Position numbers and translations under genes: made by a program
Notes under the pieces: generated by a model
Told to the model about the DNA's origin: nothing
Seen by the model: the letters and a program-made list of their open reading frames with translations, nothing else
Database searches by the model: none
Part shown: positions 1 to 64,000 of the stretch, piece by piece
Position numbering within the stretch: position 1 is the first letter of the stretch
Layout: every line of letters starts with the position of its first letter
Source of the DNA: Myxococcota bacterium
Lineage (GTDB): Bacteria > Myxococcota_A > Bradymonadia > UBA7976 > UBA1532
Direction: 5' to 3'
Assembly: GCA_963169045.1 (NCBI GenBank)
Contig: CAUJDF010000058.1
Span: 124,001 to 188,000, forward strand
Length of the DNA stretch: 64,000 nucleotides

Positions 1-1522
<1,522 letters not shown>

Positions 1523-1627
1523 CGTTCCCTCCGCCGCGTCCGCAGAGGGTCGCAGAGGGCCGCGAGACACGGCAACAACGCCCCGACCGGTTGCCCGCGC
1601 TCGCGCTCGGCCCGCGGCTCTCCGAGG

Positions 1628-1737
1628 GTCCGACCCTGCGACCCCCACGAACGGATCCCGCGCTCCTGGGTCCGACCCGGCGACCCCCACGAACGGATCC
1701 CGCGCTCCTGGGTCCGACCCTGCGACCCCCACGAGCG
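1628..1737. repeat. 42-bp tandem repeat, about 2.6 copies
   Basis: Units start at 1628, 1670 and 1712 and the third breaks off after about 26 bp. The first two units differ at one base. Each unit begins with a near-perfect palindrome of the form GGGTC-C-GACCC, so the array holds three equally spaced candidate binding or hairpin sites. It lies in the spacer between the end of the btu operon and the MopE-like gene, both on the minus strand, and ends about 105 bp upstream of the latter's start codon. Confidence 0.85.
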
Positions 1738-1761
1738 TTCGCGCCCCGCGAGCCGGCGGCC

Positions 1762-2535
1762 TCACCGCCGCAGCGGCACCACGTACGGCACGCCTGCCTC
1801 CGGGTGCCGCCCGACCTCGGCCCGGATCCCGAACACGCGCTCGAGCAACCCGGCATCGATCACGCCGCCGGGCGCCCCCGCCGCGACCACCCGCCCCGCC
1901 TCGAGCACCACCACCCGGTCGCAGAACTGAGCGGCGAGGTTCACGTCGTGCAGGACGGCCACCACCGCCCGCCCCTCCGCCCGCAGCCGCGACGCGAGCG
2001 CACCCCACACCGTCATCGCCTGCCCCGGATCGAGGTGCGCGGTCGGCTCGTCGAGCAGCAGCAGCGGCGCGCCCTGCGCGAGCGCCTGCGCGAGGAAGAC
2101 GCGCTGCCGCTCCCCACCGGACAGCGTGTCGACCGGCCGCTCCGCGAGCGCCGACGCGTCGACCGCCGCCAGCGCCGCCTCCGCCGCCGCCCGGTCCGCG
2201 GGACGGTCCAGCAACCCCTCCGCCTGCGCCGTGCGCCCGAGGAGCACCACCTGGAGCGCCGTGAACGCGAACGCGATGCGCGGTTGCTGCGGCAGCCACG
2301 CCACGCGCCCCGCGCGCTCCGCGTCCGAAAGGCGCGCGAGATCGAGACCTTGTACGCGCACGTGCCCCGCGCCCGGCCGGTCGAGCCCGGCGAGCAGGCG
2401 CAGCAGCGTCGACTTGCCGCTCCCGTTCGGCCCGATGATCCCGACGAGCTCGCCGGCGCGTGCCTCGAGATCCACGCCGGCGAGCACGTCGCGGCGCCCG
2501 TAGGCGAAGCGCAGGCCGCGCGCTTCCAGGCTCAC
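1762..2535 (-). CDS. btuD: Cobalamin/Fe-siderophore ABC transporter ATP-binding protein
   Basis: This 257-aa protein is the cytoplasmic ATPase that would power BtuC. It shows Walker A GPNGSGKST (about residue 37), a Q-loop, signature LSGGERQR, Walker B LLLLDEPTAHLD and a switch His in VLHDV. Length and motifs fit the FecCD/BtuD class. Translation probably starts at the GTG at 2535, which overlaps the btuC stop in a GTGA, so the two are translationally coupled. It is the last gene of the riboswitch-led operon. By sequence alone it could serve haem or siderophores; the B12 riboswitch decides the assignment. Confidence 0.92.
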   Translation of the reverse strand: MSLEARGLRFAYGRRDVLAGVDLEARAGELVGIIGPNGSGKSTLLRLLAGLDRPGAGHVRVQGLDLARLSDAERAGRVAWLPQQPRIAFAFTALQVVLLGRTAQAEGLLDRPADRAAAEAALAAVDASALAERPVDTLSGGERQRVFLAQALAQGAPLLLLDEPTAHLDPGQAMTVWGALASRLRAEGRAVVAVLHDVNLAAQFCDRVVVLEAGRVVAAGAPGGVIDAGLLERVFGIRAEVGRHPEAGVPYVVPLRR

Positions 2536-3569
2536 GCCAGCCGCTCCCGCTCGCGCCACAGCAGGTACAGGAAGAGCGGCCCGCCGAGGAACGCCGTGAC
2601 CACGCCCACCGGCAGCTCGGTGGTGAGCGCCGCGAAGAGCAGGCGCGATCCCGTGTCGCACGTCACGAGGAAGGCCGCGCCGCCGAGCGCCGCCGCCGGC
2701 AGCAGCAGGCGGTGGTCCGGGCCGAGCACGAGCCGCAGCAGGTGCGGCACCACGAGCCCGACGAAGCCGATGAGGCCGCCGACGCTGACCGCCGCGCCGA
2801 CGACGAGGCAGGCGGCGACGAGCAGGCCGCGGCGCAGCCGCACCACGTCGACGCCCACCGCGCGGGCGCCGTCGTCGCCGAGCGCGAGCGCGTTCAGCCC
2901 GCGCCCGTGGCGCAGCATCCAGCCCGTCGCGAGGACGACGAGCCCGCCGGCGACCGAGAGCTCGAGCAGCCCCATCGTCTCGACCGACAGCGTGCCCATG
3001 AGCCAGAACAGGATCTCCTGCGCCTTGCGCGCCTCGACGACGGCCTCGACGAGCAGGACGCCGGCGCCGGCGAACGCGTTGAACACGACGCCGCCGAGCA
3101 GGATGACGAGCGGCGATGCGCCGTGCCGCCCGCGGGCGAGGCGCCAGAGGAGCGCGGTGGCGAGCAGGGCGCCGGCGAACGCCGAGAGCTGCACCCCGCC
3201 CGCGAGCGTCGCCGGCAGGATCGCCAGCGCGAGCGCGCCGGCGAGCGCCGCCCCGCCCGACACGCCGAGGATGTAGGGATCGGCGAGCGGATTGCGCAGC
3301 AGCGCCTGAAAGACGACGCCGACCGCCGCCAGGCCGCCGCCGAGCACGGCGCCGGCGAGCACGCGCGGGAGGCGCGCGCGCCAGACGATGGCCGCGTCGA
3401 GGCCCTCGCCGCGCCACACGGCCGCCCAGTCGAGCGCGCCGCTCCCGAGCGCCAGCCCGGCGACGATGGAGGCCAGCGCCGCGGCCCCGAGCGCCGCCAG
3501 CGCGACGGCGAAACGGCGCCGCGTGAGCAGCGCCGGCGGCCCCACCGCGTCGGCCGGCGGGCGCCTCAC
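2532..3569 (-). CDS. btuC: Cobalamin ABC transporter permease
   Basis: A 345-aa inner-membrane protein of the FecCD/BtuC family with about ten hydrophobic segments. Family hallmarks are the NPLADPYILGVSGG segment after the second or third helix and GLIGFVGLVVPHLLR near the C-terminal third, which contacts the ATPase. I chose the GTG at 3569 because it overlaps the btuF stop in a GTGA and gives a normal-length N-terminus; the longer open frame upstream only shadows btuF. It would pass cobalamin delivered by BtuF across the inner membrane. Confidence 0.93.
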   Translation of the reverse strand: MRRPPADAVGPPALLTRRRFAVALAALGAAALASIVAGLALGSGALDWAAVWRGEGLDAAIVWRARLPRVLAGAVLGGGLAAVGVVFQALLRNPLADPYILGVSGGAALAGALALAILPATLAGGVQLSAFAGALLATALLWRLARGRHGASPLVILLGGVVFNAFAGAGVLLVEAVVEARKAQEILFWLMGTLSVETMGLLELSVAGGLVVLATGWMLRHGRGLNALALGDDGARAVGVDVVRLRRGLLVAACLVVGAAVSVGGLIGFVGLVVPHLLRLVLGPDHRLLLPAAALGGAAFLVTCDTGSRLLFAALTTELPVGVVTAFLGGPLFLYLLWRERERLA

Positions 3570-4393
3570 GGGTGCAGCACGCCGACGAGCCACGCGAGCC
3601 CCTCGCCCACCCGCAGCCCCGGCTGCATGAGGCCCGGCTGGTCCGCCGCGTGGACCCGCGACGTCGCGACCGCCGGCACCTCGGGCCAGCGCGCCCAGAA
3701 CGACGCCACGTCCCCTTCGCCCTCGCCCATCGAGGCGTCGAGGACCACCTCCGGCCGCAGCCGCAGCACGTCCTCGATCGTGAGCTTGGGATAGGCCACG
3801 CGCGCCGCGCCGACCACGTTCTCGGCACCGGCGCGCCGCAGCATGTCGTCGCCGAAGCTGCCGGGGCCCGCCGCGACGAGCGGCCGGTGTCCGTAGACGA
3901 AGAGCACACGCGGCTTCGCTCCCGGGCGGACGCGCGCCGCCGCCGCCGCGAGCGACGCGTGCAGCTCGGCGACGAGCGCCTCCGCCGCCTGCGCCCGCCC
4001 CACCGCGCCGCCGACGGCGCGCACCGTCGCCTCCACGCCGGCCAGGTCGTCCGGCTTCACGGCGAGCGTGCGCACCCCGAGGCTCGCGAGGCGCGCCAGC
4101 ACGGGCCCGCTGGCCGGGTTCTCCGGCGCGACCACGAGATCGGGCCGCAGCGCCAGGATCGCCTCGAGGTTCGGATCGGCGAAGCCCCCGATCTTGGGGC
4201 GCAGCTTCGCCTCGGGCGGGTGGTCGCAGTAGCGCGTGACACCGACGACGCGCTCCCCGGCGCCGAGGCGGAAGAGCACCTCGGTCACGCTCGGCGCGAG
4301 ACTGACGACCCGTTGCGGCGTCGCGTCGGTGGGCGGAGATCCGCCGCGGCACGCGCCCAGCGCGAGCGCGGCGAGGAGCAGGACGCGGATCAC
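3566..4393 (-). CDS. btuF: Cobalamin-binding periplasmic lipoprotein BtuF
   Basis: A class III periplasmic binding protein of 275 aa. The N-terminus is a short lipoprotein signal with Cys15, so it is probably tethered to a membrane. The family start RVVSLAPSVTEVLFRLGAG and the later LRPDLVV motif are both present, with a second lobe containing VLFVYGHRPLVAAGPGS. The GTG at 4393 overlaps the stop of the upstream beta-propeller gene in a GTGA. Position between a TonB receptor and btuCD under a B12 riboswitch makes cobalamin the likely ligand. Confidence 0.92.
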   Translation of the reverse strand: MIRVLLLAALALGACRGGSPPTDATPQRVVSLAPSVTEVLFRLGAGERVVGVTRYCDHPPEAKLRPKIGGFADPNLEAILALRPDLVVAPENPASGPVLARLASLGVRTLAVKPDDLAGVEATVRAVGGAVGRAQAAEALVAELHASLAAAAARVRPGAKPRVLFVYGHRPLVAAGPGSFGDDMLRRAGAENVVGAARVAYPKLTIEDVLRLRPEVVLDASMGEGEGDVASFWARWPEVPAVATSRVHAADQPGLMQPGLRVGEGLAWLVGVLHP

Positions 4394-5580
4394 GGGATCC
4401 GCACGGTGGCGCCGCCGTCCACGTCGATCAGCGTCACGGCGTTCGTCTTCCACTCGCTCACGGCGATGCGCGTCCCGTCGGCGTTCACCGCCACGTGCCA
4501 CGGGTTCGCGCCGGGATCGAGCGCCCAGGCCGCCACCTCGCTGCCGTCCTCCAGGCTCCAGGCCTTCACGTTGTTGCCGAGCGAATCGACCACGTACGCG
4601 CGTCCGTTCGCCACTTCGAGATCGTTCGGCGCCTCGCCGAGATCGGCCACGACCGTCTCCGGCGCCGCGCCGCCGCAGTCGCCCGACTCGGTCCGCGTCA
4701 GGCCGGCGAGGTCGAGCGAGCGCAGCGCCCCGGAGATGCCCATCACGTAGTACAGCGTGTCGCCATCGACGCGCGGCAGCTGCGCGCCCTCGGTCTGGCC
4801 CGCCACCTCGCCGAGGTCGACCGAGCAGGGCCAGGGCGCGCCCGCGCCGTCGAGGACGTACAGCCGATCCTCATTGAAGTCGAGGAGATACACGCGCCCA
4901 CCCGCGGCGGTCAGCGTGCCGAGCGACACGCGGCGGTCCTCGGTGCCGTCGAACCAGACCGGGTCCGCCGGCCCGCGGCTGAGCGCGCCGCCCGCCGCGT
5001 CGTACAGCGCGACGACGTTGGCGATGCTGAACGAGACGACCCCCACTTCCCCGAGGAAGGCGAGGTCGACCGGGCCGGCGATGCCCGGCGTCGCGCGCTC
5101 GATCGGGATGGGGGTCGACGCCGACGGCGCGTCGGCCGTGTCGAGCGTGGCGACGTCGAGGCGGTCGATGGCGCCGGGCTCGAGGCCGAGCGGGTTCTCG
5201 AAGTCGGTGTAGTCGAGCGTGCCCGAGTCGACGACGTACACGGCGTCGCCGCGGACGGTGAGGCTCTGCGGGTTCTTCGCCGACGTCGGGATCTGGTTGA
5301 CGACCGCGCCGGACGCCGGATCGACGACGGTCACGAAGCCGGCGCCGTACGCGAACGTCGTGCCGTCGAACGCGGTGTTCGTCACGACGAGCCGGTCCCC
5401 GACGAAGGCGAGCGCCTGGGGCGCGGCGAAGTTCTCCTCGACCGGACCGCCGCCCATCCCGCCCATGCCGCCGGCGCCGCCCATGCCGCCCGCGCCGCCC
5501 ACGCCGCCCGCGCCGCCGTCGTCCCCACCGCCGTCGCACCCCGCCGCCGCCAGCGCCGCCGCCACCCACACTCGCTTCAT
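4390..5580 (-). CDS. Beta-propeller lipoprotein in the B12 operon, BtuG-like candidate
   Basis: A 396-aa lipoprotein with signal MKRVWVAAALAAAGC (Cys15), then about 30 residues of Gly/Met-rich spacer, then a YVTN/YncE-type beta-propeller. The repeats show as phrases such as DRLVVTNTAF, DAVYVVDSG, GRVYLLDFNEDRLYVLD, GRAYVVDSLGNNVKAW and GTRIAVSEWKTNAVTLID. The ATG at 5580-5578 overlaps the TonB receptor stop by one base and the stop overlaps btuF, so all are coupled. In Bacteroidota the surface lipoprotein BtuG, also a beta-propeller, sits on BtuB and captures B12. Equivalence here is inferred from context and fold only. A generic periplasmic or quinoprotein-like propeller remains possible. 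Confidence 0.85.
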   Translation of the reverse strand: MKRVWVAAALAAAGCDGGGDDGGAGGVGGAGGMGGAGGMGGMGGGPVEENFAAPQALAFVGDRLVVTNTAFDGTTFAYGAGFVTVVDPASGAVVNQIPTSAKNPQSLTVRGDAVYVVDSGTLDYTDFENPLGLEPGAIDRLDVATLDTADAPSASTPIPIERATPGIAGPVDLAFLGEVGVVSFSIANVVALYDAAGGALSRGPADPVWFDGTEDRRVSLGTLTAAGGRVYLLDFNEDRLYVLDGAGAPWPCSVDLGEVAGQTEGAQLPRVDGDTLYYVMGISGALRSLDLAGLTRTESGDCGGAAPETVVADLGEAPNDLEVANGRAYVVDSLGNNVKAWSLEDGSEVAAWALDPGANPWHVAVNADGTRIAVSEWKTNAVTLIDVDGGATVRIP

Positions 5581-7490
5581 CACCGCTCGCCTCCCCGCGC
5601 GGCGTCCGCCGCATCGAGCCGGAGCGCGAACAGCACCGTCCGCCCCGGCAGTGGTCGTTGCACGGCGTCCACCGCCCCGCGCTCGTCGAGCGCGTTGCGG
5701 ATCTCGAGCCCGGCGCGGAAGCCCCCGCCGATCGGCCCGTCGACGCCCACCTCCCAGAACCCGTATCCGTCGATCTTCCGCCCGCCGAAGCGGTCGGTCG
5801 TGCGCTCGCCGCGCGCGTCCCACGCCACCCACGTCCGCGCCTCCCCCGCCTCGGCCGTCGCGCGCGCGAACACGCGGTGCGCCGGCCGGAAGGGCAGCGG
5901 CGGATGCGGCGCGAAGTCGAACGCGGTGTCGAGGTGGGTGTAGGTGGCGTCGAGGCGCAACGGGCCCGCGCCGAGCGTGGCGGACAGCTCCTGCCCGGTG
6001 ACGCGGGCGCCGAAGTCGTCGCGCGCGCGCACCAGCGTCGCCGTCTCCTGCACGAACAGGATGAGGCGGTCGTACCGCTCCTCGAACCAGACGGCCTCGA
6101 GCGCGACGTGGTCGCCGAGGCGCAGCTGCAGGCCCGCGTCCCAGGCGAGGCCGTCCTCGGGGCGCAGGTCGGGGTTGCCGACGATGCCCGCGCCATAGAA
6201 GTAGAGCTCGTCGAGCCCCGGATCGCGGAAGACGCGGCCGGCGTTCGCCCGCACCACGAGCCAGTCGAGGGGCGACCAGGCGCCGCCGGCCTGGGGCACG
6301 ACGATCGGTGCGCGGTCGTCGGTGTCGTCGACGCGCACCGCGCCGGAGAGCGACGCCGGCCCGACGCGGAGCGTCTCGCTCAGCACCGCCGCCGCCCCGA
6401 GCCGCGCCTCGTCCCTCGGCTTGACGAAGAACTGCGCGCCTTCGACGCGCGTCTTCGCGGCGTCGCGCCGCGCCGCGATCGCGAGCGCGGGCCGGTGGCG
6501 CGCGCTGCCCGTCCAGGCGACGCGCAGCCCCGCCGCGATCGTCGTGTCGTCCGCCTCGTAGCGCTCGGGGATCCCGAGCAGCCCCGGCGCCGGCACCCCG
6601 GGCAGGCGCGGGTCGTCGAACGCGTACGTCGCGCGGCTTCCGGAGACCAGCGCGCCCACCTCCCAGTCGTCGAGGGGGCGCCCCGTCCAGCTCGCCGCCC
6701 CGAGCGCGCGCCGCCGCCGGCTGCGCGCCGTCGGGTTCTGAAACTGCTCGTGTCCCGGCTCGCCGCGCTCGTCCGCGAGCCCCTCGCCGTGCAGCGACAG
6801 GCGGCCGCGCGCCGTGCGGACGCGCACGCGGGCGAGCGCCGCGCCGAGCGCGTGGTCGTGGTTGCGGCGCGCGCGCGTCCGTCCGTTGACGTCCTCGAAG
6901 GGAAAGTCGCCCTCTGCCGCGCTCAGGCGTCCGACGCCGAGCAGATCGAAGCCCCGCTCCCCGTGGGCGAAGGCCGCGTCGAGCTGGCGCAGCTGGTGGG
7001 AGCCCAGGCGCGCCGCCGCATGCACCGCGCTGCCCGGCCCGACCTCGCGCGTGCGCAGCCGCAGCACGCCGCCCATGGCGCCGCTGCCGTATGCCGCCGC
7101 CGCGGCGCCGCGCACGATCTCGACGCGATCGAGGTACGCCGGCGGGATCGTCGCGAGGTCGAGCGCGCCGCCGCGCGCGCCGCTCAGGGGGATGTCGTCG
7201 AGGAACGCCGCGACCTGGTGCGCCCCCGCGCCGCGCAGCCGCACCTCCGCCGCGCGCCCCGCCCCGCCTTCGCTGCGCAGGTCGACCCCCGCGGCGCCGC
7301 GCAACAGGTCGGCGAGGCCGGTGAGCTGGCCGGGCGTGTCCCCGGGCCGGACGACGGTGGTGAACGAGGCCGGGGTCCGCCTGTCGGAAGGCTCCGCGCG
7401 CACGACGATCTCGTCGCCCTCTTCGGGGCCGGTCGCGGCGATGAGCAACAGACAGGCGCACGCCCCGACGGCGCGCGCGAACGATGACAG
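5580..7490 (-). CDS. btuB: TonB-dependent cobalamin receptor (BtuB-like), probable CTG start
   Basis: A 636-aa outer-membrane receptor. After a signal peptide the mature N-terminus has a TonB-box-like DEIVVRAEP, then a plug domain (GLADLLRGAAGVDLRSEGG, LRGAGAHQVAAFLDDIPL, RVEIVRGAAAAAYGSGAMGG) and a beta-barrel ending in an aromatic-poor VLFALRLDAADAARGGER. There is no ATG or GTG between the riboswitch and the hydrophobic signal. The only sensible start is CTG at 7490, six bases after AAAGAGGGGG. An in-frame ATG at 7598 would put the N-terminus inside the riboswitch and is rejected. The receptor heads the operon and would import cobalamin with TonB. Confidence 0.88.
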   Translation of the reverse strand: MSSFARAVGACACLLLIAATGPEEGDEIVVRAEPSDRRTPASFTTVVRPGDTPGQLTGLADLLRGAAGVDLRSEGGAGRAAEVRLRGAGAHQVAAFLDDIPLSGARGGALDLATIPPAYLDRVEIVRGAAAAAYGSGAMGGVLRLRTREVGPGSAVHAAARLGSHQLRQLDAAFAHGERGFDLLGVGRLSAAEGDFPFEDVNGRTRARRNHDHALGAALARVRVRTARGRLSLHGEGLADERGEPGHEQFQNPTARSRRRRALGAASWTGRPLDDWEVGALVSGSRATYAFDDPRLPGVPAPGLLGIPERYEADDTTIAAGLRVAWTGSARHRPALAIAARRDAAKTRVEGAQFFVKPRDEARLGAAAVLSETLRVGPASLSGAVRVDDTDDRAPIVVPQAGGAWSPLDWLVVRANAGRVFRDPGLDELYFYGAGIVGNPDLRPEDGLAWDAGLQLRLGDHVALEAVWFEERYDRLILFVQETATLVRARDDFGARVTGQELSATLGAGPLRLDATYTHLDTAFDFAPHPPLPFRPAHRVFARATAEAGEARTWVAWDARGERTTDRFGGRKIDGYGFWEVGVDGPIGGGFRAGLEIRNALDERGAVDAVQRPLPGRTVLFALRLDAADAARGGER

Positions 7491-7499
7491 AGCCGCCCC

Positions 7500-7515
7500 C
7501 TCTTTCCGCGAAGAG
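7500..7515 (-). promoter_or_regulatory. Possible Shine-Dalgarno-sequestering hairpin, B12 expression platform
   Basis: On the minus strand CTCTT (7515-7511) can pair with AAGAG (7504-7500) across a six-base loop. The second arm is part of the AAAGAGGGGG ribosome site at 7505-7496 that serves the btuB CTG start. Pairing would hide the ribosome site, as expected for a translation-controlling cobalamin riboswitch. This is inferred from base pairing only. Confidence 0.45.
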
Positions 7516-7524
7516 CGTGGACGT

Positions 7525-7722
7525 GGGTTGCACGCCGGGGCAGGTTTCCTGGCTCGGGGATCAACGTCGCGCGGACGACCTTCCACCGATGCGCGCATCG
7601 GCGTGGCGTCGAGGACGGCGGGGCGCCGTCCCAGGTCCGCGCGGCTCGCCCCTCACAGTGGCGGGACCGCGCCGGTTTCTCACCGGACTTCCCTATTACC
7701 CCCCTCGCGGGGGCACCTCGGC
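7525..7722 (-). ncRNA. Cobalamin (B12) riboswitch
   Basis: Read on the minus strand the region has the conserved blocks of the cobalamin aptamer in order: GGTGCC, GGGAAGTCCGGTG, AAACCGGCGCGGTCCCGCC, ACTGTGAGGGG, and near the 3' end the B12 box GAGCCAGGAAACCTGCC at about 7557-7541. It is followed within about 35 nt by the btuB ribosome site. Binding of a cobalamin should repress the uptake operon downstream. The 5' end is only about 14 bp after the stop of the response-regulator gene. Confidence 0.95.
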
Positions 7723-7735
7723 GACGGGGGAGATA

Positions 7736-8113
7736 TCAGCCGGTGGGCACGCGCGCAAGGAACTCGGCGATGGTCGAGCGCAGTTCGGCCAGCCGGAACG
7801 GTTTGGAGAGGAACCCGTCGCACCCCGCCGCCAGCGCCTTCTCGCGGTCACCCACCATGCAGTGGGCGGTGAGGGCGATGACCGGGATGTCTCGCAGCTG
7901 CGGGTCGCGCCGGATGAGACGCGTACAGCTCAGCCCGTCGACGACGGGCAGGCTGACGTCCATGAGGATGAGGTCCGGACGGCGAAGCCGCGCGGCGTCG
8001 AGACCTTCGTCGCCGTTCGTCGCCGTCTCGATCTCGTACAGCCCCGCGAGCATCTGCGTCACGAGGTCGCGGTTGTCGGGGGCATCTTCGATGTACAGGA
8101 TGCGCTTCGACAT
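7736..8113 (-). CDS. Single-domain response regulator (receiver only)
   Basis: A 125-aa CheY/DivK-like receiver with no output domain. The acidic pocket (IEDAPDN near residue 9), the phospho-acceptor Asp in ILMDVSLP (about residue 52), Thr in ALTAH (about 82) and Lys in LSKPF (about 105) are all present, so it should be phosphorylatable. It lies 30 bp after the Ser/Thr kinase gene on the same strand and is probably in one transcript with it. No histidine kinase is nearby, so its phosphodonor is unknown. Confidence 0.92.
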   Translation of the reverse strand: MSKRILYIEDAPDNRDLVTQMLAGLYEIETATNGDEGLDAARLRRPDLILMDVSLPVVDGLSCTRLIRRDPQLRDIPVIALTAHCMVGDREKALAAGCDGFLSKPFRLAELRSTIAEFLARVPTG

Positions 8114-8143
8114 CGCGGGCGTCCCTTGCTCGGGCCGGGGGGC

Positions 8144-9970
<1,827 letters not shown>

Positions 9971-10065
9971 CCGGAAACTCGCCGACTTACCCCGCAGCCC
10001 GTCGGCCAGCGGCATACAAACGCTCGAAACTACTGATAAAATGCAACTCCGGCCACCAATCGAAG

Positions 10066-10094
10066 ACTATAGTTCCAGCGCCGTCGCGACGCAA
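10066..10094 (-). promoter_or_regulatory. Sigma-70 promoter for the Ser/Thr kinase gene
   Basis: On the minus strand TTGCGT (10094-10089), a 17-bp spacer and TATAGT (10071-10066) form a near-consensus promoter. It would start transcription about 90 nt before the kinase ATG at 9970. Confidence 0.65.
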
Positions 10095-10158
10095 GCTCGC
10101 GGCCGGTCGCCGGGCCCCGGCTTGACAAGGGTCGCCGGGTGGGCGGACCTTCCGTGCG

Positions 10159-10497
10159 ATGCGCCTTCTCGTCGTCATCCTGAAGGACTACGCGAAGGTC
10201 GAGCGATTGTTGCTCGGCCTCATCGAGATCGGGGTCACCGGGGCGACGGTGTTCGAGGGCCGGGGCATGGGGCAGATCGTCGGCGGCGAAATGCCGATCT
10301 TCGCGGCGCTGCGCGGTCTCTTCCCGGGATCGACGGCGGACTCCCACGTCATCGTCGTCGTCACCGACGCGCCGCGTGCCGAGGCCGCGGTGGCCCTCGT
10401 CGGGCGGGTGGCCGGGCCGCTCGACCGCCCGGGCGCGGGCATCGCCTTCACGATCGCGCTCGAGGGCGTCTGGGGTCTCAAGCCCGAGCTGCCTTAG
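10159..10497 (+). CDS. PII-like / CutA-fold small protein
   Basis: A 112-aa protein starting MRLLVVILKDYAKVERLLLGL. The start and the alternation of a beta-strand, a helix and a Gly-rich turn (VTGATVFEGRGMGQIVGGE) resemble the ferredoxin-like PII/CutA superfamily, often annotated as P-II family nitrogen regulator-like. The uridylylated Tyr of the classical T-loop is not evident, so signalling through GlnD is not supported. It stands alone on the plus strand, divergent from the kinase. A TTGACA at 10122 could be its -35 box, but no matching -10 is clear. Ligand and target are unknown. Confidence 0.75.
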   Translation: MRLLVVILKDYAKVERLLLGLIEIGVTGATVFEGRGMGQIVGGEMPIFAALRGLFPGSTADSHVIVVVTDAPRAEAAVALVGRVAGPLDRPGAGIAFTIALEGVWGLKPELP

Positions 10498-10590
10498 CGC
10501 CGCCCCTGATCTGGCGCGCCGTGGCGGTTGAACCGTCTCGCCGCATCGACTACATCTGCCTCTCTTCGCGGTTCCGCGGGGAGGCCCTCC

Positions 10591-12543
10591 ATGCGCCGCA
10601 TCCTCTTTGTTGCTCTGTGCGTGCTCGCGCTCGTCGCCTGTGACGAGGAGTCGGGCGGCGGCTCGCCCCGGCCGCTCGGCGGCCGACCGGGCGAACGCGA
10701 CGGCAGCGTCCTCCCCCAGGGGGGCGGTGACGGCGCGGGCGGCTCCGGTGGCGAGGGCGGCTCCGGTGGCGAGGGCGGCGGTGTCGGCGGCAGCGCGGGC
10801 GGCGCGGGCGGCTCCGGCGGCGCCGGCGGCGGTGCGGGCGGGTCCGGCGGCGGCGCGGGCGGCTCCGGCGGCTCCGGCGGCGCCGGCGGCGGCGCGGGCG
10901 GCTCCGGCGGCGGCGCGGGCGGCTCCGGCGGCTCCGGCGGCGGCGCGGGCGGCTCCGGTGGCGGCGCCGGCGGCGCGGGCCCGGGCGGCGGCATCGGCGG
11001 CGGCCTCCCGCTCGGCGGCGGCGAGCTCGGCGCGGCCTGCGACGGCGACGCCGACTGCGCGACGGGCCGTTGCCTCACCGGCCTGCCCGGCGGCTACTGC
11101 ACGCTCGACTGCGAAGACGCCGACTGCCCCGACAACGGCAGCTGCTGGGAGCTCGGCGAGGCCGGCACGGTCTGCCTGCTGAACTGCGGCGGCGACGACG
11201 AGTGCCGCGGCGACGCCGGCTACATCTGCGACGGCGACGCCACCTGCTTTCCCGGCGGCGGCGGCCCGCCCCCCGGCGACGGCGACGTCGGCGGGCCCTG
11301 CGCGGCCAACGCGGACTGCGGGGAAGGCGGCGCCTGCATCCCCGAGCGCGGCGCCGACGGCCCCACGGGCTTCACCGGCGGCTACTGCATCCGCCGCGGC
11401 TGCGGCGAGGACGCCCCCTGCCCCGACGGCGCCGCCTGCTACGTGATCGGCGACGACGGCGACACCGCCTGTTTCGCCACCTGCGGCGAACGCCGCGACT
11501 GCCGCGCCGGCTACGCGTGCGACGACATCGGCGCCTGCCTGCCGGCGTGCACCGAGGACTCGTGCCCCGCCGGCAAGGTCTGCGGCGACGAGGGGGTCTG
11601 CATCGATCCCCCGTGCACGCCGCAGAGCTGCCCCGCCGGCACGGTCTGTGCGCCGAGCGGCCGGTGCGAGCTCGACATCGGGCGCGCGCCGCCCGGCCCG
11701 GTGCCCGCCTGCCCCGGCGTGCCCGACTGGCGCTGCGACGGCGACGAGGACTTCTGCGGCACGCTCGTCGCGTTCAATCCACGGCGGGGCGACGGTTACT
11801 GGGACTATCCGATCAACGGCGAGACCGAGCAGAACCAGTACCGCAGCTTCATCCGGCGCGACGTGATGCTGCTGATCAAGCACGCGGCGGCCTCGGTAGC
11901 GTGCCTCGGCGCCGACTGGGAGTTCGGCAACCACCAGCCGCTCGGCCTCGGCGACATGAGCGAACGCAACGGCGCCATCCCCGGCACGTCGATCCGCGAG
12001 CCGGGCCATCCGGCGGGCACGCACGTCAACGGCCACGACATGGACATCGGCTACTACCAGATCAACCAGCCCGACAACCTGCTGCGACCGATCTGCAACC
12101 ACACCCAGGGCGGACGCGACCAGTACCACTGCGTCAGCGACCCGCAGTTCCTCGACGCTTGGCGCACGGCGCTCTTCCTCGGCAAGATGCACGTCTCGCC
12201 GCAGCTGCGCGTGGTCGGCGTCGACGGGCGCGCCGGCCCGATCATCGTGTCGGCGGTGCGCCAGTTGTGCGACGGGCGCTGGCTCTCGGGGCCCGCCTGT
12301 CAGCGCAACGGCCTGTCGCTCGCCTATGAGGTCGAGGACGAAGGGCGCGGCTGGTACCACTTCCACCACCACCACTTCCACATCAGCGTGCTCGACCGCC
12401 GCGCGGCGGGCCTCGAGATCTCCCTGAACCCGCTGGCGGGCCCGGAGGCGTGCCTCACGCCCGACTGCCGGCCGCTCGACCCGGAGCGCGATCCGCGCCG
12501 GCGCTTCCTGCCGGTCCCGTTCGCCCCCGTCCGCGTGCCCTGA
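10591..12543 (+). CDS. Cys-rich lipoprotein with MepA-like (M74/LAS) murein endopeptidase domain
   Basis: The ATG at 10591 follows GGGGAGG by six bases. The 650-aa product has a lipoprotein signal (Cys17), about 90 residues of Gly/Ser/Ala repeats, several Cys-rich modules of the CxxDADC...C type (about 148-400), and a C-terminal peptidase-like domain. That domain shows HVNGHDMD (about residue 477) and HHHHFHIS (about 592), matching the two zinc-binding motifs HxxGxDxD and HxxHFH of penicillin-insensitive murein endopeptidase MepA. It would cut peptidoglycan cross-links outside the inner membrane. The next gene, one base downstream, is a disulfide-forming VKOR-DsbA fusion, which fits a client rich in cysteines. 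Confidence 0.85.
   Translation: MRRILFVALCVLALVACDEESGGGSPRPLGGRPGERDGSVLPQGGGDGAGGSGGEGGSGGEGGGVGGSAGGAGGSGGAGGGAGGSGGGAGGSGGSGGAGGGAGGSGGGAGGSGGSGGGAGGSGGGAGGAGPGGGIGGGLPLGGGELGAACDGDADCATGRCLTGLPGGYCTLDCEDADCPDNGSCWELGEAGTVCLLNCGGDDECRGDAGYICDGDATCFPGGGGPPPGDGDVGGPCAANADCGEGGACIPERGADGPTGFTGGYCIRRGCGEDAPCPDGAACYVIGDDGDTACFATCGERRDCRAGYACDDIGACLPACTEDSCPAGKVCGDEGVCIDPPCTPQSCPAGTVCAPSGRCELDIGRAPPGPVPACPGVPDWRCDGDEDFCGTLVAFNPRRGDGYWDYPINGETEQNQYRSFIRRDVMLLIKHAAASVACLGADWEFGNHQPLGLGDMSERNGAIPGTSIREPGHPAGTHVNGHDMDIGYYQINQPDNLLRPICNHTQGGRDQYHCVSDPQFLDAWRTALFLGKMHVSPQLRVVGVDGRAGPIIVSAVRQLCDGRWLSGPACQRNGLSLAYEVEDEGRGWYHFHHHHFHISVLDRRAAGLEISLNPLAGPEACLTPDCRPLDPERDPRRRFLPVPFAPVRVP
10735..11010 (+). 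repeat. Gly/Ser-codon-rich low-complexity repeat
   Basis: Repeats of GGCGGCTCCGGCGGC-type units encode a run of GGSGG and GGAGG between the lipidated Cys and the folded part of the MepA-like lipoprotein. Probably a flexible tether and prone to length change. Confidence 0.85.
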
Positions 12544-12544
12544 C

Positions 12545-13708
12545 GTGCGGCGAAGCCTCATCCCCTTCTCGGTCTTCGCCCTCGCGGGCGTGGTCGTCTC
12601 CCACCTGCTCGTCGAGCAGCACATCGCGGTGAAGTTCGCGGGCGCCGGCGACACCGGCATCTGCGCCGCCGCCCAGGGCTTCTCGTGCGCGGCGGCGGCG
12701 CTCAGCCGATGGAGCACCCTCGGCGACCTGCCGATCGCGGCGCTCGGCGAGGCGTTCTACGCCACGTTCCTCGTGCTCGCGCTCGTCGGCGGCCTGCGAC
12801 GGACGCCGCTCGGCGGCCTCGACGGCGTGTTCCTCGGCGGATCGCTGCTCGCGGTCGGTTACTCGGTCTTCCTCCTGACGGTGAGCCTGAAGGGCGGCTA
12901 CGTCTGCCCCCTCTGCTTCGCGCTGTACATCGTCAACGTCGGCCTGCTCGTCACGGCGCTCGTCGGCCATGCCGAGAAGATCGGCGCCGCGCTCAAGCAC
13001 CTGCCGAAGGCCCTCGGTACGCCCGCGTTCTTCAGCGCGCTCGGGCTGATGCTCGTCGCGACGCTGGTCACCCAGGGCGTGTACGCCAACCGCGCCGCCG
13101 CCGAGCGGGCCGCGCGCCGCGTGGAGCAGGCACAGCAGCCTGCGCCGCCGGCGGTCGTCGACATCGATCCCGGCGACAGCCCCGCGAAGGGACCGGCGAA
13201 CGCGCCGGTGGTCGTCGTCGAGTTCAGCGACTTCGAGTGTCCCTTCTGCAGAAAGTTGACGGAGACCCTGCACGAGGCCAGCAGGCTCTACCCGGACGTG
13301 CGCATCCACTTCCGGCACTTTCCGATGGATCAGGCCTGCAACCCCGCGATCACACAGCCCTTTCACAGGCACGCGTGCCTCGCGGCCTACGCGGCGGACT
13401 GCGCCGAGCGCCACGGGCGCTTCTGGGAGATGCACGACCGTCTGTTCGCCAACAACGCCGACCTGTCGCGGTCGAAGCTGCTCGAGCTCGCGCGCGAGAT
13501 CGGCCTCGACGTCGAGAGCTTCGACAAGTGCCTCGACGACCCCGACATCCAGGCGGCCGTGCGACGGGACGCCGAGGCGGGCATCGCCCTGCAGGTGCAG
13601 GGCACGCCCACCTTCTTCGTCAACGGGCGGCGCTCGATGGGGGCGAAGCTCACCCCCGAGCAGATGGCGGAGCTCTTCCGCGGGATGGCGGCCGAGAAGA
13701 AGCCCTGA
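12545..13708 (+). CDS. VKOR-DsbA fusion, disulfide bond formation
   Basis: A 387-aa membrane protein. Residues 1-180 are a bacterial vitamin K epoxide reductase homologue with four or more helices, the loop pair Cys40 and Cys48, and the membrane CPLC motif (121-124). Residues about 205-385 are a DsbA-like thioredoxin domain with active-site CPFC (232-235) and cis-Pro in QGTPTFFV. The fused protein should pass electrons from substrate cysteines to quinone and replaces DsbA plus DsbB. The GTG start at 12545 is one base after the stop of the Cys-rich MepA-like lipoprotein, so the two form an operon. Confidence 0.93.
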   Translation: MRRSLIPFSVFALAGVVVSHLLVEQHIAVKFAGAGDTGICAAAQGFSCAAAALSRWSTLGDLPIAALGEAFYATFLVLALVGGLRRTPLGGLDGVFLGGSLLAVGYSVFLLTVSLKGGYVCPLCFALYIVNVGLLVTALVGHAEKIGAALKHLPKALGTPAFFSALGLMLVATLVTQGVYANRAAAERAARRVEQAQQPAPPAVVDIDPGDSPAKGPANAPVVVVEFSDFECPFCRKLTETLHEASRLYPDVRIHFRHFPMDQACNPAITQPFHRHACLAAYAADCAERHGRFWEMHDRLFANNADLSRSKLLELAREIGLDVESFDKCLDDPDIQAAVRRDAEAGIALQVQGTPTFFVNGRRSMGAKLTPEQMAELFRGMAAEKKP

Positions 13709-13711
13709 GAA

Positions 13712-14935
13712 CTACTCGACGAAGCGGTTGACGATGAGGCCGGAGCGCAGCTTCGGCTCGAACCACGTCGACTTCGGCGGCATGACCTGCCCCGCGTCCG
13801 CGATCTCCATCAGCTCGTCGAGGCTCGTCGGGTAGAGCGTGAAGGCGACGGCCGCGCCGGCGCCCACCCGCTTCTCGAGCTCTCCGGGACCGCGGATGCC
13901 GCCGACGAAGTCGATGCGCTTGTCGCGGCGCGGATCCGCGATGCCGAGGACCGGTCCGAGCACGTGGTCCTGGAGCAGGCTGACGTCGAGGCGGCCCACC
14001 GGATCCACCTTCTCGAGCGCCGCCACGTCCCGCCAGCGCAGCTTGTACCAGCGCTCGCCGAGGCGCATGCCGAAGGTGCGCGCCGACCGCGGCTCCACCG
14101 CCTTCGCAGCCGGCTCCACGTCGAAGCGCGCCCCCACCCGCTGCAGGAAGGCCTCGGTCGTGAGCCCGGCGAGATCGGCGACCACGCGGTAGTACGGCAG
14201 GATCTGAAGCTGGTCGTCGGGGAAGGCCACCGCGAGGAAGGACCGGGCCGGCGATCCCTCCGGCGCCTCCTTCGCGATGCGCGCCGCCGCCGCGGCGCGG
14301 TGGTGACCGTCGGCGATGTAGAGCGCCGGCACCTCGGCGAACGCCTTCTGGATCGCCGCGACGTCGCCGATGTCCGTCACCGGCCAGACCATGTGCTGCA
14401 CGCCATCGTGGGCGACGAACTCGGTCTCCGGCTTCCAGTCGACGATGCCGCGCACGACGCGGTCGATGGCCGCCTGCGCCCGGTACGTCAGGAACACCGG
14501 CCCCACGTGCGCGCCGATCGTCTCGACGTGGCGCTTGCGGTCGTCCTCTTTGTCGGGCCGCGTGTGCTCGTGCTTCTTGATCTTGTCGGCCCAGTACTCG
14601 TCGGCGCTGGCGAGGCCCACGATGCCGACCTGGCGGTGGTCGCCCATCCGCTGCGCGTAGACGTAGTAGCTGGTGGCGCCGTCATGAACGAGGCCGCCCT
14701 TGGCCAGGAGCGCGTCCCACGCCCGCTTCCCCTGCGCGTAGACCTCGTCGGCGTGGATCGGCGTGCCCTCGGGCAGGTCGATCTCCGGTCGGGTGACGTG
14801 CAGCAGGCTCATCGGCCTGCCGCGCGCCAGCTCGCGCGCCTCGGCGGTGTCGACGACGTCGTACGGGACGGCGGCGACCTTCTCGGCGATGGCCGGCGGG
14901 GGCCGCCAGCCACGGAACGGTCGGAAATCCACCAC
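13712..14935 (-). CDS. DUF1015 family protein
   Basis: A 407-aa soluble protein with the DUF1015 hallmarks: N-terminal FRPFRGWRPP and VAAVPYDVV, central TRPDKEDDRKRH, ADGHHRAAAA and LLQDHVLGPVLG, and a C-terminal MPPKSTWFEPKLRSGL. The family is widespread and its enzymatic activity is not established; many members are called SpoOJ/ParA-type by error. I start it at the GTG pair at 14935 because a strong GAGGAGGT lies six bases upstream and the product then begins directly at the conserved VVDFRPF. It converges on the VKOR-DsbA gene with a three-base gap. Confidence 0.88.
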   Translation of the reverse strand: MVDFRPFRGWRPPPAIAEKVAAVPYDVVDTAEARELARGRPMSLLHVTRPEIDLPEGTPIHADEVYAQGKRAWDALLAKGGLVHDGATSYYVYAQRMGDHRQVGIVGLASADEYWADKIKKHEHTRPDKEDDRKRHVETIGAHVGPVFLTYRAQAAIDRVVRGIVDWKPETEFVAHDGVQHMVWPVTDIGDVAAIQKAFAEVPALYIADGHHRAAAAARIAKEAPEGSPARSFLAVAFPDDQLQILPYYRVVADLAGLTTEAFLQRVGARFDVEPAAKAVEPRSARTFGMRLGERWYKLRWRDVAALEKVDPVGRLDVSLLQDHVLGPVLGIADPRRDKRIDFVGGIRGPGELEKRVGAGAAVAFTLYPTSLDELMEIADAGQVMPPKSTWFEPKLRSGLIVNRFVE

Positions 14936-15011
14936 GGGAGCACCTCCTCGGGTCAGCACGGACCGGCGCCAGCTTGCAACCGCCGGGGCCCGTGAGACAA
15001 GGTGCACGGCC

Positions 15012-15824
15012 ATGCGCATCGTGGTGACGAGCGACCTGCACTACTGCGCCTGGCACCAGGCGCAGGTCGACGCCTTTCTGCCACAGGTGGCGGCCCTCGA
15101 GCCGGACCTCCTCGTCCTCGCCGGCGACGTCGCCGAGGGGCCGGACTGGTTCGACGCCTGCCTCGGCCGGTTCGCGGCGCTCGGCTGTCCGCGGGCGGTC
15201 ATCGCCGGCAATCACGACGTCTGGTCGCGCCTCGGGAAGGGGGGGCCCGACAGCCGCGCCCTCCTCGAGGGCGTCCTGCCGTCCCTCGCCGGACGTCACG
15301 GTTTCGTTTGGCTCGAGCGCGACTCGATTCGGATCGGTGACGTGGTCGTCGCCGGCTCCCTCGCCTGGTACGACTACTCGGCCGCCGATCCGCGCCTCGG
15401 CCGCGGCGCCGCCGAGTACGCGCGCCGCAAGGCGGAGTTCAACGCCGACGGCTGGAACGTGGACTGGCCCGAGACCGACCCGCAGATGGCGGCGCGCCTG
15501 GGCGACGGCCTCGTCGAACGGGTGCTCGCGGCGGCGGCGCGGCCCGACGTCCGCGAGGTCGTCGTCGTCACGCACGTCCCCGTCTTCGAGGCCTGCATGC
15601 GGCGCCTCCCGCCGCACGAGCCGGGCGCCGAACGCTGGAATTTCACCAACGCCTACTTCGGAAATCTGACGCTCGGCGCCCGCCTGCTCGAGGTCGGCAA
15701 GGTCCGCCACGTCGTCAGCGGCCACACGCACTGCGGCGGCGACTGGACGCTGCCTGGCGGCGTGCGCGCGCAGGTCGTCGCGAGCGACTACGGGGAGCCG
15801 GCGGCGGTCGTCATCGAGGTGTGA
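15012..15824 (+). CDS. Metallophosphoesterase
   Basis: A 270-aa calcineurin-like phosphoesterase. The metal-binding motifs are complete: D-x-H (TSDLHY, residues 7-10), GD (LAGDVAEG, about 40), GNHD (about 72), a single His in VVTHVPV (about 190), and GHTH (about 237). No signal peptide, so probably cytoplasmic. The substrate cannot be told from sequence. The start ATG at 15012 places the first motif a few residues from the N-terminus, as in relatives. It is divergent from the DUF1015 gene. Confidence 0.92.
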   Translation: MRIVVTSDLHYCAWHQAQVDAFLPQVAALEPDLLVLAGDVAEGPDWFDACLGRFAALGCPRAVIAGNHDVWSRLGKGGPDSRALLEGVLPSLAGRHGFVWLERDSIRIGDVVVAGSLAWYDYSAADPRLGRGAAEYARRKAEFNADGWNVDWPETDPQMAARLGDGLVERVLAAAARPDVREVVVVTHVPVFEACMRRLPPHEPGAERWNFTNAYFGNLTLGARLLEVGKVRHVVSGHTHCGGDWTLPGGVRAQVVASDYGEPAAVVIEV

Positions 15825-15839
15825 AGGGAAAGAGAATGT

Positions 15840-15886
15840 GGGGTCCGGACCCGCTCAGGGGGCGGGGGGGCGCGGGCCCGGACCCC
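15840..15886. repeat. Inverted repeat, 13-bp arms
   Basis: Left arm GGGGTCCGGACCC (15840-15852) and right arm GGGCCCGGACCCC (15874-15886) pair at 12 of 13 positions. It begins 16 bp after the metallophosphoesterase stop and may act as its terminator or RNA-stabilising hairpin. Confidence 0.75.
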
Positions 15887-15954
15887 AGCGCTGGACTCTG
15901 CGCAGGCCGTGGCGCGCGCAGGGGACCTCGTCTCGCGAGGCCCAGAAAGGGGGT

Positions 15955-15999
15955 CGCCCGGGCTCGGTCCGGGGGAGGGGGGAAGACCGAACCCGGGCG
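15955..15999. repeat. Inverted repeat, 15-bp arms
   Basis: Arms CGCCCGGGCTCGGTC (15955-15969) and GACCGAACCCGGGCG (15985-15999) pair at 14 of 15 positions around a purine-rich 15-base loop. Confidence 0.75.
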
Positions 16000-16260
16000 T
16001 CGGTCGCTCACGTCGAAGAGCCGGGGGGGACGGCTCGACCACGTTTGCGAGCAACCGAGAGGACGGGGCCTCGGGGGGGAAAGCACCGTCCTCTTCTGGC
16101 AGGTCAAACCGGTCACCAGGACCCGTTCTTCCCGCCTTCTGGTTTTTTTTATGAGCAAGCGCCGGGCCAGCCCTCACGCGACCCGACCACTCGATCCGGC
16201 GCGGGGACGTACGGGGCGAATTGCCGCGAGCCGGGCGCGGTCCCGGGGACGAACGCCGCG

Positions 16261-17979
16261 TCAGGCGCCGACGGCGCGGGCCACGAACGCAGCTTCGAGG
16301 CGACTCAGCGCCAGTCTAGCACGCGCTTCGGCGGCCTCCAGCGGCTCGCCCTCGACCACGGGCTCGCGCACCTCGAAGTAGAACTTGATCTTGGGCTCGG
16401 TGCCCGACGGCCGGGCGAGCACGCGGCCGCCGTCGGCGAGGTCGAACGCGAGCACGTCGCTGCGTGGCAGGTCGATGGGCGCGGTGGCGCCGCTGGCGAG
16501 GTCGCGCGCCACCCCCTCCCGAAAGTCGCTCAGGCGGGCCACCGCCACGTCGGCGAGGTCGTGAGGCGGCTCGGCGCGCAGCCGCGCCATGATCGCACGG
16601 ATGCGCCCGGCGCCCTCGGCTCCGGGCAGCGTCACGCTCTTCTGTCTGGTGAGGTGCACTCCATGCTGGCGGTAGAGCGCCGCCAGGCGGTCGAGCACGG
16701 TCTCGCCGCGCGCCTTGCACCACGCCGCGAGATCGCAGAACGCCTGCGCCGCGGAGAGGCCGTCCTTGTCGCGCACCACGTCGCCCACCGTGTAGCCGAG
16801 CGCCTCTTCGTAGCCCATCACGAAGCGCCGGTCCGGCCGGTCGAGGGCGAGGTTCGCGATCCACTTGAAGCCGGTGAGCGTCTCGCCGTAGCCCACGCCG
16901 TGCGCGGCGGCGATGCGCGAGAGCAACCGCGAGGAGACGATCGTCGTCGCCACGAGCCGCTCGGGTCCGCCGGCGCCGTGGGTGAGCAGGTCCTCGGCCA
17001 ACAGGACGCCGACCTGGTTGCCGTCGAGCGCGCGCCAGCCTCCCGCGCCGTCGGGGACCGCCACCGCGAGGCGGTCGCCGTCGGGGTCGTTGGCGACGAG
17101 CAGGTCGGCGCCGATCCGGCGGGCGAGCGCCAGCGCGAGATCGAGCGCGCCCGGCTCCTCCGGGTTCGGGAACTTCACGGTCGGGAAGTCGGGATCGGGA
17201 TCGGCCTGCTCGGGCACGACGTGCAGGTCGGTGTGGCCGGCGGCGCGCAGCACCCGCTCGCACAGGCGGCGGCCGACGCCGTGCATCGGTGTGTAGACCA
17301 CGCGCACGCCGGTCTCGCGGTGCACACGCAGCGCGGCGACCTTCGCGAGGTACGCGGCCTCGGCGCCGGCGGGCACCGGGCGGACGTTGGCGTGCGGCAG
17401 TGCGGGCACCGCCACGCCGGCGAGCGCCTGCACGCGGTCGACGGCGTCCGCGATGCCCGCGTCGTGGGGCGGGATGATCTGCGCGCCGTTCTCCCAGAAG
17501 ACCTTGTAACCGTTGTCGCGCGGCGGGTTGTGGCTCGCGGTGACCATCACGCCGGCAGCGGCGCCGAGGTGCCCGACCGTGTGCGCGAGGAAGGGCGTGG
17601 GCACGACGTCGTCGAACAGGTGCACGACGAGGCCGCGCCCGGCGAGGACGGCGGCGGCGTCCTCGGCGAACGGGCGGGAGCCGTGGCGGCCGTCGAAGCC
17701 GATGACCACCCCCCGGGAGGCCGCGTCGCGCACGTGCGCGAGCAGGTACTCGGCGAGGCCGGCCGTCACGCGGCGCACGATCGCGCGATTCATGCGGTTC
17801 GGACCCGGCCCCAGCTCACCCCGCAGGCCCGCCGTGCCGAACTCCAGGCGCGCGCCGAAGTGGTCGGCGAGCGCGCGTTCGTCGGTGGACGCGAGGAGCG
17901 CCTCGCCGGCGGCGCGGGTGACGGGATCGGGATCGTCGTCGATCCAACGACGGGCGAACGAGCGCAGGTCGGTCGACAT
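16261..17979 (-). CDS. Phosphoglucomutase/phosphomannomutase
   Basis: A 572-aa member of the alpha-D-phosphohexomutase family, long type. Seen are FGTAGLRGELG near residue 47, the catalytic serine loop VMVTASHNPPRDNGYKV, the metal loop DPDGDRLAVAV, the sugar-binding GYEEALGYTVG and the phosphate-binding RPSGTEPKIKFYFE near the C-terminus. It interconverts hexose 1- and 6-phosphates in the cytoplasm. The ATG at 17979 has AAGGAGG seven bases upstream. The long frame upstream antisense to the next lipoprotein gene is not used. An N-acetylhexosamine-kinase-like gene lies 2.2 kb away on the same strand. Confidence 0.95.
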   Translation of the reverse strand: MSTDLRSFARRWIDDDPDPVTRAAGEALLASTDERALADHFGARLEFGTAGLRGELGPGPNRMNRAIVRRVTAGLAEYLLAHVRDAASRGVVIGFDGRHGSRPFAEDAAAVLAGRGLVVHLFDDVVPTPFLAHTVGHLGAAAGVMVTASHNPPRDNGYKVFWENGAQIIPPHDAGIADAVDRVQALAGVAVPALPHANVRPVPAGAEAAYLAKVAALRVHRETGVRVVYTPMHGVGRRLCERVLRAAGHTDLHVVPEQADPDPDFPTVKFPNPEEPGALDLALALARRIGADLLVANDPDGDRLAVAVPDGAGGWRALDGNQVGVLLAEDLLTHGAGGPERLVATTIVSSRLLSRIAAAHGVGYGETLTGFKWIANLALDRPDRRFVMGYEEALGYTVGDVVRDKDGLSAAQAFCDLAAWCKARGETVLDRLAALYRQHGVHLTRQKSVTLPGAEGAGRIRAIMARLRAEPPHDLADVAVARLSDFREGVARDLASGATAPIDLPRSDVLAFDLADGGRVLARPSGTEPKIKFYFEVREPVVEGEPLEAAEARARLALSRLEAAFVARAVGA

Positions 17980-18001
17980 GGGTGGGCCTCCTTGGGGGCG
18001 G

Positions 18002-20188
18002 ATGATGGCACAGGTCGCGCGCGCGAGCGCGATCGTCCTCGGCGGCGCGGGCCTCTTGGCGGGGTGCGCGCCCCCGCCGGCGGCGGCGCCCGTCCGGGCG
18101 CCCACGGAGGCGGTCGCGCCGGCGCTCGACGAGGCCCTGCGGGCGACGTTGGCGGAGCGCGCCGCCGGCGCGACGGCGGTCGCGGTCGTGCGCCCCGAGC
18201 GGCTCGCCGAGGTCGTGGAGCGTCTCGCGCTGCCGCTCGAGGTGCCGCGCGGGCTGGACCCCGCCGCGCCGGTGATCGTCGCGCTCGGCGTCCTGCCGTC
18301 GCGCGGGCGGGCCGAGGGCCTGCGGGTGGGCGCCTGGACGGGCGGCGCGGCGTCCGGCCTGCGCCACGAGGCGTGGCTGCCGGCGATCGAGGCGCGGCGG
18401 CTGACACGCGACCTCGAGGCGCAGCTCGACGCGCTCGACTTCGCGCCGACGGGACGCGGACGCTGGGCGCATGCGTCCGGCTGGACGGTCTGGCTGCGGG
18501 GCGGCGAGGGCGAGCTCCGGCTGACGGCGTTCGAGCCGGATGCGGTCGTATTCGAGGCGGATGAAGAGACCGACCGCGATGAACCAGGACCCATGACGCC
18601 CGCGCTGCGGGCCGCGCTGGACCCGGGCGCGGCGGTCGCGATCTACACCCGCGCCGACGCCCTGGAGCGCCTGGGGCGCTGGCAGGCCTTCCGGGCCGCG
18701 ACCGTGGCGGCGGGGACGCTGACCGGCGACGCGCGCGCCGCCTTCCTCGGGCAGGCGGCCGGGCGCCTCGCAGCCACGCCGCGCCCGCGCGCGGAGATCG
18801 CGGACGTCGCCCTCCGGCTCGGCGGCGCAGCGCCCGCGCTCGACGTCGTGGCGACGCTCACCCCCTTCGGCGCCGAGCTGCTGGCGGCGGCGCACGCGGA
18901 GGCGGGGCGGCCGCTGGCGGTGGTGGGCCGCGCCCGGGCCACGCTCCGCGCCGGGCTGTCCGCCGGTCCGCTGCTGACGCGGACGACGCCGGCGCCCTTC
19001 GACCTGCCGGGGGTGCTCCGCCACCCCGGGGCGGCGCTGCGCGGCCTCCTCGGGGCGCAGGCGGTCCCGTCCGCAACGACCTGGGCGCTGCGCCCGCCCT
19101 CGGCGAGCGCGCCGGGGCTCGGATCGCGATCCACGTTCGCGTTCCAGCCGCGCCGGCCCTCGAACGACCCTGCGCCGCCCTTCGACGGCTTCGCGGAGGG
19201 CGGACCGCTGCCGGAGGGCGCGCTGGCGCTGTTCGAGGCGGTGCCCTCGCGGCTCGGGCTCGCCGGCGTTCCGGACGTGCGCGGCGTGCTGCGGCAGGAG
19301 GGCGGCGCGCTCGTGTGGCGCGTCGGCGCCGGGACCCTCGCGCCGCTCGGGCTCGTCGGGGCGCCCGTCGCCGTGCCGGAGCCCGGCCCAGAGGGCGCCG
19401 CCTGCCTCGATCGCCTGCGGCTCCGGATCGACGCGGCGCGGGCGCTCGACCTGCCCCGCCGCGCGGAGACCCTCCGCCGCCTCGTGGACGAGTCCGCGGT
19501 CGAGCTCGACTGCGTCGCCGCCGATCCCGCGCTCGCCGGGGCCGGCCTCCGCGCCGAGCTCGCCCTGATGGCCGCCGAGCACCTCGCGCTCGCCTGGCGT
19601 CCCGACGCCGCCCGCGACGCGCTGCGAACGGCGTGCGCCCACGACGGCGGCCGCGCCTGCCGCGGCGGGCCCGAGGCCACTGCCGCCGACGTCCCGACCG
19701 TGCCCGCCGTCTGCCCCACCGCGCCCCCTCCCGTCGAGCACCGCGTCCGCCTCGGGCCCGTGGGCCCCCTCCTCGAGGCTCCGCCCGCCGGCGGCGTCGT
19801 CGGCCTCGCCGCCGACCCCGGCGTGCCCTACGCGCGCCTTCGGGACGCCGTCGCCGACCTTCACCGCGCCGGGGCCACGGCGGTCTTCGCCCTGGTGCGC
19901 GACGCCGCCGACCGCCCGCACGTCGTCGGCCCGCTCCACCCCGCCGAGGCCCCCGGCGCTTCCGTGGCGCGCGTGGACGACGACCGCCTCTCGCTCCGGC
20001 TCGGCGGCCGCGCGCCGCTCGCCCGGGCGCCGCTGTGCGGCGGGCCGGGCTGCGTCGACGCCGCCGCCCTGCCGCTCGGCGCCATCCGCGGGCTCGTGGT
20101 GCAGGCGAACGCCGACGCGCCGTGGGGCGGGGTCGCGCAGGTGGCCGGCGCCGCATGTCGGGGCGTCGCCCTCGCGCCGCCCCGCTGA
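18002..20188 (+). CDS. Large lipoprotein of unknown function
   Basis: A 728-aa protein with a lipoprotein signal (Cys22 from the first of two adjacent ATGs, 18002; the second at 18005 is equally possible). No recognised enzyme motif. Residues 45-480 are Ala/Leu/Arg-rich and repeat phrases such as GAAVAIYTRADALERLG, resembling myxobacterial lipoproteins that monitor periplasmic components. The part near residues 595-640 (GVPYARLRDAVADLHRAG) is vaguely like the periplasmic domain of ExbD/TolR, but this is weak. It is divergent from the phosphohexomutase with a 22-bp gap and meets the next gene end to end at 20188/20189. Confidence 0.75.
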   Translation: MMAQVARASAIVLGGAGLLAGCAPPPAAAPVRAPTEAVAPALDEALRATLAERAAGATAVAVVRPERLAEVVERLALPLEVPRGLDPAAPVIVALGVLPSRGRAEGLRVGAWTGGAASGLRHEAWLPAIEARRLTRDLEAQLDALDFAPTGRGRWAHASGWTVWLRGGEGELRLTAFEPDAVVFEADEETDRDEPGPMTPALRAALDPGAAVAIYTRADALERLGRWQAFRAATVAAGTLTGDARAAFLGQAAGRLAATPRPRAEIADVALRLGGAAPALDVVATLTPFGAELLAAAHAEAGRPLAVVGRARATLRAGLSAGPLLTRTTPAPFDLPGVLRHPGAALRGLLGAQAVPSATTWALRPPSASAPGLGSRSTFAFQPRRPSNDPAPPFDGFAEGGPLPEGALALFEAVPSRLGLAGVPDVRGVLRQEGGALVWRVGAGTLAPLGLVGAPVAVPEPGPEGAACLDRLRLRIDAARALDLPRRAETLRRLVDESAVELDCVAADPALAGAGLRAELALMAAEHLALAWRPDAARDALRTACAHDGGRACRGGPEATAADVPTVPAVCPTAPPPVEHRVRLGPVGPLLEAPPAGGVVGLAADPGVPYARLRDAVADLHRAGATAVFALVRDAADRPHVVGPLHPAEAPGASVARVDDDRLSLRLGGRAPLARAPLCGGPGCVDAAALPLGAIRGLVVQANADAPWGGVAQVAGAACRGVALAPPR

Positions 20189-21202
20189 TCAGCCGGGGAA
20201 GAACCGTGCCACGAGCGCCTCGCACTCGGCGCGGTGCGCCTCCATGTCCTGGGCGAGGAAGAGCATGCCGCGGGCGCGCGCGATGTTGTGCGCGCGGCGG
20301 TCGGGGTAGCGGGCGGCGTCCCAGGCGAAGTAGTGGTCCTCGAGCACGTCGCGCAGGAAACGCGAGGCGAGCTCCAGCGTGATCATCGGCCCGGCCTGGG
20401 GCAGGAACGTCACCTCTTCGGGCGTGAGCGCCGGCCCCTCGGCCGCATACCCCCGCAGAATCGCTTCGAACCGCGCCAGGTGGAAGCGCTGGGACTCGTC
20501 CTCGCCGCCATCGCGGCACCAGGAGCGGATGGCGTCGCCCAGGTCCACGAGCACCGTGTGGCGGTTGCACGTGTCGAGATCGATCAGCCCGATGGCACGC
20601 CCGTCGCGGAAGAGGACGTTGCTGATCTTCGGATCGCCGTGCACCACCCGCACCGGCAGTCCCGTCGGCAGCAACATGCCGCCGAGCCGCTCGAGCACCG
20701 TCGCGATCTCGTCGGCGATCGCCGGGCGCCACGCGGCGTGGGCGGGATCGGCGGCGGCGGCGCGCAGGCGCTCGAGGTGGCCCGCGGTGTCGTGCAGGGG
20801 GTGCTGCGACCCGAAGACATGCCCGATGTCGGCCATCACGCGGTGGAAGCGCGCCAGCGCGCGCGCCCCCTCCTCGGCCTCCTCGACCGACGAGACGCGG
20901 TCGCGGGTCTCGCCCGGGACGAACGTCGACAGGCGCCACCAGCGGTCCTCGCTCTGCGCCACGGGATCGCCGCCGCGCGTGAGGACGAGGCGCGGCGCCG
21001 GCACGCCGCGCGTGGCGAGGTGCTCGGTCACCGCGCGGTAGTCGGCGACGATCTCGGGGGTGGCCAGCTTGTGGTGGAGGCGCTGCAGGACGTAGCGCCC
21101 GGCCTCGGTCTCGACGATCCACGTGCCGTGCATGAGGCCGGAACGCGCCGGCTCCGCGGTGCGCACCGCGCCGATGTCGTACTGCTGAAGGACCTGGTCC
21201 AC
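20189..21202 (-). CDS. Phosphotransferase of the APH fold, similar to N-acetylhexosamine 1-kinase
   Basis: A 337-aa kinase of the choline/aminoglycoside phosphotransferase fold. It has the catalytic HGDPKISNVLF (about residue 187) and metal-binding IDLDT (about 205), followed by DLGDAIRSW and the EDES...RFEAILRGY segment. The downstream pattern (MITLELASRFLRDVLEDHYF, then HNIARARGM) recalls NahK, which phosphorylates GlcNAc/GalNAc at C1. Antibiotic resistance is unlikely from the gene context. A nearby phosphohexomutase supports a sugar-salvage role. Substrate specificity is an inference. Confidence 0.85.
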   Translation of the reverse strand: MDQVLQQYDIGAVRTAEPARSGLMHGTWIVETEAGRYVLQRLHHKLATPEIVADYRAVTEHLATRGVPAPRLVLTRGGDPVAQSEDRWWRLSTFVPGETRDRVSSVEEAEEGARALARFHRVMADIGHVFGSQHPLHDTAGHLERLRAAAADPAHAAWRPAIADEIATVLERLGGMLLPTGLPVRVVHGDPKISNVLFRDGRAIGLIDLDTCNRHTVLVDLGDAIRSWCRDGGEDESQRFHLARFEAILRGYAAEGPALTPEEVTFLPQAGPMITLELASRFLRDVLEDHYFAWDAARYPDRRAHNIARARGMLFLAQDMEAHRAECEALVARFFPG

Positions 21203-21310
21203 GTGGCGCCATCCTCCCCTGACGGACGGGGCGAGTCTGCGCGACGCGGGGCGCCGCGGGCAAGTGGCCCGCCGGCGCGAGACGGTGGAGCGGGGCTTGG
21301 CAGCGGGGCT

Positions 21311-22216
21311 TCAGGGCGGGGGCGGCGCGAAGCGACGGTCATTCTCGGGGAACGGCGCCGGGCCCGCGTGCCACGGGTGCGGGCGCACCGGGATGCCGCG
21401 CGAGGCGAGGCCGCGCGCATCGTCGTAGTAGGCGGTGAGCACGCGATCGGGACGGTCGGCGCGGGCGCGGACGAACTGGACCTCGGTGACGGGGCTGAAC
21501 CGCGTCTCGCCGTACTGCGTGCCGATGTTGTTGCGCTCCTCGCGCGGCGCGTCCTCGTAGTAGTCGTACGCGCGGCCGCCCGAGGGGGCCTCGCCGGCGG
21601 CGGTGCCGGCGCCGCTGCGGGGGGGCGCCGCCGAGGGCTCCGGAGCCCGAGCCTTGGGCGCGCCCCGGGCATCGGCGACGTCCGAGTCGGCGCCGCCGCG
21701 GCGGCTCGCCTCGCGGTCGTCGGCCCGCGGGGTGGCGATCTTCGGCCGCTGCGCCACGGGCGGCCGCGAGCGCTCGCGGAAGATCGCCACACCGACGACG
21801 CCGACGTTCTGCGGCGTGCCGCGCCGGGCCGAGTAGCTGTCGCCGGGGCTCGTGAAGCGGAAGGCCGCCACGTCGCTGTAGTTCTGTCGGAAGCCCTCGA
21901 TCACCACCGAGCCCCAGGCCGGCACGATGTAGCCGCGCTGGCGGACGAAGTCGCCGTTGTCGCCGGTGAGGACGTCGCGCCCGTCGACGGTGACCACCGC
22001 CTCGACCCGCTGCCCGGTGGAGTTGCTGATGCGCAGGTTGTAGCGCTGGCCATACTCGCCCTGGACGTAGGTGACGCCGCCGTGCTGGTAGGTCGGCAGC
22101 GCGCCGCCGCCTTCGCCCTCGAGGCGCAGCGAGTAACCGCCGCCCGAAGCGGAGTGCGCCGCCGCGTGGCCCGCGGCCAGCAAACAGAACGACATCGCGA
22201 GAAGCCAGCGTCGCAT
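21311..22216 (-). CDS. Secreted protein of unknown function
   Basis: A 301-aa protein with a Sec signal peptide ending near AAGHAAAHS. The N-terminal 130 residues form a conserved-looking unit with ALPTYQHGGVTYVQGEYGQ, RVEAVVTVDGRDVL, QRGYIVPAWGSVVIEGFR and VAAFRFTSPGDSYSARRG; the pattern suggests a beta-sandwich. A Pro/Ala-rich linker and a C-terminal part with TEVQFVRARADRPDRVLTAYYD follow. I recognise the pattern from hypothetical proteins of myxobacteria and relatives but know no function. It stands alone between the kinase and radical SAM genes. Confidence 0.8.
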   Translation of the reverse strand: MRRWLLAMSFCLLAAGHAAAHSASGGGYSLRLEGEGGGALPTYQHGGVTYVQGEYGQRYNLRISNSTGQRVEAVVTVDGRDVLTGDNGDFVRQRGYIVPAWGSVVIEGFRQNYSDVAAFRFTSPGDSYSARRGTPQNVGVVGVAIFRERSRPPVAQRPKIATPRADDREASRRGGADSDVADARGAPKARAPEPSAAPPRSGAGTAAGEAPSGGRAYDYYEDAPREERNNIGTQYGETRFSPVTEVQFVRARADRPDRVLTAYYDDARGLASRGIPVRPHPWHAGPAPFPENDRRFAPPPP

Positions 22217-22277
22217 GGTCCGTCCTCCGGTTCTGATGTCCGATCGAACGCACGAGGCATGCCGCCGATCTAGGAGA

Positions 22278-23306
22278 TCAGGAAAAAAGCGACAGCTGTC
22301 CGTCGTCGGGCGGCGGTCGCCGGAACGGGCTCGGCGCCGGCAGCGGCGGGTGCTCGCCGTAACCGAGGCGACGTCGGGTCTGTTCGAACAGACCGCGCAC
22401 GATCTCCGCGTATTCGCCCTCGCCCCGCATGCGGCTGCCGAAGCGCGGGTCGTTGCGCGCGCCCGCGCGCGTCTCCTCGACGCGGCGCAGCACCCGCTCG
22501 GCGCGGTCCGGGAGCGCCGCGCGCAGGCGCTTCTCGAAGACGCCCGCCACCGGGCCGGGCAGGCGCAGGAGCACGGTGCCCGCCCACTGCGCCCCGGCCT
22601 CGCGCGCGCGCGCCAGGATCTCGGCCATCTGCCCGTCGCTCAGGCCGGGGATCACCGGCGCCACGTTCACGCCCACCGGAATGCCCGCCGCCGCGAGGCG
22701 CCGGATGGCCTCGATCCGCCGCGTCGGCGGGGGCACGTACGGCTCGAGGGCGCGCGCGTGGGCCGGGTCGATGAACGGCACGCTGATCGTGACCGCGACG
22801 TGCGCCTCGTCGCGCAACCGCGCGAGCACGTCGACGTCGCGCTCCACGAGCGGCGACTTGGTGATGATGCCGACGGGGTTGCGGAACGCGGCGCAGACCT
22901 CGAGGCAGCGCCGCGTCAGGCGGTAGGAGGCCTCGAGCGGCTGATAGCAGTCGGTGTTGCCGCTGACGCAGACGAGCTCGCCCTGCCAGTCGCGGCGGCG
23001 GAAGCGCGCCTCGAGCAAGGCCGGCGCTTCGGGCTTGACGACGATCTTGCGCTCGAAGTCCGTCCCGGCGCCGAAGCTCAGGAATTCGTGGGAGGGGCGG
23101 GCGTAGCAGTACGCGCAGCCGTGGAAACAGCCCCGGTACGGGTTGAGGCCGTACTTGAACGGGATGTCGGGGCTGTCGTTGACCGAGAGGATCTCGCGGG
23201 TGTGGTCGTGGAAGACCTCGAGGCGGGCCGGCGGCGGCTCGCCGAGCCAGTCGACGTCGGTGGTGGCCCACGGGTTCGGCGGGTTGTCGACGCGGGAGAG
23301 GCTCAT
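22278..23306 (-). CDS. Radical SAM protein, PA0069/SPL-related family
   Basis: A 342-aa cytoplasmic protein with the iron-sulfur motif Cys-x3-Cys-x2-Cys in NPYRGCFHGCAYCYARPSHE (about residues 55-75). It then has GNTDCYQPLE, ITKSPLVERD and FIDP, all typical of the PA0069/Rv2578c group related to spore photoproduct lyase. The reaction of this group is unknown; a role in DNA or RNA repair is often guessed. The start ATG gives the usual N-terminal length. No partner gene suggests the substrate. Confidence 0.9.
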   Translation of the reverse strand: MSLSRVDNPPNPWATTDVDWLGEPPPARLEVFHDHTREILSVNDSPDIPFKYGLNPYRGCFHGCAYCYARPSHEFLSFGAGTDFERKIVVKPEAPALLEARFRRRDWQGELVCVSGNTDCYQPLEASYRLTRRCLEVCAAFRNPVGIITKSPLVERDVDVLARLRDEAHVAVTISVPFIDPAHARALEPYVPPPTRRIEAIRRLAAAGIPVGVNVAPVIPGLSDGQMAEILARAREAGAQWAGTVLLRLPGPVAGVFEKRLRAALPDRAERVLRRVEETRAGARNDPRFGSRMRGEGEYAEIVRGLFEQTRRRLGYGEHPPLPAPSPFRRPPPDDGQLSLFS

Positions 23307-23342
23307 CCCTCGCCGTCTAACACTGAACGGATGTTGCGTCCA

Positions 23343-24647
23343 TCAGTGAATGCAGGCGCTGGGGCACGCGCGCGGCAGGTTCTTCTGCAACGCCTGGAAA
23401 TCGGGAAGGAATCCGGCGCCGAAGGGGCCGGGGAAGCTCGCCTCCCAGTCGTCGGCGCAGAGATCGGCGACGGCGAACTCGCGGCCGCGCCAGGTGCCGG
23501 CGATGCGGATGGGGCGGTTCTCGGGGATGCACCAGTTGCGGCGCATGGTGTGGAGCGCCGTCAGGTTCCAGAGCGTCTCGCGGAGGGCACGCTCCCGCGG
23601 CGGTCGCCCGGCGCCGATCGCCGCCTCGTCGATGCGGACGTAGGGGTCGACGAGCCGCAGCCCTTCGGGCACGAGCAGGCTGTTGTGGCACCCGGGATCG
23701 ACGCGCAGGTTGCTCAGCATGGCCGCCGTGTGCTGCACCTGCAGCCCGAGGTAGGGCGTGAGGCCGTGCGCCAGCCACGCAGCCCCGAGCAGCGACGCCG
23801 CCCGCCCGGCCGCCGCCGGACCGTACCACGGGCGCCGCGCCGCGGAGAGCCAGGCCACGGCGATCGCCCCGGCGGCGGCGAGCTTGAGCAGCGTGATCGG
23901 CGAGGCCAACGCGCCGTGGAGCGCCGTGTCGGCCGCGATCACCGCCGCCGCGCCCGCCGCGATCCCCCACCGCCGCCGGAAGCCCCGCCGCCAGCGCACG
24001 GCCTGCCGCGGTGTCACCGTCGCCACGTAGCCCGAAATCATCACCAGGCCGAAGGCCGGCTCGAACGTCACGGTGATCGGCAGATGGAACAGGAGACCAA
24101 GCGGCCACATCAATGCGTGACGGCGTAGGATCAACACCGCGATCGCGAGCTCCTGCACGACGACGAGCGCCGGCAGCGCGACCTCGCCGTCCATGGAGGG
24201 CAGCGCCGGGTAGTGAGCGACGAACTGCGCCCAGGCGTGCTGCGCGCAGCTCACCGCGGGGTCGAGGAAGTCGCGGTTGACCTTGTGCAGGGCGGCGAGC
24301 AGGTAGGTGCCGGCGGTGAGCAGCCGCACCGCGTCGAGCACGAAGCGCGGGCGCGCCGCCGCCAGGCCCGCCGTCGCCGCGGCGGCCACCCATGCGAGGT
24401 ACATCGACTGCGTCAGGACGTCGCGCAGCCCGAAGAGCGGCCAGAGCGTAGCGCCCAGGGCGAGCGCGAAGGCCGCCGCGCAAGGCCGCGCCATGATGGC
24501 GGCCGCGGCGACGACGTGCGCCACACGTGGGAGCGTCCAGTCCCGCTCGTCGAAGTCCGGCAGCAGCGCATGGACGAAGAGCGCGACCGCGTAGGCGCGC
24601 GCCCAGGCGTCAGTGCGCCGGTCGCGCCGCAGCCAGGCGCTCTCCAC
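23343..24647 (-). CDS. HTTM-like multi-pass membrane protein
   Basis: A 434-aa protein with about eight to ten hydrophobic segments in residues 15-320 and a soluble C-terminal part of about 115 residues. The segment TYLLAALHKVNRDFLDPAVS is the signature seen in HTTM proteins, the bacterial relatives of vitamin-K-dependent gamma-carboxylase. The C-terminal part has CHNSLLVPEG and MRRNWCIPENRPI. The GTG at 24647 is seven bases after the stop of a possible tiny hydrophobic ORF, which itself overlaps the end of a Cys-rich lipoprotein gene, so the three may be one operon. Activity cannot be assigned. Confidence 0.8.
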   Translation of the reverse strand: MESAWLRRDRRTDAWARAYAVALFVHALLPDFDERDWTLPRVAHVVAAAAIMARPCAAAFALALGATLWPLFGLRDVLTQSMYLAWVAAAATAGLAAARPRFVLDAVRLLTAGTYLLAALHKVNRDFLDPAVSCAQHAWAQFVAHYPALPSMDGEVALPALVVVQELAIAVLILRRHALMWPLGLLFHLPITVTFEPAFGLVMISGYVATVTPRQAVRWRRGFRRRWGIAAGAAAVIAADTALHGALASPITLLKLAAAGAIAVAWLSAARRPWYGPAAAGRAASLLGAAWLAHGLTPYLGLQVQHTAAMLSNLRVDPGCHNSLLVPEGLRLVDPYVRIDEAAIGAGRPPRERALRETLWNLTALHTMRRNWCIPENRPIRIAGTWRGREFAVADLCADDWEASFPGPFGAGFLPDFQALQKNLPRACPSACIH

Positions 24648-24653
24648 GAGCGC

Positions 24654-24758
24654 TCAGCGCAGGACGAGGATCGCCGGCACCGCGACGGGCGCCACCACCG
24701 GTCCGAGCGTCGGCAGCAGCGGCAGGAGCGACAACAGCCAGAAGGACGAGACGATCAC
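24654..24758 (-). CDS. Possible 34-codon hydrophobic peptide
   Basis: A GTG at 24758-24756 overlaps the stop of the Cys-rich lipoprotein gene as GTGA, and the frame closes at TGA 24654, seven bases before the next GTG start. The product is almost wholly hydrophobic ([18 protein letters not shown]... ending AILVLR), enough for one membrane span. The tight coupling on both sides argues for translation. The GC-rich composition makes chance open frames common, so it is only a candidate. Confidence 0.35.
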   Translation of the reverse strand: MIVSSFWLLSLLPLLPTLGPVVAPVAVPAILVLR

Positions 24759-26242
24759 TGACACTGCCCCGATCCGACGCAGGCGCGGCCGCCGCACCGA
24801 CTGGGATAGTGCGCCGCGCAGTTGCACCAGTTGCCGTTCGGGCAACAGAACTGCCAGCCGCACGCGTTGCAGTCGCGGAAGAGCCGGCCGTCGCCGTTGT
24901 TGCAGCCCTCCCACTGGCAGCTGCCGTTGCAGCTGCGCATGCCGCACTCGCCGCAGGCCCCGCTGCTGCCGGGCGCGCAGACGCCCTGGCCGTCGCAGCC
25001 GCCCCACCGGCAACTGTCGTTGCAGCGCTGCGTGCCGCAGTTGCCGCAGCCGCGCGACTCGCCGGGCCGGCACTCGCCGCCGCCCTCGCAGGGCCCCCAC
25101 CGGCAGTCGTCGCCGCATCGCCGCACACCGCAGTTGCCGCAGGCCTCCTCGGCGCCGGCGCGGCACTCGCCCTGGCCGCCGCACTCGCCGAAGTCGCCCC
25201 ACTGCCCGTCGCCGCCGCACGTCCGCGCCTCGTTGCCGCAGAAGCCGCAGGTGCGCTCCTCGCGGTCGCCCGGCGTGCACACGCCGCAGTCGCCCTTGCC
25301 GACGCAGGCCGTGCCCGCGTTGCAGGCCAGGGGCGCGCCCCAGGCGGTGCAGCCCCCCTCGCGCACGCACGTCTCGACGCTGGCGGCGTCCGCCGTGCAG
25401 CGCCGCGCCCCGAGCTCGCAGACGTCGACGCAGGACTCGACGCAGTCGCCTGCGGCGCAGGTGGTGCCCGCCTCGCACGCCTCGACGGCGCCCCAGACGA
25501 AGCAGCCCGCCGGCCCGCGGACGCACGCCTGACGGCCGCGCTCGAAGCAGCGCGTCTCGCCCTCGCCGCACTCGTCGGCGCAGGCCACCGCGCACCCCTG
25601 GCCCGGCCGACACACGGCGCCCTCGGCGCAGGCCTCCGGCTCGGCCCAGTCGAGGCAGCCCGTCTCGAGGCGGACGCAGCGCTGGACGTTGGTGCCGTCG
25701 AAGCAGGCGAGCTCGCCCTCGCGGCACTGGTCGGAGCAGGCGCCCTCGAAGACACAGCGGCCGCCCGAGCACTCCTCCCCGTCGGGACAGCCGTTCGAGT
25801 CGGCCCAGCCCGGGCATTGTCCGTCGGCGGTGCAGGTGGTGAAGGCGTAGGCACCGAGGCAGCGGCCGTCGCCGACGTTACAGCCGACCGCGCAGTCGTC
25901 GAGGCAGGCGCCGGACTGGCAGACGGTGCCGCCCTCGCACGGCACGGGCGGCCCCCAGACGCCGCATCCGTCCTCTTCGGCGGCGGTGCAGGTCTGTACG
26001 CCCTCGGGGGCGCAGCGGCTCACGCCGGGCAGGCACGCGTCGCCGCAGGCGCTCACGCAGGCCCCGGTCCGGCACTCCGAGCCCTCGGGGCAGGACTGGG
26101 GCAGCGTCCAACGGCCGTCGTCGGTGCAGCGCTGGGCGGCCCCCTCGACGCACCGCCGCTGCCCCGCGAGGCACTCGGTCTCGGTGTCGCCCTTGGCGCA
26201 GCCGATCACGAGCAGCAGAATCCAGGCCGGACGCACGCGCAT
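24755..26242 (-). CDS. Very Cys-rich lipoprotein with tandem modules
   Basis: From ATG 26242 the 495-aa product has a lipoprotein signal (Cys15) and then almost only Cys-rich modules. Residues about 20-320 hold repeats of roughly 45 aa of the form C..G..RC..........C..........C.....C..G.C; residues about 330-495 hold shorter repeats such as CGNCGxxRCxxxCRWGxC. About one residue in seven is Cys, with regular spacing that implies disulfide-bonded knots rather than zinc binding. No catalytic motif. An ATG at 26254 is an alternative start. It is followed by a tiny ORF and an HTTM-like membrane gene in the same direction, and is divergent from moaB. Confidence 0.85.
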
Positions 26243-26274
26243 TTTCGCGAGCATACCGCAGGCAGGAGGTTACG

Positions 26275-26802
26275 TTGAGCGCCGATCGACCATTCGTCCC
26301 CGTCGGCTGCGCCGTGCTGACGGTCTCAGACACGCGCACGCTCGCGAGCGACACGAGCGGGCAGCTGGCCGCCGACCATCTCGTGGCGATGGGCCACGTG
26401 CTGCGCGATCGCCGCATCGTCGTCGACGAGGTGGAGGCGATCCGCGCCGTGGTCCGCGGCTGGATCGCCGATCCCGCCGTCGACGTCGTCGTCACCACCG
26501 GCGGCTCCGGGGTCACGGCGCGCGACGTCACCCCCGAGGCGCTCGCGCCGCTCGGCACGCGCCACATCCCGGGCTTCGGCGAGCTCTTCCGCTGGCTGAG
26601 CTACGCCGACATCGGCGCGTCGACGATCCAGTCGCGCGCCGATGCCTGGGTGTGCGAAGGCACGCTGGTGTTCGTGCTGCCGGGATCGACGGGGGCGGTG
26701 CGGCTGGCGATGGAGAAGATCCTGGTGGGCCAGCTCGACAGTCGCACGCGGCCGTGCAACTTCGTCGAGCTGTTGCCGCGCATCAGGGGCGAGGCGCGGT
26801 AG
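26275..26802 (+). CDS. moaB: Molybdenum cofactor biosynthesis protein B
   Basis: A 175-aa MogA/MoaB-type protein. The N-terminal [10 protein letters not shown], the [16 protein letters not shown] active-site loop and the later [17 protein letters not shown] are family hallmarks. MoaB-type enzymes adenylylate molybdopterin before metal insertion. The start is TTG at 26275, supported by AGGAGGT ending four bases upstream; no ATG or GTG is available before the conserved N-terminus. No other moa or moe gene is in the window. Confidence 0.93.
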
Positions 26803-26808
26803 AGGGGC

Positions 26809-27753
26809 TCACTGGCCGAAGCAGGCCTGGATGTCCGACTCGCCGCAGCCCGTGCAGTCGCGGGCACCCTCGCCGCAGTACTCCTGGGCGCAGCCGGTGG
26901 CGCACGCCTCATCGCCACCGCACTCGAAACCGCAGTTGACGGCCTGGCAGAACACGGCGGTGTTGCAGTTGCCACCGCCGCCACCGCCGCCCACGCCACC
27001 GCCGGCGCCACCGTTGCCACCATCGATGCCGGTCAGGCACCGCGCGGCGTCGTCGCAGCTGTCGGACGCGTTCACGCAGACCGCCACCTCCTGCAGGCCC
27101 TGCGACTCGCAGCTCTGAACGCACTCGCCCTGGCTGCCCACATCGGCGCCGCACTCGGAGAGCCGCGAGCAGGCCGAGGCACAGTCGCCGCTGCCGCCGC
27201 CACCGCCGCCACCGCCGCCGCCACCGCCGATGCCCTCGCAGGCGGACGCGTCCTGCTGGGCGTACTGACGGAGCGCCGCGCAGTTGTTGGCGACGGCCGC
27301 GCCGGCCTGACCGCGCTCCTCGTCGCTCGCCTCTTCGCAACCGGGCGCGCACTCGCTCTGAGCGGCCTGGGCGATATCATCCTGCGAGACGCCCTCGACG
27401 CCGCAGACGTCGATGATGCAGCCGAGCAACTGGACACACAGGTTGCCGCAGGCATCGGAAGGCAGCGGCGTCCCGTTGCCGCCGCCGAAGGGGTTGCCCC
27501 CGCCGTTCGCGCCACCGCCGCCACCGCCGGCACCGCCGCCGGCACCGCCGCCGCCGCCGCCCTGGCCGCCGCCGTTCTGGCCGCCGCCGTTCTGGCTGCC
27601 GCCGCCGAACAGCTTGCCGACGAAGTTGCCGCCGATGCTGCCGCCGCCGTTGCCGCCGCCGTCGTCGTCGTCGTCGTCGCTCTGACAGCCCGAGAACGTC
27701 ACGCCGAGCGCGGCCACGAGGTACGTGGCGTTGCGGAGGGTCAAGATCGCCAT
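26809..27753 (-). CDS. Gly-rich, Cys-containing lipoprotein of unknown function
   Basis: A 314-aa lipoprotein (Cys23 in VTFSGCQSDDD). Behind the lipidated Cys come an Asp stretch and about 70 residues dominated by Gly with some Asn and Gln. Three Cys-rich segments follow, separated by a second and third poly-Gly stretch; each has pairs such as CGNLCVQLLGC, CASACSRLSECG and CQAVNCGFECGGDEAC. This looks like helical hairpins held by disulfides, as in other myxobacterial lipoproteins with CxxxC repeats. No function can be given. It converges on moaB with a six-base gap. Confidence 0.8.
   Translation of the reverse strand: MAILTLRNATYLVAALGVTFSGCQSDDDDDDGGGNGGGSIGGNFVGKLFGGGSQNGGGQNGGGQGGGGGGAGGGAGGGGGGANGGGNPFGGGNGTPLPSDACGNLCVQLLGCIIDVCGVEGVSQDDIAQAAQSECAPGCEEASDEERGQAGAAVANNCAALRQYAQQDASACEGIGGGGGGGGGGGGSGDCASACSRLSECGADVGSQGECVQSCESQGLQEVAVCVNASDSCDDAARCLTGIDGGNGGAGGGVGGGGGGGNCNTAVFCQAVNCGFECGGDEACATGCAQEYCGEGARDCTGCGESDIQACFGQ
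27458..27655 (-). repeat. Poly-Gly coding low-complexity tract
   Basis: GCC/ACC-type triplets on the plus strand (Gly codons on the minus strand) make a simple-sequence tract in the Gly-rich lipoprotein. It is unlike the surrounding codons and probably variable in length. Confidence 0.8.
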
Positions 27754-27853
27754 GGTGTCGTCCTTTGCTGGTGGGCGGGTGGTTCCGCCGGAAGTTGGAA
27801 CGGCCGCAGTCTCATCGAACGCCCGAGGTCAAGTCAAATGCGACACCGACCTT

Positions 27854-29722
27854 TCAGTTCCCGAAATCGTCGGGCTGCTTCTCGTAGGGCGCCCAGTAGG
27901 GAATGTGATTGCCGCTCCCGATCCCCTGGTACGGCAGCCAGAACGCTGGAGAAGACGGATCCTGACCGTCGCCGGCTTGAGCGGGATCGATGCCCGTCAC
28001 CCAGATCTGCGGGCGGGCATCCTGCGCCCCGCTGTTGCGCAGCATGTGCCCGTAGTCGCGCAGGCTGCTGAAGGCGAGCCACAGTCGGCCGCGCCCGCTC
28101 GCCGGCGACCACTTGGGCCAGGAGTTGCCGAGCGCGCCCTCGCCGTTGGCGCGCACCATGTCGATCGGCGCCGCGTCGCTCCCCACGATCAGCAGCCAGA
28201 GGCGCGCGCTCGGATTGCCCATCTGGCCTTCGGCGGGCGTCCCCTGGCGATTGAAGGCGATGAACTGCCCGTCCGGCGAGTAGGCCGGGCGGTCATTGCT
28301 CTGGTCGCCGGACTGCTCGACGAGGATCCGCGGCTGGCCCCACTGGCCGTCGGCGCCCGCCACCCACTCGGCGATGCCGCCGAGGCTGATGCCCACGTCC
28401 GGCAGCGGGTTCAGACCCCGCTGACCCACCGAGGCGACGATGCGGCCGCCGTCCCAGGACCAGTCGGGCGAGCCGCCCACCATGCCTTGCGGCAGCGGCA
28501 GGGAGCCGGTCTGCATGCCGGTCCCGGCGTGACGGATGACGAGGTTGCCGCCCGAGCCGGCGACGACGTGCTCGGAGTCCGGGGCGAAGCTGGGGAAGTA
28601 GCCGGTGACGCCGGTCGGGTTGTAGGCGAGCCGGCGCGGGTCGTCGACGTCGCTCACCGCGAGGTCGCCGAACGGCGGGAAGGTGGTCCGCGTGAAGGCG
28701 ATGCGCGCGCCATCGCGCGAGAGGGCGTGGCACGCCGGGCAGTTGATCTCGGGGGCGACGACCGGGCTGAGGAAGGGCTCGGGCTCGGTGTCCTCGGCGG
28801 CGAGCCGCATGATGCCGGCGTCGCTCGTGGACCAGTAGTAGATGGCGCCCATCAGCTTCGACGTGTCGATGAGGTAGACCTGCTCGGGCGCCGCGCAGGC
28901 GTCGGCCCCCGCGGCGCCGAGGCCGCGCAGGCGGAAGCGGAGCTGCCCGCCCGCCGCCGTGTCGAGCAGCCGCACCCAGGCCTCGCCGCCGGGGGTCAGC
29001 TCGTTGCCCGCCGTGTACCAGCGCGTGACCTGCTCGCCGACGCGGAACTCGGCCTCGAACAGCGTGTGGCCCGAAGCCGCCCACTGCCACGTCACGCCGC
29101 GGATGTTGCGCGGGAAGGCGGTGAACGCCTCGGGATACTCGAGGCGCGGCGCGCAGTTCTGGCCCTCGCCGGCGGTGGCGAAGCGCTCGGGGGCGTCCTG
29201 CGGCGCGCCGGGCTCGAGGATGGCCTCCGTGCCGAGGATGCGGACGACCGCCGCGGCGGTGTCGCCGTCGTGCTGGCCGAAGATCCGGGCCGTGCCGAGC
29301 GGGCCGGCGGGCGTGAAGACGCCGGTGTCGGGCGCGACGTCGCCGAGGTCCGGCGGATCGACGAGCCACTCGACGTCGGCGGGCGCCACCGCGACCGTGC
29401 GTCCACCCTGGTAGCGCAGCACCGCTTGCATCTGCAGCGCCGGCGCCCGGCCGGCGGCCATCACCAGCTCCGCCTCCTCGGGCAGGATCTGCAGCGTGCC
29501 CCGCCCGTCGGGGGGCGCGGCATCGGGCGTCAGCGCGTCGCCGGGCGCCGCGTCGCGCGCCGCGTCGGGCGTCGCCGCGTCGACCGGCGCCACCGCGCCG
29601 TCCGCGCCGGCGGCGTCGACGTCGACGCCGCGGACCAAACCGGAGTCGGCGCCGGACGCCTCCTCGGTCGAGTCGCCGCACGCGACGACGAACACCGCCA
29701 GCAGCAGCCAGGCCGAACGCAT
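27854..29722 (-). CDS. TolB-like beta-propeller lipoprotein with a CxxCH motif
   Basis: The ATG at 29722 has GGGAGG nine bases upstream and gives a 622-aa lipoprotein with Cys15. An Asp/Ala-rich linker with DAATPDAARDAAPGDA precedes a beta-sandwich region. From about residue 330 the chain has WD40/TolB-like strands: DGARIAFTRT, FPSFAPDSEHVVAGSG, PDWSWDGGRIVASVG, RPAYSPDGQFIAFNRQ and WPKWSPASGRGRLWLAFSS. At about residue 330 the motif CPACH could bind a c-type haem covalently. Similar CxxCH-propeller proteins occur in myxobacterial genomes; the role is unknown. An in-frame ATG at 29782 is upstream but lacks a ribosome site. Confidence 0.85.
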   Translation of the reverse strand: MRSAWLLLAVFVVACGDSTEEASGADSGLVRGVDVDAAGADGAVAPVDAATPDAARDAAPGDALTPDAAPPDGRGTLQILPEEAELVMAAGRAPALQMQAVLRYQGGRTVAVAPADVEWLVDPPDLGDVAPDTGVFTPAGPLGTARIFGQHDGDTAAAVVRILGTEAILEPGAPQDAPERFATAGEGQNCAPRLEYPEAFTAFPRNIRGVTWQWAASGHTLFEAEFRVGEQVTRWYTAGNELTPGGEAWVRLLDTAAGGQLRFRLRGLGAAGADACAAPEQVYLIDTSKLMGAIYYWSTSDAGIMRLAAEDTEPEPFLSPVVAPEINCPACHALSRDGARIAFTRTTFPPFGDLAVSDVDDPRRLAYNPTGVTGYFPSFAPDSEHVVAGSGGNLVIRHAGTGMQTGSLPLPQGMVGGSPDWSWDGGRIVASVGQRGLNPLPDVGISLGGIAEWVAGADGQWGQPRILVEQSGDQSNDRPAYSPDGQFIAFNRQGTPAEGQMGNPSARLWLLIVGSDAAPIDMVRANGEGALGNSWPKWSPASGRGRLWLAFSSLRDYGHMLRNSGAQDARPQIWVTGIDPAQAGDGQDPSSPAFWLPYQGIGSGNHIPYWAPYEKQPDDFGN

Positions 29723-29829
29723 CTTGCCGCACCTCCCCGCACGAGACGTCACAGGGTTCCACGATCGGCGCGCGCGCCTCAAGAGCCTGGGCCTTTACGT
29801 GGCCCGCGAATGCGACTAGTACGGGAGTC

Positions 29830-31626
29830 ATGGTACGCGACACCATCCCGCACCGCCTTCTCGAACGCGCCCGGGAACAGGGCGATCGGCCGGCCCTGTG
29901 GCATCAGCACGACGGCGTCTGGCGCGCCATCGGCTGGCGCGAGTACGCCGACCGTTGCCGCGCCTTCGCCGGCGCGCTGCTCGCCGAGGGCAACGTCCCG
30001 GGCGACGCGGTGGCGATCATGGGCAACAACTGCCCGGAGTGGCTGATCGCCGACCTCGGCGCGATGTTCGCGCGCGGCGTCGCCGCCGGCATCTACCAGA
30101 CGTCGACGCCCGAACAGGCCGCCTACGTGGCGGGGCACTGCGAGGCGAAGGTCGTCGTCGTCGAGGACGCCGAGCAGTACCGGAAGATCGCCGCGATGCG
30201 CGATCGGCTCCCGGCCCTGCGCCGCATCGTGATGGTGCGCGACGCCGAATCGGTGGACGACCCGCAGGCGGTCTCGTTCGCGTCCTTCCTGGCGCGTGGC
30301 GACAAGCACCGCGGCGAGGTCGATCGCCGCCTCGACGAGATCAACGACGTCGACCTCGCGACGCTGATCTATACGAGCGGCACGACCGGCCCCCCCAAGG
30401 GCGTGATGCTCAGCCACGGCAACCTGGCGTTCACGTCGCACCTCGCCGTCGAGATCTTCGGCCAGGCGACGCAGGACGACTGCATCGTCTCCTACCTGCC
30501 GCTGTCGCACATCGCCGAGCAGATGCTCTCGCTCCACGTCCCGATCAGCGCTGGCTTTCCGGTGTGGATCGCCGACCGCTTCGACCGCGTGAAGGAGACC
30601 CTGATCGCCGCCCGGCCGACGATCTTCCTCGGCGTGCCGCGCGTCTGGGAGAAGTTCAAGGCGGCGATGGAAGCGAAGCTCGCCGAGGCCACCGGCGTGA
30701 AGAAGGCCATCGTCCAGTGGGCGCGCAAGGTGGGTGCCGAGGCCGGCCCGCAGATCGTCGCGAAGGGCGCCGCCAACGGCCTGCTCGGTCTACAGCACCA
30801 GGTCGCCGACCGCCTGTTCTACGGGAAGGTCAAGCAGGCGCTCGGCCTCGACCGCTTGCGCTGCGCGGTGAGCGGCGCCGCGCCGATCGGCCGGGACGTG
30901 CTCGACTTCTTCCTGTCGATCAACGTGGTCATCCACGAGGTGTACGGGCAGAGCGAGGATTGCGGACCGACGACCTTCAACCAGCCCTTTCCCGGCAAAC
31001 GCAAGATCGGGACGGTGGGCCAGCCGGTGCCCGGCGTGCAGGTGCGCATCGCCGAGGACGGCGAGATCCTCGTGCGCGGCCAGAACGTCTTCGTCGGCTA
31101 CTACAAAGAGCCGGCGGCCACCGCCGAGGCGCTCGCCGACGGCTGGCTGCACTCCGGCGACATCGGCGAGTTCGACGGCCAGGGCTTCCTGCGGATCACC
31201 GACCGCAAGAAGGACCTGATCATCACCGCCGGCGGCAAGAACGTGGCGCCGCAGAACATCGAGAAGCAGCTGCGCGGCATCGAGGGCGTGGGCAACGCCG
31301 TGGTGATCGGCGACCGGCGCAAGTACCTCGTCGCGCTGCTGACGCTCGATCCCGAGGCGGCGCCGGCGCTCGCCGCGCGCAACGGCTGGCCGGCGAGCCT
31401 CGACGAGCTCGCGCGCGCGCCCGGCTTTCGCGCCCACGTTCAGGCGGGCATCGACGCCGCCAACAAGCAGCTCGCGCAGTACGAATCGATCAAGCGATTT
31501 GCCTTGCTTCCCAACGACTTCAGCGTCGAGAGCGGCGAGCTGACCCCGACGCAGAAGGTGAAGCGCAAGGTCGTGTACGAAAAGCACGCGACCGTGATCG
31601 AAGGCCTCTACGCCGAAGCCAACTGA
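29830..31626 (+). CDS. Long-chain fatty acid-CoA ligase (AMP-forming)
   Basis: A 598-aa ANL-superfamily enzyme of the FadD15/long-chain type. The P-loop YTSGTTGPPKGVMLSHGNL is near residue 180, the A5-type motif VYGQSEDCGP near 375, GDIGEFDGQGFLRITDRKKD near 445, and the C-terminal Lys in LTPTQKVKRK. It activates fatty acids to acyl-CoA through acyl-adenylate. The converging acyl-CoA dehydrogenase gene suggests beta-oxidation or lipid remodelling. The ATG at 29830 begins with the typical TIPHRLLERAR helix. Confidence 0.94.
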   Translation: MVRDTIPHRLLERAREQGDRPALWHQHDGVWRAIGWREYADRCRAFAGALLAEGNVPGDAVAIMGNNCPEWLIADLGAMFARGVAAGIYQTSTPEQAAYVAGHCEAKVVVVEDAEQYRKIAAMRDRLPALRRIVMVRDAESVDDPQAVSFASFLARGDKHRGEVDRRLDEINDVDLATLIYTSGTTGPPKGVMLSHGNLAFTSHLAVEIFGQATQDDCIVSYLPLSHIAEQMLSLHVPISAGFPVWIADRFDRVKETLIAARPTIFLGVPRVWEKFKAAMEAKLAEATGVKKAIVQWARKVGAEAGPQIVAKGAANGLLGLQHQVADRLFYGKVKQALGLDRLRCAVSGAAPIGRDVLDFFLSINVVIHEVYGQSEDCGPTTFNQPFPGKRKIGTVGQPVPGVQVRIAEDGEILVRGQNVFVGYYKEPAATAEALADGWLHSGDIGEFDGQGFLRITDRKKDLIITAGGKNVAPQNIEKQLRGIEGVGNAVVIGDRRKYLVALLTLDPEAAPALAARNGWPASLDELARAPGFRAHVQAGIDAANKQLAQYESIKRFALLPNDFSVESGELTPTQKVKRKVVYEKHATVIEGLYAEAN

Positions 31627-31643
31627 CGCGACGGCACGGGCGC

Positions 31644-32789
31644 CTACTGGAGCCCGAGCCCCCAACGGACGATCACCTCGTTCATCACCTCCGACGTGCC
31701 GCCGCCGATGGCGAGCAGTCGCGCGTCGCGGCTGAGGCGCTCGGCGCGCGACTCGCGCATGTAGCCCATGCCGCCGAGGATCTGCACCGCCTCGCGGCAG
31801 ACGCTCTCCGCGGTGCGCGCGGCGAAGTTCTTGGCCGCCGAGACCTCCGCCGGGATGGCCTCGCCCGCGGCGACACGACGGGCGACGGCGTAGTTGAGCT
31901 CCCGGGTGGCGAGCGTCTCGGTGGCCATGTCGGCGAGCTTGTGGCGGATGACCTGGAAACGAGCGATGGGGCGACCGAACGCCTCGCGCTCGCGGGCATA
32001 GGCGATCGCGTCGGCGAGGCAGATCTCGGCGGTGGCGTGGCCCATGAAGGCGAGGGCGAGGCGCTCCTGCTGGAAGTTGCGCATGAGCGCGACGAAGCCG
32101 CTGCCCTCCGGGCCGATACGGTTCCCGGCGGGGACGCGCACGTCGGCGAACGCGAGCTCGGCGGTGTCGCTCGCGCGCCACCCGGTCTTCTTGAGCGCGC
32201 GCGACACCTCGAAGCCGGGCGTGCCGCGCTCGACGACGAAGAAGGTCAACCCGCCGTGCGGGTCGTCGCCCGTCCGCGCGAGGACCGTCACGAGGTCGGC
32301 GCGGCAACCGCTCGTGATGAACATCTTGGCGCCGTTGAGCACGTACGTCTCGCCATCGCGGACCGCGCGCGTCCGCACCCCGGCCACGTCGCTGCCGGTG
32401 CCGGGCTCGGTGATCGCGAGCGCGGCGACCCGCTCGCCGGCGAGCACCGGCGGGACGAAGCGCCGCTTCTGCTCTTCATCGCCCAGAAAGAGGATGGGCG
32501 GCAGCGCGATGCCGTGGGAGCCGAGCCCGGCGACGACGCCCGTCGTGCCGCCCCAGAGCAGGCCCTCGATGCCGACGAGCGGTAGGAGGGCGTCCTCTCC
32601 AGCGCCGCCATAGGCCTCGGGGAAGCCGGCGCCGAGGATGCCCGCAGCCGCCGCGCGGCCATACAGCTCGCGCGGGAAGAGCTCGGCCTCCTCCCACTCG
32701 AGCGCATGCGGCTCGATCTCTCGCTGCGCGAACTTCCGACAGAGGTCCCGGTACGGTCCGTAGGGTGCTTCCAGCGATTTCGCTTTCAT
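31644..32789 (-). CDS. Acyl-CoA dehydrogenase
   Basis: A 381-aa FAD enzyme. It shows the signatures ALAITEPGTGSDVAG (about residue 125), GAKMFITSGC, the FQQERLALA helix, and the C-terminal QILGGMGYMRESRAERLSRD with the Glu region near the active site; the catalytic base region IGGGTSEVMNEVI is also present. It oxidises acyl-CoA to enoyl-CoA in the cytoplasm. The ATG at 32789 starts at the usual helix. It is convergent with the acyl-CoA ligase gene. Confidence 0.95.
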   Translation of the reverse strand: MKAKSLEAPYGPYRDLCRKFAQREIEPHALEWEEAELFPRELYGRAAAAGILGAGFPEAYGGAGEDALLPLVGIEGLLWGGTTGVVAGLGSHGIALPPILFLGDEEQKRRFVPPVLAGERVAALAITEPGTGSDVAGVRTRAVRDGETYVLNGAKMFITSGCRADLVTVLARTGDDPHGGLTFFVVERGTPGFEVSRALKKTGWRASDTAELAFADVRVPAGNRIGPEGSGFVALMRNFQQERLALAFMGHATAEICLADAIAYAREREAFGRPIARFQVIRHKLADMATETLATRELNYAVARRVAAGEAIPAEVSAAKNFAARTAESVCREAVQILGGMGYMRESRAERLSRDARLLAIGGGTSEVMNEVIVRWGLGLQ

Positions 32790-32803
32790 GTCGCGATGAT
32801 GCC

Positions 32804-33427
32804 TCAGGTCAGGAGCGAGAGCAGCGCTCGTCCGCGTTGCAGGCCGAGCTGCAGCCAACGTTCGACGAGCGGCATGCGGCCGACCGCCGCCACGGCGGTC
32901 ACCCCGAAGAGCAGCGTCGCGAACGCCGCGACGGCCACGAAGGATGGGATGAGGCCGCCCTGGCGCAGGTCCGGCTGCTGCGGACGCGTCTCGAGGAGTG
33001 AGGTCAGCGCGTGATAGCCCCAGGTGAGGCCGAGCAAGGCCACGAACCAGGGGCGCTGCGCCTGGGCCACGAGCGGCGCGAACGGCAGCGCGAGCAGCGT
33101 CAGCGTGGGGACTGCGTACGGGGCGAGCCGGATGAGCGTCGAGCCGCGCCCGTCGTACACCACCTCGCCTCCGCCGTCGGCCGCGAGCAGCTGTCGCGGG
33201 CGGCGGAAGAGCGCCAGTGCCGTCAGCAGGTGGGTCATCTCGTGTTCGAGGATCGGCAGCAGCGGCAGCTTGCGCACGAGCAGCCAGCCGATCGCCGCGC
33301 CCGCGAGCACGCCCCCGCCAAACCACGGCGCGGTCGGCTGCCGCGTCCAGTCGGGCGCGATGTCGGCGAGCGCGAGGCCGAGCGGCACCGCCGACAGCAG
33401 CCCGACGAGCGCCAGCAGCCACGTCAC
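32804..33427 (-). CDS. Membrane protein with HExxH, possible M50-type peptidase-like
   Basis: A 207-aa protein with about five membrane segments. HEMTH at residues 62-66 sits at the end of the second segment, as in site-2-protease-like or DUF3267-like membrane metalloproteins. A second metal ligand motif (such as a later NxxPxxxxDG) is not evident, so activity is uncertain. The GTG at 33427 is the start of the frame; the ribosome site is weak. It is 14 bp upstream of the acyl-CoA dehydrogenase gene and may be cotranscribed with it. Confidence 0.7.
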   Translation of the reverse strand: MTWLLALVGLLSAVPLGLALADIAPDWTRQPTAPWFGGGVLAGAAIGWLLVRKLPLLPILEHEMTHLLTALALFRRPRQLLAADGGGEVVYDGRGSTLIRLAPYAVPTLTLLALPFAPLVAQAQRPWFVALLGLTWGYHALTSLLETRPQQPDLRQGGLIPSFVAVAAFATLLFGVTAVAAVGRMPLVERWLQLGLQRGRALLSLLT

Positions 33428-33503
33428 GGGGGGAGCGCTCCCATCGGGAATGCTTGTCGCGTGGACCGGCCGCCTCGGTCAAGCCGCGGCGGCGCACGAA
33501 ACG

Positions 33504-33531
33504 AAAAGGGCCGCGAGAACGCGGCCCTTTT
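33504..33531 (-). terminator. Rho-independent terminator of ssrA
   Basis: Perfect 12-bp stem AAAAGGGCCGCG (33504-33515) with CGCGGCCCTTTT (33520-33531) around a four-base loop, 12 bp past the tmRNA 3' end on the minus strand. The arms end in A4/T4, so it works on the minus strand and possibly on both. Confidence 0.93.
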
Positions 33532-33543
33532 CACGGGTACGGG

Positions 33544-33908
33544 TGGTGGAGGCGCCGGGAGTCGAACCCGGGTCCGGAAACGATCGGCAAACCTGGCGTC
33601 TACATGTGTGTTCCGTGATTTGTGTTTTCCGGTCGGACGCCCACGGACAGGCTTCCTTCCAGAGGTTCCCGAACTGATCTCGCCTTGGGTCGTATCGGGT
33701 GACTTCCCGCGGCTATCCCACTGGCATGACACGGTGATGGACCCGTGGGCCCTGACCACCACCGCGGGACCTCAACTGTTTTTAGGCAGCGAGAGCCAGC
33801 TCAACGTCGTCGTTGGCATTTGTGTTTTTCCAGCCTTTTTACGCGCTGACCGGGAAGCGCGACATGCAACCAGGGCTTCAACATCCCCGTCGAAACCGTG
33901 ACGCCCCC
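33544..33908 (-). ncRNA. ssrA: Transfer-messenger RNA
   Basis: On the minus strand the 5' end GGGGGCGTCACGGTTTCGACGG (33908 on) pairs with the 3' end CGCCTCC-A-CCA (to 33544), giving the alanine tRNA-like acceptor, and the T-arm GGGTTCGACTCCC is present. CCA is encoded. The tag reading frame, near 33820-33785, codes for ANDDVELALAA and ends in TAA, matching the ALAA degradation tag. It frees stalled ribosomes together with SmpB, whose gene is just upstream. Confidence 0.97.
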
Positions 33909-33937
33909 ACTTTTCACAGAACCGCTGAGCTTTCGGG

Positions 33938-33966
33938 ACGTTAGGCACCGACGGCGCCCACGTCAA
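33938..33966 (-). promoter_or_regulatory. Promoter for ssrA
   Basis: TTGACG (33966-33961), 17-bp spacer and TAACGT (33943-33938) on the minus strand. The -35 box overlaps the TGA stop of smpB (33965-33963). A start near 33931 would give a leader of about 24 nt before the mature tmRNA. Confidence 0.6.
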
Positions 33967-34418
33967 CCCCGATAACGATCCATCTCGCGCCGGTCTTCCT
34001 TGTCGCGCTCGAGCCGACGCTTGTCGATGTTCTTTCGGCCCTTGCCGAGGCCGAACAGCAGCTTGACCCGGCCGTCCTTGAAGTAGAGCTCCATCGGCAC
34101 CGCCGTGTAGCCCTCCTTCTGCAGTGCGTCGCCCACCTTCTCGATCTCGTGGGCGTGGAGCAGCAGCTTGCGCGGGCGCGTGGGCTCGTGCTGGGAGTAG
34201 CCGGCGTTGCTGTACTCGGGGATGTGCACCGCCACGAGCCAGGCTTCGCCGCGCTCCACCTTCACGTAGCCTTCGCCGAGGGTGACCTTGCCGCCGCGCA
34301 GCGTCTTCACCTCAGAGCCACGCAGGACGAGGCCCGCCTCGTAGGTGTCGTCGATCTCGTAGTCGAAACGCGCGCGACGGTTGGTCGCGATGGCCTTCTG
34401 ACCCGTCTTCTTCGCCAT
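33963..34418 (-). CDS. smpB: SsrA-binding protein SmpB
   Basis: A 151-aa protein of normal length. Conserved blocks: AIATNRRARFDYEIDDTYEAGLVL, GSEVKTLR, EAWLVAVHIPEYSNAGY, PTRPRKLLLH, and the Lys/Arg-rich C-terminal tail GKGRKNIDKRRLERDKEDRR. It brings tmRNA to stalled ribosomes. The ATG at 34418 starts at MAKKTGQK; a longer open frame runs into rnpB and is not real. It lies between rnpB and ssrA on the same strand. Confidence 0.97.
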   Translation of the reverse strand: MAKKTGQKAIATNRRARFDYEIDDTYEAGLVLRGSEVKTLRGGKVTLGEGYVKVERGEAWLVAVHIPEYSNAGYSQHEPTRPRKLLLHAHEIEKVGDALQKEGYTAVPMELYFKDGRVKLLFGLGKGRKNIDKRRLERDKEDRREMDRYRG

Positions 34419-34444
34419 CGCCGGACCCCTCGCCAGAAAAGGAC

Positions 34445-34474
34445 GGGGCCCCGCGGCTTGCGTCGCGGGGCCCC
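34445..34474 (-). terminator. Rho-independent terminator of rnpB
   Basis: An 11-bp GC stem, 34445-34455 with 34464-34474 (GGGGCCCCGCG and its complement), followed on the minus strand by GTCCTTTTCT. It is just past the RNase P RNA 3' end. Confidence 0.85.
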
Positions 34475-34482
34475 GGAAAAAA

Positions 34483-34866
<384 letters not shown>

Positions 34867-34882
<16 letters not shown>

Positions 34883-35604
34883 ACCTCTGGTTCACCGTCG
34901 GTCGGGCGATAGATTAGGAACCGATTGCAGTAGGTGCAAGTCTCGAGCGTCTCCATGCGCTGCAGGCGAATGAACGTCTGCGGCGCCACGGACATGCGGC
35001 ACGCCGTGCACGTCGGCGCCGCGATCGGCACCACCGCCACGCCCTGGCGCGCCTTGGAGATACGTTCGTACTTGCTCGTGAGGTCCCGCGGCAGCTTGCC
35101 GCTCAGGGCGCTCCGCCGGCCGGTCAGCTCGGTCACGCCCGCCTCGCGCTCCGCGATGCGCCGCACGAGGTCGGCCTCGGTGGCCTGCATCTCGGCGAGC
35201 AGCGACTCGCGGTCCTTCTGACGCCGCCGATGCTCGGACTCCGACGCCTCGAGCTGCTCGAGGAGCTTGACGAGATCTTCGTTGCGCTGCTGGGTCGTGC
35301 GCTTGGCGGTCTCGAGCTCGCGCGTCGCCGCCTGCTGCTCGCGCTGATGGGTCAGGGTGTTGAGGCGCTGGCGGGAGCGGGCGATGTTCGCCTCGGACTC
35401 CTTGATGTCGGCCTCTTTCGCCTCGCAGAGACCACGCACCTCGGCGAGCTTCGCGCCGCGGATCGACAGGATCTCGTCGAGTGCGGCCAGCGCCTGCTGG
35501 TTCTCCTTGCGCATCTCCTCGAGCTGCGATCGCAGCTGGCTGAGGTCGCGCAAGGCGTCGTCGATCTGCTGGAGTTCCAGCAGCATCGAGAGCGTTTCGT
35601 TCAC
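34867..35604 (-). CDS. Coiled-coil protein with C4 zinc ribbon (CT398-like)
   Basis: A 245-aa protein. Residues 1-165 are a long Glu/Arg/Gln-rich antiparallel coiled coil; the C-terminus is a zinc ribbon with CTACRMSV and CTYCNRFLIY. This is the CT398/Cpn-type family, widespread, with suspected roles near RNA or secretion but no proven function. The GTG at 35604 has GGGAGG four bases upstream and matches the family start (ETLSMLLELQQID). The upstream part of the open frame overlaps the tRNA and is rejected. Its stop codon lies inside the 5' end of rnpB. Confidence 0.9.
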
Positions 35605-35649
35605 TTCGCCTCCCGGGTCTTCGCCAAATTTGCTCGGGCCGGGGGCGGG

Positions 35650-35723
35650 TGGGCCCACCAGGATTCGAACCTGGGACCTGACCGGTTATGAGCCGGCAGC
35701 TCTCACCGCTGAGCTATGGGCCC
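35650..35723 (-). tRNA. tRNA with CAT anticodon (Met, or Ile2)
   Basis: A 74-nt cloverleaf on the minus strand: acceptor GGGCCCA/TGGGCCC, D-arm AGCTCAGCGGTGAGAGCT, anticodon arm CCGG-CTCATAA-CCGG, T-arm CCAGG-TTCGAAT-CCTGG. The anticodon is CAT and the discriminator A. CCA is not encoded. Acceptor start GGG and lack of a C1-A72 mismatch exclude initiator tRNA. Elongator Met and lysidine-modified Ile cannot be told apart here. Confidence 0.95.
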
Positions 35724-35735
35724 CGATGCCCCCGA

Positions 35736-37484
<1,749 letters not shown>

Positions 37485-39527
37485 CTAGTGTGCTCCCTGG
37501 TTCTTGCTCGACGGGGCTCGAACCAGCCCCCCCTCGACCTTCTGCTGCCCGGCGGCCGACGGCCGCTTCTTTGCGGCCTTCTCGAGGGCCCGCCGGCGCT
37601 CGACCAGACTCCGAGGCACTTCGGCGGAGACCCCCCAGTGCTTCGCCGCTTCTTCACGGAACCCTGCCAGCTTGCGCCAGCGCGCCCAGACGTCGGGCAG
37701 CCGCTCCTGCAGCATGCCGTTCAGGGCGTCCACGACCGTCTCCTCGGTCTGGTGTGGCTTCTTCGCCAGGAGACTCGTGAGAAACGCGGCCAGGGTCCGA
37801 TCCTCCAGCTCTGCGATCGAACGTTCTTCGTTCGGCGTCCTGCCCGACCGTAGCTCGTCGCAAAGGCCGGAAAAGAAAGCAGCCACGCCGGGTTCCGTCA
37901 AGGCTCCGAGCCCCCCTGCCTCGACGAACCGGACGACCTGTTCCGGAAAATGCAGAAGGATTCTCGCAACATCCTTCTCATAGCTCGGCATGCCGTCAAA
38001 TCGGCGCCGGTCGCGACGCGGCGGGGCGGGCTCCGGCGCTCTCTCGGCCGCGGGCGCCTCGAATACCTCGAACGGCGATGGCTCGAGGTCGGGCGGCGGA
38101 GCATCGGGAGGGCCTGGCGGTGGCTCCGGCATGGCTGCCGGCGGCTCCGGCACCTCGGGGCGGGGCGCCGGCGCGGGCTCCTTGCGGGCGCGCTTCGGCT
38201 CCGGCGCGGGCTCGCCGCGCGCGGCCTCGACGAGCGCCAGCGGAATCCCCAGCGTCTCCGAGATCCTGGCCTGGTAGAGGCCCTTCTCGATCGGGTCGCC
38301 CACGAGCGCGAGCGCCGGCGCGACCGCCCGCAGCGCCGCGACGCGCCCCGGCGGATCGGCGGGCTGGGCCGCCGCTTCGTGGGCCACGAACACGTCGAGC
38401 AACGGCGGCGCCGCGTCGAGCAGCGCGCGGAAGGCATCCGGCCCGCGAGCGCGTACGAAGCTGTCGGGATCCTCGCCGTCGGGCAGCATCACCGCCCGGG
38501 GGTGGATGCCGGCCTCGAGGAAGGGCACGAGGCTGGCGAAGGCGGCCTTGCGACCGGCGCCGTCGCCGTCCATCACGCAGACGACCTTCTCCCCCAGGCG
38601 CTTGACCAGGCGCACCTGCTTCGGCGTAAGCGCGGTGCCCATCGCCGCCACGGTGCCCTCGAAGCCCGCCTGCCAGAGCATGATGACGTCGACGTTGCCC
38701 TCGCAGAGCACGACGCGACCCTCGCGTCGCGCGGCCCGCGAGGCGGTGTGCGCCCCGTAGACCTGCTCCCCCTTCGTGTAGATCGGGGTCTCCGGCGAGT
38801 TGATGTACTTGGCGACCTTCTTGTCGTCGGTGAGGATCCGCCCGCCGAAGCCGGCGACCTCGCCCCGCATGTCGAGCACCGGGAAGATCACCCGCTCGCG
38901 GAAGCGCAGGTAGCCGCCGGCGAGCGGCCCTTCGGCGGGCCGCTCGGCCGGGACGACGACGCCGAGCAGCACGAGGTCCGCGAGCTCGATGGACTTGTCG
39001 GCGCGCCACCGCTCGAATCGCGCCTTGTCGCCGTCGGCCCAGCCGAGCCGGAAGGCCTCGGCGGCGCGCCGCGAGATGCCGCGTTGATCGAGGTAGGCGC
39101 GAGCGCGGGCACCGCGGCGGGCGTCGAACAGCGTGTCGGTGAAGTAGGCGGCAAGCGCGTCCTGGACCTGGTGCAGCCGCTCGGCGAGCGACTTCTTCGC
39201 GTCGCGCTCGGCGCGCTCCCTGGCGGAGACGGGCCGGTCGTCGGGGACGGTGACGCCGACTTCGGCGGCGAGCAGGCGCACGGCCTCGGGGAAGCTGTGT
39301 CCCTGGGCCTTCATCAGGAAGTCGACGGCGTGTCCGTGGGCCTGGCAGCCGAAGCAGTGGTAGGTGCGGCGCTGCGGGGAGACGGTGAAGGACGGCGAGC
39401 GCTCGTCGTGAAACGGGCACAGCCCCTTGTAGACCGTGCCGGCCTTGCGGAGCTGAACCACCCGGCCCACCACCGCGAGCACGTCGGCCCGATCCAGCAC
39501 CTCGGCGATGACCTCGTCCGGAATCAT
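37485..39527 (-). CDS. dnaG: DNA primase
   Basis: A 680-aa primase. The N-terminal CHC2 zinc finger shows CPFHDERSPSF (about residue 37) and CFGC (about 58). The catalytic core has the TOPRIM motifs EGNVDVIMLWQAG and MDGDGAGRKA, and RFRERVIFPV. The C-terminal third (from about 430) is Pro/Glu-rich followed by a helicase-binding-type helical domain. It makes primers for replication. The stop adjoins the rpoD ATG without a gap. Confidence 0.97.
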   Translation of the reverse strand: MIPDEVIAEVLDRADVLAVVGRVVQLRKAGTVYKGLCPFHDERSPSFTVSPQRRTYHCFGCQAHGHAVDFLMKAQGHSFPEAVRLLAAEVGVTVPDDRPVSARERAERDAKKSLAERLHQVQDALAAYFTDTLFDARRGARARAYLDQRGISRRAAEAFRLGWADGDKARFERWRADKSIELADLVLLGVVVPAERPAEGPLAGGYLRFRERVIFPVLDMRGEVAGFGGRILTDDKKVAKYINSPETPIYTKGEQVYGAHTASRAARREGRVVLCEGNVDVIMLWQAGFEGTVAAMGTALTPKQVRLVKRLGEKVVCVMDGDGAGRKAAFASLVPFLEAGIHPRAVMLPDGEDPDSFVRARGPDAFRALLDAAPPLLDVFVAHEAAAQPADPPGRVAALRAVAPALALVGDPIEKGLYQARISETLGIPLALVEAARGEPAPEPKRARKEPAPAPRPEVPEPPAAMPEPPPGPPDAPPPDLEPSPFEVFEAPAAERAPEPAPPRRDRRRFDGMPSYEKDVARILLHFPEQVVRFVEAGGLGALTEPGVAAFFSGLCDELRSGRTPNEERSIAELEDRTLAAFLTSLLAKKPHQTEETVVDALNGMLQERLPDVWARWRKLAGFREEAAKHWGVSAEVPRSLVERRRALEKAAKKRPSAAGQQKVEGGLVRAPSSKNQGAH

Positions 39528-39585
39528 CGCGCGCCCGCCTCTCGGCGCCTCGTCGGCGAAGCGCCTCCCCCACGAAGACGAACGG

Positions 39586-40497
39586 CTAGAGGTAGTACTC
39601 CTGCCGTTCCATTCGATGGCCTTTGAAATGATTGCGGAACTTCTCGACGAGGTCCTTGCTCGTGCCGTGTACCGGCAGCTGCACGAACGGCCGCAGGCGG
39701 CGGCGCTCGATGCCGACGTAGAAGAGCTCCGTCTGCTTGCCGCCGACGGCGCCGGACCACACCGCGCGCACGAAGGCGCGCTCGAAGTCCTCTTCTTCGG
39801 GCGGTAGCAGCGCCACGAGCTTCTTGAGCCACTCGAGGTGGCGCTCGCGGAAGACGGCGCGCAGGCCGGTCTTCGTGCGCTCGAAGCCCTCTTCGTCGCA
39901 GAGCACCTCGTTGAGCGCGTCGAGCGCGGCGGGGTGCTTGAAGGTGAACTCGATCTCGAGGTCGAGCCGCACGTCGTCGGCGTGCACGCCCTTCAGGTCC
40001 TGGATGCGGCTGACGCCGTTGCCGATCCAGTCGCCCGCGCGGAAGAAGAGCTCCCAGACGTCGCCGAGGTCGAGGACGGGCGGGTAGTCGCCCTCCTCGT
40101 CGTCGTAGAAGTAGTAGAAACCGGCGGAGGGGCCGAGGTGGAACCGGCACTCCTTCTTGTCGCGCCACGAGAAGCCGTACAGCGCGCCGGCCGGCCGCGA
40201 GAGCAAGCCGACGGCCTCCTTCACCTCGCGGTCGTCGAAGATGTCCATGTCGTCGGAGAAGACGTAGAAGTGCTCGTCCCCTTCGCGCAGCTCGATGACC
40301 CCGCGCACGTCGTCGCCGCCGTTCACCTGGAACAGCAGCGAGTTCTCGCCCCAGGGCATCGCGATGTCGTCGCCTTTGTAGAAGAGCTTGCCTTCCTCCT
40401 CGACGAAGTCGAGGTTCTCGGCGCGCAGGAACTCCCGGATCTTCTGCTTCCACTCCGGAAAGCTGAATTCCTTGGGATCGACGACGAAAAACTCCAT
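39586..40497 (-). CDS. Acidic soluble protein of unknown function
   Basis: A 303-aa protein, ATG at 40497 with GAGG nine bases upstream. No signal peptide or membrane segment. It is rich in Asp, Glu and aromatic residues: FFVVDPKEFSFPEWKQKI, FYVFSDDMDIFDDREV, FYYFYDDEEGDYPPVLDLGD and WIGNGVSRIQDLKGVHADDV. No catalytic motif or known domain recognised. It is the gene just upstream of dnaG on the same strand, 58 bp away, and may be transcribed with it. Confidence 0.82.
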   Translation of the reverse strand: MEFFVVDPKEFSFPEWKQKIREFLRAENLDFVEEEGKLFYKGDDIAMPWGENSLLFQVNGGDDVRGVIELREGDEHFYVFSDDMDIFDDREVKEAVGLLSRPAGALYGFSWRDKKECRFHLGPSAGFYYFYDDEEGDYPPVLDLGDVWELFFRAGDWIGNGVSRIQDLKGVHADDVRLDLEIEFTFKHPAALDALNEVLCDEEGFERTKTGLRAVFRERHLEWLKKLVALLPPEEEDFERAFVRAVWSGAVGGKQTELFYVGIERRRLRPFVQLPVHGTSKDLVEKFRNHFKGHRMERQEYYL

Positions 40498-40644
40498 CCG
40501 TGATACCTCGCGGCGCAGCCTCGGGCTGGCGTCGCTCCGCGCCGGCCCGAAGCCGGACCGACGCCCCCCGGGCGACGAAAGCGCGCAAGCGTAGCCGCGA
40601 CCCCTGAACGGGTCAAGGAAGCGCCCGAGGAAGCCGCCGGGGGC

Positions 40645-41646
40645 TCAACCCTGGACGATGTAGCCGTTCTGGAGGAGGTAGAGGATGTCGAGCCACGTTT
40701 CGGCGTCCGTGGCCTCGCTCTTGTCGACGACCGCGGCGACCTGGCCGTGGTTGAGGACGAGCTGGAGCGTCTCGAGCGCCTCGGCCGACAGCGCGGAGAG
40801 GCGCGGCTCGAGCGGCACGGCGAGGGCCAGGCGCCCATCGCGCGCCGGCAGGTGCTCGACGTAGGGGGTGAGCTGCTCCCAGCCCTGGCGGACGGCGGCC
40901 ATGAGCGCCGCCGTGTCCTCACCGATCTCGCCTTCGAGCTGGGGCAGCGAGGCCTGGGTGTCGAGGCGCCAATCGGCGCGAGGCCAGCCGCACAGGCGGA
41001 ACAGCGCCTTCGCCGGCGGGACGGCGACGCGCCGCCCGCGCCCCTCGGTCATCGCGGCGAAGTAGACGCGACCCTCGCGAAAGAGGACCCGGCCCTCGCC
41101 GCCGCCCGGCTCCTTGAGCGTGAGCACGCCGCTGCGTCGCCCCGCGCAGAACAGCTCGACGAGGTCGGCGATCGCGACGCCCTCTTCGGGGACCTTGCCG
41201 GAGAGACGGTGCTCGGCGTCGACCGTCGGATGCAACGTCGTGCGCGCGGCGATCGACGGCGCCCCGGCCTTCGTCGGCGCGTCGGCGTCGAAGCCCGGAG
41301 AGGAGGGCTCGGTCGCGGCGACGACGCCCGGCGCGCCGGCCTCGACGAGCTCCATCACCGAATTGCCGATGAGCACGCGGTCGCCCGGCTTGAGGCGGCT
41401 GACGGAGATCCGTTCGCCGTTGACGAACGTGCCGTTCGTGCTCTTGAGGTCCTGCAGCACGATCTGCCCGTGGAACGTCGAGAGGCGGGCGTGGCGGCGC
41501 GACACCATGTCCTCGTCGAGGACCATGTCGAACTCGCTGCCCCGGCCGATCACGATCTCCCGGTTGGGGCGCAGGGGGAATTCGCCGCCTTTGTGCTGCC
41601 CCGCGACGAATCGCAGGGCGAAGCTGGGCGTCCGCGCAGCAGACAA
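40645..41646 (-). CDS. FHA domain - DUF4388 protein
   Basis: About 333 aa. The N-terminal FHA domain has [20 protein letters not shown] and STNGTFVNG, the phosphothreonine-binding residues. From about residue 145 a DUF4388/PatA-like domain follows ([41 protein letters not shown]). Such proteins link Ser/Thr phosphorylation to other regulators, which fits the kinase in this window. I prefer the TTG at 41646 because GGAGG lies eight bases upstream; the GTG at 41655 overlaps that site. Either way the FHA domain is intact. Confidence 0.88.
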
Positions 41647-41750
41647 CGTGCTCACCTCCGCAGGTAGGCCTCGGATTGGGTAACACGCGCCAATCGCGGC
41701 GGGCAAGGGCGCTTGCCGCTCGCGCGGCGCGTGCGTTAGCGTGCGCCCCC

Positions 41751-43715
41751 ATGCGAATCGCCGCCGTCCTCCTCGCGCTCTTCGCCGCCGCGCCGGCCGC
41801 CGCCGGCGACGACGCGCTCGCGCGCATCGCCGCCCTCGAGGACGCGCGCCACCTCGGCGACGGCGCGCTCGCCGCGCTCGCCGCGGATTTGCGCCCCGCC
41901 GTGCGCATCGCCGCCGTCCGCGCGCTCGGCCGCATCGGGGACGGCGGCGCGACGGTGGCACGCGCGCTCGAGGACGCCGAGCCGCCCGTGCGACGCGAGG
42001 CGGCGTTCGCGCTCGGGCTCCTCGGCGACGTCGCGCCCCTGCTGAAGCGTCACCCCGGTGAGACGGACGCGTCGGTGCGGCTCACGCTCGTCGAGGCGGT
42101 CGGCCGCGCCGGCAAGGCGGACGTCGTGCCCTTCCTCCTCGCGCGCGCCGCGGAGGGCCCGTTGGCGGAGCGGCGCGCGGCGCTCGTCGGGCTCGGGCTC
42201 GTGGCGAAGCGCTCGGACGGGGCGCTGCCCGGCGTGGACGCTGCGCGGCTCGAGGCCTGGCTGCGGGCCGCGGAGCCGGAGGTCCGGTTCGGCGCCTCCT
42301 ACGCCCTGCTGCGGGCGAAGGCGCTCACCGATGACGTCGCCCTCGCGGCGGCGCCGCGCTGCGCCGCCGATGCCGACGAAGAGGTGCGGGTGCACTGCGT
42401 TCGCGCGCTGGCGCGCTTTTCCGCGGCGACCGAAACGCTCGCGAAGGCGGCCCGGGACACGTCGTGGCGCGTGCGCGCCGAGGCGGCGAGAGGGCTCGGC
42501 GAGCAGAAGGCCGACGTCGACCTCGCGCGCCTGCTCGTCGCGCCGGCGTCGTGCGAGGGCGCCGACCTGCACCCGGTCGTCACCGCCCTCGACGCCGCGC
42601 TGACGCTGACGCCCTCGCCGGCGCTCACGGAGGCGGCGGGGACGCTGTACGCCGCGACGGCGCCCGCGAAAGAATTCTCCTTGGCACGCGGGCACTTGCA
42701 CTGCCGAGCCGCGGCGCTGCTCGACCGGGCGGCGGGGAAGGTCGAGCGGCTGCCCGAGTGCGGAGGGGCAGCGTACCCGAAGGCGCTTCGCGAGACGCTC
42801 GTGGTGCAGGTGCTCGAGGTTCGGCCGGCGGCGGCGCGGGCGAAGGCGCTCGCGGCGTTCTACGCGAAGGCGACGCCCCAGGGTCAGGCCTCGGCGGTCG
42901 GCGCGCTGAAGTCGCTCGGCGCCGAGAGGGCGGCGCAGCGGCTCGCGCTGAAGGCGCTCGCGTCCCGCGATCCGGCGGTCGTCGCCGAGGCGGCGGCGGT
43001 CGCCGGCGAGTGGAGGTTCACGCCCGCCGCGCGACCGCTGATCGCCGCGGCGGAGCGGCTCGTGCCGAGGGGCGAGTACGAGGCGGCGCAGTCCGTGTTC
43101 GAGGCGCTCGGCAAGCTGAAGGTCAAGGCGGCGGTGCCCGTGCTCGAGGCGCAGGTCTTCCATCCGAATGCGGCCCTGCGCGCGGCGGCGGTCGAGGCGC
43201 TGAACGCCATTCAGGACGTCGGCGCATACGTGGCCGAAGCGCCTCCGGTGCCGGCGCCGGCGCCGGACCTCGTCATCCCCTCGCCCCTTCGCACGGCGCG
43301 CATCGAGACGACGAAGGGCGTCTTCACGGTCGAGCTGTTCGCGGAGGACGCCCCGAACACGGTGAAGAACTTCGCGGCGCTCGCGGGCCGCGGCTTCTAC
43401 GACGGCCTGACCTTCCATCGGGTGGTCCCCGACTTCGTGGTCCAGGGCGGCGATCCGCGCGGCGACGGCTGGGGCGGCCCCGGCCACACCATCCGCTGCG
43501 AGATCAACGCGCACCCGTACTCGCGGGGCACGGTCGGCATGGCGCTCGCGGGCAAGGACACAGGCGGCAGCCAGTTCTTCGTCACCCACGGACCGCAGCC
43601 GCACCTCGACGGCGGCTACACGGTCTTCGGGCGCGTCCGGGAAGGCATGCTCGTGGTCGATGCGTTGACGGTCGGGGACCGCATCCTCAAGATCGAGTTA
43701 TCGCGTAGCCTCTAG
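41751..43715 (+). CDS. Secreted HEAT-repeat protein with C-terminal cyclophilin domain
   Basis: A 654-aa exported protein: signal peptide (residues 1-18, ending APAAAG), then many HEAT-type helical repeats (about 20-500; for example [16 protein letters not shown] and [15 protein letters not shown]), then a cyclophilin-type peptidyl-prolyl isomerase domain (about 525-654) with [49 protein letters not shown] and YTVFGRV. It would help fold proteins in the periplasm, with HEAT repeats as scaffold. It is divergent from the FHA gene and followed by tatA. Confidence 0.93.
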
Positions 43716-43778
43716 TGCTTCCGTTATCATCCTTGCGCGCGAACCACCTGGCCGCCCCGCGCGGTCGACGGAGCCTTC

Positions 43779-44066
43779 ATGAACCTGCACGACGCGCCCA
43801 TCCTGTCGGCCCTGAGCATGCCCGGCGGCAGCGAGCTGCTGCTGATCCTGCTCATCGTGATCGTGGTCTTCGGCCACAACCGCATCCCGCAGCTCGGCGA
43901 CGCGCTCGGCAAGGGCATCAAGAACTTCAAGAAGGCGTTCGCCAAGGACGAGGTCGTCGAGCCGACGCACCGCGAGGTGCGCGAGGTGACCGACCAGCGC
44001 CACGACGCCCTCGACTCGAAGCTCGCCCAGCAGCCGCGCCAGCCCTCCGAGACGAAGCAGGCCTGA
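43779..44066 (+). CDS. tatA: Twin-arginine translocase subunit TatA/TatE
   Basis: A 95-aa protein with one N-terminal membrane segment ([20 protein letters not shown]) and the amphipathic helix motif [18 protein letters not shown], the TatA/E signature with FG-x(2)-(K/R)-(I/L)-P replaced by FGHNRIP. A charged tail follows. It forms the pore for folded Tat substrates. No tatB or tatC is near. Confidence 0.93.
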
Positions 44067-44072
44067 CTTCTG

Positions 44073-44849
44073 CTACGGATCGTCGGCGATCTCGATGACT
44101 TGCGGCGCCGTCTGTCGGCGCCGCTGGTCAAGGAGCACGCGCGAGCGCTCGCGCACCGAGGCGTGCACGAGCCCATCCGTGGACAGCGAGCGCCAGTCGG
44201 CCGGCTCGAGCAGCGACACGAGCGCGACGGCGATGTCGCTCGGCGTGTAGGGATTGAACGCCAGCGCCTTCTGCACCGCGCGCCGCCGCCCCCACTTCGG
44301 GTGCCGGAAGAGCAGCGTCAACGCTGCGGCCGTCGTGGGCCTCCGGCTCGCGATGCGCAGCACGTCGGCCTCGATCAGGCGCGGGTTCGCGAGCAGGTTC
44401 CGCAGGACGCCGACGTCGGCGTCGGCGAGCAGGCGATCGAGCACATTGCGATCGAGCGACCGCGCCAGGGAGCGGCGTTCGCCCAGCGTGACCTCGCGAT
44501 CGAACTTCAGGATCGGCGCCGGCGGCTCGTTCTCGACCACCTTCGCCGACGGCCGACTGAGCAGCAGCCGCATCACCTCGAGGTTGCCGGCGCCGTGCGC
44601 CGCCTCGTACAGGCCCCGCCGCCCCGGATCGGGCTGGCCGCGGGTCGCCTCGAGGTGCTCGATGAGCGCGAAGTAGACCACCTCGGCCGCCGGCTCTCGC
44701 GCCTTCGCGATCGCGTCGAGCAACCCCGCCACGATCTCGAAGAGAGTCTCCGGGAGAAGGCCGGCGAAGGCCTCCCGCCACAGCGCGACCCGCATGGGCG
44801 GCTCGGGGAGCGCCGCCAGCTTGCGGATGAAGCGCTGCGCCTCGCTCAC
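44073..44849 (-). CDS. Helical-repeat protein of unknown function
   Basis: A 258-aa soluble protein starting at a GTG that overlaps the stop of the zinc-ribbon gene (GTGA). Its second half has ordered helices with DADVGVLRNLLANPRLIEAD, VLRIASRRPTT and LLFRHPKWGRRRAVQKALAF followed by NPYTPSD. The layout suggests leucine-rich-variant or HEAT-like repeats. I recognise the pattern from myxobacterial hypotheticals but know no function. It is translationally coupled to the MJ0042/DUF3426-type protein and converges on tatA with a six-base gap. Confidence 0.82.
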   Translation of the reverse strand: MSEAQRFIRKLAALPEPPMRVALWREAFAGLLPETLFEIVAGLLDAIAKAREPAAEVVYFALIEHLEATRGQPDPGRRGLYEAAHGAGNLEVMRLLLSRPSAKVVENEPPAPILKFDREVTLGERRSLARSLDRNVLDRLLADADVGVLRNLLANPRLIEADVLRIASRRPTTAAALTLLFRHPKWGRRRAVQKALAFNPYTPSDIAVALVSLLEPADWRSLSTDGLVHASVRERSRVLLDQRRRQTAPQVIEIADDP

Positions 44850-46264
44850 GGCGTCCGCACGGGCTCGGAGAAGCGCACCTGGGCGCTCGGCACGAGGTCG
44901 CCCTCGAGGAGGTCGCCGTCGAGCTCGCGGAAGACGACCCCGAACCGCCGCGTCTCGCCGGGCTTTAGGCGCACGCGGCCGAGGTCGTTGAGGCGCTCGT
45001 CGAAGTGCGGGTGCTCGGGCTTCTCGGCCAGCTTCGCCGCGGCATCGCGGTCGAGCTCGTCGCAGCAGGCGACGACGCGTGTCTTCTGCAGAAGCTTGTT
45101 CTTCGCCAGGTCGACCTGGATGGTGATCGCCGCCTGCTCGACGTTGGTGCCGTTGGCGAGCTCGCCCTCCACGAGCACGGCGCGTTGGCGGCGCGCGAGG
45201 CGCTCGAGCTTGAGGCCGCGCACCTCGAGCTTGCCGACGACCGGCGTCTCCGGCGCGATCTCGACGGGCGGCGGCGCGACCGAAGCCGGCGCGGGGCGGC
45301 CGCTCAGGGCGACGTCGAGCATCTGGCCGGGGGCCGCCACGTGCCAGTGGTTGCGCCACAGGACGAACAGCGCCGCCCCCACCACGAGCGCGACGGCCAG
45401 CAGCAGCACGAGGCGACGGATGCCGGGCGGGCGCACCGCCTCCGCTTCGTCGAAGTAGGGCGCGCCGAAGACGTCGAGATCGGTCGCGGGAGCCGGCGGC
45501 GCGTCGCCCAGGGGCTCGAGCTCGAACGGATCGGGGAACTCGGGCCCGGCGTCCTCGACCGGCGGCGCCTCGGCGGGTGCCGTGCCGGGCGGCGGCGCCA
45601 GCGCCGTCATGTCGACGATGATCGAGGGCTCCGAGGGCACGGGGCGCTCGACGCGGGTGCGCGTTCGCCTGGGTGGCGTGTCGGCTTCGGGGACGGTCCC
45701 CGGCCGGCGCGGTGCGTTGCGAGGGAGGTCGAGCGGCTCCGCGGCCACGGGGACGCCCCCGTCGGCCTCGAGCGCCGGCGGGGGCGTGGGCTCCGCCGGC
45801 TCGGGGGTGAGGGTGTCGATGGCGTCGAGGAAGGGGGTGGGGGCGGTGGCCGCGACCACCGGCGGCGCGATCTCGGCCGGGTTCACCACGATCGGCGGCG
45901 CGGCGCTCGAGATGACGATGGGCGGCGCCGAAGAGGGCGGGGCGCTCAGCGCCCGCCCGGGGCGTCGCGGCTCGGCGGGCGCCGGCGTCCACCCCGCGGG
46001 CACGCCCTCGGCCGCCGCGGGCACCACCGGCGCCCTGGAACGGCCACGCCCCTTCGGCGCGGGCGTGGGAGCCGGCGTGGGCGCCTCGAGCTTCATCGTC
46101 GACACGTCGTCGAAGTCGCCGGCGTCCGGGTGCGCGCTGACGCCCTCCGGTGTGACGAGCATGACGAAGCCGCAGGTGGCGCACTTGGCCCGCAGTCCCT
46201 CGCCGGGCAGCTCCTCGGCGGGGAAGTCGTAGCGGGCCTGACATTGGGGGCAATCGATCAACAC
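44846..46264 (-). CDS. Membrane protein with MJ0042 zinc ribbon and DUF3426-like C-terminus
   Basis: From the GTG at 46264 the 472-aa product begins with an MJ0042 zinc ribbon (IDCPQCQARYDFP ... AKCATCG), then about 240 residues of Pro/Ala-rich linker, one membrane segment near residue 300 (RRLVLLLAVALVVGAALF) and an extracytoplasmic domain with the DUF3426 pattern (LERLARRQRAVLVEGELANG, ... LKPGETRRFGVVF). Two Cys in the pair VVACCDEL are in this outer domain. Such proteins are common in myxobacteria and probably scaffold or sense. The role is unknown. Confidence 0.88.
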   Translation of the reverse strand: MLIDCPQCQARYDFPAEELPGEGLRAKCATCGFVMLVTPEGVSAHPDAGDFDDVSTMKLEAPTPAPTPAPKGRGRSRAPVVPAAAEGVPAGWTPAPAEPRRPGRALSAPPSSAPPIVISSAAPPIVVNPAEIAPPVVAATAPTPFLDAIDTLTPEPAEPTPPPALEADGGVPVAAEPLDLPRNAPRRPGTVPEADTPPRRTRTRVERPVPSEPSIIVDMTALAPPPGTAPAEAPPVEDAGPEFPDPFELEPLGDAPPAPATDLDVFGAPYFDEAEAVRPPGIRRLVLLLAVALVVGAALFVLWRNHWHVAAPGQMLDVALSGRPAPASVAPPPVEIAPETPVVGKLEVRGLKLERLARRQRAVLVEGELANGTNVEQAAITIQVDLAKNKLLQKTRVVACCDELDRDAAAKLAEKPEHPHFDERLNDLGRVRLKPGETRRFGVVFRELDGDLLEGDLVPSAQVRFSEPVRTP

Positions 46265-46410
46265 GTCGGAGCGACCCTCCGCGGACGGGGGATCGTCGCA
46301 CTTCGTCCCGGAACCGGCAAGTCCTTCACCCGCGTCACGCCAGGGCAATTCCCTTGACAGCCCTCGCTCGTCGTCGCCAAGTTGGCGCTCCGTCCACCCT
46401 CGGATGCGGC

Positions 46411-47037
46411 ATGTCGAACGTCCGCGTCATCAAGCGCTACGCCAACCGGAAGCTCTATGACACGGAGCGCAGCTGCTACGTGACGCTCGACGAGCTCGCC
46501 GGCCTCGTGCGCGCCGGCGAGGACCTCCGCATCATCGACAACCAGACGAAGGAGGACCTCACCTCGGTGACACTCGCGCAGATCCTCGTCGAAGAGGAGA
46601 AGCGCGCCCAGCGCCACCGCCCGCTCGACGCCATGCGCCAGCTCATCGGCCAGAGCGGCGAGCTCTTCCAGCGACGGATCGGCGAGCCGGTCCACCACCT
46701 GCGCAGCAGCGTCGAGGAGTCGGTCAACCGGCTGCTCAAGAGCGGCGAGGAGCGGGCCGCGGAGACCCGCGCGTCGCTGCAATCGTGGTTCGACCAGAAC
46801 ACGCAGGCCCTCGAAGAAGTGCAGGCGCGGCTCGACGAGCGCATCAAAGGCATGCTCGGCACCGTGGCGCAGCTCGGTCACCTGCAGCGGGAGATGGCGT
46901 CGCTGCGCGAGCGCCTGGATCGCGTGGAGACGCAGCTCGGCATTCCGCCCGCCGCGCCGCCCGAGGCCGGTTTGCAGCCCGGCGGGCGTCGGGCGCGCCC
47001 GCGGCGCGTCCGCGTCAGAAGTCGAGACCGAGGTTGA
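46411..47037 (+). CDS. phaR: Polyhydroxyalkanoate synthesis regulator PhaR
   Basis: A 208-aa protein with the PHB/PHA accumulation regulator DNA-binding domain at the N-terminus (VIKRYANRKLYDTERSCYVT and LDELAGLVRAGEDLRIID), then a long helical coiled-coil part. PhaR represses phasin and PHA genes and binds PHA granules. No PHA synthase is in the window. The final 23 bp overlap the end of the convergent outer-membrane gene. Confidence 0.92.
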   Translation: MSNVRVIKRYANRKLYDTERSCYVTLDELAGLVRAGEDLRIIDNQTKEDLTSVTLAQILVEEEKRAQRHRPLDAMRQLIGQSGELFQRRIGEPVHHLRSSVEESVNRLLKSGEERAAETRASLQSWFDQNTQALEEVQARLDERIKGMLGTVAQLGHLQREMASLRERLDRVETQLGIPPAAPPEAGLQPGGRRARPRRVRVRSRDRG

Positions 47038-47854
47038 CGTTGTAGGTCTGCAGGCCCTTGGTCAGGACCACCTCGGGCGTGAGGCTGATCACCGAGAAGA
47101 CGAAGCGGGAGCCGAGGACGAACCGGTGCAGCACCGGGTCTTCCTCGTCGAAGACGAAGCTGCCGTCGGTGTCGGTGCCGTCGGCCGGCGTCGCGTCGAG
47201 CACCTTGCTGCGCGCCGAGATGAACACCGGCTCGTAGGCCATGTAGGGCGCGACGTTGGCGACGCCGGCGACGCCGAAGTTGCGGCTGAGGATGAAGTCG
47301 AGCCCGACGATCGTCATGTCGAGCTCGGGCGAGCCCACGACGCGGTTGAGCGCGCCGCGGACGGCGACGTCGACCGGAAAGGCCTCGATCGCCTCGTTCG
47401 GCGACCACTTCAGCTCGCCGCCGAACGCCCACAGCTCGCTGCCCGCGAGATAGGTGGCCGCGCCGCCGATCTCGAAGCTGTACGGCAGGCCCTTGCGCAC
47501 GTGGAACTGGCTCGTCTGCAGCGTGCCGGGCGGGCTCTCGTCCTCGACGCCGAGCTGCCAGAAGTCCTGCTCTTCGCTGATGTTCGTCGTCGACAGCTCG
47601 AAGCCGACCTGGAAGCCGTCGAGGCCGAGCGTCTCCGCCGGCGCCATGAGCTTGGGCGCCATCGCCATGCCGAGCTCGCGCGCCAGCTTGCCGAAGCGGC
47701 GCTGTCCGAGCGCGGGATCGGGGTTGCCGGCGTCGTCGATCAGCAGACGCACCAGGGTCGGATCATTGTCGGCGGCGTCGGCCACGCCGGGCCCGGCGAC
47801 GACGATCGCCAGGACCAGCAGGCCGCGGGCCCGACTCGCGCGCGTCGCTGCCAC
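47015..47854 (-). CDS. Probable outer-membrane beta-barrel protein
   Basis: Starting at the GTG 47854 after GGGAGGGCGAAG, the 279-aa product has a signal peptide ending near GVADAAD. The rest alternates polar and hydrophobic residues with strand-like segments (QVGFELSTTNI, YSFEIGGAATYL, LWAFGGELKWSP, APYMAYEPVFISA) and ends in a Phe (NVNLGLDF), the C-terminal signal for Bam-assembled barrels. Function unknown; it may be a porin-like or sensor barrel. It converges on phaR with a 23-bp overlap. Confidence 0.85.
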   Translation of the reverse strand: MAATRASRARGLLVLAIVVAGPGVADAADNDPTLVRLLIDDAGNPDPALGQRRFGKLARELGMAMAPKLMAPAETLGLDGFQVGFELSTTNISEEQDFWQLGVEDESPPGTLQTSQFHVRKGLPYSFEIGGAATYLAGSELWAFGGELKWSPNEAIEAFPVDVAVRGALNRVVGSPELDMTIVGLDFILSRNFGVAGVANVAPYMAYEPVFISARSKVLDATPADGTDTDGSFVFDEEDPVLHRFVLGSRFVFSVISLTPEVVLTKGLQTYNVNLGLDF

Positions 47855-47918
47855 CTTCGCCCTCCCCTGATTCGGACCTCGGACGTCGCCGCGAGCGTAG
47901 GAATGCTGTCTCACGGAG

Positions 47919-48785
47919 TCAAGAAAGGCCGGCGTGACGCAGAAAGCCCTGTCTCGGCGCGGGCAGGCGCTCCCCCCGCGCGACGGCGGCCACGATGCGC
48001 GCGAGCTGCTCGGCCCCGTCGGTGAGCGCCGCGGGTCCCGGCTGCAGGATGTCCACGCTCCGGACCTCGTAGATCTGGTCGTCGCGCACCGCCGGCGTCG
48101 CGTCCCACCCCGGACGACCGACGATCGTCCGCCGCACCGCCTTCTTGCCGCACCAGCTCGCGACGATCACCTCGGGATCGCGCGGCGGCACCGCGTCGGG
48201 GGCGATGATGCGGCCGACCGCGCCCTGGGCCGCTCGCGTCTCGGGGAAGAGCGGATCGCCGCCGACGAGCTCGACGAGCTCCGAGACCCAGCGGATGCCC
48301 GAGATCAACGGATCCGGCCACTCCTCGAAGAACACGCGTGGCCGCCGGACCGGCGCGGCGTCGGCGAGGCGGTCGAGGTTCGCCGTGAGCGCCAGCGCCA
48401 GGCGATCGCCCTCGTCATGACGCCCGACGAGGCCCGCAACCGTACGGATCGATTGCAGAATCTCGGCGACGGAGCGCTGGTTGAACAGGTGGACGGCGAC
48501 GCCGCGGCGCGCGAGCTCGGCGGCGAGGTCGGCCTGGAGGTCGGAGAAGCCGAGCACCAGGTCGGGCCGCAGCTCGAGGATGCGGTCGAAGTCGGCGTCG
48601 AGGAAGGTGCTGACCTTTGGCTTCTGGCGGGCCGCCGGCGGGCGCATGGTGAAGCCGGAGACGCCGACGACGAGGTCGCCCGCGCCGATGCGGTACAGGG
48701 TCTCGGTGGTCTCCTCGGTGAGGCAGACCACGCGCCGCGGGTGGGGGGGCGCGGCGGCGAGCAGCGCTTCGAGTCGCGCGTTCAT
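47919..48785 (-). CDS. BtuF-like cobalamin-binding-fold protein without signal peptide
   Basis: A 288-aa homologue of class III periplasmic binding proteins (RVVCLTEETTETLYRIGAGDL, FSDLQADLAAELARRG, VFFEEWPDPLISG and WVSELVELVGGDPLF). The start ATG is close after the tRNA-Ala terminator and no upstream frame could supply a signal peptide, so the product should stay in the cytoplasm. Such cytoplasmic BtuF relatives occur elsewhere. Ligand unconfirmed. Confidence 0.88.
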   Translation of the reverse strand: MNARLEALLAAAPPHPRRVVCLTEETTETLYRIGAGDLVVGVSGFTMRPPAARQKPKVSTFLDADFDRILELRPDLVLGFSDLQADLAAELARRGVAVHLFNQRSVAEILQSIRTVAGLVGRHDEGDRLALALTANLDRLADAAPVRRPRVFFEEWPDPLISGIRWVSELVELVGGDPLFPETRAAQGAVGRIIAPDAVPPRDPEVIVASWCGKKAVRRTIVGRPGWDATPAVRDDQIYEVRSVDILQPGPAALTDGAEQLARIVAAVARGERLPAPRQGFLRHAGLS

Positions 48786-48797
48786 GGGCAGAAAAAG

Positions 48798-48827
48798 AAA
48801 AGGCCGGTCCCGCGAGACCGGCCTTTT
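48798..48827 (-). terminator. Rho-independent terminator after tRNA-Ala
   Basis: Perfect 12-bp stem AAAAGGCCGGTC (48798-48809) with GACCGGCCTTTT (48816-48827), loop CCGCGA, seven bases past the tRNA 3' end on the minus strand. Symmetric, so it can also work on the plus strand. Confidence 0.92.
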
Positions 48828-48833
48828 GTGCGG

Positions 48834-48906
48834 TGGAGCTGAGGGGGATCGAACCCCTGACCTCTAGAGTGCGATTCTAGCGCTCTCCCAGCTGAGCTAC
48901 AGCCCC
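48834..48906 (-). tRNA. tRNA-Ala (anticodon CGC)
   Basis: A 73-nt cloverleaf: acceptor GGGGCTG/CAGCTCC, D-arm AGCTCAGCTGGGAGAGC, anticodon arm CTAGA-ATCGCAC-TCTAG with anticodon CGC, T-arm AGGGG-TTCGATC-CCCCT. The start GGGGCTGTAGCTCAG is typical of tRNA-Ala. CCA is not encoded. Confidence 0.96.
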
Positions 48907-48975
48907 GCAAGGTGGGCGAGATAGTAGGGACGAGATCGGAAATGAGCAAGGAAAATATGGAATTGGCCGTCTAGA

Positions 48976-50097
48976 ATGCCCGGCGGCATGACCCGAAAGA
49001 CTCGACTCGCCCTGCTCGTGGCGGCGCTGCCGCCCGCCTCAGCCGCGGCCTGGGCGCTCGCACACCCGGCGCACGCGGCGAGCGGCTGGGGCCTCGCCGC
49101 GAAGCTCGCCGGCGTCGCGGGCCTCGCGTTCCTCTTCTACGGGCTCGGCTGGTTCGGCCTGTTGCCGCGCTTCCTCGCCCGCCGCCTGACCTCGCTCGTC
49201 ATCGTCCTCGTCGGCGCCAGCACGCTCGTCTTCGGGGCGCTGCGGCTCGCCCCCGGCGACCCGGTCGACGCGATCCTCGGAGAGCAGGCCCAGCCCGAGG
49301 ACCGCGCCCGCGTGCGCAAAGCGCTCTGCCTCGACGAGCCCCTGCTCGTCCAATACAACGACTGCTTCTGGGACGAGGTCCTCGACGGCTCGCTCGGCAA
49401 GACCTTCGACGTCACGCCGCGCCCCGTGGTCGAGCTCATCGCCGACAACTTTCCGGCGACGATCGAGCTGGCGATCGCCGGCATGCTCGTGGCGCTGCTC
49501 GTCTCGCTGCCGCTGGGCATCGCCGCCGCGCTGCGGCACGCGACCTGGGTCGACCACCTCTCGACGGCGTTCGCGCTCGCGGGCATCGCCATTCCGGCGT
49601 TCTGGCTCGGGCCGATGCTGCTGCTGGCCTTCACCGTCGGTCTGAGCTGGCTGCCGACGCCGGGGGAGACGGACAGGCCGCTCGCGGCGCTGCTGCTGCC
49701 GGCGATCACCCTCGGCACCGCGCTCGCCGCCAAGCTGACCCGCATGGTGCGCAGCAGCCTGCTCGAGGTGCTCGGCGACGAGTACGTCGTCACGGCCCGC
49801 GCCAAGGGCCTGCCGGAGCGCGTCATCCTCCTGAAACACGTGCTGCGCAACGCGCTGATCCCGGTGGTGACCGTGATGGGCATCCAGTTCGGCGCGCTGC
49901 TGACCGGTGCGATCGTCACCGAGAAGGTCTTCGCGCGCTCCGGGCTCGGCACGCTGCTGCTCGAGGCGATCCAGCAGCGCAACTATCCGGTGGTGCAGGG
50001 GACGGTGCTGCTCATCGCCGCGCTCTATGTGACCGTGAACCTGATGACGGATGTGACGTACGCGGTCATCGACCCCCGCGTGAGGCTCGACCGATGA
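48976..50097 (+). CDS. Oligopeptide ABC transporter permease (OppB/DppB type)
   Basis: A 373-aa inner-membrane permease. An extra N-terminal hydrophobic part (residues 10-65) precedes the usual OppB-like block starting RRLTSLVIVLVGASTLVF; the GDPVDAILGEQAQPEDRARV loop and the EAA-like TARAKGLPERVILLKHVLRN motif (about 275) are typical. It pairs with the next gene, whose ATG overlaps its stop. A second ATG at 48988 is an equally possible start; neither has a clear ribosome site. Confidence 0.93.
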   Translation: MPGGMTRKTRLALLVAALPPASAAAWALAHPAHAASGWGLAAKLAGVAGLAFLFYGLGWFGLLPRFLARRLTSLVIVLVGASTLVFGALRLAPGDPVDAILGEQAQPEDRARVRKALCLDEPLLVQYNDCFWDEVLDGSLGKTFDVTPRPVVELIADNFPATIELAIAGMLVALLVSLPLGIAAALRHATWVDHLSTAFALAGIAIPAFWLGPMLLLAFTVGLSWLPTPGETDRPLAALLLPAITLGTALAAKLTRMVRSSLLEVLGDEYVVTARAKGLPERVILLKHVLRNALIPVVTVMGIQFGALLTGAIVTEKVFARSGLGTLLLEAIQQRNYPVVQGTVLLIAALYVTVNLMTDVTYAVIDPRVRLDR

Positions 50098-50897
50098 ACG
50101 CGCGCACGTGGGTGGGGCTGGCGGGGGTCGTTCTCCTCCTCGGCTGCGCGATCCTGGCGCCTTGGATCGCGCCGTACCCGCCCGAACAGGTGAACCTGCT
50201 GCGCGAGCTGGCGCCTCCGGGCGGCGGGCACTGGCTCGGCACCGACGAGAACGGGGCGGACCTGCTGAGCCAGATCCTGTACGGCGCCCGCGTGGCGGCG
50301 GTCGTCGGGCTCGGCACGGTGCTGCTGTGCGCCGTCGTCGGCACCGCGGTGGGCAGCGTGAGCGGCTACTTCGGCGGCGCGGTCGACGAGGCGCTCATGC
50401 GCGTCATCGACGTGCTCATGGCCTTCCCCGGCATCTTGCTCGCGATCCTGCTCATCGCGCTCACCCGCAGCCCGTCCGTGACGGCGGTGGTCTTCGCGCT
50501 CAGCGTGACGGGCTGGGCCGGCTACGCACGGCTCGTGCGCGGCCAGATCCTGTCGCTCCGGGAGCGCCCGTTCGTCGTCGCCGCGCGTGCGATGGGCGCG
50601 CCGGCGTGGTGGATCATCGTGAGACACCTCGTGCCGAACGTGATGGCGCCGGTGATCGTGCAGGCGACCTTCGGGATGGCCGCCGCGATCCTGGCGGAGG
50701 CGGGGCTCTCGTTCCTCGGTCTCGGCCCCGACGGCGTGCCGTCGTGGGGCGCCCTGCTCGACCAGGGGGCCCGCTACTTCCTCGTCTCGCCGCACCTGGC
50801 GCTGTATCCCGGCCTGGCGATCGCGCTGTCGGTCCTCGCGATCAACCTGCTCGGAGACGCGCTGCGAGACGCCTGGGATCCCCGCGCCGAGCATTGA
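50094..50897 (+). CDS. Oligopeptide ABC transporter permease (OppC/DppC type)
   Basis: A 267-aa permease, five or six membrane segments, with HWLGTDENGADLLSQILYGA near the N-terminus and the EAA-like AARAMGAPAWWIIVRHLVPN (about 165). Its ATG overlaps the stop of the OppB-like gene (ATGA), so the two are coupled. The binding protein and ATPases that would complete the importer are 2-9 kb downstream. Confidence 0.94.
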   Translation: MNARTWVGLAGVVLLLGCAILAPWIAPYPPEQVNLLRELAPPGGGHWLGTDENGADLLSQILYGARVAAVVGLGTVLLCAVVGTAVGSVSGYFGGAVDEALMRVIDVLMAFPGILLAILLIALTRSPSVTAVVFALSVTGWAGYARLVRGQILSLRERPFVVAARAMGAPAWWIIVRHLVPNVMAPVIVQATFGMAAAILAEAGLSFLGLGPDGVPSWGALLDQGARYFLVSPHLALYPGLAIALSVLAINLLGDALRDAWDPRAEH

Positions 50898-50995
50898 TCC
50901 ACCGGAGTTCGGGGTTTCCCCGACCACGGCCGGACCTTGTCACGCTGCGACGTTCCTGTTAGGTTCCGCTGCTCTTCAGGCGAGGCACGCGAAGA

Positions 50996-52090
50996 ATGGC
51001 GGACCTCCGCACCCTCAAGCGCCGCATCGGCCAGCGCATGATCTTCGGGTTCACCGGGCAACGCGTCCCGAGCGACCTCATTCGCCTGGACGAAGAGTGG
51101 GGCCTGGGCGGCGTCGTCCTCCACAAGCGCAACCTGAAGAACTTCGAGCAGGTGATGGACGTCACCGAGCAGATCTGGGCGCTCGGCGGCGGCGTGCCTC
51201 CCTTCATCGGGGTCGACCAGGAGGGCGGCACCGTCCACCGGCTGCCCAAGCCTTTCACGACCTTCCCCGACATGGCCCAGCTCGGGATGGTCGACTCGGT
51301 GTCGCTGGCGTACGAGGTCGGCGCGGTGATCGGCCGCGAGCTGACCGCCGCCGGCTTCAACCTCGACTTCGCACCGATGCTCGACGTGCACACGCGGCCC
51401 GAGAACACGGCGATCGCGCGGCGCGCCATCTCCTCCGATCCGAACCGCGTCGCGTCGTTGGGGCGCGCGATCATCCGCGGCCTGCACGACAACGCCGTGG
51501 TCGCCTGCGCCAAGCACTTCCCGGGACATGGCGACACCGCCGCCGATTCGCTCGCGACGCTGCCGACGTGCGACCTCTCGCCCGAGCGCATGCGGGCCAC
51601 CGAGCTCGTGCCGTTCGTCCAGAACTTCAACCAGTCGCCCTACCTCGACCTGCTGCTCACGGCCCACATCAAGTACCCGCGGCTCGATCCGAAGCACCCG
51701 GCCACGCTGTCGCACGCCATCCTGCAGGACGTCCTGCGCGCCGAGCTCGGCTACAAGGGCCTGGTCGTCGCGAGCGACCTCGAGGCGAAGTCGATCCTCG
51801 ACCATGTCTCCTTCGAGGACGCGGTGATGCTCGCCCTCGAGGCGGGCGTCGACATCTTCATCGTCGGCAACGACCGCGACCGGCAGGTGAAGGCGATGGA
51901 GCTGTTGCTCCACGAGGCCGAGAAGGGCAGCTATCCCAAGCACCTCTGGGACCGCACGTACACGCGCGTCCGCGACCTCAAGGCGCGCCACTTCCGCGTG
52001 GTGCGCACGATCGACCGCACTCACGCGCGCGAGGTCGTCGGCAACCGCGAGCACCAGCGCATCTCGCGCCGGCTCCGCGACGGCAAGTAG
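50996..52090 (+). CDS. NagZ-like GH3 family protein lacking the catalytic His
   Basis: A 364-aa cytoplasmic protein with the GH3 NagZ fold: PPFIGVDQEGGTVHRL, GFNLDFAPMLDV and KHFPGHGDT (about 173). NagZ cuts GlcNAc from anhydro-muropeptides during wall recycling. In active enzymes the KHFPGHGDT loop continues to an Asp-Ser-His used as acid/base; here it reads AADSLATLP, so the His is Leu. The nucleophile region reads VVASDLEAKSI, with an Asp but one residue shorter than the usual TDxLxMxA. The protein may be a divergent or inactive hydrolase, or a binding protein. Context with peptide transport and DacB supports a wall role. Confidence 0.88.
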   Translation: MADLRTLKRRIGQRMIFGFTGQRVPSDLIRLDEEWGLGGVVLHKRNLKNFEQVMDVTEQIWALGGGVPPFIGVDQEGGTVHRLPKPFTTFPDMAQLGMVDSVSLAYEVGAVIGRELTAAGFNLDFAPMLDVHTRPENTAIARRAISSDPNRVASLGRAIIRGLHDNAVVACAKHFPGHGDTAADSLATLPTCDLSPERMRATELVPFVQNFNQSPYLDLLLTAHIKYPRLDPKHPATLSHAILQDVLRAELGYKGLVVASDLEAKSILDHVSFEDAVMLALEAGVDIFIVGNDRDRQVKAMELLLHEAEKGSYPKHLWDRTYTRVRDLKARHFRVVRTIDRTHAREVVGNREHQRISRRLRDGK

Positions 52091-52636
52091 TCACTGCGCC
52101 CGCAGCGCCTCGATGGCGCTCGCGAGGTGCTCCTCGATCTGCGCCACGGTGCGACCGCCGATGCCCACGAACACCTCGCGCACCGTCCCGTCCGGGCCGA
52201 CGAGCACCGTCGTCGGCAGCGACTTCACGCTGTAGGCCCGCGAAATTTCTCCGGAATCGACAACAACGGGGAAATCGTACTTCCCGCGCTGCAGGAACTT
52301 CTTCAGGTCCTCGTCGGCGCTGCTGCCGTCGTTCACCGTCAAGACGAGCACGCCCGCGTCGTTCGCGTAGCGGCGGTGGAGCTTCTGCAGCGCCGGCAGG
52401 CTCTTGACGCAGGGCGGGCACCACGTCGCCCAGAAGTCGATGAGCACCACACGGCCCGCCGCGTCGGCCAGGCGGAACGGCTCGTCGGCGCCGAGCAGGC
52501 GCGCCTCGAACGTCGGCGCAGGATTGCCGGTGCGCGGACCGCTCGCCGGCGCCGAGAAGTGCATGTAGAGGATCACGCCTGCGGCGATGACCGCCAGCGC
52601 GCGCAGGATCTTGGGCAGCCAGCTCGGCAGCTTCAT
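52091..52636 (-). CDS. TlpA-like membrane-anchored thioredoxin
   Basis: A 181-aa protein with an N-terminal membrane anchor (about residues 8-26) and a TlpA/ResA-type thioredoxin domain facing the periplasm. Active site WCPPC in FWATWCPPCVKSLPAL (about residue 73) and cis-Pro in SLPTTVLVGPDG are intact. It probably reduces disulfides outside the inner membrane. Its ATG (52636) overlaps the stop of the binding-protein gene upstream in ATGA, so it belongs to that transcript. It converges directly on the NagZ-like gene. Confidence 0.93.
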   Translation of the reverse strand: MKLPSWLPKILRALAVIAAGVILYMHFSAPASGPRTGNPAPTFEARLLGADEPFRLADAAGRVVLIDFWATWCPPCVKSLPALQKLHRRYANDAGVLVLTVNDGSSADEDLKKFLQRGKYDFPVVVDSGEISRAYSVKSLPTTVLVGPDGTVREVFVGIGGRTVAQIEEHLASAIEALRAQ

Positions 52637-54213
52637 TTCCAGCCCGCCTCCCAGAGGCCGTAGAGGCTCGCGTCCGGCAACAGTCGGAAGCCTTCCAGCC
52701 CGGCGCGCCGCACGACGACCACGTCCTCGTGCCAGAGGCTCACGTAGGGCAGCGCGTCGGCCACGAGCGCCTGGAGACGGTCATAGGCGCTCCTGCGGCC
52801 CGCGCGGTCGGGCGCAGTGCGCCCCGCCTCGATGAGCGCGTCGGCCTCGGGGTCGAAGAACGCACCGCGGTTGCCGCCCCGGTTGGGCTCCGCCGCCGTC
52901 GGGATGCGCTCGCTCGAGAAGACCCAGTTGTAGAAGTGCGGCTCGCTCGGATCGGGCCACTGCAGGGTCGCGATCTGGAAGTTGCCCGCCTTCAGGTCGG
53001 AGAGGAGCGTGCCGAGCTCGAACGCGCGCACGTCGACCTCGATGCCGACCGCGCGCAGGTCGTCGGCGATGAGGCGCGCCAGGTTGCGTCGGAACTTGTC
53101 GGTGCTGACGAGGTAGGTCAGCCGGAAGCGCGGCGCCGGGCCCTCGGGATCGGGGAGGCCCGCCTCGTCGAGCAGCGCCCGGGCGCGCGCCGGGTCGTGG
53201 GCGTAGGTCGCGACGTCCGGGTTGTAGGCCCAGTGGCCCTCGGGGAGCATCCCGCGGGCGGCACGCGCCACCCCGCGGAACTTGTGCTCGAGCAGGCGCT
53301 CGCGGTCGATGGCGTGGGCGATGGCGCGGCGGACGCGCACGTCCTTCAGCGCGGGGTCACGCAGGTTGAACGTGAGGTATGCGTAGGCGACCCCCGGCAC
53401 GGTGTCGACCGCGAGCCCCTCGCGCTCGCGCATCGCGTCGGCGAGCACCGGGCTGACCGAGTTCTGGACGACGTCCGCGGAGCCGCCGAGCAGCGCGAGC
53501 AGGCGCGTGTTCTGGTCGCGGATGGTGCGGAAGACGAGGTAGGGCGTGCGCGGCCGTCCCCGGTGGTAGCCGTCGAAGCGCTTCAGCACGACCTCGCGCT
53601 CGCCTTCGCGCGCGTGGAACGCGTAGGGCCCAGCGCCGATGGGGGGGCCGACGAGGTGGCCGTCCGGTCCGATGGCTCGGGCCGGCAGGATCGGCAGCGA
53701 CAGGTCGGAGAGGAACGGCGCGTGCGGACCGTCGAGCACGATGCGCACGCGGCGTTCGTCGAGGGCCTCGACGGTCTCCACGCGGGTGTACATCGAGCGC
53801 AGCGGGCTGCCGAGCCGCGGATCGCGCACGCTGGCATACGTGGCGACGACGTCGGCGGCGGTCACGGGCGTCCCGTCGTGGAACCGCGCGTCCGCCCGCA
53901 GCGTGATCTCGTAGGTGGCCGGCGTCGGCTGGTCGATGCGCTCGGCGAGCGCCGGCCGCGGCTCGAGCGACTCGTCGTGGATGTCGACGAGCCCCTCGAA
54001 CATGAGCTGGAGCACCTTGTAAGGCCAGGCGCGGGTGTTGAGCCGCGGGTCGAGCGGCCCCTGGATGGGCTCGGGGAAGAGCACCACGATCCGCTCGTTC
54101 CGCGGGAGATCGGCGGAGGGCGGCGCCGCGTGGCAGCCGGCGAGCCACAGGAGCAGCAGGAGGGGGACCCCGCCTTTTCTCCTTTTGCGTTCCCGTGTTA
54201 CAGCACTGGACAT
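52633..54213 (-). CDS. Oligopeptide-binding lipoprotein (SBP_bac_5 family)
   Basis: A 526-aa substrate-binding lipoprotein (Cys27 in LWLAGC). The SBP_bac_5 pattern is clear: LDPRLNTRAWPYKVLQLMFEGLV, RFHDGTPVTAADVV, VRRAIAHAIDRERL and the C-terminal DALPYVSLWHED. It would feed peptides to the OppBC/DppDF-type importer encoded nearby. The ATG at 54213 is the only start giving a full signal. That start codon overlaps, on the opposite strand, the dacB start. Confidence 0.93.
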   Translation of the reverse strand: MSSAVTRERKRRKGGVPLLLLLWLAGCHAAPPSADLPRNERIVVLFPEPIQGPLDPRLNTRAWPYKVLQLMFEGLVDIHDESLEPRPALAERIDQPTPATYEITLRADARFHDGTPVTAADVVATYASVRDPRLGSPLRSMYTRVETVEALDERRVRIVLDGPHAPFLSDLSLPILPARAIGPDGHLVGPPIGAGPYAFHAREGEREVVLKRFDGYHRGRPRTPYLVFRTIRDQNTRLLALLGGSADVVQNSVSPVLADAMREREGLAVDTVPGVAYAYLTFNLRDPALKDVRVRRAIAHAIDRERLLEHKFRGVARAARGMLPEGHWAYNPDVATYAHDPARARALLDEAGLPDPEGPAPRFRLTYLVSTDKFRRNLARLIADDLRAVGIEVDVRAFELGTLLSDLKAGNFQIATLQWPDPSEPHFYNWVFSSERIPTAAEPNRGGNRGAFFDPEADALIEAGRTAPDRAGRRSAYDRLQALVADALPYVSLWHEDVVVVRRAGLEGFRLLPDASLYGLWEAGWK

Positions 54214-55675
54214 GCTGCGCGCCCTCACCGTTCTCTCTCTGCTCTGCCTGTCGAACTTCGCGCTCGCCGACGTTCCGACGCCGGCCCCGCTCGCGACCGG
54301 CGATCCGACGCTCGTGCGTACCATGAGCGCGCTGCTTGAGAAACCCGCCCTCCGCGGGGCGAAGCTCGGCCTGCTCGTGGCGCCGCTCGGCGAAGGCCCA
54401 CCGGTGTTCGCGCTGAACACCGACGAGCTGCTGCACCCGGCCTCCAACACGAAGCTGTTCACGGTGGCCGCCGCCCTCGACCGCCTCGGGCCCGCGTACC
54501 AGTGGACGACCGATCTCGTCGCCGGGGAGCTGAAGGACGGCGAGGCCGACCGGTTGTACCTCATCGGCGGAGGCGATCCGCGCCTCGTCATCGAGCAGCT
54601 CTGGGAGATGGTCGAGACGGCGCGCTACGAGGCGGGCCTCACCCGCGTGAAGGGCGACCTCGTCGTCGACGACGCGTTCTTCACGCCGGATCGCCTCGCG
54701 CCCGGCTTCGCCGAGAAGTCGACCGACAGCGCCTACCGCGCCGCGACCGACGCCGTGAGCCTCAACTTCAACACGCTCCAGATCTACGTCCGGCCTGCGG
54801 CGGAGGTCGGTCAACCGCCGGTGGTCACCGTGCGCCCGGACGTCGGTTATGCCGACGTCGTCGTCGAAGCCACGACGGTCGCCAAGGGCAAGCCGCGCAT
54901 CAGCGTGTCGGCCCGCCCCGCCGGCGAGCGCACCCGCATCACCGTCTCGGGCCGGCTCCCCCTGGACCACGCGGGGATCAGCACGCGCCGTCGCCTCGAC
55001 AATCCGCCCCTGTTCACCGCGCTCGTCCTGCGGGACCTGCTGCGCCGCGCGAAGATCGAGCTGGGCGGCGAGATCAAGTTCGAGAAGGCGCCCGACAAGC
55101 GGGTGCTGCTCGCGCGGCGCGAGTCGGCGTCGCTGGCGAGCGTCATCGCCGACGTCAACAAGCTCTCGAACAACTTCATGGCGGAGACGGTGCTGCGGAC
55201 GCTCGGCGCGGTGAAGCGCGGCCGCGGCGGCTGGGCCGAGGGCGTCGCCGAGGTGCGCGACTTCCTCGAGACCGAGGTCGGGCTCGCCGGCTTCCGTTAT
55301 GCCAATGGTTCCGGGCTCTTCGCCGACACTGCCTTCTCGGCGGCGCAGACGGTGAAGCTGCTGCGCTACATGGCGCAGCGCAGACCGGCGCTGCCCGAGT
55401 TCGCCGCGTCGCTGGCCATCGCCGGCGCCGACGGGACGCTCCAGAACCGGCAGCGCGAGGTGGAGGCGGGCGTGATCCGGGCGAAGACCGGCACCCTCGA
55501 CGGCGTGATCTGCCTCTCCGGCTACACCTACTTCGCCGACGGCTCGCCGGCGGTCTTCAGCTTCCTGATGAACGACCTGAAGGCGGCGGCGTGGGACGTC
55601 TGGCAGATCCAGGACGCCCTGCTCGAGGCCATCCAGAAGCACACGCCCGAGCACGACGCGCGCGCTGCGCGCTGA
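54212..55675 (+). CDS. dacB: D-alanyl-D-alanine carboxypeptidase/endopeptidase (PBP4 type)
   Basis: A 487-aa exported serine peptidase: signal peptide (about residues 1-19, ending NFALAD), then the three penicillin-binding motifs S-x-x-K in ASNTKL (about 78), S-x-N in KLSNNFM (about 319) and K-T-G in RAKTGTLDG (about 425). It trims or cuts peptidoglycan cross-links. The ATG at 54212 shares the palindrome CATG with the divergent binding-protein start. Confidence 0.95.
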   Translation: MLRALTVLSLLCLSNFALADVPTPAPLATGDPTLVRTMSALLEKPALRGAKLGLLVAPLGEGPPVFALNTDELLHPASNTKLFTVAAALDRLGPAYQWTTDLVAGELKDGEADRLYLIGGGDPRLVIEQLWEMVETARYEAGLTRVKGDLVVDDAFFTPDRLAPGFAEKSTDSAYRAATDAVSLNFNTLQIYVRPAAEVGQPPVVTVRPDVGYADVVVEATTVAKGKPRISVSARPAGERTRITVSGRLPLDHAGISTRRRLDNPPLFTALVLRDLLRRAKIELGGEIKFEKAPDKRVLLARRESASLASVIADVNKLSNNFMAETVLRTLGAVKRGRGGWAEGVAEVRDFLETEVGLAGFRYANGSGLFADTAFSAAQTVKLLRYMAQRRPALPEFAASLAIAGADGTLQNRQREVEAGVIRAKTGTLDGVICLSGYTYFADGSPAVFSFLMNDLKAAAWDVWQIQDALLEAIQKHTPEHDARAAR

Positions 55676-55682
55676 ACGGCGT

Positions 55683-57242
55683 TCAGCGCTTCTCGGTGGC
55701 GGGGGCCTCGGGCGGGGGGGGGTCGCCGCCGGTCGGGGCGGCCTGCTCGGCGTCGAAGTCCATCGATGGCTCGGCCGCCTTGCGGGCGGGCGCCTTCTTG
55801 GGCGCGGCCTCGAGTGAGCGCAGGCGGCCGGCGGCCTCGCGCGCCCGGTCGCCGTAGGCCCCGCCGGCCCGGACGGCACGCTCGTAGAGCGCCAGGGCGC
55901 GCGAGGTGTCGCCGAGGCGCTCGTAGGTCTCGGCGGCCTCGAAGAGCGCGGCGGCCTGGTCGGCGCCCCGGGACTCGCGGATGGCCTGTTCATAGAGCTT
56001 CGCCGCGCGGCTGAAGTCCCGGCCGGCGCGCGCCTGGCGGGCGCGATCGAGCGCCGGCGGCGGTGCGTCGGCGGCCACGGCGGCACCGGCGGGGGCGGCG
56101 GCGCCCGCGCCGAGGGCGTCGTACCCTGCGCCGCCCGAACGCGTCTCGGGCGCGGGCTGCTGGGCGACCGCCTCCGTCTCCGCCCTCGCGGGCGGCGGCG
56201 CCGGCCGCGGTGGCGGCGGCGCCGCAGGCCGCGCCTTCGCGCTCTCCCGCAGCGGCGCCTCGTCGTCGGCATCCCCGGCTGCCTGCGCCTGCGGCGCCCC
56301 GGCGATGTTGCCGTCGTCCTCGCTTGCGAGATCGCGATCCGACTTGGCGCCGAGAGCGCGCTCGGCGCCCGCGCTCTCTTCGCGGGGCGCCGCGTTCCGC
56401 GCAGCGGACGCCTGGACCGCCCCGCGCCCTTCGCCGCCTTCGGCGCGGCGCGCCGAAGGCTCGGCGAACGTGTCCTCCGGCCTCTGCACCGGCTCGGCCT
56501 TCGGCATGAGGCCTTCGTCCGCGAACGCCTGCTTCTTCTTCTCGCGGGCCAGCGACAGGTCGTCCTCCCGCGCGGACGGCACGGGGGCGGGCGCGTCGTT
56601 CAGCGTGCCGCGCGCGGCGTCTCGGCCCGGGAACGGCTTCGCCTCCTCGAGCCGGGTCGCGCCGCCCTTGTCGGCGACCGACTCCTTGGCGTCCCACACC
56701 GGAGAGGGCTCGTCCTGCTGGTCCTCGCCCTTCGCCGCGAACGTCGGCGCCGACGCCGGCGCCGCCGCACCGGGCGCCGCCTCGTACGCGGGCGTGGCCG
56801 CCGGTCGCTCGGGCGCCGCGACGGCCGCCGCCGGCGGCTCGCCGGGGATGCGGGCCGCCGTCGCCGGCGCCTCGTCGCTCATCTCGCGCTGCAGCAGGAA
56901 CATGCCGCCGCCGACCACCGCGACCACCGCCGCCCCGGCCAGGATCGGCGAGAGCGCCAGCGACTCGAGCAGCCCGAGCAGGCCGCCCTTCTTCTTGCCG
57001 TCGCCGACCGCCGCCCGCGCCTCGCGCAGCAGGTCGTAGCGGATCTGCGGATCGGGCTCGACCGGCGGCAGCTCGCGCACGGCCCGTTGCAGGCGCTGCA
57101 GCTGGCGCAGGCGCTCGGCGTAGACCGGGTGCGCCTCGACCTCGCGCCGGAGGGCCGCGGCCTCTTCCGGCGAGAGCTCGTCGGGGTACAGCAGGTCGAC
57201 GAGGCGCTCGTCGAGATCGCGCGATTCCCGGGCCACCGTCAC
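55683..57242 (-). CDS. Anti-sigma-like membrane protein with TPR C-terminus
   Basis: A 519-aa protein. The N-terminal 90 residues (LDERLVDLLYPDELSPEEAA and LRREVEAHPVYAERL) look like the cytoplasmic part of an anti-sigma factor, although the zinc-binding His-x3-Cys-x2-Cys motif is absent. One membrane segment (about 93-113) follows, then a long Ala/Pro-rich periplasmic linker and TPR-like repeats (about 400-480: RDFSRAAKLYEQAIRESRG and TSRALALYERAVRAG). Its GTG start overlaps the stop of the ECF sigma gene (GTGA), the arrangement expected for a regulator of that sigma. Converges on dacB. Confidence 0.85.
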   Translation of the reverse strand: MTVARESRDLDERLVDLLYPDELSPEEAAALRREVEAHPVYAERLRQLQRLQRAVRELPPVEPDPQIRYDLLREARAAVGDGKKKGGLLGLLESLALSPILAGAAVVAVVGGGMFLLQREMSDEAPATAARIPGEPPAAAVAAPERPAATPAYEAAPGAAAPASAPTFAAKGEDQQDEPSPVWDAKESVADKGGATRLEEAKPFPGRDAARGTLNDAPAPVPSAREDDLSLAREKKKQAFADEGLMPKAEPVQRPEDTFAEPSARRAEGGEGRGAVQASAARNAAPREESAGAERALGAKSDRDLASEDDGNIAGAPQAQAAGDADDEAPLRESAKARPAAPPPPRPAPPPARAETEAVAQQPAPETRSGGAGYDALGAGAAAPAGAAVAADAPPPALDRARQARAGRDFSRAAKLYEQAIRESRGADQAAALFEAAETYERLGDTSRALALYERAVRAGGAYGDRAREAAGRLRSLEAAPKKAPARKAAEPSMDFDAEQAAPTGGDPPPPEAPATEKR

Positions 57243-57898
57243 ACCCGATTCCGCGCCGGCACCGGATCGACCGCGCCCGGGAGGTCGGACGCATAGTCGG
57301 CCAGCGCCAGCCGCAAGTTCTCGAGCGCGTAGCGCATGCGGCTCTTCACCGTGTTCTCGGGGATGCCGACCACGTCGGCGATCTCCTTGAACGGCATTCG
57401 CATGAGCTCGCGCATCACGAAGACCTCCCGCTGCTCGTTGCTCAGACGCGCGATGGCATCCTCGATGCGGTGGCGAACCTCGCCGGCGTCGGTGCGCACG
57501 TGTCCGTCCTCGCCGTCACCGGCGACCTTCTCGATCAGCGGCTGACCGTCCGGATCCCCCGCTGGGGTCGCGTCCAGGCTCACCGCCCGGCGGTACTTCG
57601 CGCGACGCAGCGCGTCGATGCTCTGGTTGCGCGCGATCGTGTACAGCCAGGTGGTGAACTTCGCCTTTCTGCTGTAGCCCGGCGCCCCCTTGATCACGCG
57701 CAGGAAGGTCTCCTGCATCAGGTCGTTGGCGAGCTCCCGGTCGTGCACGAAGCGGTAGATGAACGTGAAGACCGGCCGCTCGTGCCGTGCCAGCAGCTCG
57801 TCGAAAGCGCGGGCATCGCCATCGCGGAACCGCTCCATCAGGTCCTCGTCGCTGTCGCTGCGACGGCGCCCGAAGACCATGAGGAGCAGGTTCAGCAT
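57239..57898 (-). CDS. ECF-type RNA polymerase sigma factor
   Basis: A 219-aa sigma factor with region 2 (FDELLARHERPVFTFIYRFV, NDLMQETFLRVI, FTTWLYTIARNQSIDALRR) and region 4 (LSNEQREVFVMRELMRMPFK, EIADVVGIPENTVKSRM) intact, region 1/3 absent. It recognises alternative promoters when freed by the coupled downstream anti-sigma-like protein. A second ATG seven codons in is possible. No clear self-promoter was found. Confidence 0.93.
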   Translation of the reverse strand: MLNLLLMVFGRRRSDSDEDLMERFRDGDARAFDELLARHERPVFTFIYRFVHDRELANDLMQETFLRVIKGAPGYSRKAKFTTWLYTIARNQSIDALRRAKYRRAVSLDATPAGDPDGQPLIEKVAGDGEDGHVRTDAGEVRHRIEDAIARLSNEQREVFVMRELMRMPFKEIADVVGIPENTVKSRMRYALENLRLALADYASDLPGAVDPVPARNRV

Positions 57899-57950
57899 CC
57901 TTCGTTCACTCTCAACGCGTGGGCGGGCAGGAAGGGTCTATCTTGCATCC

Positions 57951-57974
57951 GAAAACCGGACTTCGCCGGTTTTC
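57951..57974 (-). terminator. Rho-independent terminator of the dppDF-like operon
   Basis: Perfect 9-bp stem GAAAACCGG (57951-57959) with CCGGTTTTC (57966-57974), loop ACTTCG, between the ATPase gene end (58024) and the ECF sigma start on the minus strand, with T4 in the 3' arm. Confidence 0.8.
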
Positions 57975-58023
57975 CATCGACCGCGGGCGCGAATCCCGCC
58001 GACCTCGGGCATTCTAACTGCGC

Positions 58024-58977
58024 TCATTCGTGAACGCGATGGCACGCCGTCGCATGCCCGGTCGCGTCGGTGATGAGCGTCGGGCGCTCGGCGCGGCAGC
58101 GGGCGTCGGCGAGCGGGCAGCGCGGGTGGAAGGGGCAGCCGGACGGCGGATCGAGCGGCGAGGGCGGCTCGCCCTGCAGCTGGGCGCGCGCGGTCCGACG
58201 GCGCGGATCGGGCACTGGCACCGCCGAGAGCAGAGCGCGTGTGTACGGGTGGCGCGGCTCGCCGAAGAGCTGCGCGGTCGGCGCCAGCTCGACGATGCGC
58301 CCGAGGTACATGACCGCCACGCGGTGGCTGATCAGCTCGACGACCTTCAGGTCATGGGCGATGAACAGGTACGCGATGCCGCGCTCGGCCTGCAGATCCA
58401 TGAGCAGATTGAGGATTCCCGCCTGGACGCTCACGTCGAGGGCCGAGACGGCCTCGTCGGCGACGACGACGTCCGGGTCGAGGGCGAGGGCGCGCGCGAT
58501 GCCGATGCGCTGAAGCTGGCCGCCGCTGAACTGGTGCGGCCGTCGCCCGGCGTCGTCCGGCGACAGGCCGACGCGGCCGAGCAGCTCGGCGACGCGCGCG
58601 CGGCGCGAGGCGCGGTCGCCGACGCCCTGGACGAAGAGCGGCTCGGCCACCGAGGCGCCCACCTCGACGCGCGGGTTGAGGCTCGCCGCCGGATCCTGGA
58701 AGACCATCGACGCCTTGCGACGCAGCGTCCGCAGGCCGCGCTCCCCGGCGGTGGTCACGTCCTCGCCGAACGCGCGCAGGGTGCCGCCGGTGGGGACCTC
58801 GAGCCGCAGGAGCGCCCGCCCGAGCGTCGACTTGCCGCAGCCGCTCTCGCCGACGAGCGACAGCGTCTCGCGGGTCTCGAGGGCGATCGTGACGCCGTCG
58901 ACGGCGCGCACGACGGCGCGGCGGTCCACGCGAAAGTGGACCTGCAGGTCAGTTGCGCAGAGCAAAGGGCTCGTCAT
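58024..58977 (-). CDS. Oligopeptide ABC transporter ATP-binding protein (OppF/DppF type)
   Basis: A 317-aa ATPase: Walker [10 protein letters not shown] (about 43), signature FSGGQLQR, Walker [16 protein letters not shown], switch His in FIAHDLKV, and the C-terminal oligopeptide/dipeptide domain with four-Cys-type [15 protein letters not shown], which can hold an iron-sulfur cluster in relatives. Its start overlaps the end of the DppD-like gene by 29 bp. Confidence 0.94.
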
Positions 58978-59923
58978 GGGGGTGCAGGCAGCGGACGGCG
59001 CCGGCGCCGTCGGTCGAGAGGGGCACGGGCGCGGCGCTGCACTCGGGCGTGGCGCGCGCGCAGCGGGGCGCGAAGCGGCAGCCTCGCGGGAAGTCCGCCG
59101 GACGCGGCACCACGCCAGGGATCGAGCGCAGGCGGCCGTCCGCCGTCGGGGCGGCGGCGCCGGGCACCGACAGCAAGAGACCGCGGGTGTACGGGTGCCG
59201 CGGCCGCTCGAACAGGTCGATCACCGGCCGCGTCTCCACGACCTGACCGGCGTACATCACGACGACGCGGTCCACCGCGCCGGCGACGAGCGCGAGATCG
59301 TGGGAGATGAGCAGCAGCCCCATCTCCCGCGCGCGCTGCTGCGTGCGGATGAGGTCCAGCACCTGCGCCTGGATGGTCACGTCGAGCGCCGTCGTCGGCT
59401 CGTCGGCGATGAGCATCACCGGATCGCAGGCGAGCGCCATCGCCACCATGACACGCTGGCACATGCCACCCGAGAGCTGGTGCGGGTAGGCGCGCGCGCG
59501 CCGGGCGGGATCGGGGATGCCGACACCGCGCAGCAGCTCGATGGTGCGCTCGGCGGCCGCGCGGCGCCTGAGGCCGAGGTGCAGTCGCAGGCGCTCGGCG
59601 ATCTGCTCGCCGACGGGCAGCACCGGGTTGAGCGCGGACATCGGGTGCTGGAAGACGAAGCCCACCTGCCGGCCGCGCACCTCGCGCAGCGCCGGCTCGG
59701 AGAGCGCGAGCAGGTCTCGCCCCTCGAGCTCCACGCGCCCCTCGGTGCGCGTCGCGGGCGGCAGCAGGCGCAGCACCGCGCGCGCAGTGACGCTCTTGCC
59801 GCAGCCACTCTCGCCGACGACGGCCACCGCCTCGCCGCGCCCGACCTCGAAGGACACGTCCTCGGTGACGCGCACGTCGCCGAAGCCGATCGACAGCCCG
59901 CGGACGGCGAGGAGGCTGCTCAT
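58949..59923 (-). CDS. Oligopeptide ABC transporter ATP-binding protein (OppD/DppD type)
   Basis: A 324-aa ATPase: Walker [10 protein letters not shown]-loop [11 protein letters not shown], signature [19 protein letters not shown], Walker [15 protein letters not shown], switch LISHDLAL, and a C-terminal cysteine motif [16 protein letters not shown]. The ATG at 59923 overlaps the upstream MshEN gene stop (ATGA). With OppBC-like permeases and the SBP gene in this window it completes one importer. Confidence 0.94.
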
Positions 59924-61350
59924 TCCCCCTGCAGTTCGGCGAGGAGCTCCCGCAGGTCCACGAGCCCGCGGCGGGCGAGGTGGCGGATGAGCGCCGTCAC
60001 GAGCAGGCCGGTGCCGGGCTTCGCGCGCGACAGGGCGGCGTCGAGCGCCTCGAAGAACGCGTCCGGGCTCTGGCGGCCGCGCTCCTTGCCGTAGCGCTCG
60101 AGGTGGCGGGCGATGATCTCGTCGTCGGGCTCGTCGCTCTCCGCGATCTCCTCGTGGTAGCGGTCGAGGATGCGGCGCACGTCGAGCGGCTCGCGATCCT
60201 CGACGAGCCCCTCCGGCTCCGGGGGTCGGGCGGGCGCGGACCGCATCGGCGGCGGCAGGGGGGGCGGCGAGAGCTCGGGGGACGGTCCGGTCGGGGGCCT
60301 CGGCGCTTGGACCGCGGGCGGTGCGGCCCGCAGGTTCGGCGGCAACGGGGGCAGGGGGCGACCGGCGCTCGGCTGCGAATCGACGCGGGCGGCGAGGCCC
60401 GGCGGACGCCCCGGCAAGGGCGGAATCGGCGCCGACCGGCGCGCCTCGATCGCCGGCAGCCCGCGGCCCGGCATCCCTGGCGGGGCCTCGCGCGGCGGCG
60501 ACTCCGGCGCGGGCGCCCGCGTGACGAGGGCGGGCGGCGGCTCCGGGCGCCGTGGCGCACCGAGCGGCGCGAAACCGCCCGAGCCCAGGTCGCTCGTCGT
60601 AATCGGGTCCTGGCCGAGGCCCATCTCGAGCACGTCGTCGAGGTCGGGCACCTTCGCCGGTGCCGGCGCCGCCATCCCCGGCGGCGCGTCGGCCGAGAGG
60701 TCCATCACGCCGAAGTCGAACAACGCCTCGGCCACCGGCGACGGCGCGACGCTCGGCGGCGGACCCGGCGTCGGCGGTGGCGGCGGAGGCGGGCGGCGCA
60801 GGCCGGCGGGAGGGGGCGCAGCGGGCACGCTCTCCGCCGGCGCCCCGAAGGGCGTCGTGGGCCGCACGACCTCCATCGCCGCGGTCGCGAGGATCGCCGA
60901 GGGGTCGTCGCCGCCGTAGAACCGTCGGATCGCGGCGCGGATCTCGCGCGCCGAGGCCACGAGCGGCCGGATGCGCAGCCGCGCCTCCCGGGTCACCACC
61001 TTGATGGCGCGGATGTCGGCCGGGTTGGCCATGGCGACGTGCAGGTGCTCGCCGGTCTTGCTGCGCTCCACCTCGAGCGGCACCAGCACGTGCTCCTCGC
61101 AGAGCGCGCGCGGGATGCGCTCGAGCGCCCGCGGGTCGACCTCGACCCCGTCGAGCCCGACGGTCGGCAGGTTGAGGGACTTGCCGATGGTCTGCAGCAT
61201 CGCGGTCTCGTCGACGACGCCGCGCCGAACGAGGAGCTCGCCGAGGTCGCCCCCGGCCGCCTCCCACTCGCGCGCGACGGACTCGAGCGCCGTGCGCTCG
61301 AGCACGCCGGCACGCACGAGGATCTCGCCGAACCTAAGCTTGTCGCTCAC
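59920..61350 (-). CDS. MshEN-domain (type II secretion ATPase N-terminal-like) protein with Pro-rich linker
   Basis: A 476-aa soluble protein. The N-terminal 160 residues match the N-terminal domain of type II secretion/pilus ATPases: LRFGEILVRAGVLERTALES, LGELLVRRGVVDETAMLQTI, LEVERSKTGEHLHVAMANPA; this domain binds c-di-GMP in MshE. No ATPase core follows; instead about 230 residues rich in Pro, and a helical C-terminus with RRILDRYHEEIAESDEPDD. Such stand-alone copies are frequent in myxobacteria and regulatory role is inferred. It is coupled to the DppD-like gene. Confidence 0.85.
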   Translation of the reverse strand: MSDKLRFGEILVRAGVLERTALESVAREWEAAGGDLGELLVRRGVVDETAMLQTIGKSLNLPTVGLDGVEVDPRALERIPRALCEEHVLVPLEVERSKTGEHLHVAMANPADIRAIKVVTREARLRIRPLVASAREIRAAIRRFYGGDDPSAILATAAMEVVRPTTPFGAPAESVPAAPPPAGLRRPPPPPPPTPGPPPSVAPSPVAEALFDFGVMDLSADAPPGMAAPAPAKVPDLDDVLEMGLGQDPITTSDLGSGGFAPLGAPRRPEPPPALVTRAPAPESPPREAPPGMPGRGLPAIEARRSAPIPPLPGRPPGLAARVDSQPSAGRPLPPLPPNLRAAPPAVQAPRPPTGPSPELSPPPLPPPMRSAPARPPEPEGLVEDREPLDVRRILDRYHEEIAESDEPDDEIIARHLERYGKERGRQSPDAFFEALDAALSRAKPGTGLLVTALIRHLARRGLVDLRELLAELQGE

Positions 61351-61413
61351 CGACTCTCCCGGAAACCTGACCGAGGATTTTGCGAGTCTAGCCCACCGGG
61401 CGGGGCACGCCAG

Positions 61414-62175
61414 TCAGTCGAGCGGCTCCACCTCGATTCCACGTGGCGGCTCGACCGCGAAGGCATCCTCGGGGACGGCGGGATTGGCCTTGAAATCCAC
61501 CACGCGCACGTCGACCTGCAGATCCTCGGCGGGCACCTCGAAGCGCATGCGCTGGGGCACCGGCGGGCCCTCGTCGGTGTACTGACCGAACTTCGCGGTG
61601 TACTGCAGTTCGTCGCCCCGCCAGACGCTGCTCTCGAGCACGCGCAGCGCCTTCGGCTCCACGCACAGGCGCTGCCGGCGCGCCGGGCCGGTGAGGTCGA
61701 TCCGATAGCAGCCGACGTCGGCGTCCCAGTCGATCGCCGCCTCGGCCCCCTCGAGCACCGGGACGCTGCCGCGCAGGACCGCCGCCAGCTCGTCACCCTC
61801 GAGGCGCAGCGGCACGAGGCGCGCGAGGTTGTCCGGCGTCGCCGGGCCCCGCCAGAACCGCTTCTTCTCGAGCGAGTAGATCGACACGCTGGCGCCGTCG
61901 CTCGCCATCATCGAGAGCGGCTGGTCGAAGGGCGACAGCGTGTCGACGCGGATCTTGTCGGGGCGCTGCACGAGCACGAGCTGGCGCAGACGCACGCGCT
62001 CGCCCTTCTGCCACACCTCGAGCGCGAGCTGCCCCGAGAGCGACGACATCGCCTCCGCACGCTCCCGCAGCGCCTTCAGCACCACCTGGGGGTCCTCGAT
62101 GGCGTTCTCGGGCCGAGGGTGGGCGCCGCCGCACCCCGCGAGGAAGAGGACCGCCAGGATCGCCAGCCGCTTCAC
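61414..62175 (-). CDS. LolB/DUF4292-like outer-membrane lipoprotein
   Basis: A 253-aa lipoprotein (Cys15, LAVLFLAGC). The remainder has strand-rich segments of the LolA/LolB-type half-barrel (AMSSLSGQLALEVWQKGERV, RLRQLVLVQRPDKIRVDTLS, SPFDQPLSMMASDGASVSIY), a fold that carries lipids or lipoproteins. The GTG at 62175 overlaps the stop of the TPR lipoprotein gene (GTGA), so the two are expressed together. Confidence 0.85.
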   Translation of the reverse strand: MKRLAILAVLFLAGCGGAHPRPENAIEDPQVVLKALRERAEAMSSLSGQLALEVWQKGERVRLRQLVLVQRPDKIRVDTLSPFDQPLSMMASDGASVSIYSLEKKRFWRGPATPDNLARLVPLRLEGDELAAVLRGSVPVLEGAEAAIDWDADVGCYRIDLTGPARRQRLCVEPKALRVLESSVWRGDELQYTAKFGQYTDEGPPVPQRMRFEVPAEDLQVDVRVVDFKANPAVPEDAFAVEPPRGIEVEPLD

Positions 62176-63746
62176 TTCTTCCCTCGCCGGACGTCGTCGC
62201 GTCGTTTCTCGTACTTGCGGCGCTCCGGGGCGTCGGTCGCCAGCTTCACTGCCGCTTCGAGCTCGTCGAGTCCCTCGCCGCGGCGGCCGCGCGCGACCAG
62301 CACCTCGCCCAGGTGGAAGCGGATCTCCGCCTCCTTCGGCGCCAGCTCCACCGCCCGGCGCAGCGTCGCCTCGGCCTCCTCGTGACGGCCCTGGCGGAAG
62401 AGGACCCACCCGAGCGAGTCGACGATGGCACCATCGTCGGGCCGCGCCTCGAGCGCGCGCCGAATCATCTTCTCCGCCTCGTCGAGGCGCTCGCCGCGCT
62501 CGGCCCACGTGAATCCGATGAAGTTCAGCGCCCCGGCGTGTCCCTCTTCGGCGGCGAGCACCTTCTGCATGCCGGCGATGGCGCCCTCGCCGTCGCCGGC
62601 GTCGAAGCGCAGCAGCGCGTCCGTGTAGAGGAGCTCGGCGTCGTTCGGAAAGCGCGCCAGCGCCTCCGCCAGCGTCGCCCGCGCGCCGACCCGATCGCCG
62701 CGATGGCGCTGTACCCGCGCGAGATCCAAGGGAATTTCGGACTCGCCGGGCGCTCCCGCCCGCGCCTCGCGCAGCAGGCTCTCGGCTGCGGCGAAGTCGT
62801 CGCGGCGCATCGCGAGGAACGCCAGCAACCGCGCCGCGTCGGGCCGCAGGGCGTCGTCGCGATCGATGCCCTCGAGCTGCCGGCGCGCATCCTCGTCGCG
62901 TCCGACGCGCGCCTGGACCTGGCCCAACATGAGCCGCGCCCGCGTGATGTCGGGGTGCCGCTCGAGCACCCACTCGAGCTCGTTGGCGGCGCCCAGCAGA
63001 TCACCCTTGTCGATGAGGAGTCGGGCAAGCGCCACCGAGGGCGTCCCCGGCGGCGCCTTGTCGCCGGCCATGCGCCCCGCCGCCCGCCGCGCCAGCTCGA
63101 CGTCGCCGCCGTCGAGCGCGAGCGAGAGCACGAGCCGGTCGAGGTGGCGCCGCTCCGGATCGCGCGCCGCCGCCTCGTCATAGGCCTTCGCCGCCGGCAC
63201 CTGCCGGCCCGCCTGCAGCCGCGCGTGCCCCAGGCGCTCCCACGCCTCGGCCAGGGAGGGGTCGATCTCGACCGCCTTCTGCAGCGCGTCCGCCGCCGCC
63301 TCGACGTCGCCGGCGGAGAGCAGCAGCCCGCCATAGCCGTTCCAGGCCGCCGCGTCGCGCGGCTCCGCCGCGAGCCGCCGCTCGTAGAGCGTGCGCGCCT
63401 CGTCGGTGCGCTGGGCGGCGAGGTAGATGCGCCCGAGCTCGTCGCGAATCTGGGGGTTGGTCGGATCGAGCGCCCCCGCCTGCTCGGCCCGCGCGGCGGC
63501 CTCGTCCCACTGCGAGAGCCGGGCGCGAACGCGCGCCGCCGCCATCCACACCTGGGCCGACTTGGGGTCGAGCGCAGTGGCGGCGTCGTAGCGCTCCGCC
63601 GCGTCGAGCAGCCGCCCTGCGCGCGCCAGCATCGAGGCGTCGACGTAGGCCTTCACCGCGTCGGGCGACGCGGCCCCGTCGTCGGACCGCGGCGCGCCGC
63701 CGCAGCCGAGGAGCGCCGCCAGCAGGAGTCCGGCCAGTACCCTCAT
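62172..63746 (-). CDS. TPR-repeat lipoprotein
   Basis: A 524-aa lipoprotein (Cys15 in LLAALLGC) built of about 13 tetratricopeptide repeats, for example YDAATALDPKSAQVWMAAAR, LQKAVEIDPSLAEAWERLGH and LRRAVELAPKEAEIRFHLGE. TPR lipoproteins of this kind serve as scaffolds at the outer membrane. The ATG at 63746 is the only start giving a lipoprotein signal; an upstream in-frame ATG at 63854 adds a non-signal tail. Coupled with the LolB-like gene, a common pairing in deltaproteobacteria. Confidence 0.9.
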   Translation of the reverse strand: MRVLAGLLLAALLGCGGAPRSDDGAASPDAVKAYVDASMLARAGRLLDAAERYDAATALDPKSAQVWMAAARVRARLSQWDEAAARAEQAGALDPTNPQIRDELGRIYLAAQRTDEARTLYERRLAAEPRDAAAWNGYGGLLLSAGDVEAAADALQKAVEIDPSLAEAWERLGHARLQAGRQVPAAKAYDEAAARDPERRHLDRLVLSLALDGGDVELARRAAGRMAGDKAPPGTPSVALARLLIDKGDLLGAANELEWVLERHPDITRARLMLGQVQARVGRDEDARRQLEGIDRDDALRPDAARLLAFLAMRRDDFAAAESLLREARAGAPGESEIPLDLARVQRHRGDRVGARATLAEALARFPNDAELLYTDALLRFDAGDGEGAIAGMQKVLAAEEGHAGALNFIGFTWAERGERLDEAEKMIRRALEARPDDGAIVDSLGWVLFRQGRHEEAEATLRRAVELAPKEAEIRFHLGEVLVARGRRGEGLDELEAAVKLATDAPERRKYEKRRDDVRRGKK

Positions 63747-63906
63747 GGGCGCCGAGCCTACCTTCGCCCCGCCCGCAGGGCAATCCGCGGGGATTTGCGG
63801 CGTTCTGTCACCGATTGGTACCGTTTTCGCAAGCAGAAAGAGATCCGGAGGCACTCAAAAGCGGCGCGCGCCGCGACGATGAGATGAGAGGAGGCAGGGA
63901 GGGATC

Positions 63907-64000
63907 ATGGATCACGAAGGTGTCCGTATCTCCGCGGGATCGTTGAGCGACTACTTCGTCGAGGTCGTCGACGACGCCGTCGCCGACCACGGGATCGAGA
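63907..64000 (+). CDS. Unknown protein, 5' end only
   Basis: An ATG at 63907 follows GGAGG and GGGAGGG sites. The 31 visible codons begin MDHEGVRISAGSLSDYFVEV and stay open to the end of the window. Too short to identify. It is divergent from the TPR lipoprotein gene. Confidence 0.6.
   Translation, partial: MDHEGVRISAGSLSDYFVEVVDDAVADHGIE

Follow-up and report, generated by a model that had tools for sequence, protein, structure and literature searches.

A probable remote branch of the GGCX/HTTM fold in Myxococcota and the cysteine-rich lipoprotein encoded beside it

Three closely spaced genes on one strand of a 64,000-nucleotide stretch of a Myxococcota genome (the window) raise the question of whether a membrane protein and a Cys-rich lipoprotein belong to a dedicated maturation system, or whether the membrane protein has a function that is independent of its neighbor. 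The preliminary description of this locus labeled the membrane protein as HTTM and suggested that it acts on the lipoprotein, with a 34-codon hydrophobic ORF bridging the two genes in one tight operon. The features on which the analysis rests are as follows.

26275..26802, plus strand: moaB, the divergent neighbor (NCBIfam TIGR02667 above its cut-off)
24755..26254, minus strand: Cys-rich lipoprotein P0002, 499 aa from the first ATG and 495 from Met5 (ORF and translation)
24654..24758, minus strand: 34-codon hydrophobic ORF P0003, GTG start at 24758 and TGA at 24656-24654
23343..24647, minus strand: membrane protein P0001, GTG start at 24647, 434 aa, GGCX/HTTM-like fold
24276..24287, minus strand: H121-K122-x-N124 motif of P0001; K122 aligns with the GGCX base Lys218 and is invariant (40/40)
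24246..24248, minus strand: Cys134 of P0001, conserved in the P0001 family and in 13/13 sampled sister proteins
23346..23366, minus strand: C-terminus of P0001, C-P-S-A-C-I-H, in which Cys428, Cys432 and the terminal His434 are invariant
22278..23306, minus strand: PA0069-family radical SAM protein (NCBIfam NF033668 above cut-off), 36 bp downstream of the P0001 gene

The ORF list and translations confirm the positions of the lipoprotein, the 34-codon ORF and the membrane protein, all on the minus strand, and the 4-bp overlap of the hydrophobic ORF with the lipoprotein gene is borne out as GTGA at the lipoprotein stop. The lipoprotein has the 495 residues attributed to it if counting starts at Met5. 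Its mature part has 79 Cys among 481 residues, or about one in six. A V-I-G-C lipobox places the expected acylated Cys at residue 19 (26198-26200). P0002 has no Pfam or NCBIfam match and no match to the PDB by sequence, and relatives across most of its length are present in genomes of the same family. Its Cys-rich repeats have seventeen further partial matches in its own genome, on contigs C102, C42, C70, C67, C60, C82 and C56.

P0001 matches no Pfam or NCBIfam family. It gives no hit to the Pfam HTTM family (PF05090), and the seven PF05090 matches of its own genome are to other genes. Across an alignment of 40 rows (P0001 and 39 of the 42 loci from a species scan), PF05090 matches one row, at E 8e-4, and NCBIfam gives no credible name, with two single weak matches. 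Sequence searches of the PDB found nothing meaningful (best E 0.66 for P0001 and 0.62 for profile A2). An AlphaFold (AF2) model based on the 40-row alignment has a pLDDT of 90.1 and a pTM of 0.90, and its nine best Foldseek matches in the PDB are all gamma-glutamyl carboxylase (GGCX), the best with E 3e-3, probability 1.0, TM 0.46 and 12% identity. In VIA-align, 15 GGCX entries reached Z scores between 16.9 and 11.9, against 7.0 for the entry that followed, which is unrelated; the best match, 9wfc_A (Z 16.9, rmsd 6.1), has 326 aligned residues and covers residues 8-409 of the model. With respect to the propeptide-binding region of GGCX, the full model aligns up to GGCX residue 506, and the C-terminal domain alone has no Foldseek match under E 5 and no VIA-align match with Z of 2 or more among 44 chains.

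A profile of the P0001 family also gives a local match to seven HTTM sequences from the genome of the window, with a probability of 93.5% and E 2.3e-7 in a single comparison. Given the GGCX fold match and this profile match, the original family call was right in substance and lies beyond Pfam's reach: the fold and the base-lysine motif favor the HTTM label, and Pfam and NCBIfam lend it no support. We conclude that P0001 is very probably a remote member of the GGCX/HTTM fold and family, in an uncatalogued, diverging branch. Our literature search found no paper joining HTTM with myxobacteria, nor SdpB with HTTM.

Relatives of the membrane protein occur in 38 of 57 genomes, including its own. In a wider profile search, 66 of 371 Myxococcota genomes that are at least 90% complete have a match at E 1e-3, the weaker ones including sister subfamilies. 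The pattern-based species scan found 42 loci, mostly one full match per genome, with titles of Myxococcota, Myxococcales, Polyangia, Polyangiaceae or Lujinxingia, or just "bacterium", "proteobacterium" or "Deltaproteobacteria"; one of them, L092, is from Lujinxingia vulgaris TMQ2. Within this one scan, the P0001 branch is limited to Myxococcota or their kin, or to unlabeled bins.

The branch is strongly conserved at the site that corresponds to the GGCX base. Invariant in all 40 rows are K122, N124, C134, E166, H188, C320, C373, C397, C428, C432 and H434, and Phe127 and Phe199 are nearly so, among sequences whose identity to P0001 is as low as 30%. The last five Cys and His434 are likewise invariant in a 41-row alignment of the C-terminal region, and nearly all rows end in C-x-x-x-C-[IV]-H. 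In GGCX, Lys218 is the base and His160 helps to hold the Glu side chain, according to excerpts of PMC12589487. With an offset of 96, A118, H121, K122, N124 and F127 of P0001 fall onto GGCX A214, K217, K218, D220 and W223, in a register taken from the residue numbering in those excerpts and from the HTTM profile alignment. As judged by alignment, the position of the base lysine is thus kept as K122 throughout the family (40/40), and in the profile alignment K122 also meets the Lys of HTTM proteins from the same genome. The His160 column, in contrast, holds Ser in 16 of 20 family rows, Gln in two, Pro in one and a gap in one, in a register that is uncertain by about one residue on account of a preceding gap; most rows have Gln-Ser in place of N159-H160.

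Sister subfamilies in Myxococcota (L163-L175) are recognized by a motif of the AMxSNLR type and by a C-x-H/W close to the C-terminus. Three of four tested match Pfam HTTM below its cut-off and the fourth has no match, and one subfamily has tblastn relatives on eight Sinorhizobium and Rhizobium plasmids. The 13 sister proteins sampled, nine outer and four intermediate, all share K122, N124, C134, E166, F199, M310 and the near-terminal Cys (Cys432) with P0001. Unlike the P0001 family, the outer sisters keep His at the H160 place in all eight rows with letters there, with Asn at the N159 place in seven of eight. Among the intermediate ones, the two rows with letters at the H160 place both lack His, and position 188 is not His in any of the four. 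C320, C373, C397 and C428 are mostly missing from both groups. Because Cys134 and Cys432 persist in all 13 sisters and the other four Cys mostly do not, the alignments suggest a Cys134-Cys432 disulfide, with the remaining four forming two further pairs within the C-terminal domain.

The surroundings of the membrane-protein gene vary among genomes. In a tblastn survey of 42 named loci, for which the queries were six neighbors from the window and sdhC, the gene and moaB are immediate divergent neighbors in five genomes of the family, where no lipoprotein gene separates them. In 12 of the 42 loci (L082, L083, L085-L089, L092-L095 and L098) the membrane-protein gene is divergent to sdhC, a respiratory quinone enzyme gene of a succinate dehydrogenase operon, and beyond sdhC lie clusters that Pfam names sdhA and sdhB on the basis of one representative each (eight loci apiece); the neighbor table omits six of 43 loci, in which the gene finder called no membrane-protein gene. 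Downstream in the window are the PA0069-type radical SAM gene, a gene for a 301-aa protein and an APH-type kinase gene. This block recurs in L038, where the radical SAM gene adjoins the membrane-protein gene, and partly in L072 and in L040; in L040 the radical SAM gene is about 4 kb away. Just past moaB in the window (26809-27753, minus strand) there is also a Gly-rich, Cys-containing lipoprotein-like ORF with no Pfam or NCBIfam family match.

The 34-codon ORF has several coding-like properties. It shares the reading frame of P0001, its TGA being followed by two codons (6 nt) before the GTG of P0001. Mechanically, it also forms the last part of a 387-aa open frame that traverses the lipoprotein gene, so its openness alone is weak evidence. 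Its GRAVY is 1.88, against a maximum of 0.63 among the 72 mechanically called ORFs of similar size (30-45 codons) across the window, and its codon positions are coding-like (GC3 33/34, GC2 15/34). As background for the latter, we used 15,839 stop-free 34-codon windows in frames unused by 11 masked genes between 20,189 and 33,427. The GC3 and GC2 limits were passed by 18 of them, all in three places: P0003 itself (one), part of the antisense strand of the lipoprotein gene (two) and a stretch that reads like an unmasked gene (15). The rough gene finder missed a coding-like stretch at about 31977-32159 (minus strand), which presumably resembles an acyl-CoA dehydrogenase.

By eye, no P0003-like ORF was seen within 240 bp upstream of the membrane-protein gene in seven relatives. 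In L080, from another genus, the likely start codon of the membrane protein shares a GTGA with the lipoprotein stop, and in L077, of the same genus as L080, the matching codon is GTA, so the start there must be elsewhere. Judging by these start sites, the window genome may have acquired about 105 bp of coding-like sequence that now separates an ancestral start from the main part of the protein. P0003 could be a lineage-specific leader peptide, or an N-terminal extension that was interrupted. The ORF is coding-like and, so far, lineage-specific.

We compared quinone genes between genomes with and without the membrane-protein gene. Under strict cut-offs, menB counts as present in 34 of 38 genomes that have the gene against six of 19 that lack it (p 1.5e-5), and menD in 27 of 38 and seven of 19 (p 0.02). 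A looser count that accepts strong fragments (e.g., menD in G011 and G015, and menB split in G024) gives 35 of 38 versus seven of 19 for menD and 34 of 38 versus seven of 19 for menB. Without clade f4, the strict association weakens for menB (p 0.02) and is gone for menD (p 0.72), and with strong fragments counted the values are 0.06 and 0.04, respectively. VKOR, PF02621, menD and menB were all tested, and the p-values are uncorrected for the number of tests or for kinship among genomes that are not independent. Neither menB nor menD reaches the cut-off in G026 (99% complete) or in the genome of the window (95% complete), and the latter also has no MqnA-type gene. The futalosine route can be set aside, with PF02621 in none of the 57 genomes, and TIGR01474, for the ubiquinone route, was above cut-off in none of 11 genomes and is uninformative. 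The menaquinone link is therefore suggestive: it varies with how the genes are counted and which clades are included, and does not hold for the genome of the window. The stricter count leaves our assessment of the competing readings unaltered, because the clade and the own-genome exception had already been allowed for.

VKOR shows no association with the membrane-protein gene (26 of 38 genomes that have it against 14 of 19 that lack it; p 0.77), which gives no support to VKOR as a conserved partner. The genome of the window has four VKOR matches. A VKOR-DsbA fusion, presumably disulfide-forming, is encoded in the window at 12545-13708 (plus strand), about 11 kb from the lipoprotein gene.

The arrangement in the window invites the reading of an operon dedicated to maturation, whose membrane protein would modify the Cys-rich lipoprotein and whose small ORF would provide an accessory peptide. 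The shared strand and GTGA overlap agree with this, as does the lipoprotein gene directly upstream in the two genomes of another genus (GTGA overlap in L080, GTA in L077). Moreover, the C-terminal domain of the lipoprotein, found in 10 of the 57 genomes (own included, all of the window's family), was detected solely in genomes that also encode the membrane protein (10 of 38 versus none of 19; p 0.02). However, the domain was not found in the other 28 of those 38 genomes, and where both are present the genes adjoin in three of ten (the window and those two genomes) and lie on separate contigs in seven. In the five of these seven whose upstream side was read (all but G005 and G006), moaB is instead the direct upstream neighbor of the membrane-protein gene. 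The small ORF is unseen in seven relatives, and partial relatives of the lipoprotein repeats occur on seven further contigs of the same genome. Clustering gave no common membrane-protein neighbor for the seven unlinked lipoprotein loci, although the gene finder missed the lipoprotein gene in L153, L156 and L158, and a 15-row tree did not resolve a single origin of the linkage. The tight operon of the preliminary description thus stands as close coupling in the window genome and adjacency in one other genus; the neighbor survey does not extend it beyond, and the notion of a conserved three-gene system with the lipoprotein as substrate is not supported. With the two genes on separate contigs in seven of ten genomes, we reject the lipoprotein as the default dedicated substrate and regard such an operon as improbable. 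The lipoprotein is in all likelihood a local neighbor rather than an obligate substrate or partner; in the window genome, the P0001 gene appears to be translationally coupled to it, with the lipoprotein gene placed between the P0001 gene and moaB.

A direct vitamin-K-type Glu carboxylase, making gamma-carboxyglutamate on a periplasmic protein, would fit the GGCX fold and the base-lysine position, but there is no His at the position of His160, which excerpts of PMC12589487 and PMC9146348 describe as important for Glu carboxylation, and no Gla substrate or propeptide was identified; we find this reading very improbable. The same loss of His could mean that the fold was kept and enzymatic activity lost, with P0001 serving as a membrane scaffold, transporter or redox sensor whose conserved Cys form structural disulfides. 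The lack of a consistent VKOR partner and of menaquinone genes above cut-offs in the own genome point the same way. Against loss of activity stand the invariant Lys122, Asn124, Glu166 and His188 and the nearly invariant Phe127 and Phe199 at identities down to 30%, although that argument is qualified by the four intermediate sisters, in which position 188 is not His. Loss of activity is a real possibility, if short of a probable one. We tentatively favor P0001 as a quinol-dependent Lys-base enzyme, which is possible but by no means assured. In this scheme, Lys122 would deprotonate a quinol to generate a strong base, which would modify a protein or peptide on the periplasmic side, and a Cys134-Cys432 disulfide may tie the C-terminal tail to a cap above the predicted quinone pocket. 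As there is no equivalent of His160, the outcome need not be Glu carboxylation. In its favor we count the conserved base-lysine site, the divergent sdhC in 12 of 42 loci and the excess of menB and menD in genomes with the gene. We weighed against this quinol-type reading the weak Foldseek E value to GGCX, the C-terminal domain with no solved match, the residue at the His160 position, the menaquinone exceptions and the lack of a VKOR association. The fold is well supported and the chemistry we infer. Taken as a whole, a divergent GGCX/HTTM branch with quinol-type chemistry and a merely local lipoprotein is the best explanation, with roughly an even chance of being correct.

The branch differs from each of the systems to which it can be compared. 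P0001 resembles human GGCX in its overall fold and aligned base-lysine region, but is only 10-14% identical to it, is shorter, and carries the six invariant Cys and the C-x-x-x-C-[IV]-H end of its family. With Pfam HTTM proteins it shares transmembrane helices around the Lys and F-H motifs. In linaridin clusters, as described in excerpts of PMC9927463, an HTTM-type protein (crdG) is encoded beside a small secreted substrate and is assumed to act in its maturation, by a mechanism called unclear. That cluster differs from the one in the window.

The operon-based guess of a lipoprotein substrate is corrected by these results. Pfam and NCBIfam all but miss the P0001 branch, though it is well modeled and strongly conserved at the base-lysine site. 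To our knowledge, many bacterial relatives of GGCX exist and few have known reactions. It is conceivable, although we consider it rather unlikely in this full form, that a Myxococcota branch kept the quinol-activating Lys, replaced the carboxylation His and tied a C-x-H tail to the active-site cap, and that it carries out a quinol-driven modification of an envelope protein other than Glu carboxylation, beside the respiratory quinone pool. Having lost the catalytic His in nature, the branch makes it possible to ask whether the quinol chemistry of this fold serves purposes other than Glu carboxylation.
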